Of a stretch of DNA of 39,358 nt, positions 1-39,358 are shown piece after piece. How positions within the stretch are numbered: position 1 is the first letter of the stretch; each line of letters begins with the position of its first letter. Source of the DNA: Flavobacteriaceae bacterium TMED179 (GTDB lineage Bacteria; Bacteroidota; Bacteroidia; Flavobacteriales; Flavobacteriaceae). Under the pieces are notes generated by a model. The model was given only the letters and a program-made list of their open reading frames with translations, searched no databases and was not told where the DNA came from. The position numbers and the translations under genes are program-made. The DNA lies in NCBI GenBank assembly GCA_002169865.1, contig NHIC01000006.1, positions 100,967 to 140,324 of the forward strand, given 5' to 3'.

Positions 1-435
1 CGTGTAGACGGAGATACATTGGAAAACCTCATTAAAAAAGATGAAACAGTTATTTCAAAAATTTCTGACAAGGAGAAAGAAAGCTTGAAACCAATGATTG
101 AAGATATAGTTAAAGAAGGTGGATATACAGTCCAACTTGAACCATTAGATAGTAAAAGTTTACCTTTTGTATTAACCCAACCTGAATTCATGAGAAGAAT
201 GAAAGAAATGCAACAAACTGGTGGAAGCGGTATGATGGGCAATATGCCTGATATGTATAACTTAGTTGTAAATACGAATCATGAATTAGTTGGGCAAATC
301 CTAAACACAAAAACAAAAAAGAAAAAAGAACGACTAATTCAACAAGCATTAGATCTTGCTAAACTTTCACAGAACTTGTTGAAGGGAGAAGCCTTGACAC
401 AATTTATTCAACGAAGTGTTGACTTGATAAAATAA
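1..435 (+). CDS. htpG: Molecular chaperone HtpG (Hsp90), C-terminal part, truncated by window start
   Basis: Reading frame open from base 1; ...FVLTQPEFMRRMKEMQQTGG...MYNLVVNTNHELVGQIL...LAKLSQNLLKGEALTQFIQRSVDLI is typical of the HtpG C-terminus. Confidence 0.9.
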   Translation, partial: RVDGDTLENLIKKDETVISKISDKEKESLKPMIEDIVKEGGYTVQLEPLDSKSLPFVLTQPEFMRRMKEMQQTGGSGMMGNMPDMYNLVVNTNHELVGQILNTKTKKKKERLIQQALDLAKLSQNLLKGEALTQFIQRSVDLIK

Positions 436-460
436 AAAACCGCCCGAAGGCGATTTTTTA
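435..460 (+). terminator. Rho-independent terminator after htpG
   Basis: AAAAAC-CGCC-CGAA-GGCG-ATTTTTT immediately after the htpG stop codon. Confidence 0.75.
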
Positions 461-476
461 TCTGGAAAATTTGAAA

Positions 477-1085
477 ATGATAAGACCAATCGTACTTCCT
501 AATGATGGATCAATTGTTGAATTACAAGGCGCCCGTTTACGTTATTTTGACACTTTCTTTTCAGAAAAAGAGTCTGAAAAGTACTACAGGAAAATTAAAA
601 ATGAAATAATTTGGCGACAAGATTCTATTACTGTTTATGGGAAAACCTATCCTCAACCTCGACTGACAGCTTTGTATGCAAATAACTCTATACCCTACTC
701 ATATTCTGGAATTACAATGTATCCACATCAAATCACACCAACTCTTTCCGAAATCCAGAAAAAAGTAGAACAATTAAGTAATATTAAGTTTACCACAGTA
801 CTACTCAACCAATATAGAAATGGTAAAGATAGTAATGGTTGGCATGCTGATAATGAAAAGGAGTTGGGTGAAAATCCCACAATTGCCTCATTGAGTTTTG
901 GAGCAGAAAGATTTTTTCACTTAAAACACAGAACTAAAAAAGAACTAAGGTTAAAAGTTTCTTTAAAATCAGGAAGTTTATTAGTAATGGAGGGAGAGAC
1001 TCAAACTCATTGGTTACATCAAATTGCTAAAACCTCTAGGGAAGTATCGCCAAGGATCAATCTAACTTTCCGGAAAATTATTTAA
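477..1085 (+). CDS. AlkB-like 2OG-Fe(II) dioxygenase (DNA alkylation repair family)
   Basis: NQYRNGKDSNGWHADNEKELG...IASLSFGAERFFHLKHR...GSLLVMEGETQTHWLHQIAKT...RINLTFRKI; HxD...H and RxNxTFR motifs. The ORF track starts at TTG 471; ATG at 477. Confidence 0.85.
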   Translation: MIRPIVLPNDGSIVELQGARLRYFDTFFSEKESEKYYRKIKNEIIWRQDSITVYGKTYPQPRLTALYANNSIPYSYSGITMYPHQITPTLSEIQKKVEQLSNIKFTTVLLNQYRNGKDSNGWHADNEKELGENPTIASLSFGAERFFHLKHRTKKELRLKVSLKSGSLLVMEGETQTHWLHQIAKTSREVSPRINLTFRKII

Positions 1086-1869
1086 AAATGTCGTCAAGGA
1101 TAAAAGCCAGACGAATACCTGCTTTTAGCAATTGTAAACGAATAGTATCAAAATTTTCATATCGATATCGATAACCTAAATTTCTTTCCTTGGGTAAACC
1201 TTTATAAATCTTATTAGTAATTGCATGTGTTTCGTCAATCCAAATAGAAATTGAACTAGATACAATCTCTTGTTTTTGAATTTCAGATAGTACTGGTAAA
1301 TTATTTGCCAATTCAGTATAACTTAACTGACTGGAATTTATCATGTCACTATCCCAAAGCCGATGAAGATTTGAACTTTTACCAAACCATTTTATTTGAA
1401 TTTTATTTCCTCCCAGGTCTTCTTTCATTCCCAGATGTAATGGCTGATGTAAATCTCCAATAAAATGAACTAAGAGCTTCAAATAAAATTGATTATCTTC
1501 CTTTGAAGCTGTTTTACTTTTTAATACTTGAATACATTTATCAATAGCTTTAATAATGTCCCCTTTAGAGTTTTTCTTACTGGATTCATAATTCTCATCT
1601 AATTTCATATTTGCATAATGCCAAGAATTAAAAGCTTTATATCGATCATCCGATTTAATCTCATCTGCATAAGTGGAAATATAGGCAAGTGAAGCTCCCT
1701 GTAAGAGATCTTCAATCTCAGTTTTTGTTTTTTTAGAGATATTTTGAGCAGCCACCTCTCCAACAGTACGATGACCAATTGCTCCCCAATTCAAAAATTT
1801 AAATGAAGAAATAAAAAAACTTAAAATAATAACGAATGTAGCTTTCATTTTGCTAAAATTTTGATCCAA
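1078..1869 (-). CDS. S1/P1 nuclease family protein, secreted
   Basis: WGAIGHRTVGEVAAQNISKKT...SWHYANM...LLVHFIGDLHQPLHLGMKEDLGGNKIQIKWFGKSSNLHRLWDSDMI; conserved W/H/D metal ligands; N-terminal hydrophobic segment. Confidence 0.9.
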   Translation of the reverse strand: MDQNFSKMKATFVIILSFFISSFKFLNWGAIGHRTVGEVAAQNISKKTKTEIEDLLQGASLAYISTYADEIKSDDRYKAFNSWHYANMKLDENYESSKKNSKGDIIKAIDKCIQVLKSKTASKEDNQFYLKLLVHFIGDLHQPLHLGMKEDLGGNKIQIKWFGKSSNLHRLWDSDMINSSQLSYTELANNLPVLSEIQKQEIVSSSISIWIDETHAITNKIYKGLPKERNLGYRYRYENFDTIRLQLLKAGIRLAFILDDIFK

Positions 1870-1937
1870 ATTTAAACCTTATATTTAATGTACTATCTTA
1901 TTGTAAAAGATTAGTAATTTTACCCTACAAAAAAAAC

Positions 1938-4148
1938 TTGTTGGAAAAGCAAAAATTTTTTCAGTTTTTCTTATTACTATTTTGTATTATCACTTATAGT
2001 CAAGAAAAAGAAATGGAATTTTTAGTTCCTGTTATCCAATCTGATATAGTTATCGATGGTATAGGAAATGAAAAACAATGGAATAAAACAGAATGGCAGT
2101 CTGAATTTTGGCTATGGAGGCCAAATGATAGTTTAAAAGCAAGTAAGCAAACTAGATTTAAAATTTTAAGAAGTGAAAAAAATCTTTTTGTTTTAATAGA
2201 TTTATTTACTGATGGAACTAAGTTTGTAACACCAAGTTTGAGACGTGATTTCGACACATTTGGTGGAGACACTATTACTCTTCTATTTGATACTTTTAAT
2301 GATGGGACCAATGCATTTTCGTTTACGACAAATCCTTTGGGATTGAAAAAAGAAGGTCTTATTTCAGGTGGAAATCAAAACTATAGAACTGATAGGAATT
2401 ATTCATGGGATACCAAATGGCTTGTTGAATCTAAAATATATGAAGATCGCTATTCAGTTGAAATTAAAATTCCACTAACATCTCTGTTTTATAATAATTC
2501 TAGTAGTTTCTGGCGTTTAAATATTTATAGAGGAAATGCACAAAATAATGAATATAGTGTTTGGGCAAGAACACCTCAAAATCAGATTATTGGAAATTTA
2601 GCCTTTATGGGAAAAATGGTTTTTGATAAACCACTTAAAAAGGCTCGAAATCCTTTATCAGTAATTCCATACATAAGTGGTATGAGCCAAAAAGATTTCT
2701 TAAATAAATCCTCTGCTTCTAATTCAGGATTAGGTGGAGATGCAAAAATTCCAATTGGGAATGCCCTAAATTTAGATTTGACTTATAATCCAGATTTTTC
2801 TCAAGTTGAAGTTGACGACCAAGTAGTTAATTTAACTCGTTTTGCGATTGCATTACCTGAAAAACGGCAATTTTTCACTCAAAATGATGATCTTTTTAAA
2901 GATTTTGGATCCACTAGAGATGTTGTTCCGTTTTTTTCAAGAAGGATTGGGGTTGCTAAAGATTTGGAGGGAAATACTATAGAAAATAAAATAATAGCAG
3001 GTGTACGTTTAAGTGGAAAATTAAATTCTAATTTGAGGCTTGGTTTTCTTAATATAATTACTGATGCAGATATTAAAAATGAAATTCCTTCAAACTTAAA
3101 TACTGTTTTTACACTAAGACAAAAAGTATTTGACAGATCAAATATTAGTTTCTTTTTTTTAGACCGAACAGCTAGAGAAGATTATGATTTTTTAAATAAT
3201 GAAGAGAAAAAAAATAGTGTCACTGGAATTGAGTATAACTTGGCCTCAACTGATAGTAAGTGGACAGGACGAGCTTATTTTCACAAATCATTCACAGAAG
3301 GTTTAGATGGAGATGATCAAATTATAGGCATGCGAATTAATCGGAATACACTTAAACAACAAATTGGAATGGAATGGGTTCACGGAGGAGAAGATTTTCG
3401 ATCAGATCTGGGCTTTTTTAGAAGAACTGGATTTTTAAAACTTTCTCCTGAATACACCTATAGAATATACCCTAAAAACCCTAATGTAATAAGTTATAGT
3501 TTCACACAAAGAGGTTATTTTGTGTATGACACTGCAAGTGAATATTTAATGACAGATAGGGTTTTTATTTCAACCATTAGAAAGAGTTTTCTAAATTTTA
3601 GTAGCCTCTCACTAGACTATACAAATCGTTACATTTACTTAGTTAATGATTTTAATCCAACCCGAAGTTCCGATGGAGTTTTTCTCCCTTCTGGCTCAGA
3701 TTATTCATATGGTGATTTAGAACTTTCATATCGCTCGGACCGTAGAAAATATTTAAACTTTGATTCAAAAATTTCCTATGGGACCTTTTATAATGGGACA
3801 AAATTTACTGTTGAAAATGAAATCAAATGGAGAAAACAACCCGTTTTAAATGCAAGCATGATTATGAATTTTAATTCAATCGAACTGCCAAGACCGTATT
3901 CGTCAAAAAATATTTGGCTAATTAGCCCAAAAATTGATTTTACATTTACAAAATCTCTTTTTTGGACTACTTTCATTCAATATAATTCTCAAGGGGAAAA
4001 CTTAGGAATCAATTCTAGATTGCAATGGCGGTTTGCTCCCCTATCTGACTTGTTTATCGTTTATAACGATAATTATATAAGCACAGATAATTTTTCTCCA
4101 AGATATCGTAGTTTTAACCTAAAATTAACATATTGGATAAATATTTAA
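1938..4148 (+). CDS. DUF5916 domain-containing protein (CBM9-like N-terminus plus predicted beta-barrel)
   Basis: Signal peptide; IVIDGIGNEKQWNKTEWQSEFWLWRPND CBM9-like start; LDLTYNPDFSQVEVDDQVVNLTRFAIALPEKRQFF is typical of the family. TTG start. Confidence 0.8.
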   Translation: MLEKQKFFQFFLLLFCIITYSQEKEMEFLVPVIQSDIVIDGIGNEKQWNKTEWQSEFWLWRPNDSLKASKQTRFKILRSEKNLFVLIDLFTDGTKFVTPSLRRDFDTFGGDTITLLFDTFNDGTNAFSFTTNPLGLKKEGLISGGNQNYRTDRNYSWDTKWLVESKIYEDRYSVEIKIPLTSLFYNNSSSFWRLNIYRGNAQNNEYSVWARTPQNQIIGNLAFMGKMVFDKPLKKARNPLSVIPYISGMSQKDFLNKSSASNSGLGGDAKIPIGNALNLDLTYNPDFSQVEVDDQVVNLTRFAIALPEKRQFFTQNDDLFKDFGSTRDVVPFFSRRIGVAKDLEGNTIENKIIAGVRLSGKLNSNLRLGFLNIITDADIKNEIPSNLNTVFTLRQKVFDRSNISFFFLDRTAREDYDFLNNEEKKNSVTGIEYNLASTDSKWTGRAYFHKSFTEGLDGDDQIIGMRINRNTLKQQIGMEWVHGGEDFRSDLGFFRRTGFLKLSPEYTYRIYPKNPNVISYSFTQRGYFVYDTASEYLMTDRVFISTIRKSFLNFSSLSLDYTNRYIYLVNDFNPTRSSDGVFLPSGSDYSYGDLELSYRSDRRKYLNFDSKISYGTFYNGTKFTVENEIKWRKQPVLNASMIMNFNSIELPRPYSSKNIWLISPKIDFTFTKSLFWTTFIQYNSQGENLGINSRLQWRFAPLSDLFIVYNDNYISTDNFSPRYRSFNLKLTYWINI

Positions 4149-4151
4149 AAA

Positions 4152-4883
4152 ATGATAAAGTTTAACCCTGCCTTTTATATAATTTTTCTTGGAATTTTAG
4201 TTATCTGTTGCGATAAAGGACAAAAAAAAGATCCTGATAATCTTATGATTGTGGAAGGTAGCATTCAAGGCCTCAGAAAAGGGACTTTATACCTGCAAAA
4301 GTTACAAGATACTCTTCTTATAAATATGGATTCAACCTTAGTCAATGGGATATCAGATTTTAAATTTCGTATACCTATTGAGACACCAGAGATCTTTTAT
4401 CTATATCTTGAAAAAGAAGATGGGGACAGTTTAAATGACCGTATATTATTTTTTGGAGAAAAAGGTACAATTCAAATTAAAACTCTTTTAAAAACTTTTG
4501 AAAGTAGTGCAAAAATTACAGGATCTAAAAATCAAGAATTACTTCAGGAGTATCAGTCATTTAATAGAAAATTTAATGATGAAAATTTAGATTTAATGAA
4601 AGAATTTTATCAAGCTCAGATAGACGATAAGCCAAAAATTATTGATTCTTTGCAAAAGAAAATAGACAATCTTTTGAAAAGAAGGTATCTATATACAATT
4701 AATTTTGCGACTCAAAATGCAGATGAAAACCTAGCTCCATACCTTGCATTGACTCAAGTTTATGATGCAAATTTGTCTTTACTTGACTCCATAGCGATTA
4801 AAATGACGAAAGAAGTACGTAATTCAAAGTACGGAAATGAATTTTTAAATTTTATAGAAAAACGGAGAGCTTTGGAAAATTAA
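4152..4883 (+). CDS. DUF4369-like lipoprotein
   Basis: Lipobox ILVICC; MIVEGSIQGLRKGTLYLQKLQDTLLINMDSTLVNG is DUF4369-like; lies 3 nt after the DUF5916 gene. Confidence 0.6.
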   Translation: MIKFNPAFYIIFLGILVICCDKGQKKDPDNLMIVEGSIQGLRKGTLYLQKLQDTLLINMDSTLVNGISDFKFRIPIETPEIFYLYLEKEDGDSLNDRILFFGEKGTIQIKTLLKTFESSAKITGSKNQELLQEYQSFNRKFNDENLDLMKEFYQAQIDDKPKIIDSLQKKIDNLLKRRYLYTINFATQNADENLAPYLALTQVYDANLSLLDSIAIKMTKEVRNSKYGNEFLNFIEKRRALEN

Positions 4884-4885
4884 AA

Positions 4886-5152
4886 CTATAATGCTGCTGA
4901 TTTTTTCAACAAAGATTCCATTGCTTTTTTTCGCTCATTTTCAATAGCTTTAAATTTCCCTTTCAAGTCCTTGCCACTTACTGCATTAATTTTCCCAATC
5001 AAGTCATCGAAAACTTGAATTGCTTCTTCAATTAATTTTTCACTTTTTGTTAAATCCCCATCTGGATTTGATAGTTCCCACAGATAAATGTCTTCTATTA
5101 GATCACCTATATCGTTATTAATTTCTTTTTTAAGCATTTTGATACTTGGCAT
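4886..5152 (-). CDS. Hypothetical protein (88 aa), predicted helical
   Basis: Complete ORF in a gap between confident genes; charged, coiled-coil-like composition; no recognised family. Confidence 0.55.
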   Translation of the reverse strand: MPSIKMLKKEINNDIGDLIEDIYLWELSNPDGDLTKSEKLIEEAIQVFDDLIGKINAVSGKDLKGKFKAIENERKKAMESLLKKSAAL

Positions 5153-5222
5153 GGTTTTGTGAATGTATGGTATGTTAAGATATATATTTTTTTAATTGAA
5201 ATTATAAAAAGAAAATTATTTT

Positions 5223-5627
5223 TTATCCAGAATAACTCACATAGTTCCGAGGTGTTTCATATAAAGTCACAGCTAGTTTATGTCTAGGGTTCATGTGAGG
5301 TTTTAGTAAATCGTAAATAACAATTGCAATATTTTCTGCTGTAGGTATTTTACTTTGAAACTCCTGAACTTCTTCATTAAGGTTCTTATGATCCATCTTA
5401 TCCTCAACTTCAGCTTTTATTAAATCTTTTAATATTTTCATATCCATTACATAACCCGTCTCTGGGTCAACATCTCCTGTAACATGGACGATTAACTCAT
5501 AATTGTGACCATGAAAATAAGGGTTGGAACATTTACCAAAAATATTTTCGTTTTTTTGATCAGACCAATCCTTTCTATATAATCTGTGTGCAGCATTGAA
5601 ATGTGATTTTCTACTAATTGTTACCAT
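5223..5627 (-). CDS. queD: 6-carboxytetrahydropterin synthase (QueD/PTPS family)
   Basis: SHFNAAHRLYRKDWSD...FGKCSNPYFHGHNYELIVHVTGDVDPETGYVMDMKILK...DHKNLNEE; PTPS zinc His motifs. Start taken as MVTISRK (5627) rather than the longer ORF. Confidence 0.88.
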   Translation of the reverse strand: MVTISRKSHFNAAHRLYRKDWSDQKNENIFGKCSNPYFHGHNYELIVHVTGDVDPETGYVMDMKILKDLIKAEVEDKMDHKNLNEEVQEFQSKIPTAENIAIVIYDLLKPHMNPRHKLAVTLYETPRNYVSYSG

Positions 5628-6150
5628 CGTTTTTAGTATTAATATATTTATAGAACCGATCAAAAATAATTTTAAACCAAACAGTAAAATGTTGGGGGTT
5701 ATTTTTTATTGAATTTTTGATCTGTTCAAGACTCATCCATTTCCAGGTCGCCACCTCATTAGTGTTGATTATAGGAGAACCATCAAAATAGCCAAGAAGA
5801 ATATAATCTAACTCATGTTCAGTCAGACCATTTTCAAAAGGTGCTTTATATATAAAACTAAAAATTTCTTCTAAGTGTGTTGTAAATCCCATTTCTTCTT
5901 TAAGGCGACGTTTCCCTGCTAATACATTTTCCTCATCTTCTCTTTGATGACTACAACATGTATTCGTCCATAATCCAGGAGAATGATATTTATGCATGGC
6001 ACGCTGTTGAAGCATTAATTCTCCTTTTTTATTTAGAATAAAAACTGAAAAGGCTCTGTGTAATAATGCTTTTTCGTGAGCTTCCATCTTGGACATAATG
6101 CCAATAGGATTGTCATTAACATCTACTAATATTACTTTCTCTTGTTTCAT
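5614..6150 (-). CDS. idi: Isopentenyl-diphosphate delta-isomerase, type 1
   Basis: VDVNDNPIGIMSKMEAHEKALLHRAFSVFILNKKGELMLQQRAMHKYHSPGLWTNTCCSHQREDE; TNTCCSH active-site motif; ATG at 6150 preferred. Confidence 0.92.
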   Translation of the reverse strand: MKQEKVILVDVNDNPIGIMSKMEAHEKALLHRAFSVFILNKKGELMLQQRAMHKYHSPGLWTNTCCSHQREDEENVLAGKRRLKEEMGFTTHLEEIFSFIYKAPFENGLTEHELDYILLGYFDGSPIINTNEVATWKWMSLEQIKNSIKNNPQHFTVWFKIIFDRFYKYINTKNDGNN

Positions 6151-6243
6151 GCGATTCAAAATTACCCATAATTTCATCAAAAACCTATTGTCCTTGATTT
6201 CGTCAAGGTTATTATTTGTAATACTTTTGTTAAAACTACAGCT

Positions 6244-7827
6244 ATGGGATTTTTAGAGGAAATTAGTAAACGAAGAACATTTGGAATAATTTCCCACCCA
6301 GATGCAGGTAAAACAACACTTACAGAAAAACTATTACTCTTTGGTGGTGCTATACAGGAGGCAGGCGCAGTCAAGTCAAATAAAATCAAAAAATCAGCTA
6401 CAAGTGATTTTATGGAAATCGAGAGACAAAGAGGAATTTCAGTCGCAACCTCAGTTTTAGCCTTCGTTTATAAAAACAAAAAAATAAATATTCTTGATAC
6501 ACCTGGACATAAAGATTTTGCTGAAGACACTTTTCGTACTCTAACAGCTGTAGATAGTGTTATTGTTGTAATTGACGTTGCAAAGGGTGTCGAAGAACAG
6601 ACTGAAAAGTTAGTAGAAGTCTGTCGAATGCGAAATATTCCTATGATTGTCTTTATTAATAAATTAGACCGAGAAGGTAAAGATGCTTTTGACCTTTTAG
6701 ACGAAGTTGAACAAAAACTTGGCTTGAGAGTCACTCCTCTCTCAATTCCAATTGGAATGGGTTATGACTTTAAAGGAATTTATAATATCTGGGAACAAAA
6801 CACTCAGCTTTTTTATGACGATCAAAAACATATAATTGGGAAAAAGGTAATTTTTGACTCAGTTGAAGATCCCAAACTAGAAGCTGCTATTGGAACTGAT
6901 CTTTTTACTACTCTAAAAGAAGAATTAGAATTGATTGATGGGGTTTATCCTCCATTTGATCGAGCTAATTATTTAAATGGTAAGCTACAACCAGTTCTAT
7001 TTGGCTCTGCCTTAAATAATTTTGGAGTAGAGGAACTACTCAACTGCTTTGTAGAAATTGCTCCTGAACCACTTCCAAAGTTATCAGAAGAGCGAATGAT
7101 CAGTCCCTATGAAAAAAAGTTTAGTGGATTTGTATTTAAAATTCATGCAAATATGGATCCTAATCATCGTGATCGATTAGCCTTTGTTAAAATTGTATCT
7201 GGAACTTTTGAACGCAATACTCCCTATCTTCATGTTAGAAATAATAAAAAACTGAAATTTTCATCACCTAATGCATTTTTTGCTGAAAAAAAAAAGATTA
7301 TAGATGTCTCTTTTCCTGGAGATATAGTTGGCCTTCATGATACAGGAAATTTTAAAATTGGTGACACTTTGACTAGTGGTGAAAAACTTAATTTTAAAGG
7401 CATTCCAAGTTTTTCACCTGAGCATTTTCGTTATATCAATAATAATGATCCAATGAAAGCAAAACAACTTACTAAAGGAATTGATCAATTAATGGACGAG
7501 GGTGTAGCCCAGTTATTTATACTTAATCTTAATGGTCGTAAATTAATTGGAACTGTTGGAGCTCTTCAATTTGAAGTAATCCAATACCGCTTACTTAATG
7601 AATATGGTGCTAAATGCTCTTTTGAAAATCTTAATGTTTATAAAGCATGCTGGGTTGAAGGGAATGAAAAAAGCACTTCGTTTCAGGAATTTAAACGTAT
7701 CAAACAAAAATTTCTGGCAAATGATAAAGCTGGTCAACTTGTATTTCTATCGGAATCAGCGTTTTCATTACAGATGGTTCAAGAGAAATATAAAGAAGTA
7801 CAGTTTCACTTTACCTCCGAGTTTTAA
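6244..7827 (+). CDS. prfC: Peptide chain release factor 3
   Basis: RRTFGIISHPDAGKTTLTEKLLLFGGAIQEAGAVK...SDFMEIERQRGISVATSV...DTPGHKDFAEDTFRTL; RF3 GTPase G-motifs. Confidence 0.95.
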   Translation: MGFLEEISKRRTFGIISHPDAGKTTLTEKLLLFGGAIQEAGAVKSNKIKKSATSDFMEIERQRGISVATSVLAFVYKNKKINILDTPGHKDFAEDTFRTLTAVDSVIVVIDVAKGVEEQTEKLVEVCRMRNIPMIVFINKLDREGKDAFDLLDEVEQKLGLRVTPLSIPIGMGYDFKGIYNIWEQNTQLFYDDQKHIIGKKVIFDSVEDPKLEAAIGTDLFTTLKEELELIDGVYPPFDRANYLNGKLQPVLFGSALNNFGVEELLNCFVEIAPEPLPKLSEERMISPYEKKFSGFVFKIHANMDPNHRDRLAFVKIVSGTFERNTPYLHVRNNKKLKFSSPNAFFAEKKKIIDVSFPGDIVGLHDTGNFKIGDTLTSGEKLNFKGIPSFSPEHFRYINNNDPMKAKQLTKGIDQLMDEGVAQLFILNLNGRKLIGTVGALQFEVIQYRLLNEYGAKCSFENLNVYKACWVEGNEKSTSFQEFKRIKQKFLANDKAGQLVFLSESAFSLQMVQEKYKEVQFHFTSEF

Positions 7828-7870
7828 ACATTGTAATCAAAAATCTTATAAAAAAACTGAGCATTATAAA

Positions 7871-8185
7871 TTATGCTTCTCCAGTAGGTCCAAAATTTAA
7901 AGGAATGTTTGGAGGTTCGTTAGTTTTTATGATACCATTTACATTTTCAAATCTTTGAATATTATCTTCCAAAGCTTTTTTAAAACGTTTAGCATGCTCT
8001 GGGGTAAGAATAACCCTTGATTTTACTTTTGCTTTTGGAGATCCTGGCATTACTGTTATAAAGTCAACAATAAACTCGGACCCAGAATGATTTATGATTG
8101 CTAAGTTAGAATAAATGCCGTCAGCAATGTTTTCATCAATAGAAATATTCAATTGTTGCTGCTCTGAAACTTTTTTATTACCCAT
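7871..8185 (-). CDS. DUF3467 domain-containing protein
   Basis: ISIDENIADGIYSNLAIINHSGSEFIVDFITVMPGSPKAKVKSRVILTPEHAKRFKKALEDNI; DUF3467 pattern, immediately 3' of rpoC. Confidence 0.85.
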   Translation of the reverse strand: MGNKKVSEQQQLNISIDENIADGIYSNLAIINHSGSEFIVDFITVMPGSPKAKVKSRVILTPEHAKRFKKALEDNIQRFENVNGIIKTNEPPNIPLNFGPTGEA

Positions 8186-8189
8186 TATT

Positions 8190-11100
8190 TTAGAAAGTAA
8201 TTTCTTCTTCTTTATCTATCAGTAAACTTGTATACTCTTCTTTAGAGCCTACAATAACATCGTTATAGGCACGTAGTCCTGTTCCAGCTGGGATTTTGTG
8301 TCCAACAATAACATTTTCTTTTAAACCTTCTAAAAAGTCTACTTTTCCATTTACAGCCGCTTCGTTCAATACTTTAGTAGTTTCCTGGAAGGATGCTGCA
8401 GAAATAAAGGATTTAGTCTGAAGTGAAGCGCGAGTAATTCCTTGGAGTTCAGGTTTAGCAATGGCAGATGTAGCTTCTCGGGCAATTACTAAAGATTTAC
8501 CTTCTCTTTTTAACAAAGAATTCTCATCCCTGAAGTGCCTAGAAGAAATTATTTGCCCCTGCTTTAAACTTTCAGAATCTCCTATCTCCTCTACAATCTT
8601 CATTCCATATAGAGAGTCATTCTCCTTCATAAAGTCATATCTAAAAATCAATTGATTTTCTAAGAAAATGGAATCTCCTGGATCTATGATTCTAACTTTA
8701 CGCATCATTTGACGAACAACCACTTCAAAGTGTTTATCATTAATCTTTACACCTTGCAGACGATATACTTCTTGAATCTCATTTACAAGATACTGCTGAA
8801 CTGCAGAAGGTCCTTTAATATTTAATATATCTGAAGGTGTTATTGAACCATCGGATAAAGGCATACCTGCCTTTATGAAATCGTTTTCTTGAACTAGAAT
8901 CTGGTTAGATAGCTTTACCAAATATTTTTTTATGTCTCCAAATTTAGACTCAACGATAATTTCTCGATTTCCCCGTTTAATTTTACCAAATGATACTACA
9001 CCATCTATTTCAGATACTACTGCTGGATTAGAAGGATTTCGAGCTTCGAATAACTCAGTTACTCTAGGTAAACCACCAGTAATATCTCCTGACTTGGAAG
9101 ATTTACGTGGAATTTTTACTAAAATTTTTCCTTCTTCGATTTTTTCACCTTCATTTACAATAAGGTGAGCTCCTAAAGGTAAATTATATGAACGTAAAAT
9201 GTTTCCTTTATTATCTGCAATAGATAATGTCGGTATTATTTTTTTATTTCTTGATTCAGAAATTACTTTCTCTTGGAATCCAGTTTGCTCATCTATCTCT
9301 ACTTGGTAAGTAATCCCCTGCTCTATATTTTCAAAAACAATTTGTCCAGTAAATTCTGAAACAATTACACCATTGAATGGGTCCCAACTGCATACTGTTG
9401 CACCTTTATTTAATTTTTCTCCATTTTTAATATGAAGTGAAGATCCATAAGGAATATTATTTGTACTTAGGACACTTTTAGTTTTAGCATCAAGAATTTT
9501 GATCTCTGAGGTTCTAGAAATTACAATTTCAGCGTCTTCTCCATCAGCATCTTTACCCTTAACAGTCTTAAGGTCTTCTATTTCAGCAATTCCACTAAAC
9601 TTTGTAATTAGTTTATTTTCCTCAGAGATATTACCTGCTACACCGCCAACATGGAAAGTTCTTAAAGTTAACTGAGTTCCAGGCTCCCCAATTGACTGAG
9701 CTGCAATAACTCCAACTGCTTCGCCTCGTTGAACCTTTTTGCCTGTAGCCAGATTTCTACCGTAACATTTTACACAAATTCCATGTTGAGCGACACATGT
9801 TAATGGCGAACGTACTTCTATAGATTCAATTGGAGTTTCATTGATTAATTCTATATGTTGCTCTTTAATTTCTTCTCCAGAAGGAACAATCACTTCGTTT
9901 GTTCTTGGATCAACAATTTTGTGAAGAGTAACACGTCCCAAAATGCGTTCTCCAAGTGTCTCTACGATTTCCTCATTCTTTTTAAGAGCTTTGACCTCAA
10001 CACCTCTTAAGGTACCACAATCTTCGATTGTGACAATAACATCTTGCGAAACATCATGAAGACGTCTGGTAAGATATCCAGCATCAGCAGTCTTTAAAGC
10101 AGTATCTGCTAATCCTTTTCTTGCTCCGTGTGTAGATATGAAGTATTCAAGTATAGAAAGTCCTTCCTTAAAATTAGAAAGAATTGGATTTTCTATAATT
10201 TCTCCTCCACCAACATTAGATTTTTTAGGCTTAGCCATTAATCCCCTCATTCCTGTTAACTGACGAATCTGTTCTTTTGAACCACGTGCTCCAGAATCTA
10301 ACATCATATAGACTGAATTAAATCCTTGCTGATCTTCGCTAATACGCTTCATAGCCAATTCAGTTAATTTAGCGTTGGTTGAAGTCCAAATATCAATGAC
10401 CTGATTATATCTTTCATTATTTGTAATAAGACCCATATTATAGTTACCAATTATACCATCAACTTGGCCATTAGCACTATCAATCATATCTAATTTTTCA
10501 GGTGGAATTATAATATCTCCAAGGCTAAAAGAGAGACCGCCTTTAAAGGCAAACCCGTAACCCATTGCTTTAATTTTATCTAAAAATTCTGCTGTTTCTG
10601 GTACACTTGTAACCTTTAAAATATCACCTATGATCTCACGCAAATTTTTCTTAGTTAATACAACATTGAAAAAGCCCGCAGCCTTGGGTACTACTTCATT
10701 AAATAGTACACGTCCCACAGTAGAGTCAATTACTTTATATTGAAGTTTTCCATCTTCGTTAATGTCATGAACTCTTATTTTAATCATGGCATTGAGATCA
10801 ACACGTTTCTCATTGTAAGCGATATGAACTTCTTCTACTGAATAGAAAGTTAAGCCTTCTCCTTTGACCTTTAGTGAAGATGTAGATTTTCGCGCTTTGG
10901 TCATATAATAAAGACCCAAAACCATATCTTGAGAAGGAACAGTAATTGGAGATCCATTAGCTGGATTCAAGATGCTGTGTGAAGCTAACATTAAAAGTTG
11001 TGATTCAAGAATTGCTTCTGGCCCTAATGGCAAATGAACCGCCATCTGGTCCCCATCGAAGTCAGCGTTAAATGCAGTACATACAAGTGGGTGTAACTGA

Positions 11101-12491
11101 ATTGCTTTTCCTTCAATCAACTTTGGTTGAAAAGCTTGAATACCTAAACGATGTAATGTGGGTGCACGATTAAGTAATACAGGATGTCCTTTCAATACAT
11201 TTTCCAAAATATCCCACACTACGGGTTCCTTACGATCTATTATTTTCTTTGCAGATTTAACAGTTTTTACAATACCTCTTTCAATTATTTTACGAATTAT
11301 AAAAGGTTTATACAATTCAGCGGCCATGTCTTTTGGCAATCCACATTCATATAATTTTAATTCTGGTCCAACAACAATTACAGAACGAGCAGAATAATCA
11401 ACTCTTTTTCCTAGAAGATTTTGACGAAATCTTCCTTGTTTTCCTTTAAGAGAATCCGAAAGAGATTTTAAAGGTCTATTTGAGTCTGTTTTGACAGCAG
11501 AAGCCTTTCTTGTATTGTCAAATAATGAATCAACTGATTCTTGAAGCATTCGCTTTTCATTTCTTAAAATTACCTCGGGAGCTTTAATTTCAACCAAACG
11601 CTTTAAACGGTTATTTCTTATTATCACCCGACGATAAAGATCATTTAAATCAGAAGTTGCAAAACGTCCACCATCTAGAGGGACTAATGGACGTAACTCA
11701 GGTGGGATAACCGGAATCACCTTCATAATCATCCATTCTGGAAGGTTTTCTCCACGTTCGTTAGCATCTCGAAAAGCTTCTACCACTTGAAGGCGCTTTA
11801 AGGCTTCTGTCTTGCGTTGCTTTGAAGTTTCGTTGTTAGCTTTATGACGTAATTCGTATGAAAGTGATTTAAGGTCAATACGAGAAAGTAACTCAATTAA
11901 GCACTCAGCTCCCATTTTTGCTATAAACTTATCGGGATCACTATCTTCTAGATACTGATTCTCAGCAGGGAGTTGTTCCATAACATTTAGATATTCTTCT
12001 TCTGTTAAGAAATCCATAGTTTGTAAATCTTCTCCCTCATTGTTTTTTGCAATTCCCGATTGAATGACAACATAACGCTCATAATATATTATCATATCTA
12101 ATTTCTTTGAAGGTAGGCCAAGTAAATAACCAATCTTATTTGGCAGAGAACGGAAATACCATATATGAGCAACAGGAACAACCAAATTAATATGGCCCAC
12201 TCGGTCACGACGGACTTTTTTCTCAGTGACTTCTACACCACATCTATCACAGACTATTCCTTTATATCGGATTCTTTTATACTTTCCACAAGCACACTCA
12301 TAATCTTTTACTGGACCAAAAATACGTTCACAGAATAGCCCATCACGTTCTGGTTTGTGAGTACGGTAATTAATTGTCTCTGGTTTTAAAACCTCACCAC
12401 GAGAATTCCCAAGAATTACTTCAGGAGAGGCCAAACCAATTGATATTTTATTGAATTTTTTTTGTGTAATTATTTCGTTATTTCTAGCCAT
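8190..12491 (-). CDS. rpoC: DNA-directed RNA polymerase subunit beta'
   Basis: [24 protein letters not shown] zinc site; [15 protein letters not shown] catalytic loop; 1433 aa. Confidence 0.98.
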
Positions 12492-12514
12492 TGCTTAGTT
12501 TTTCTTGTTTAAAA

Positions 12515-15500
12515 TTATTCTTCCAACCGGATATCTAGTCCTAGTCCCTTTAATTCATGCATCAATACATTGAATGATTCTGGTAGACCAGGTTCAGGTA
12601 ATGTATCACCCTTTACTATGGATTCATAAGTCTTTGCCCTACCTATGACATCATCGGACTTAACAGTTAAAATTTCTTGTAAGGTACTCGAAGCTCCGTA
12701 GGCCTCGAGTGCCCAAACTTCCATTTCTCCAAAGCGTTGTCCTCCAAATTGTGCTTTTCCACCCAAGGGCTGTTGAGTGATAAGTGAATAAGGCCCTATA
12801 GATCGAGAATGCATTTTATCATCCACCATATGACCTAATTTTAACATATAGATAACACCAACCGTTGCGGGTTGGTCAAAACGTTCACCAGTTCCACCAT
12901 CATAAAGATAAGTATGTCCATATTGGGGTACTTTAGCTTTTTCTGTTAGTTTATTGATCTGCTCAATACTCGCTCCATCAAAAATTGGAGTAGCATATTT
13001 TTCATTAAGATTTTGTCCAGCCCAACCCAATACTGTTTCATAAATTTGACCTATGTTCATTCTAGAAGGAACTCCAAGAGGGTTTAATACTATATCAACG
13101 GGTGTTCCATCCTCCAGAAATGGCATTTCTTCTTCACGTACAATTCGGGCAACAATTCCTTTATTTCCGTGGCGCCCTGCCATTTTATCTCCCACTTTAA
13201 GTTTACGCTTCTTAGCGATGTATACTTTAGCTAATTTTTTAATTCCTGCTGGAAGTTCATCACCAACACTTATAGTAAATTTCTCTCGGCGAAGACCTCC
13301 TTGGAGATCATTTTCTTTGATTTTATAATTATGAATCAGGTCCGCAATTAACTCGTTTATTTTAGTAGAAGTTGTCCAAGTACTTTTAGCTAGGTGAGTA
13401 TAATCTTCAACTAAAGATAGGAGTTTCAAAGTATACTTTTTCCCCTTAGGAAGTATCTCTTCCCCTAAATCGTTAGTAATACCTTGGCATGTTTTACCAT
13501 TAACGATTGAAAATAGTTTTTCCACCAAAATTAATTTAAGCTGATCAAACTTAGTATCATATAAGTTTTCAAGTGACTCTAGTTCCTGTTTGTCTTCGTT
13601 TCGCTTTCTCTTGTCTTTAACTGATCTCGTAAAGAGTTTTTTATCTATTACAACTCCACGAAGCGAAGGAGGTGCTTTTAGTGATGCATCTTTTACATCT
13701 CCTGCTTTATCACCAAAAATAGCACGAAGAAGTTTTTCTTCTGGAGTTGGATCAGATTCTCCTTTAGGGGTTATCTTTCCTATCAAAATATCCCCAGGAT
13801 TAACTTCAGCTCCTATACGGATCATTCCATTTTCATCTAAGTCACTTGTGGCTTCTTCACTGACGTTTGGAATGTCATTGGTCAATTCTTCAGTTCCTAG
13901 TTTAGTATCACGAACGTCTATAGAGTACTCATCAATATGAATTGAAGTAAAGATATCCTGACGAACAACTTTTTCAGAAATTACAATCGCATCCTCAAAA
14001 TTATATCCTTTCCAAGGCATAAAAGCAACTTTCATATTTCTCCCTAAAGCTAATTCACCTGATTCAGTAGCATATCCTTGACATAAAACCTGTCCCTTAG
14101 TTACACGGTCACCTTTGTTGATAATCGGTTTTAAATTAATGCAGGTACCTTGATTAGTTTTTCTAAACTTAATCAAACTATAAGATTTTAAGTTACCATC
14201 AAAGCTTACTAGACTTTGATCATCGGTAAAGTCATATCTAATAGAAATTTTTTCAGCATCTACATATTCTACAACTCCGTCATTTTCAGCATTAATTAAA
14301 ACTCTAGAATCCGAAGCTACTTGTTTCTCTAGACCAGTTCCGACAATTGGAGACTCGGGTCTTAAAAGAGGTACCGCTTGACGCATCATATTTGATCCCA
14401 TTAAAGCACGATTTGCATCATCATGTTCCAAGAAAGGTATCAAGGATGCAGAAATAGAAGCAATTTGATTTGGAGCGACATCTGTGTAATTAATTTGATC
14501 AGGCCCAACAACAGGAAAATCTGCCTGGTCGCGAGCAATAATTTTTTCATCAATAATTTTTCCTGACTTATCAAAATTGATATTAGCTTGGGCAATAAGA
14601 TTATTTTCTTCCTCCTCAGCACTAAGATAAATAGTCTCTTCTAAATTTATTTTTCCATCTTTTACTTTACGATAAGGTGTTTCAATAAATCCTAAACTGT
14701 TAACCTTGGCATAAACTCCTAAAGATGAAATTAATCCAATATTTGGACCTTCTGGGGTTTCAATTGGACACAAACGTCCGTAATGAGTGTAGTGAACATC
14801 TCTTACCTCAAATCCTGCACGCTCTCGAGAAAGCCCACCGGGGCCGAGTGCAGAAAGACGACGTTTATGTGTAATCTCAGCTAATGGATTAGTTTGATCC
14901 ATAAACTGTGATAATTGATTAGTTCCAAAAAAACTATTAATTACTGAAGAAAGTGTTTTAGCATTAATCAAATCAATAGGTGTAAAAACTTCATTATCTC
15001 TTACATTCATTCTCTCACGAATAGTTCTTGCCATTCTAGCAAGTCCAACGCCAAATTGAGAAGATAATTGCTCACCAACTGTACGCACACGCCGATTTGA
15101 AAGATGGTCAATATCATCGATTTCAGCTTTTGAATTAATCAATTCTATTAAATATTTTATGATTGTAATAATGTCCTGCTTAGTCAAAACTTGTTTATCC
15201 ATTTCAACGTCCAAACCAAGTTTCTTATTCATCCGGTATCTACCAACCTCTCCTAAGTTGTAACGTTGATCAGAAAAAAACAGCTTATCTATAATACCTC
15301 TCGCTGTATCCTCATCTGGCGGCTCCGCATTTCTCAATTGACGATAAATATGTTCTACAGCTTCTTTTTCTGAATTAGTAGGATCTTTTTGTAGAGTATT
15401 ATAAATTATAGCATAGTCCGACATATGTGCATCTACTTTATGTAAAAGAATATTCTTTACTCCAGCATCTATAATCTCATCTATATGTTCTTTTTCAAGA

Positions 15501-16324
15501 ATTGTGTCACGGTCAATAATGATTTCATTTCGTTCAATAGATATTACCTCACCTGTATCTTCATCAACAAAGTCTTCATGCCAAGTTTTTAAAACACGGG
15601 CAGCAAGTTTTCTCTTAAGAACTTTCTTTAAACCTGTTTTGGTGACTTTAATTTCCTCTGCTAAATCAAAGATTTCAAGAATATCCCTATCATGCTCAAA
15701 GCCGATTGCTCTAAAAAGTGTAGTTACTGGTAATTTTTTCTTTCGGTCAATATAAGCATACATTACACTATTTATATCTGTTGCAAACTCTATCCAAGAT
15801 CCCTTAAATGGAATCACTCTTGCAGAATATAATTTTGTTCCATTAGCATGGAAAGATTGTCCAAAAAATACACCAGGAGAACGATGTAGTTGTGAAACCA
15901 CGATACGTTCAGCACCGTTAATAACAAAAGTGCCACTAGGTGTCATATACGGAATAGTTCCTAAAAAAACGTCTTGTACAATAGTTTCAAAATCCTCATG
16001 CTCTAGATCATTACAAAAGAGTTTTAATCGAGCTTTAAGTGGTACAGAGTATGTTAAACCTCTTTCTATACATTCCTGAATTGAATATCTTGGTGGATCT
16101 ACAAAGTAATCTAGGAATTCAAGAACAAATTGATTTCTAGTATCTGAGATTGGGAAGTTCTCTTTGAATGTATTAAAAAGACCTTCAACATTACGTTCAT
16201 CAGATTTAGTTTCTAATTGAAAGAAATCTTGAAATGATTTAATTTGAATATCCAAGAAATCAGGATAAGTTGGAGAGTGTTTTGTTACTGCAAAATTTAT
16301 TCTTTGGCTCTGTTTATTGTGCAT
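12515..16324 (-). CDS. rpoB: DNA-directed RNA polymerase subunit beta
   Basis: [58 protein letters not shown] rifampicin region; [16 protein letters not shown]. Confidence 0.98.
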
Positions 16325-16372
16325 CTAAATATATTTTAATGATAATATTTTAATAAGGGTTGTCTCCAAAGA

Positions 16373-16408
16373 GATTTAGGCCTTTGGAAAATTCCAAAAG
16401 CCTAAATC
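16373..16408 (-). promoter_or_regulatory. Long hairpin in the rplL-rpoB gap (processing site or attenuator candidate)
   Basis: GATTTAGGC-c-TTTGGAA-aa-TTCCAAA-a-GCCTAAATC: 9 bp + 1x1 mismatch + 7 bp; no U-tract follows on the transcribed strand. Confidence 0.65.
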
Positions 16409-16431
16409 CTAGGTTAGGATGATATTTGAGA

Positions 16432-16812
16432 CTACTTGAGCTCAACTTCTGCACCTGCTTCTTCTAATGACTTTTTAAGGGCTTCTGCCTCGTCTTTAGC
16501 TATTCCCTCTTTAATAGGAGATGGTGCATTATCAACTAATTCTTTAGCTTCTTTAAGCCCAAGACCGGTTAATTCTTTTACTAATTTCACTACTGCTAGT
16601 TTAGAACCTCCAGCTGCTGTAAGGGTTACATCAAATTCTGACTTTTCCTGTTCAGTATCACCAGTGTCAGGGCCACCTGAAGGCCCAGCAACCGCTACTG
16701 CTGCAGCAGCTGGTTCGATACCGTACTCATCTTTTAAAATATCTGCCAACTGACTTACTTCTTTTACAGTCAAGTTGACTAGTTGTTCTGCGAATTCTTT
16801 TAAATCTGCCAT
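16432..16812 (-). CDS. rplL: 50S ribosomal protein L7/L12
   Basis: [71 protein letters not shown]. Confidence 0.98.
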
Positions 16813-16876
16813 TTTTACTAATTTTTGGTTTAAATTTTATTTTATTTTCGAGTGCGTAATAATTTTTGGTCAGGAA

Positions 16877-17392
16877 TTAACGTTCTGAAAGTGATTTTAA
16901 TATTCCAGAGAGTTTCCCACCTCCTGACTGAAGTGCTGAAACTACGTTTTTGGTCGGCGATTGTAACAATGTTATAATCTCTCCAATCAATTCATTTTTA
17001 GATTTTATGGCTACAAGAGCTTCAAGTTGTTCATCCCCAATGTAAATAGCTTCTTCGATGAAAGCACCCTTTAATATTGGTTTGTCTGACTTTTTTCTAA
17101 AAGATTTAATCACCTTTGCAGGTGCATTTCCCGATTCGGAATACATTAACGAAGTATTCCCTTTGAGAATTTCTCTCAGCTCACCAAAGTCATAGTTGGA
17201 AGCTTCCATAGCCTTGGCGAGTAAAGTATTTTTGACCACCTGGAGTTTGATGTTCTCTTTAAAACATGCACGTCTAAGGGCACTTGTTTGTATAGCATCA
17301 AGCCCTGCAATGTCAGCAAAGTAAAGATTTTTGATCTCTCCTAAAGCTTCTTTAAGATTTTCTATTGCATTATTTTTATCGTGTCTAGTCAT
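16877..17392 (-). CDS. rplJ: 50S ribosomal protein L10
   Basis: L10 family sequence; position between rplA and rplL. Confidence 0.97.
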   Translation of the reverse strand: MTRHDKNNAIENLKEALGEIKNLYFADIAGLDAIQTSALRRACFKENIKLQVVKNTLLAKAMEASNYDFGELREILKGNTSLMYSESGNAPAKVIKSFRKKSDKPILKGAFIEEAIYIGDEQLEALVAIKSKNELIGEIITLLQSPTKNVVSALQSGGGKLSGILKSLSER

Positions 17393-17410
17393 TTCTTAAA
17401 ATATTGTAAA

Positions 17411-18100
17411 TTAATCTATATTGGTTTCAATAGAAATACCTGGACTCATAGTACTGGACATAGAAACACTTTTAACATAGGTTCCCTTTGTTGTAGAGGG
17501 CTTTAATTTCATTATTGTTTTTAATAATTCATCGGCATTATCAAAAATCTTTTCAGCGGTAAAAGATACTTTACCAACAGATGCATGAACTATACCAGTT
17601 TTATCAACTTTAAAATCAATTTTACCACCCTTTACATCAGAAATTGCTTTTTTAATGTCCATAGTTACAGTACCTGTTTTTGGATTAGGCATTAATCCTC
17701 GTGGCCCTAAAATACGTCCTAAGGGACCTAATTTACCCATAACACTTGGCATTGTAACAATTACATCGATATCTGTCCATCCATCTTTTATTTTTTGTAA
17801 ATACTCATCAAGACCCACATGATCAGCTCCTGCTTCCTTAGCATCGGACTCTTTATCAGGAGTAACTAGGGCAAGGACACGTGCATTCTTACCTGTGCCA
17901 TGGGGTAAAGTAACAACACCTCGGACCATCTGATTAGCTTTCTTTGGATCTACACCTAATCGGATTGCTAGATCAATACTTGCATCAAATTTTGTGTTTG
18001 TAATTTCTTTTACCAATGAGGAAGCCTCTTCAAGAGAATAAATCTTCTTGAGATCTAATTTTGATTTTGCTTCTTTTTGGTTCTTACTTATTTTAGCCAT
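17411..18100 (-). CDS. rplA: 50S ribosomal protein L1
   Basis: [26 protein letters not shown]...[23 protein letters not shown]. Confidence 0.98.
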
Positions 18101-18116
18101 TACTTAACGTTAAAAA

Positions 18117-18554
18117 TTAAAAGGGAGACTTACCAGAAATTTGGAACCCCATTGAACGTGCGGTTCCAGCAACCATTTTCATAGCAGATTCTACTGTAAA
18201 TGCATTAAGATCAGGCATTTTATCTTCAGCGATAAGTTTTACTTGGTCCCAGGATACAGTCGCTACTTTGCTTCGATTAGGTTCACCAGAACCTTTTTTA
18301 GCTTTAGCTGCTTCCATTAACTGAACAGCAGCTGGTGGGGTCTTAATGATAAATTCAAATGATTTGTCAGAATAAACGGTTATTGATACTGGTAATATTT
18401 TGCCTGGTTTATCTTGAGTTCTGGCATTAAATTGCTTACAAAACTCCATAATATTTACTCCTGCAGATCCAAGTGCTGGTCCAACTGGGGGCGATGGATT
18501 CGCAGCACCTCCACGGACTTGTAGTTTTAAAACTTTACTAACTTCTTTTGCCAT
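18117..18554 (-). CDS. rplK: 50S ribosomal protein L11
   Basis: [36 protein letters not shown]. Confidence 0.98.
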
Positions 18555-18568
18555 TATCTATTTTAATT

Positions 18569-18610
18569 TTAGGAAGATGTAGAATATAGAAGCGACTACA
18601 TCATTCCTAA
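18569..18610 (-). promoter_or_regulatory. Candidate rplK leader hairpin (possible L1 operator)
   Basis: Minus-strand RNA UUAGGAA-UG-AUGUAG-(13-nt loop)-CUACAU-C-UUCCUAA: two perfect helices (7 and 6 bp) with an asymmetric UG/C internal loop, 14 nt before the rplK ATG. Confidence 0.5.
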
Positions 18611-18623
18611 TTTATTGTAACAT

Positions 18624-19178
18624 TTATAACTTTTCTACTTGCATATAACTTAACTCTAAGGGAGTTTTCCTTCCGAATATTTTTACCATAACTTCAAGTT
18701 TACGTTTTTCTTCATTTACTTTTTCAATTGCTCCAGTAAAACCATTAAATGGTCCATCTATTACTTTAACTGTTTCTCCAACCGTAAAAGGAATTGATAT
18801 GTGCTCTGTTGTTAGGGCTAATTCATCTACTTTACCTAACATGCGATTCACTTCTGCTTCACGCATGGGTATTGGTTCTCCACCTTTGGTTTCTCCTAAA
18901 AACCCAATAACATTTGTGACTGATTTAATGATATGGGGTAATTCCCCTGAAAGATTAGCCTTAACCATTATGTAACCTGGAAAATATGTTCGTTCTTTAT
19001 TAATTTTCTTACCATTTCGAATTTGAATAACCTTTTCTGTTGGAACCAAGATATCTTCTACCAAGTGGTCATAACCAAAACGAGTAATCTCAGACATTAT
19101 GTAGTCTTTAATTTTTGCCTCTTGGCCACTTACAGCACGAATAACGTACCACTTTTTATCACTTAATACTTTAGTCAT
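18624..19178 (-). CDS. nusG: Transcription termination/antitermination protein NusG
   Basis: KKWYVIRAVSGQEAKIKDYI...PTEKVIQIRNGKKINKERTYFPGYIMVKA...FTVGETVKVIDGPFNGFTGAIEKVNEEKRKLEVMVKIFGRKTPLEL. Confidence 0.97.
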   Translation of the reverse strand: MTKVLSDKKWYVIRAVSGQEAKIKDYIMSEITRFGYDHLVEDILVPTEKVIQIRNGKKINKERTYFPGYIMVKANLSGELPHIIKSVTNVIGFLGETKGGEPIPMREAEVNRMLGKVDELALTTEHISIPFTVGETVKVIDGPFNGFTGAIEKVNEEKRKLEVMVKIFGRKTPLELSYMQVEKL

Positions 19179-19180
19179 TT

Positions 19181-19375
19181 TTATCCTATAAGATTAAAGT
19201 AAAATTGTATAATACGAGAAAGTACAGTATCTGCACCCCATATTGCTAAAGAAAATAAAATAGAGAAAACTAATACAATGACCACCAAACGCTGAAGTTC
19301 TGAACGTTCCGTCCATGAGACGTTATTTTTCAATTCCTCGAAGGAATCTTTGATGTAGTTAATCATTGCTGCCAT
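19181..19375 (-). CDS. secE: Preprotein translocase subunit SecE
   Basis: Small single-TM protein IKDSFEELKNNVSWTERSELQRLVVIVLVFSILFSLAIWGAD, directly upstream of nusG. Confidence 0.93.
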   Translation of the reverse strand: MAAMINYIKDSFEELKNNVSWTERSELQRLVVIVLVFSILFSLAIWGADTVLSRIIQFYFNLIG

Positions 19376-19392
19376 CTATTATTTTTATTCAG

Positions 19393-19465
19393 CACGGGTT
19401 GAGAGGCTCGAACTCCCGACACCTGGTTTTGGAGACCAGTGCTCTACCAACTGAGCTAAACCCGT
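19393..19465 (-). tRNA. tRNA-Trp (anticodon CCA)
   Basis: Minus strand ACGGGTT-TAGCTCAGTTGGTAGAGCA-CTGGTCTCCAAAACCAG-GTGTC-GGGAGTTCGAGCCTCTC-AACCCGT-G; complete cloverleaf. Confidence 0.97.
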
Positions 19466-19476
19466 TTTCATTTAGC

Positions 19477-19507
19477 AAAAAAGGTATTCACCAGATATGA
19501 ACACCTT
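19477..19507 (-). terminator. Rho-independent terminator/attenuator between tuf and tRNA-Trp
   Basis: Minus strand AAGGTGTTCA-(7 nt)-TGAATACCTT followed by TTTT: 10-bp stem with one G.U pair plus U-tract, 12 nt before tRNA-Trp. Confidence 0.7.
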
Positions 19508-19533
19508 ACTCCCAATTTTAAAAACATTTTTAC

Positions 19534-20721
19534 TTAGTCTAAAATCTCTGTAACCTGTCCAGCTCCTACTGTTCTTCCACCTTCACGTATTGCAAAACGA
19601 AGTCCAATACTCAATGCTATTGGTTGTATAAGGTCAACATTAATGGTCAAATTATCGCCTGGCATGACCATTTCAACTCCATCAGGTAATGCAATATTGC
19701 CAGTCACGTCAGTTGTTCTTACATAGAACTGTGGTCTGTAATTATTATGAAATGGTGTGTGGCGACCTCCTTCTTCTTTTTTCAGGATATATACTTCAGC
19801 CTTAAACTTTGCATGAGGAGTTACAGAACCTACTTTACAAAGTACCATTCCCCTTTTTATATCCGTTTTCTCTATACCTCGTAGAAGAATCCCTGTATTA
19901 TCTCCAGCTTCACCTCGATCTAAAATTTTACGGAACATTTCAACACCAGTAATTGTGGATTTCATTTTTTCAGCACCCATTCCAATAATATCAATCTCAT
20001 CACCAGTGTTAGCTACTCCAGTTTCAATACGACCTGTTGCAACAGTTCCACGGCCTGTGATAGAAAACACATCTTCTACTGGCATTAAAAAATCTTTATC
20101 GACGTCTCGCTTAGGAAGCTCTATCCAAGAATCGACATCTTCCATCAATTTTAAGACTGTTTCTACCCATTTTTGTTCACCGTTAAGTGCTCCAAGAGCA
20201 GAGCCTAATATAACAGGAGTGTTGTCTCCATCGTAATCATAAAAAGATAAAAGTTCTCGTACCTCCATTTCAACTAGTTCTAATAATTCTTCATCATCAA
20301 CCATATCTGCCTTGTTGAGAAAAACTACAATTCTAGGTACACCTACCTGGCGACCTAATAATATATGTTCTCTAGTTTGTGGCATTGGACCATCAGTCGC
20401 TGCGACAACAAGTATAGCTCCATCCATTTGAGCAGCTCCTGTAACCATGTTTTTTACATAATCAGCGTGACCAGGACAGTCAACATGGGCGTAGTGACGA
20501 TTGCTAGTTTGGTATTCTACATGAGAAGTATTAATTGTAATACCACGCTCTTTCTCTTCGGGAGCATTGTCAATTTGATCAAAGCTTTTCGCTTCAGAAA
20601 AACCTGCATCTGCAAGTACTTTAGTAATTGCTGCAGTAAGGGTAGTTTTTCCGTGATCTACGTGACCAATTGTTCCAATGTTTAGGTGTGGTTTCGACCG
20701 GTCAAATGTTTCTTTAGCCAT
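19534..20721 (-). CDS. tuf: Elongation factor Tu
   Basis: [40 protein letters not shown]...[26 protein letters not shown]. Confidence 0.99.
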
Positions 20722-20755
20722 AATTAATGTTATTTCAATGTTATTTTTAGGAGCG

Positions 20756-20763
20756 CAAATTTA
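20756..20763 (-). promoter_or_regulatory. Candidate Bacteroidota -7 box upstream of tuf
   Basis: Minus-strand TAAATTTG matches TAnnTTTG, 34 nt before the tuf ATG; no clear -33 TTG seen. Confidence 0.4.
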
Positions 20764-20989
20764 TTAATTTTTTTCGTTTCTTATATTGTTTTACTGTTTT
20801 TTTTAGTAATAAATACTAAATTTTTGAATCAATTATAATGGTTATATTAATTTTAGGAGTTTTTAAAAGTTAACTATGAATTAAATAAAACATAAGTTAT
20901 CTCAATTATTTAATTCTAAAGTCCAACCAGTTTCATTTTTTGTTTCTTTGTCAAACAAAATAAAATAGCTCAATTGGTTATAATTAATT

Positions 20990-21715
20990 ATGAATTTAGG
21001 CATTGTAATCCCCTGCTTTAATGAATCAAATAGATTAGTAGAGTCTGTATTTAAAAACTTTCTAAAAAAGAAACAAAAAACATCCATATGCTTCGTCAAT
21101 GACGGTTCAACAGATAAAACATTCTTTTTACTGAAAAAGTTTCATTTAAATCATCCTAGTCGTATTCATGTAATAAATTTAAAAGAAAATAGAGGCAAAG
21201 CGAATGCTGTAAAAAAAGGGATGATTTTTTTTTTCAAACAAAAAAAATATAAAAAAATTGCTTTTTTAGATGCTGACCTTTCAACTTCTTTAGATGAATG
21301 TTATGAGTTGTCAAAAAAGATAAATTCAAAAACAAAATTTGTATTTGCTTCTAGAGTTAAAAAATTAGATAACAATATAAAAAGATATTGGTATAGATTC
21401 ATAGTGGGACGGATTTTAGCAACCTTTATTTCTAGTATGCTTAATTTGTCAATATATGATACCCAGTGTGGTTGTAAAATTTTTAAATCTGAATTAACTC
21501 CAGTTGCTTTCAATAAACCTTTCCTTTCCCAATGGCTTTTTGATGTTGAGATTTTTTATCGTCTTAAAAATCATTTTGGAACTTCAAATCTAATTGATTT
21601 TTCCAACGAAAGCCCATTAAAATCCTGGATAGATACGGGAGATTCTAAAATCAAACTCAGTTATGCATTTTGGGTTTGGTTAGACCTTATAAAAATTTAC
21701 AAATTTTATAGATGA
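20990..21715 (+). CDS. Family 2 glycosyltransferase (dolichyl/polyprenyl-phosphate glycosyltransferase-like)
   Basis: LGIVIPCFNESNRLVESV...CFVNDGSTDKT...NRGKANAVKKGM...AFLDADLSTSLDE; GT2 motifs. Confidence 0.88.
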   Translation: MNLGIVIPCFNESNRLVESVFKNFLKKKQKTSICFVNDGSTDKTFFLLKKFHLNHPSRIHVINLKENRGKANAVKKGMIFFFKQKKYKKIAFLDADLSTSLDECYELSKKINSKTKFVFASRVKKLDNNIKRYWYRFIVGRILATFISSMLNLSIYDTQCGCKIFKSELTPVAFNKPFLSQWLFDVEIFYRLKNHFGTSNLIDFSNESPLKSWIDTGDSKIKLSYAFWVWLDLIKIYKFYR

Positions 21716-23112
21716 AAAAAAATCAAGTTTTTTTATTTAATGAAAAACTTTTTCAGATTATTTTCTGGGGATTAGTTTCAATTAGGGCTGTCTTTAATTA
21801 TGGTCTCCCTCTTATGGATAATACTGAGGCACGGTATGCAGAAATTGCTCGCATAATGACCGAAACACAGAATTGGATTGTTCCTCATATAGATTATGGT
21901 GTTCCTTTTTTGGCAAAACCTCCTTTATCTACATGGGCAAGTGCGATATGTATTAATATTTTTGGAGATCACGCTTTTTTTATTCGCTTACCGTATTTAC
22001 TGTTAACTATAGGTGTTGGCCTTTTTTTAAGTCGATATGGAAAAACTACTTTTAAATATTTTCCTGGTGTCTTGCTTCTTTGTATTCCAGAATTTTATTT
22101 GCATAGTGGAGTAGTTTCTACAGATATGTTCCTCAGTTTTAGTATAGGACTAATAATGCTTAGTTTTTGGGAAGCAATTAAAGATGACAGTAAAACATAT
22201 TGGAAATATCTGTTCTTTTTAGGGCTAGCATTAGGCCTTTTAGCTAAAGGGCCAATAGCAGTAATTTTAACATTACCGCCTATTGCACTTTGGTGTTTAA
22301 TTACAAACAATATCAAGAGAGCTTTTAAAGCTTTACCTTGGATTCTAGGAATCATTTTATTATTTTCCATAAGCTTACCATGGTATTATCTAGCAGAAAA
22401 AAGTAATCCAGGTTTTTATGACTACTTTATCAAGGGGGAACATTTTGAACGTTATTTTAATCCAGGGTGGAAAGGAGATAAATACGGCTTTGTGAAACAA
22501 CAACCTTTTGGAATTATTTGGATTTTCTTTATAATATCCATTTTTCCTTGGTCGATTTTACTAATTAATTTATTAATTAAAAGATGGACCTCGATAAAAA
22601 TTAACTCATGGGCATTATTTTTATTAATTTGGATGTTTTGGATACCAGTTTTTTTTACCAGTTCAAAAAGTTTAATACATCCTTACATCCTTCCATCTTC
22701 AATTCCTGTTGCACTATTTATTGTAGATTATTGGGAAACTGTAAAAGCTAAAAAAAGATATCTGTATATAGGTTTGGGTATACCACTTATAGTTTTTTTT
22801 CTTTTTCTTTCTGGTTTGGCTCGTCCATTTTATGTAAATCATACAGATAAATATATTTTGGAAAATCTGAACCCAAAATCACCAATCTACTCTTTAAATA
22901 AAAAAACATATTCTAGCCAATTCTATACAAGGGGTTTAATAAAATTAATTGATAAAGAGAAACTAAAATATTTAATAAAAAGTGGTGCTACATTTTATAT
23001 TCGAATTACTAAAGATACATGGGAAAAACTTGACCCAAATATAAAAAATAGACTTGAATTATTTAAAGGAAATAGTAAAGCTGGAATTTATCAAAGTTTA
23101 CTTTCAAAGTAA
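21712..23112 (+). CDS. ArnT/PMT-like membrane glycosyltransferase (GT39/GT83 superfamily)
   Basis: LMDNTEARYAEIARIMTETQNWIVPHIDYGVPFLAKPPLSTWASAI; multiple TM helices; ATGA overlap with the upstream GT2. Confidence 0.85.
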   Translation: MKKNQVFLFNEKLFQIIFWGLVSIRAVFNYGLPLMDNTEARYAEIARIMTETQNWIVPHIDYGVPFLAKPPLSTWASAICINIFGDHAFFIRLPYLLLTIGVGLFLSRYGKTTFKYFPGVLLLCIPEFYLHSGVVSTDMFLSFSIGLIMLSFWEAIKDDSKTYWKYLFFLGLALGLLAKGPIAVILTLPPIALWCLITNNIKRAFKALPWILGIILLFSISLPWYYLAEKSNPGFYDYFIKGEHFERYFNPGWKGDKYGFVKQQPFGIIWIFFIISIFPWSILLINLLIKRWTSIKINSWALFLLIWMFWIPVFFTSSKSLIHPYILPSSIPVALFIVDYWETVKAKKRYLYIGLGIPLIVFFLFLSGLARPFYVNHTDKYILENLNPKSPIYSLNKKTYSSQFYTRGLIKLIDKEKLKYLIKSGATFYIRITKDTWEKLDPNIKNRLELFKGNSKAGIYQSLLSK

Positions 23113-23186
23113 TTTGTTTGATATAAATTTAAAAAGCAAAAACACATTGATTAGAGGAGCTCGAAAGTGAAGCCTAAATTTTATCT

Positions 23187-24053
23187 TTATTCTTTTCTTA
23201 CATTTTTATCTTCAATTCCATCTAGCATTAGATTTGAAAAATATGGGCCATTTTCAGTCATTGTAATAAACATAAAATGATCAAATTCTCCGTATTCGTT
23301 ACCTCTTAATTTACTGCTACCTCCCATTGTTGCTAAAACAAAATAATCATTTTTATTTCTTTCATATAACTTATAATTATGATGATGGCCTGTGAAAACA
23401 CTATGTTTTCTTCCTTTAAGTAGATTTTCGACTTTTAACCAATTTTTACCACTTTCTCTAAGCCATAGAGGTTGATGCATAAATATCATAGTCCAATCAA
23501 CATTTGTATTTTTTTTAAGAATTTTTTCGACAAACTTAACTTGACTCTCTCCTAAATCAGGATTTTTTAGAGCAGTATGACCATGTTCTGAATTTAAACA
23601 AATAAACAAAACGTTTTTATATAAAAAATAATAATAGTCTGTTCCAAATCTTTTAAACCAATCATTTTCCATTACTTCATTAGTGTAGTCGTGATTTCCA
23701 GCAACATAAAAAAATGGCATTTCAAGTTTCTTTGTAAAAGAATTAAATTCTTGCCACTCAGTCTCGATTTTTTCAAGATTATCGGAATAACCGTTGATCA
23801 AATCACCTACACTAACAACGAATGCTGGTTGCATTAAGTTTATTTTTTCTATCCCTTTTTCCCAAATCCCTTTTCGTTCACCTCCAGTTCTATCGGTAAC
23901 AACTACAAAATTAAATTTGTTTTTATAATCGTTTACTCTTTCAGAGGTCCATGGCTTATTTTTTGAATCGATTTTTTGTAATTGCAACTTATTTTGAGCA
24001 GTTATTTTAATTATTAAGAAAAAGGAAAATAAAAGGAGAATATTTTTATTCAT
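23187..24053 (-). CDS. Secreted calcineurin-like metallophosphoesterase
   Basis: FVVVTDRTGGER...VVSVGDLINGY...FFYVAGNHDYTN...FTGHHHNYKLYERN; signal peptide. Confidence 0.88.
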   Translation of the reverse strand: MNKNILLLFSFFLIIKITAQNKLQLQKIDSKNKPWTSERVNDYKNKFNFVVVTDRTGGERKGIWEKGIEKINLMQPAFVVSVGDLINGYSDNLEKIETEWQEFNSFTKKLEMPFFYVAGNHDYTNEVMENDWFKRFGTDYYYFLYKNVLFICLNSEHGHTALKNPDLGESQVKFVEKILKKNTNVDWTMIFMHQPLWLRESGKNWLKVENLLKGRKHSVFTGHHHNYKLYERNKNDYFVLATMGGSSKLRGNEYGEFDHFMFITMTENGPYFSNLMLDGIEDKNVRKE

Positions 24054-24315
24054 TTATATTTAATAATGGTTAAAATTACTTTTAGTTTTTTTGTTGTGAA
24101 AACATCGAATCATTTATTTCTAAATTTGATAAGCACTTCAAATCTATTTCTTAAAAGATAACAAAATTAGGCAACTAGAATAATTAAAATAACATAAAAA
24201 TTTAAATCAACTATTATTTTTATGCTTCCATATTCTAAATTAAATTTTGCATTTCATAACCCTAATATACAAAAAACTAATTCGATTAAAAGGGAGACAA
24301 ATTCACTAACCTTAA

Positions 24316-24936
24316 TTAACTCTTTTTTTGATTAATTCCCCTTTTATAGTCATTTCTAGTTTTGTTTACTTTGTCATTTCCTCTTTTTGGTAGAAGCATT
24401 CCTTTTCTATATTTTTTGTTAGTATTTAATTCTAAGTCTAAAGGTTTATCGACATTAATTTCACGGTATGCAATTTTCCATAACTCATTTATTTTCTTGA
24501 GTTTAAACTTATACAGAATTGGTGTCACAAATTCGGTATTAGTTCTCTGATTTGTGGTTAGTAAAGTCATATACTGTAATAAATGAGCAAATTCCTCTGT
24601 AAGCTCTAACATTAAGGTATTTGACATCATATGTCTTCTTTGTACATCATTTTTTATAAAAAAACTCATTCTTTCTTGACTACTTCTTATTTGCTCCTCA
24701 GATTTAATTTTATAAAAAACTTTTTCCCCTTTATTATAAATAACTCCAATAGCATCATCTGTAAATAAGGAAAAAAATTTATCTAAATTATTAGAATCCC
24801 AGTAAAACCCGTAAGCATCAATTACATCTCTAATGGCTATTCTATCAGAAACATTAAAATTTGTTTTTCCTATGTTATCTTGTGAATAGAATTTAGCGCA
24901 GAGTATTAAAAATAGGAGCAAAAATATTTTTTTCAT
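24316..24936 (-). CDS. Secreted NTF2/SnoaL-like family protein
   Basis: Signal peptide; RIAIRDVIDAYGFYWDSNNLDKFFSLFTDDAIGVIY...MSNTLMLELTEEFAHLLQYM...ELWKIAYREINVDK. Confidence 0.7.
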   Translation of the reverse strand: MKKIFLLLFLILCAKFYSQDNIGKTNFNVSDRIAIRDVIDAYGFYWDSNNLDKFFSLFTDDAIGVIYNKGEKVFYKIKSEEQIRSSQERMSFFIKNDVQRRHMMSNTLMLELTEEFAHLLQYMTLLTTNQRTNTEFVTPILYKFKLKKINELWKIAYREINVDKPLDLELNTNKKYRKGMLLPKRGNDKVNKTRNDYKRGINQKKS

Positions 24937-24971
24937 TTTTAAAATTTTGGTTTAATAATTAACTAAACTAT

Positions 24972-24997
24972 AAAAAAACCCCTCGATTAAGAGGGGG
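24972..24997 (-). terminator. Rho-independent terminator after gene 25095-25772
   Basis: Minus strand CCCCTC-TTAATC-GAGGGG-TTTTTTT: 6-bp GC stem and T7. Confidence 0.75.
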
Positions 24998-25094
24998 CTC
25001 GTATGATAATTCTAGTTTATGTTTCATTGAAAAACTAATAATCGACTGATTTGATAACACACTAATTTAGAAATTTAATTGTTATTAGATAAAT

Positions 25095-25772
25095 TTATAA
25101 TCTTTTTGCTGTTGTGACTTGATAAGTCTGAATGTAATCAACTTCACCTCTTGAAGCAAAATAATCTCTAAATGATTTTGTTTGTTGTATTTTTCTTAAA
25201 GTTAATTGAACATCATTTTGGTCTTTTCCGTAAATAATTAATCCATGAGTAGCTCCTGGTGTTCCACCTAATTCATAACTTACCAAGATCATTCTTCTAC
25301 CATCAAGAATTTTTTCAGCAGCATTGGCATTTTTATCCCATGCTGATTTAAATTTTGTGGGTTCATGAACTCTTACATCATAAACTCTTGCTGTTGGATA
25401 TTTTTCCCAATCTGCCCCTTCGGTAGAACTTAAAATAGAGCCAGAAGCACTATCTGGAGTGTTTGGGTGTGTAAGATCATTCATCTTTTCTCTCCACAAA
25501 TCCCATTTCTGTTCACTCCACTGGTTTTCAGTTCCCCAATTTGATGGGTCCCCATAGACAACAATTCTATGAGTAACACCATTCTTGTAACCTACACCCT
25601 GAAGCATTATTCCTCCAGATTTCCATTTTCCACCTTCAGTAAAATCTGTAAAAAGTTTTAGAACGTTTGCTGCTTGACCCCTTTTAACATTCAAATTAAA
25701 AGATCTAAAAGAGTTCTGTGCGATTGTACTCAATGTAAATAAGAACATTAAGCTATATATGATTTTTTTCAT
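25095..25772 (-). CDS. Secreted uncharacterised protein with two similar halves
   Basis: Signal peptide MKKIIYSLMFLFTLSTIAQ; 225 aa; internal resemblance GGIMLQGVGYKNGVTHRIVVYGD / GRRMILVSYELGGTPGATHGLIIYGK. Confidence 0.75.
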   Translation of the reverse strand: MKKIIYSLMFLFTLSTIAQNSFRSFNLNVKRGQAANVLKLFTDFTEGGKWKSGGIMLQGVGYKNGVTHRIVVYGDPSNWGTENQWSEQKWDLWREKMNDLTHPNTPDSASGSILSSTEGADWEKYPTARVYDVRVHEPTKFKSAWDKNANAAEKILDGRRMILVSYELGGTPGATHGLIIYGKDQNDVQLTLRKIQQTKSFRDYFASRGEVDYIQTYQVTTAKRL

Positions 25773-25880
25773 TTTTATTGGTTTATGGTTAATAATTGTT
25801 AAATCTACAAAAAAACTTATTCGTTTAAAAAAGAAAGAAAAATTGTAATTGATTTTAGCGATAATTTTTAGCTTTAGTAA

Positions 25881-27434
25881 ATGAAAAAAACATCAATCTT
25901 ATTAGTTTTTAATTTGATTTTATTCATGGGATGTAATTCGGAAAATCTCCCCCCCAATATATTGTTTGTTATTTCTGATGATCAGTCTTATCCACATACA
26001 AGTATTTATGGTACAAAGTGGGTGAAAACACCTGGTTTTGATCGTGTTGCGAAGGAGGGCTTATTGTTCAGACATGCTTATACAACAAATGCGAAGTGCT
26101 CACCTTCTAGATCAACTATTCTGACTGGGAGAGACAGTTGGCTGTTAGAAGAGGCAACAAATCATGTCCCTTTTTTTCCTGAAAAATTTTCAACTTTCCC
26201 TGAAGTTTTAAAAAACAATGGTTACAAAACAGGAAAAACTGGTAAAGGATGGGCTCCGGGTATAGCATTGAAAAATGGAAAAAAAAGAAAATTAATCGGT
26301 GAAGATTATAGTATTTTGAAGGTTGAGCCTCCTGCTAAGTTTATTAGTAATAATAATTACTCCGAAAACTTTAAATATTTTCTTGATAAAGTAAAAGATA
26401 ATCAACCTTTCTTCTTCTGGGTCGGTGGACTTGAGCCTCACCGTCGTTATGAATACCAGTCAGGAATAAGATATGGAAAAAAAGAAATCGAGGAAGTTGA
26501 AAAAGTACCAGAATTTTGGCCTGACTCTGATAATGTCAAAACAGATATTTTGGATTACGCATTTGAAATTGAATATTTTGATAGTCACTTAAGAATTATA
26601 ATTGATGAATTGGAAAGAAGAAATTTATTAGAAAATACCATTATAATTGTTACATCAGATAATGGTATGCCGTTTCCCAGGGTAAAAGGTCAGGTATTTC
26701 CTTTTGACAATAGGTTGCCCTTAGCAATACGTTGGGGAAAGGGAATCAAAAATCCAGGAAGGATTATTGATGACTATGTAAGTTTTTCAGATTTTGCACC
26801 AACCCTTTTGGATCTAGCCGGAATTCAATCAACTGAACACGATATGAAAAACTTTTCCGGTGTAAGCTGGAAAACAATATTTAACGATATCCAAATTTCA
26901 AAAAAAAGAGATTACATGATTATTGGAAAAGAACGTCATGATGTTGGCAGAGAAAACGATCAGGGTTATCCTGTTCGGGCAATTATATCCGGACAATATT
27001 TTTACAGTATTAACTTTAAGCCTGAACGTTGGCCAGCTGGAAATCCTGAAACTGGGTACCTTAATACTGATGGTAGTCCAACTAAGACAGAAATTTTAAA
27101 CCTTAAAAAGGAAGGAAAGATGTTAGAGTATTGGCGTCTTGCATTCGGAAAAAGACCTGAGGAGACCTTATATGACCTGAATAAAGATCCCAACTGCATT
27201 AAAAATATTGCTGAATACAATAAATTTTCCACTTTAAAGGATAGTTTAAAAAAAATATTAATTGACGATTTAACAAAAAATAAAGATCCTAGAATCCTCG
27301 GAAATGGAGATGTTTTTGACAATTACCCCTATGCAGAAAAACGAACTAGGGACTTTTACAACCGCTATATGAGTGGAGAATTATTAGATTCTGATTGGGT
27401 CAATCCAACAGACTTTGATAATTCTGTAAAATAG
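25881..27434 (+). CDS. Type I (formylglycine-dependent) sulfatase, lipoprotein; heparan-N-sulfatase-like family
   Basis: NILFVISDDQSYPHTSIYGTKWVKTPGFDRVAKEGLLFRHAYTTNAKCSPSRSTILTGRDSW (CxPSR motif); TSDNGMPFPRVKG; lipobox LFMGC. Confidence 0.9.
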   Translation: MKKTSILLVFNLILFMGCNSENLPPNILFVISDDQSYPHTSIYGTKWVKTPGFDRVAKEGLLFRHAYTTNAKCSPSRSTILTGRDSWLLEEATNHVPFFPEKFSTFPEVLKNNGYKTGKTGKGWAPGIALKNGKKRKLIGEDYSILKVEPPAKFISNNNYSENFKYFLDKVKDNQPFFFWVGGLEPHRRYEYQSGIRYGKKEIEEVEKVPEFWPDSDNVKTDILDYAFEIEYFDSHLRIIIDELERRNLLENTIIIVTSDNGMPFPRVKGQVFPFDNRLPLAIRWGKGIKNPGRIIDDYVSFSDFAPTLLDLAGIQSTEHDMKNFSGVSWKTIFNDIQISKKRDYMIIGKERHDVGRENDQGYPVRAIISGQYFYSINFKPERWPAGNPETGYLNTDGSPTKTEILNLKKEGKMLEYWRLAFGKRPEETLYDLNKDPNCIKNIAEYNKFSTLKDSLKKILIDDLTKNKDPRILGNGDVFDNYPYAEKRTRDFYNRYMSGELLDSDWVNPTDFDNSVK

Positions 27435-27564
27435 AGTTAAAAAAACCTGTTTACATTCTTTGATGAGTTTACTAAGAAAGGTTTTGAACGAATATCTATC
27501 CATGGAGTATATGACTAACAAATACCTTAATAATACTTACTTTTAAATAAATAGTAAATAATAT

Positions 27565-29919
27565 TTAGATTTTTAGCTCATAAGGTATATTAGCTTTTAA
27601 TTTGACCCTGAAGTTTTTCTCTTTGTAAACAATATCGGTTTGAGTATCGCTTTTTGATATCAACTGGAGGTGTTTTAACTCATTCCATTCCCATTTTAAG
27701 TCAACTTGGATATTTCCTCTAGCCTTAATTCCTTTAACCATTCCGTTTTTCCAATTAGGAGGTAATGCTGGAAGTACGCGAATGATACCAGGTTCGTGTG
27801 ATTGAACTAAGAGTTCTGCAACTCCAGCAGTATATCCAAAATTACCGTCGATTTGGAATGGAGGATGGGCATCGAATAAATTTGAAAATATTGATTTTTC
27901 AAAAAGAAGCTGAATATGTTCTTGTGCCATAACTCCGTCTATTAATCGAGCCGCACAATTGATAAGCCATGCGCGGCTCCAGCCTGTTCCTGCTCCACCA
28001 TTTTTAAGTCGATATTCCAGAGTTTTACGAACAGCATCAAATAATTTTGGTGTTTTCGAAAGACTAATTTGATCTCCAGGATGAAAACCATAAAGGTGAG
28101 ACATGTGACGGTGCCCAGGCTCATATTCTGGATACTCACGATCCCACTCTAATATACGTCCATCTGAACCTAACTGAAAACCTGTGCGAAGTCTCATTAA
28201 TTGTTGCTTTACAATTCCGATCAAATTATCTTTATGATTTAAAATCTTAGCTGCTTTCAAGTAATTGGTAAATACTTCTGTAATCACCTGTTGATCCATT
28301 GCGCTTCCCAAACAACTTGCTACAGGATTTCCATTGGTATCCAAATAACGATTTTCTGGAGATGTAGAAGGAGCAGCAATTAAAGTTCCATCTCGTTTAT
28401 CTTCTATAATCCAATCACTGTAAAATTGGGCGACAGCTTCCATAGCAGGAAATGCTCGAGTTTTCAAAAATTCGATATCATTAGTAAAAAGATAATGTTG
28501 CCAATAATGTTGAATCATCCAGCCTCCAGCCCCAAAAGATGCCCCCCAGTAAGCGGTTGGTGCCCTTAGCCACGTGGGGGTCCATATATCCGTTGCGTGA
28601 GGTAAAAAAGATCCTCTAACTCCAAAGTTTTTTTTAGCAGTTGTTCTTCCATTTATTATTAATCGATCGATGAAGTCAAACAAAGGACTATTGAGCTCAT
28701 CCAATTGAGTGAGGTTGGCGAGCCAATAATTCATTTGGAGGTTAATATTTAAGTGATAATCTGAATTCCAAGGAGCATTGATATGTGGATTCCAAAGACC
28801 TTGAAGGTTAGCGGGTAACGTACTAGGTCTGGAAGAGGCAATAAGTAAATAACGTCCAAAATGAAATAAAGTTTCTTGGAGTTCCAAATCTACAGTACCT
28901 TCTTTAATTGCCTTTAAGCGTTTGTCTGTGGGAATAGTTTGGAGTTTGTTGTCTGTAATTATGTCAAAATTAACTCTATTATACAGCATTTGATGATCTC
29001 TAACATGCCGACCTTTTAAATCTTCAAATGAATAATTCTGAACCTCACTGAGTTGATTAATATTTTCTGATTTATAGTTTTTGTGATAATAGGATGAATT
29101 AGAAACAATACGAAGTTCAATCTCTTTTACTCCTTTTAGTTCTATTCCATCTTCAACTGTTTTAACTGTTCCTCCATGATGATTTGGTTGGACTATAGTT
29201 TGAAATTGAACACCTTCTAAAATTGGATTTGATTTTGAATTAAAAGCTCCTTCTCGTTGAGTAACTTCCCCTTCCATAATAAGACAGCCCTTTTTTGTAA
29301 ATGTTTTAGTAGTTGCTACTCCTTTATCTTTTGGTCGACTCAAATGAATAATACCATTTAATCCATTAGGATGTTCGCTTTTCAAACTGATAATTAAGAG
29401 TTGATCTGGAGCAGATACAAATGCATCCTGGGTTACTTTATATCCTTCGAATTTATATTTTACAGAAGTAATTGCCTCATTTAATTTTAAACTCCGTTGG
29501 TATTCTGTCGCAACGTCATGTTGAAGATTGATAAACAAATTACCTAAGGTTTGATGAGAGCGAACAACTGTTTTATTTGAAAATTTTTCTACTAAAAGTG
29601 AGTCAACAGCTGTATGATATCCTTGGACTAAAAGTCTTCTGATATTAGCTAAATCTTCTGGTGTACCTTCAGGATGATCCCAGCCCAAATTTTTAGGCCA
29701 AAGTGAGTCGTCATTAAGTTGAATACGTTCATTAATTGGATTTCCGAAAACCATGGCCCCTATACGACCATTTCCAATAGGAAGTGCTTCTTCCCAAACT
29801 GAAGCAGCTTGTTCATACCATAATAATTGTGGATAAGAATTAGAGTTATTCTTGTCACGATTACAACTCACAATTATAAGGAGAAGACCTAATCTTAAAA
29901 AATGATTTAAATACTTCAT
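27565..29919 (-). CDS. Glycoside hydrolase family 95 (alpha-L-fucosidase-like), lipoprotein
   Basis: WYEQAASVWEEALPIGNGRIGAMVFGNPINERIQLNDDSLW...NLQGLWNPHINAPWNSDYHLNINLQMNYW...PPFQIDGNFGYTAGVAELLVQSHEP; lipobox LLLIIVSC. Confidence 0.93.
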   Translation of the reverse strand: MKYLNHFLRLGLLLIIVSCNRDKNNSNSYPQLLWYEQAASVWEEALPIGNGRIGAMVFGNPINERIQLNDDSLWPKNLGWDHPEGTPEDLANIRRLLVQGYHTAVDSLLVEKFSNKTVVRSHQTLGNLFINLQHDVATEYQRSLKLNEAITSVKYKFEGYKVTQDAFVSAPDQLLIISLKSEHPNGLNGIIHLSRPKDKGVATTKTFTKKGCLIMEGEVTQREGAFNSKSNPILEGVQFQTIVQPNHHGGTVKTVEDGIELKGVKEIELRIVSNSSYYHKNYKSENINQLSEVQNYSFEDLKGRHVRDHQMLYNRVNFDIITDNKLQTIPTDKRLKAIKEGTVDLELQETLFHFGRYLLIASSRPSTLPANLQGLWNPHINAPWNSDYHLNINLQMNYWLANLTQLDELNSPLFDFIDRLIINGRTTAKKNFGVRGSFLPHATDIWTPTWLRAPTAYWGASFGAGGWMIQHYWQHYLFTNDIEFLKTRAFPAMEAVAQFYSDWIIEDKRDGTLIAAPSTSPENRYLDTNGNPVASCLGSAMDQQVITEVFTNYLKAAKILNHKDNLIGIVKQQLMRLRTGFQLGSDGRILEWDREYPEYEPGHRHMSHLYGFHPGDQISLSKTPKLFDAVRKTLEYRLKNGGAGTGWSRAWLINCAARLIDGVMAQEHIQLLFEKSIFSNLFDAHPPFQIDGNFGYTAGVAELLVQSHEPGIIRVLPALPPNWKNGMVKGIKARGNIQVDLKWEWNELKHLQLISKSDTQTDIVYKEKNFRVKLKANIPYELKI

Positions 29920-30039
29920 TATTAGAATATTTTAGGAAATTCGTTAGTCTCTAAATTTAAAGAAATAATTAGGAAATTAAGGGGAATAAACCTGTAGTAT
30001 TACTTTATAGAATCTAATTCTCTTAAATCTTTATTCGTG

Positions 30040-30264
30040 CTACTGAATTTTATCAGTTTGCGTAGGATTTCTTAATTCAGGAGCAGAGACGTTTTTGTGT
30101 ATTTCAGTTAAATTATTCCCTTGTATATCGTAAATGTCGCCTGTCCAAGAATCTATTACAAAAGATTCATTAACTGGAGATGGTTGATATCTTTTAGAGA
30201 ATGATATTATAATTGCTGAAACAATAATGGAGGCAGCAATCAAAAGAGAAGATTTATTATTCAT
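30040..30264 (-). CDS. Small membrane-anchored hypothetical protein (74 aa)
   Basis: N-terminal TM segment SLLIAASIIVSAIIISF, then a short hydrophilic domain SFVIDSWTGDIYDIQG; no overlapping alternative. Confidence 0.5.
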   Translation of the reverse strand: MNNKSSLLIAASIIVSAIIISFSKRYQPSPVNESFVIDSWTGDIYDIQGNNLTEIHKNVSAPELRNPTQTDKIQ

Positions 30265-30325
30265 TTAGTAAATTTAGAAAAAAACTTTTATTTTTTTAAA
30301 GAATTAAATGCTTGTATATCTGTAG

Positions 30326-30397
30326 AGCCAATGACGAGATTTGAACTCGTGACCTCTTCCTTACCAAGGAAACGCTCTACCCCTGAGCTACATCGGC
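30326..30397 (-). tRNA. tRNA-Thr (anticodon GGU)
   Basis: Minus strand GCCGATG...TTTCC-TTGGTAA-GGAAG...GTTCAAATC...CATTGGC; cloverleaf complete. Confidence 0.95.
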
Positions 30398-30411
30398 AAT
30401 TAAAAAAGAAG

Positions 30412-30484
30412 AGCGAGAGACCGGGTTCGAACCGGCGACATTCAGCTTGGAAGGCTGACGCTCTACCAACTGAGCTACTCTCGC
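30412..30484 (-). tRNA. tRNA-Gly (anticodon UCC)
   Basis: Minus strand GCGAGAG...TCAGC-CTTCCAA-GCTGA...GGTTCGAACC...CTCTCGC. Confidence 0.96.
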
Positions 30485-30546
30485 ATTTAAGGGAAAATTT
30501 AATGTTGATATGAGTAAATATAAAACATTTTATAAATACAAAATTG

Positions 30547-30628
30547 TGGGGAGAGCAGGATTCGAACCTGCGAAGTTAAAAACAACAGATTTACAGTCTG
30601 CCCTCGTTGGCCGCTTGAGTATCTCCCC
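30547..30628 (-). tRNA. tRNA-Tyr (anticodon GUA)
   Basis: Minus strand GGGGAGA...CAGACTGTAAATCTG...long variable arm...GGTTCGAATCC...TCTCCCC-A; class II tRNA. Confidence 0.96.
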
Positions 30629-30663
30629 AGTTTCAATGAACGATTTAAAAAAATAATTTTAAG

Positions 30664-30737
30664 AGCCGATGGAGGGACTCGAACCCACGACCTGCTGATT
30701 ACAAATCAGCTGCTCTAGCCAGCTGAGCTACATCGGC
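30664..30737 (-). tRNA. tRNA-Thr (anticodon UGU)
   Basis: Minus strand GCCGATG...GCTGA-TTTGTAA-TCAGC...GGTTCGAGTCC...CATCGGC. Confidence 0.96.
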
Positions 30738-30815
30738 CTTTAGATTCCATTTTCATAAAATCGATTGCAAATTAAATGTTAATTTTTTTGCTATCAAAAG
30801 AAAAAAATGAAATTT

Positions 30816-31109
30816 TTATATTATTCTTTCTTTTTCCTTTCTTCTTATTAATATACGCTCTGCGCTTTCTGCGGCTAGGTTTATAGATTCCTCAAAAGAC
30901 TTAGAAATTTTCTTTACAATAATGTCATCTCCAGGGATAATAATTTTTAGCTCTGCCCACTTATTAATACCATTTGATGTATTTTCAACTTTTGTGAAAA
31001 TAAATACATCTATTATTTTATTATAGAATAATGAAAGTTTTTCAATTCTTGTTTTAGCAAAGGCCTTTAACTTTATATCAGCCTTATAGTTTATGGATCT
31101 AAAATTCAT
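30816..31109 (-). CDS. hpf: Ribosome hibernation-promoting factor (HPF/RaiA family, short form)
   Basis: SINYKADIKLKAFAKTRIEKLSLFYNKIIDVFIFTKVEN...AELKIIIPGDDIIVKKISKSFEESINLAAESAERILIRRKEK. Confidence 0.88.
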   Translation of the reverse strand: MNFRSINYKADIKLKAFAKTRIEKLSLFYNKIIDVFIFTKVENTSNGINKWAELKIIIPGDDIIVKKISKSFEESINLAAESAERILIRRKEKERII

Positions 31110-31123
31110 AGTCGCTATAAAAT

Positions 31124-32026
31124 TTATTTTAAATTATTATTTTTCTCTCTAGGATGCGTTTTATTGTAAATTTCCTGAATCTTAGACATGCTGCTATGTG
31201 TATAATTCTGAGTAGCAGCTATACTGCTGTGGCCTAAAAGGTCTTTGATAGAATTTAAATCAGCTCCTTGATCTAGCATATGAGTAGCAAAGCTATGTCT
31301 TAAGACATGAGGGCTTCTTTTGGTTTTAGTTGATACTTTTCCAAGATAAGTTTTTACTGATTGATAAACAAATGAGTTAGAAAGCTTTTTTCCCTTTTCA
31401 TTAACAAAGAAAAAATCGTCCTGTTTAATAATTTTTAATTTTTTTTGGAGTTGTAATAAAAGAGTCAGTTCATCTTTTATTTCAGGTAAAAGAGGCAGTA
31501 ATCTTTCTTTGTTTCTTTTACCTAAAACCTTAATTAATCCCTCTGAAAAATCGATATTTTGATCTTTTAAATTAATCAACTCTGCTCTACGAATTCCTGT
31601 GAAGTAAAGAAGTTGAAGCATAGTACGTATCATTGATCCATTATAATTTTTTGGAAAAATATCGGAATCAAATAAAGTTTTGATTTCTAATTGAGAAAAT
31701 GGTAAGGCAACTTTAGTATCTGTTTTAAGAGCTTTATGCTCTTTTAAAGGAGAAACCTCTACACTCCCAATGCCAAGAAGAAATTTATAATAGGATCGTA
31801 GCGCCGATACTTTTTTATTTACTGTTCTTGAACTATTTCCGGACTGAATTAAATATACTACCCAAGTTCTAATTTCACTGTAGGTTACTAATTTTAATTC
31901 GGTAGAAATATCTTCAGTTTCAAGAAAGGTCTTAAAAGCCAAAAGATCAGCTTCGTATGATTTAATCGTATGTTTAGAATATTTTTTTTCTAAAGAAATA
32001 TATTCTAAAAAAGCAGAAACTGACAT
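31124..32026 (-). CDS. xerC: Tyrosine recombinase XerC
   Basis: SAM-like N-terminus; YFTGIRRAELINL...LGKRNKERLLPL...SPHVLRHSFATHMLDQGADLNSIKDLLGHSSIAATQNYTH. Confidence 0.92.
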   Translation of the reverse strand: MSVSAFLEYISLEKKYSKHTIKSYEADLLAFKTFLETEDISTELKLVTYSEIRTWVVYLIQSGNSSRTVNKKVSALRSYYKFLLGIGSVEVSPLKEHKALKTDTKVALPFSQLEIKTLFDSDIFPKNYNGSMIRTMLQLLYFTGIRRAELINLKDQNIDFSEGLIKVLGKRNKERLLPLLPEIKDELTLLLQLQKKLKIIKQDDFFFVNEKGKKLSNSFVYQSVKTYLGKVSTKTKRSPHVLRHSFATHMLDQGADLNSIKDLLGHSSIAATQNYTHSSMSKIQEIYNKTHPREKNNNLK

Positions 32027-32097
32027 AATTATGCATTACATTATAAAGTTAAAAAACTTAGTTAAGTTAACGCTACTAGAATGATTAGAAAAAAGTC

Positions 32098-32292
32098 TTA
32101 AATATTCTCACTATCCCGCAAGTGCTGAATATATTGAGCCTTTTGGATCTTTTGACGATGCTTTACAGATGGCTTTACGAACTGTTTTCTAGATCGAAGT
32201 TGACGCATGCCTCCAGTTTTATCAAATTTTCTTTTAAATCGTTTTAATGCACGATCAATATTTTCGCCGTCTTTAATTGGAATTACTAACAT
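32098..32292 (-). CDS. rpsU: 30S ribosomal protein S21
   Basis: MLVIPIKDGENIDRALKRFKRKFDKTGGMRQLRSRKQFVKPSVKHRQKIQKAQYIQ. Confidence 0.95.
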   Translation of the reverse strand: MLVIPIKDGENIDRALKRFKRKFDKTGGMRQLRSRKQFVKPSVKHRQKIQKAQYIQHLRDSENI

Positions 32293-32300
32293 AACAAAAT

Positions 32301-32328
32301 ACCTCCCTTCATAATATATACAAATATA
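32301..32328 (-). promoter_or_regulatory. rpsU promoter -7 box (TATATTTG) and strong Shine-Dalgarno (AAGGGAGGT)
   Basis: Minus strand TATATTTG...AAGGGAGGT-ATTTTGTT-ATG; SD 8 nt from the start codon. Confidence 0.7.
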
Positions 32329-32370
32329 ATTAAAAGAACGAGTCAGGATACTTAAATTCTCGATTAAAGT

Positions 32371-33540
32371 TTAATCTTTTAATATTTTTCTAGCAATAAC
32401 TACTTTTTGAATTTCACTTGTACCCTCACCAATTGTGCAAAGTTTAGAGTCTCTTAAAAATTTTTCAACGGGGAAATCTTTGGTAAAACCATAACCTCCA
32501 AAAATTTGTACAGCTTCATTTGCAACTTTTACGCATGTTTCTGAAGCAAAGAGTTTTGCCATAGCTCCAGCTTGGGTTACACTAAGATTTAGATTTTTCA
32601 TTTCCGATGCTTTTTGGGTTAATAGAGACGCTGCCTCAATTTCAGTTACCATATCTGCTAGTTTAAAAGATATTCCTTGAAAACTACTTATTGGCTTTCC
32701 AAACTGCTTTCTTTGTTTTGAATAAGCTAGAGCTGCGTTATAAGCACCTTTAGCAATTCCTAAAGAAAGAGCTGCAATGGAAATCCTTCCTCCATCTAAT
32801 ATTTTCATTGATTGTATAAAACCATCACCAACGGGTCCAAGCCTGTTTTCATCTGGAATAATACAATCCTCAAAAACCATCTCTGCTGTTTCAGAGGCAC
32901 GCATTCCTAATTTATTTTCTTTTTTACCTGCGTAAAAGCCATTCGTTCCTCGTTCAACAACAAATGCGGACATAGATCGATTATTTTCTTTTTTTCCAGT
33001 CCTAGCTATAACAACTGCAATATCCCCAGAAATTCCATGGGTGGTAAAATTTTTCGTCCCATTTAATATCCAATTATCACCTTCCTTTCGAGCTGTAGTC
33101 GACATTCCTTTTGCATCTGAACCAGTATTATGTTCGGTAAGTCCCCAGGCTCCTAGAAAAGTTCCTTCACAAAGTTTGGGTAACCACTTAAGACGTTGTG
33201 TTTCGTTTCCAAACTCATATATATGATTAACGCAAAGTGAATTATGTGCAGCAATTGACAATCCTATAGAAGGGTCTACAATAGAAATTGTTTCTATAAG
33301 AGTAGTATATTCGTGATATCCCATTCCTGATCCGCCATAAGACTCCGGAATTAGCATTCCCATAAAACCAAGTGCTCCTGCCTTTTCAAAAATTTCTAAG
33401 GGAAAATATTGGGATTCATCCCACTTCATTATATTGGGCTTTATGAATTGAGCAGCAAAGTCCCTTGCTGCTTCATAAACCATTCTTTGAGTCTCAGAAG
33501 TTTCAATTTCAGGACGCAATTCTATATCTATCATATACAA
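32371..33540 (-). CDS. Acyl-CoA dehydrogenase
   Basis: [16 protein letters not shown]...[38 protein letters not shown]...[40 protein letters not shown]. Confidence 0.95.
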
Positions 33541-33560
33541 TTTTTAATACAAATATAAAT

Positions 33561-35171
33561 TTAATCTTTTTTGATTGCTAATAAAGCGGACAGATAGTTA
33601 TTTAATTCTTCACGTACACGTGGAAACAAAAATAATAATCCTATCATATTAGGGAATACCAATGCTAGAATCATTGCATCTGAAAATGCCCAAACAGAAG
33701 ACATGTCTCCAGCTGCACCTATTACTATAAAAACTAAAAATAAAGACTTGTAGGTCAATTCAGAGGCTTTACTTTTTCCAAAAATATACATCCAAGATTG
33801 CAATCCATAATAAGACCAAGAAATCATAGTTGAAATGGCAAAAAGCACAACAGCAATTGTCAAAAATGGGCCTGAAAATGAAATATATTTTGAAAAAGCT
33901 GCAGCTGTTATTCCTGCTCCCTCAGCAGGTAAACCGTCGATAGTCACAATTCCTCCTTCACCTCCATAATTAAACACAGCATTATCACCATTAAAAATAA
34001 TAATTACTAAGGCAGTCATTGTACAAATAACGACAGTATCAATGAAAGGTTCTAATAATGCAACCAATCCTTCTGAAGCAGCATATTTCGTTTTTACTGC
34101 AGAATGAGCTATTGATGCAGAGCCTGCTCCTGCCTCATTTGAAAAAGCTGCGCGCCTAAAACCCGTAATTAATACACCAAGTAATCCACCTAGACCTGCT
34201 TGCGGATTAAAAGCTTGATTAAATATCATTGCAAAAGCGTCATCCACAAAACTAAAATTTGTAAAAATTATATATAGGCATGCGAGTATATACATAAGGG
34301 CCATAAAAGGGACTACTTTTTCAGTAACTGAAGCTATTCTTTTGATTCCTCCAATTATAATAATTCCTACTAAAATCATCATAATAATTCCTATAATAGT
34401 CCTTGAACTTCCTCCAGACATTCCTAAAGAACCAACTAATTGCATAGCAGCCTGATTTGACTGGGCTGCATTTCCTCCTCCAAAGGATGCGCCCACACAT
34501 AAAAAGGCAAAGATGCCAGCTAAAACTTTTCCAAGTGTTGCAAATCCTTTTTCTTTTAATCCTTTAGTCAAATAATACATTGGCCCTCCATAAATAGTTC
34601 CATCCTCTCCAACATCTCTATATTTAACTCCTAAAGTACACTCAACAAATTTTGTCGACATACCTAACAAACCGCATAGGATCATCCAAAATGTTGCACC
34701 AGGACCTCCGACTGCAATTGCTAAAGCAACTCCTGCAATATTTCCATTTCCAACAGTTCCAGAAACTGCTGTTGCGAGAGCTTGGAAATGACTCACTTCT
34801 CCATCCTTGTCTTCAACTGATTTAAGGACTTTCTCGTCTTTCTTTGAGGAAGTTTCAGTATTAAAAAAATTTTCTTTTTCTATATCATCATACCTCCCTC
34901 TCACTGTATTTACAGCAGTTGAAAAGTGACGGACATTTACAAAACCAAAATAAATTGTAAAAAAAAGAGCTCCTCCAACTAATAAGAAAATAATTGTAGG
35001 AATTTCGGTGCCTGGAAAATTATGTAAAATTAAACCCTCCCACCAATTAGCAACCGGAGTAAATGCTTCATTAATACGTTCATCCAAACCCTGATCTTGA
35101 GAAAAAATTGGAGTATTTATTAATAATAATAAAGCAAGTGTCTTAAACTTTATTTTTGATAAATGAGTCAT
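33561..35171 (-). CDS. Alanine/glycine:cation symporter (AGCS) family
   Basis: AVSGTVGNGNIAGVALAIAVGGPGATFWMILCGLLGMSTKFVECTLGVKYRD...FRRAAFSNEAGAGSASIAHSAVKT. Confidence 0.93.
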   Translation of the reverse strand: MTHLSKIKFKTLALLLLINTPIFSQDQGLDERINEAFTPVANWWEGLILHNFPGTEIPTIIFLLVGGALFFTIYFGFVNVRHFSTAVNTVRGRYDDIEKENFFNTETSSKKDEKVLKSVEDKDGEVSHFQALATAVSGTVGNGNIAGVALAIAVGGPGATFWMILCGLLGMSTKFVECTLGVKYRDVGEDGTIYGGPMYYLTKGLKEKGFATLGKVLAGIFAFLCVGASFGGGNAAQSNQAAMQLVGSLGMSGGSSRTIIGIIMMILVGIIIIGGIKRIASVTEKVVPFMALMYILACLYIIFTNFSFVDDAFAMIFNQAFNPQAGLGGLLGVLITGFRRAAFSNEAGAGSASIAHSAVKTKYAASEGLVALLEPFIDTVVICTMTALVIIIFNGDNAVFNYGGEGGIVTIDGLPAEGAGITAAAFSKYISFSGPFLTIAVVLFAISTMISWSYYGLQSWMYIFGKSKASELTYKSLFLVFIVIGAAGDMSSVWAFSDAMILALVFPNMIGLLFLFPRVREELNNYLSALLAIKKD

Positions 35172-35308
35172 AATTATATTTAATAATTTGAAGGGCTCAA
35201 TATCTAAAAAAGGAATAGAAAAACAAATTAATCAAATGAAAGATTATTTAATTTTTTGAAATTTGAAAACTTTCTATTAAAAACCTTACACATGTTATTA
35301 AATAAATT

Positions 35309-35536
35309 TTATAAATCAAATACTGAAGTACGTTTTGTATAAATAAGGTCTTTTAGCTTTAACCAAAAAGCCAGAATCAAGTAAAGTATAAAACCGCCTA
35401 TCAAAGTAGTAAATGATGAATAAATGAAAAATAAGCGGACACTTTTTACTTTCATTCCTAGCACCTCTGCCATTCGACTACAAACTGCAAATCCATTTCT
35501 TTCAAAAAAAATTCGGATTTTATCGGGCCTAGACAT
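35309..35536 (-). CDS. PspC-like membrane protein
   Basis: RNGFAVCSRMAEVLGMKVKSVRLFFIYSSFTTLIGGFILYLILAFW; PspC domain pattern. Confidence 0.75.
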   Translation of the reverse strand: MSRPDKIRIFFERNGFAVCSRMAEVLGMKVKSVRLFFIYSSFTTLIGGFILYLILAFWLKLKDLIYTKRTSVFDL

Positions 35537-35547
35537 TCGAGATAGTT

Positions 35548-35862
35548 TTATTCGCTTATTACTTCACCTTTCCATTCAATAATCCCACCAAGTAAATTAT
35601 AACAATTTGAGATTCCTTTTTGTTTTAAAAGCTGACAAGCTTGAGCACTTCTTGCCCCTGAGCGACAATACACATAATAGTTTTTTGATGGGTCTAATGC
35701 GCTTATACCCTCCATAAATTTAACTGGGTTTCTAATATCAAGTAGCTTGGCATCTAATAAATGGCCCTCCGCATACTCCTCATGTGTCCTTACATCTAAA
35801 ATAATGCTGGCTGAGGAGGCTTTTTGTTTTTTTACCCATTGATTTTGAGATAAATTCATCAT
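35548..35862 (-). CDS. Rhodanese-like domain protein
   Basis: ILDVRTHEEYAEGHLLDAKLLDI...YYVYCRSGARSAQACQLLKQKGISNCYNLLGGIIEWKGE; CRSGARS active-site loop. Confidence 0.92.
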   Translation of the reverse strand: MMNLSQNQWVKKQKASSASIILDVRTHEEYAEGHLLDAKLLDIRNPVKFMEGISALDPSKNYYVYCRSGARSAQACQLLKQKGISNCYNLLGGIIEWKGEVISE

Positions 35863-35934
35863 TCAATTTTATTCTAAAATACAATAGCGTAAATCAATAA
35901 ACAAATCAAAAAAACATATTATGAATATTAATTA

Positions 35935-35942
35935 TATATTTG
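35935..35942 (+). promoter_or_regulatory. Candidate -7 box for the MarR-YceI operon
   Basis: TATATTTG matches TAnnTTTG, 25 nt before the MarR ATG. Confidence 0.4.
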
Positions 35943-35967
35943 TACCTACAACATTTGTGTATATAGT

Positions 35968-36387
35968 ATGTCTAAAAGTTCACAAAACTTAGTAATTGCA
36001 TTAATTAAATACAATTGTAAAGTCAACGAATCTGTATCCAAAGCTTTGAAACCCTTCGGTGTTTCATTCCAACAATTTAATGTTTTGAGAATATTAAGGG
36101 GACAAAAAGGTGTTGCTGCTAATCTCTCTACTGTACATGAAAGAATGGTTAATCGAACTAGTAATACTACCAGGATTGTTGATAAGTTAATCAACAAAAA
36201 TTTTGTGAAAAGAACCGTTTGTAAAGAAAATAGAAGGAAAATAGAATTATTTATAACCAAGGAAGGCCTAAAACTACTTTCTGTAATAGATAGTATTGTT
36301 GAAAATACAGAAGACATAGAAACCCAAAAACTTAACGAAAAAGAGAAGGATAAACTTACTTTTTTACTTAAAAAAATTAATGATTAA
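35968..36387 (+). CDS. MarR family transcriptional regulator
   Basis: winged-HTH pattern GVSFQQFNVLRILRGQKGVAANLSTVHERMVNRTSNTTRIVDKLINKNFVKRTVCKENRRKIELFITKEG. Confidence 0.9.
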   Translation: MSKSSQNLVIALIKYNCKVNESVSKALKPFGVSFQQFNVLRILRGQKGVAANLSTVHERMVNRTSNTTRIVDKLINKNFVKRTVCKENRRKIELFITKEGLKLLSVIDSIVENTEDIETQKLNEKEKDKLTFLLKKIND

Positions 36388-36389
36388 AG

Positions 36390-36953
36390 ATGAAAATTAG
36401 AAAAGTTCTATTTATGCTTTTGATTTCAATTAGCATGACTTTAAAAAGCCAAGAAAAAAATATTGATATAATTACAAGTAATATTATATGGACTGGAAAA
36501 GAAATTACTACTAAAATCCATTTTGGATCTCTAAAATTCAAAAAAGGAAATATCTCAATTGATAATGGTTTAATAACTGCTGGTGAATTTATTGTGGACA
36601 TGCAAACCCTTGAAAATCATGATTTGAGCGGTGGATCTAAAAGTTATCTTGAAAAGCATTTACGTTCAGATGATTTTTTTTCTGTTGAAAAATATCCGAC
36701 AGCTAGTTTAAAAGTCATTTCTTCAGAAAAAGTTACTCCGGAGAAACTCTCAGTTTTAGGAGAACTTACAATAAAAGGTATAACTAATAATATAAATTTT
36801 GATCTTTTGTTCAAAGAAGAAGGTGCAATTGCAGAACTTATTTTTGATAGGTCCAAATACAACATAAAATTTCGTTCTTCTACGTTTTTCGATGAATTAG
36901 GTGATAAATTAATTTACGATGATATTGAGCTTAAGGTAGATTTAGTATTTTAA
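36390..36953 (+). CDS. YceI family protein, secreted
   Basis: Signal peptide; IIWTGKEITTKIHFGSLKFKKGNISIDNGLITAGEFIVDMQTLENHDL...LEKHLRSDDFFSVEKYPTASLKV...LGELTIKGITNNINFDL. Confidence 0.9.
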   Translation: MKIRKVLFMLLISISMTLKSQEKNIDIITSNIIWTGKEITTKIHFGSLKFKKGNISIDNGLITAGEFIVDMQTLENHDLSGGSKSYLEKHLRSDDFFSVEKYPTASLKVISSEKVTPEKLSVLGELTIKGITNNINFDLLFKEEGAIAELIFDRSKYNIKFRSSTFFDELGDKLIYDDIELKVDLVF

Positions 36954-37038
36954 CTTACTTTATTAAAACTTTATATTTTAAAATTTTAGCAGACCATTAA
37001 ATTGTTTAAATCTGAGCAAAGAGTTGTAAATTTTATAT

Positions 37039-37046
37039 TATATTTG
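37039..37046 (+). promoter_or_regulatory. Candidate -7 box of the trp operon
   Basis: TATATTTG 5 nt before the ATG of the candidate leader peptide; no -33 TTG at the expected distance. Confidence 0.4.
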
Positions 37047-37051
37047 AACTT

Positions 37052-37099
37052 ATGAAATTATTAATTACATCTAACAACTGGTGGCATTCGATTCAATAG
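37052..37099 (+). CDS. trpL: Candidate trp leader peptide MKLLITSNNWWHSIQ
   Basis: 15-codon ORF with tandem TGG TGG (37079-37084) between the operon promoter region and a terminator hairpin preceding trpE. Confidence 0.75.
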   Translation: MKLLITSNNWWHSIQ

Positions 37100-37133
37100 A
37101 GATTCGCGTGAAAACAATTGTAATAAAATATCT

Positions 37134-37161
37134 AGGCTTGTCATCACGACAGGCCTTTTTT
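37134..37161 (+). terminator. Trp operon attenuator terminator
   Basis: AGGCTTGTC-ATCAC-GACAGGCCT-TTTTT: 9-bp stem (one G.U) and U-tract, ending 5 nt before the trpE ATG. Confidence 0.8.
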
Positions 37162-37166
37162 AATTT

Positions 37167-38576
37167 ATGTCAAAAATAAAAACATTTAGCCTTAAAACTA
37201 AGCATAAGAAAATACTTGCAGATACTATTACACCAGTAAGTGTATATTTAAAATTAAGGGATGTATTTCCACATTCTTTACTTTTAGAGAGCAGTGATTA
37301 TCACGCAAATAAAAATGACTTTTCATATATCTGTTGTAACCCTATTGCTTACATTGAACTTAAAAATAATAAACTCACAACACAATTACCAGATAATAGC
37401 TCAAAAGTGGAAAAAGTTGATTTTCAAATTGATATTCCTGAACGGATCCATCAATTTTCGAAGCATTTTGATAGCGAAAATTCTCCATTTAAATTTTTAA
37501 GTAATGGGATTTTTGGTTATGTAGCACATGATGCCGTAGAGCGTTTCGAAAACATTGAACTTAATAAAAATAAACCGGGACAAGATATTCCAGATTTATA
37601 TTATGCTGTTTATCAAAATATTATTGCCATTAGTCTTTTTAATCATGAAGCTCACCTGTTTTCAAATATATATGACGGCAATCACAATCTTAATGAAATA
37701 GAACTTTTACTCCAAGCCAAAAATAACTGTAATTTTACTTTTGAAAAAGTAGGAGAAAAATCATCTAACCTTAGCGATGAAGAATTCATTGATTTTGTTA
37801 AAAAGGGGAAGGAGCATTGTTATAGGGGTGATGTTTTTCAGCTAGTGCTTTCTAGAAGCTTTTCTCAAGGTTTTAAAGGAGACGAATTTAATGTTTATAG
37901 AACCTTGAGGTCTATCAACCCTTCGCCATATTTGTTTTTCTTTGACTATGGTAATTTTAAAATTTTTGGAAGTTCACCAGAAGCTCAACTTATAGTCCAA
38001 AATGGTAAAGCAGAAATTCACCCAATTGCTGGTACTTTCCGACGTACAGGAAATGATGAAAAAGATGCAAAAGCTGCTGAGGAATTGGCAAAAGATCCAA
38101 AAGAAAATAGTGAACATGTGATGCTTGTCGATTTGGCTAGAAACGATTTAAGTCGCAATGGATCAGAAGTTATCGTTGAAAAAAACAGGGAAATTCAATT
38201 TTACTCACATGTCATCCACTTAGTTTCAAAAGTAAGTTGTAACATGAAGAAATCAACTAAAACGTTCCGTGTAGTAGCAGATACTTTTCCAGCAGGAACA
38301 TTAAGTGGTGCACCTAAACACAAGGCTTTGCAATTAATTGATCGTTATGAAACTACAAAACGTAATTTCTATGGAGGAGCAATAGGTTATATGGATTTTC
38401 ATGGGAATTTCAATCATGCAATAATTATTCGTTCATTTCTAAGCAAGGACCATAAATTACATTACCAAGCAGGAGCAGGAATTATTGCTGATTCAGTTCC
38501 AAAAAATGAATTACAAGAAGTTTATAATAAATTAGGTGCTTTAGATAAAGCCTTAACACTTGCAGAGAGAGTTTAA
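37167..38576 (+). CDS. trpE: Anthranilate synthase component I
   Basis: LLLESSDYHANKND (feedback-site LLES); DVFQLVLSRSF...RSINPSPYLFFFDYGNFKIFGSSPEAQLIV...IHPIAGTFRRTGND...ENSEHVMLVDLARNDLSR...FPAGTLSGAPKHKALQLID. Confidence 0.95.
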   Translation: MSKIKTFSLKTKHKKILADTITPVSVYLKLRDVFPHSLLLESSDYHANKNDFSYICCNPIAYIELKNNKLTTQLPDNSSKVEKVDFQIDIPERIHQFSKHFDSENSPFKFLSNGIFGYVAHDAVERFENIELNKNKPGQDIPDLYYAVYQNIIAISLFNHEAHLFSNIYDGNHNLNEIELLLQAKNNCNFTFEKVGEKSSNLSDEEFIDFVKKGKEHCYRGDVFQLVLSRSFSQGFKGDEFNVYRTLRSINPSPYLFFFDYGNFKIFGSSPEAQLIVQNGKAEIHPIAGTFRRTGNDEKDAKAAEELAKDPKENSEHVMLVDLARNDLSRNGSEVIVEKNREIQFYSHVIHLVSKVSCNMKKSTKTFRVVADTFPAGTLSGAPKHKALQLIDRYETTKRNFYGGAIGYMDFHGNFNHAIIIRSFLSKDHKLHYQAGAGIIADSVPKNELQEVYNKLGALDKALTLAERV

Positions 38577-38578
38577 TT

Positions 38579-39142
38579 ATGAAAAAAATATTTGTTATCG
38601 ATAATTATGATTCTTTTACATATAATCTAGTTCATTATCTAGAAGAAATGAATTGTGAGGTTACGGTAAAACGTAATGACAAATTTGACCTTGAGGAGCT
38701 TGATAATTACCCGCTAATATTATTATCTCCTGGCCCCGGAATTCCTGATGAATCGGGTTTATTGAAAACAGCAATTAAACGTTATTCACCGTTTAAGAAA
38801 ATCTTAGGTGTTTGTTTAGGGCAACAAGCCATTGGAGAAGTTTTTGGTGCTAGATTAGTCAACTTAGATAAAGTTTATCATGGTATTGCAACCCCTGTAA
38901 ATGTTATTAAAAAAGATATATTATTTAAAGGTCTCCCTAATGCTTTCAATGTTGGCCGCTATCATTCCTGGGTAGTTGAAACCCCCCTTCCTAAAGAGCT
39001 TATTGCCACCTCAATTGACCAACAAGGACATTTAATGTCACTACGTCACAAAACATATAATGTTTGCGGGGTTCAATTTCATCCAGAATCGATACTAACC
39101 AGTTATGGAAAAAAAATATTAAATAACTGGATAAATAGTTAA
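38579..39142 (+). CDS. trpG: Anthranilate synthase component II (glutamine amidotransferase)
   Basis: FVIDNYDSFTYNLVHYLEE...LLSPGPGIPDESG...ILGVCLGQQAIGEVFGARLVN...GVQFHPESILT. Confidence 0.94.
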   Translation: MKKIFVIDNYDSFTYNLVHYLEEMNCEVTVKRNDKFDLEELDNYPLILLSPGPGIPDESGLLKTAIKRYSPFKKILGVCLGQQAIGEVFGARLVNLDKVYHGIATPVNVIKKDILFKGLPNAFNVGRYHSWVVETPLPKELIATSIDQQGHLMSLRHKTYNVCGVQFHPESILTSYGKKILNNWINS

Positions 39143-39144
39143 AT

Positions 39145-39358
39145 ATGAAGAATATTCTTAACAAACTCACAAATCATGAAAAACTAAGTAAGGAAGAGTC
39201 CAGACAAATGATTATCAATATTGCGGATGGACAGTATAATTCTTCTCAAATTGCTTCTTTCCTGACTATTTTCATGATGAGAAGTATTAGTTTAAAGGAA
39301 CTCCAAGGTTTTCGCTCTGCTTTGTTAGAATTATGTATTAGGATAAATCTAGATGAAT
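39145..39358 (+). CDS. trpD: Anthranilate phosphoribosyltransferase, N-terminal part (truncated by window end)
   Basis: Translation MKNILNKLTNHEKLSKEESRQMIINIADGQYNSSQIASFLTIFMMRSISLKELQGFRSALLEL; open to window end; trp operon order. Confidence 0.85.
   Translation, partial: MKNILNKLTNHEKLSKEESRQMIINIADGQYNSSQIASFLTIFMMRSISLKELQGFRSALLELCIRINLDE

Follow-up and report, generated by a model that had tools for sequence, protein, structure and literature searches.

How transcription enters the trp operon of Flavobacteriaceae bacterium TMED179, and where the transcript begins, is the question raised by the short region between a YceI-like gene and trpE. The original prediction, made on a 39,358-nucleotide stretch of contig NHIC01000006.1 (here called the window, to which all positions refer), had read this region as a classical ribosome-mediated trp attenuator, possibly with a leaderless leader peptide. 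The coordinates that it gave for the ORF, TGGTGG, the terminator, the promoter box and CGTGA/TCACG were all found to be correct when the sequence was re-read base by base (Table 1). As described below, the trp operon is very probably controlled by a ribosome-mediated transcription attenuator of the classical type, which is a divergent member of Bacteroid-trp (RF01692) and has a leader ORF predicted to be leaderless.

Table 1. Features of the trp leader region and its neighbours in the window
Feature	Positions	Strand	Basis or remark
YceI-like gene	36390-36953	+	upstream neighbour of trp leader region
Rfam RF01692 Bacteroid-trp sub-threshold match, 26.2 bits	37032-37142	+	
TATATTTG, -7 promoter box (TAnnTTTG, Bacteroidota primary sigma factor)	37039-37046	+	sequence; same-genus conservation
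Leader peptide ORF MKLLITSNNWWHSIQ, 15 codons, predicted leaderless	37052-37099	+	ATG 37052-37054, TAG 37097-37099
Tandem Trp codons TGGTGG, predicted ribosome stall site	37079-37084	+	WW/WWW conserved in relatives
1:2 (protector) hairpin	37085-37110	+	MFE fold; relatives' hairpins; Rfam consensus helix
Antiterminator 5' strand CGUGA-AA-ACAA	37107-37117	+	covaries with terminator loop across families
CGTGA element	37107-37111	+	sequence re-read
Intrinsic terminator AGGCUUGUC-AUCAC-GACAGGCCU-UUUUU	37134-37161	+	sequence, fold, terminator scan; near-invariant in genus
Antiterminator 3' strand UUGU-CA-UCACG	37138-37148	+	covariation; stepwise folds
TCACG, partner of CGTGA	37144-37148	+	sequence re-read
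trpE (anthranilate synthase component I), first regulated gene	37167-38576	+	
trpG (anthranilate synthase glutamine amidotransferase component)	38579-39142	+	ORF, sequence, position directly after trpE

The original prediction had proposed that its reading be checked against the trpE upstream regions of relatives. Matches to trpE were found in 96 of 100 genomes (E ≤ 0.001; some are paralogues), and the closest named relatives of the protein come from marine Flavobacteriaceae MAGs and single-cell genomes, including Candidatus Arcticimaribacter. Of 33 trpE upstream regions examined from the same genus, 32 carry a tandem-Trp leader, the exception being L026, which has CW instead, and the terminator was present in all 33. 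Most other Flavobacteriaceae also have a tandem-Trp leader before trpE, usually WWW. The residues flanking the Trp codons drift, so that what is conserved is the Trp codons and not the peptide. Among the 494 short ORFs (8 to 30 codons) of the window, none but the trp leader ORF contains WW. The conservation of the WW leader, the terminator, CGTGA and the promoter box in relatives supports the reading of the region as a ribosome-mediated attenuator.

Some of the relatives' leaders differ in form. In L056 and L058 (family f2, genus g25), two WWW leaders succeed each other before trpE, e.g., MQKINTIWWWQSKL and then MLNNKINNWWWPVLTQYAGQSCYNII, and RF01692 matches are paired in tandem upstream of trpE; this may be a double attenuator. 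The trp leaders of L053 to L055 and L060 (family f5) share a long C-terminal tail that is conserved, LSNSSSGLK.LSC. With a box 4 nt ahead of the first ATG, they appear to be a leaderless form of independent origin.

Bacteroid-trp was listed as a cis-regulatory candidate by Weinberg et al. (2010), in the main text of which (PMC2864571) it appears as a table entry only. At Rfam gathering thresholds, nothing except tRNAs was found in the whole window; the window carries a cluster of four tRNA genes at 30326-30737 on the - strand and a fifth tRNA gene at 19393-19465. In a permissive scan, the trp locus itself scored 26.2 bits against RF01692, below the gathering score of 49 bits. This was the single RF01692 match in the whole genome, and it lies directly before trpE, as expected for a family located ahead of trp genes in Bacteroidota. 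The alignment runs from end to end of the model (positions 1 to 131) with AUG, UGGUGG and AGGCUUGUC in register, so that the short ORF with its consecutive UGG codons is aligned to the AUG and UGGuGG of the model. The long hairpin of the family, which includes the Trp codons, has a related hairpin as its counterpart in the MFE structure; in the alignment to the model, several consensus pairs are non-standard, and the z score in the genus is weak. The best same-genus member reached 43.7 bits, and members in other genera of the family, at the corresponding position before trpE, scored 50 to 65 bits. Among the 100 relatives searched, 53 genomes had a match at E ≤ 1 and 15 had one above the cut-off; the matches in the family's other genera are mostly just upstream of trpE. 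On the basis of position, anatomy and descent, the locus is regarded as a divergent Bacteroid-trp member with a score below the formal threshold.

Folding of positions 37047-37167, a further check that the original prediction had suggested, gave -23.8 kcal/mol (z, -2.96), which was lower than in 200 of 200 shuffles. The terminator has a stem of 9 bp including one G-U pair (37134-37142 with 37148-37156), the loop ATCAC (37143-37147) and a T run to 37161, and thus stands between the leader ORF and the first structural gene, ending 5 nt before the trpE ATG at 37167. A terminator scan of the surrounding 1.1 kb returned one site, with 0.3 expected. The trpE ATG is only 10 nt past the terminator stem (window positions 37134-37169), so the hairpin could also impede the start of translation on read-through mRNA. 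Upstream of the terminator, the MFE fold contains the 1:2 hairpin, in which CAU.UCG.., immediately following the Trp codons, is paired to ..UCG.GUG, so that the antiterminator strand is sequestered. When relatives' leaders were folded without a ribosome, the antiterminator element was for the most part contained in the 3' strand of a hairpin whose 5' strand is near the Trp codons, both in the genus and outside it. The 1:2 hairpin was only modestly more stable than shuffled sequences (mean z, -1.0 in the genus and -1.7 elsewhere).

The pairing of CGTGA with TCACG had been put forward as a candidate antiterminator. The same-genus pair is mostly TCGTGA:TCACGA, in which TCACGA is formed by the terminator loop together with the bases that open the 3' arm, and this near-uniformity makes a covariation test within the genus impossible. 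Covariation was scored across Flavobacteriales as the best pairing between leader region and loop region, with one locus for each of 18 distinct terminator classes, some of them from related genomes; at six loci where the automatic caller failed, the hairpin was assigned manually, and one locus was omitted. The sum for matched pairs was 258.0 versus 200.9 ± 11.0 when terminators were swapped between classes, and none of 20,000 such permutations scored as high. Pairs that changed together were TCGCGA/TCGCGA (L048), GAGAAGC/GCTTCTC (L051 and L062), GTGAGA/TCTCAC (L057), TGTGGG/CCCACA (L058) and GCGAG/CTCGC (L066). The covariation across the 18 classes thus backs the candidate pairing, and the permutation together with the stepwise folds described below indicates that antiterminator and terminator are mutually exclusive. 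Among genus loci with the standard element, the antiterminator element starts 20 to 22 nt past the last Trp codon, whereas the leader stop ends 15, 18 or 27 nt past it; a constant distance from Trp codons to element with a moving stop fits selection on the distance from stall site to antiterminator. The loop pairing is absent from the Rfam RF01692 model because the model stops at the 5' arm of the terminator.

The sequence parts, their conservation and the covariation of the antiterminator are the observed basis of the following proposed switch. Transcription would start at the leader AUG or one base before it, and the ribosome would initiate on the 5'-terminal AUG. The dependence on Trp would then lie in where the ribosome halts and in the order of folding. 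With Trp-tRNA scarce, a ribosome stalled on the tandem UGG codons would mask the 5' side of the 1:2 hairpin and leave CGUGA...ACAA free, and this strand could pair with UUGU..UCACG once the terminator loop has been transcribed and before the 3' arm is complete. An antiterminator formed first would pre-empt the terminator, and trpE would be read. With plentiful Trp, the ribosome would reach the UAG (37097-37099) and mask the CGU of CGUGA, and the terminator would form 5 nt before trpE.

The RNA was also folded stepwise with ribosome-hidden segments, for which the edges of the footprint were assumed. When the ribosome was placed on UGG and the RNA ended at 37149-37151, the optimum was CGUGA:UCACG plus ACAA:UUGU at -7.4 kcal/mol; when it was placed on the stop codon, the antiterminator was lost and the terminator formed. 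On the complete RNA, the terminator (-14.0 kcal/mol) always beat the antiterminator (-7.4 kcal/mol). Since the terminator is the more stable at equilibrium in these folds, antitermination would have to be kinetic, winning by earlier formation. The 3' strand of the antiterminator, composed of the terminator 5' arm, the loop and the first base of the 3' arm, is synthesized ahead of the terminator 3' arm.

A hairpin shaped like a terminator behind a YceI-like gene of the same orientation, whose end is at 36953, might instead be the 3' terminator of that gene, the WW ORF being incidental. This was rejected as extremely improbable from the promoter position and the conservation: a promoter box and the leader intervene between the YceI-like gene and the hairpin, and across families the Trp codons are retained jointly with the antiterminator and the terminator, with constant spacing and covariation. 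A terminator right before trpE would equally fit systems that sense Trp without translation, such as a T-box, a TRAP-type system or a direct-binding riboswitch. The tandem Trp codons are kept while the rest of the peptide drifts, which speaks against such sensing, and no T-box or riboswitch match was found in the window or in a permissive Rfam scan of 36950-37300. With no support from Rfam, these systems were rejected and are considered very unlikely.

For the ribosome-mediated attenuator, a separate matter is where its transcript starts. The TATATTTG box lies exactly 5 nt before the leader ATG, and each of the 33 same-genus loci has a TAnnTTTG box 4 to 6 nt ahead of its leader ATG. The main text of PMC9723704 places the TAnnTTTG box of Flavobacterium psychrophilum at -12 to -5, and in Flavobacterium johnsoniae the transcription start site (TSS) is 4 to 5 nt after the box. 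The conserved box and the TSS spacing published for these two species lead to a predicted +1 at 37051 or 37052, i.e., the A of the leader ATG or one base before, and the same-genus box spacing predicts a 5' UTR of 0 to 2 nt. The leaderless start suggested by the original prediction therefore gains support from both the box gap in the genus and the published spacing. The same attenuator might still be leadered, with a start further upstream and the TATATTTG box fortuitous or a secondary start. Many Flavobacterium species have the box 14 to 24 nt before the ATG, which means that leadered versions of the attenuator exist; moreover, this window lacks a TTG at the usual distance (-33), and the leaderless start at this locus is a predicted one. 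However, the 4- to 6-nt spacing is kept in every same-genus locus even though the bases between box and ATG vary, TAnnTTTG occurs rarely in the window (0.72 per kb per strand), and a similarly short spacing recurs at the his leader of the genus. A leadered transcript at this locus thus seems unlikely.

The leaderless arrangement predicted here was followed over a wider set of trpE loci. A box was located within 26 nt of the leader ATG in 115 of 136 loci, and the gap was bimodal, with 63 loci at 4 to 6 nt, 10 at 7 to 11 nt (including L283, counted at 9, for which 18 is the better reading), none at 12 to 13 nt and 42 at 14 to 24 nt. A trpE tree (FastTree; many forks are weak) suggests approximately 6 to 7 changes between short- and long-gap forms. 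By box spacing, all 48 loci of one marine clade are leaderless except one in which no leader and box were recognised. For ordinary genes whose last 60 nt contain a box, the gap was 2 to 8 nt in 12 of 39 (G001) and 6 of 40 (G031) cases in the same genus and in 8 of 54 cases in another genus (G051). The idea that leaderless starts are peculiar to the genomes of this genus was rejected, as they are only weakly so. By box spacing, leaderless starts are a minority among the ordinary genes of both genera, which makes the trp/his arrangement unusual, not unique. Leaderless mRNAs are given as 5.5% of mRNAs in F. psychrophilum in the main text of PMC9723704; 5' UTRs of <10 nt account for ∼3.7% in Bacteroides thetaiotaomicron, and those of ≤10 nt account for 13% in F. 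johnsoniae.

In the same genus, hisG of the his operon is preceded by a His-rich leader at 29 of 30 loci, as judged by a script filter, with a TAnnTTTG box 5 to 8 nt before the ATG. These leader ORFs (L071 to L100) lie ∼60 to 200 nt upstream of hisG, e.g., MKLLRHHTHLIINYSNDM; a CTCAAACG element is located near the leader end, and a terminator arm, CGTTTGAG, is complementary to it. Rfam returned no match on five his loci, and no convincing leader was found before ilvD in the genus.

Proteobacterial trp attenuators of the Escherichia coli trpL type have a leader peptide with Trp codons, mutually exclusive protector, antiterminator and terminator structures, and a logic that depends on ribosome stalling. 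The trp locus described here shares the Trp leader peptide, the three structures and the stall logic. It differs in that the E. coli leader is led by a Shine-Dalgarno sequence, which this locus does without, and in that the partner of its antiterminator is largely the terminator loop plus the beginning of the 3' arm, whereas the antiterminator of the E. coli type pairs mainly with the 5' arm. With Bacteroid-trp, it shares the site upstream of trpE, the AUG, the tandem UGG and the 5' terminator arm AGGCUUGUC, and a related hairpin runs on from the Trp codons; the loop pairing and the leaderless arrangement are outside the RF01692 entry, as far as its available part goes. In Sinorhizobium meliloti, the transcript of the trp attenuator (trpL, rnTrpL) begins at the leader ORF ATG. 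Thus, a leaderless leader peptide in a trp attenuator, as predicted here, has a precedent, although in another phylum, with a different sequence and promoter and with a start that is mapped there and predicted here. There are strong clues for leader-peptide attenuation before amino acid operons in F. psychrophilum, which has the same TAnnTTTG promoter type as this locus; no mention of trp was found in the main text of that paper (PMC9723704). The interpretation given in the original prediction was largely right; it had lacked the RF01692 membership and the leaderless precedent in Sinorhizobium.

The kind of system (a trp attenuator), a catalogued Bacteroidota family and a leaderless trp leader in S. 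meliloti are thus already known. As far as the literature found shows, the covariation-backed antiterminator, a divergent branch missed by the Rfam threshold and the conserved, repeatedly changed predicted leaderless start are new. The predicted start of the sensor ORF at the first base is kept in dozens of relatives. It appears likely that leaders read from the first base are a standing architecture of trp and his attenuators in marine Flavobacteriaceae, repeatedly gained and lost, in which an antiterminator strand near the leader stop pairs into the terminator loop, in a phylum without Shine-Dalgarno. Attenuation relies on the relative timing of ribosome and polymerase, and loading on a 5'-terminal AUG may therefore tighten their coupling. 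Bacteroid-trp, in the literature found an Rfam name without a worked-out switch, now has a proposal for a full mechanism with a covariation-supported antiterminator. The predicted leaderless clade and its leadered neighbours would offer matched natural leaders as a system for initiation without Shine-Dalgarno in Bacteroidota.
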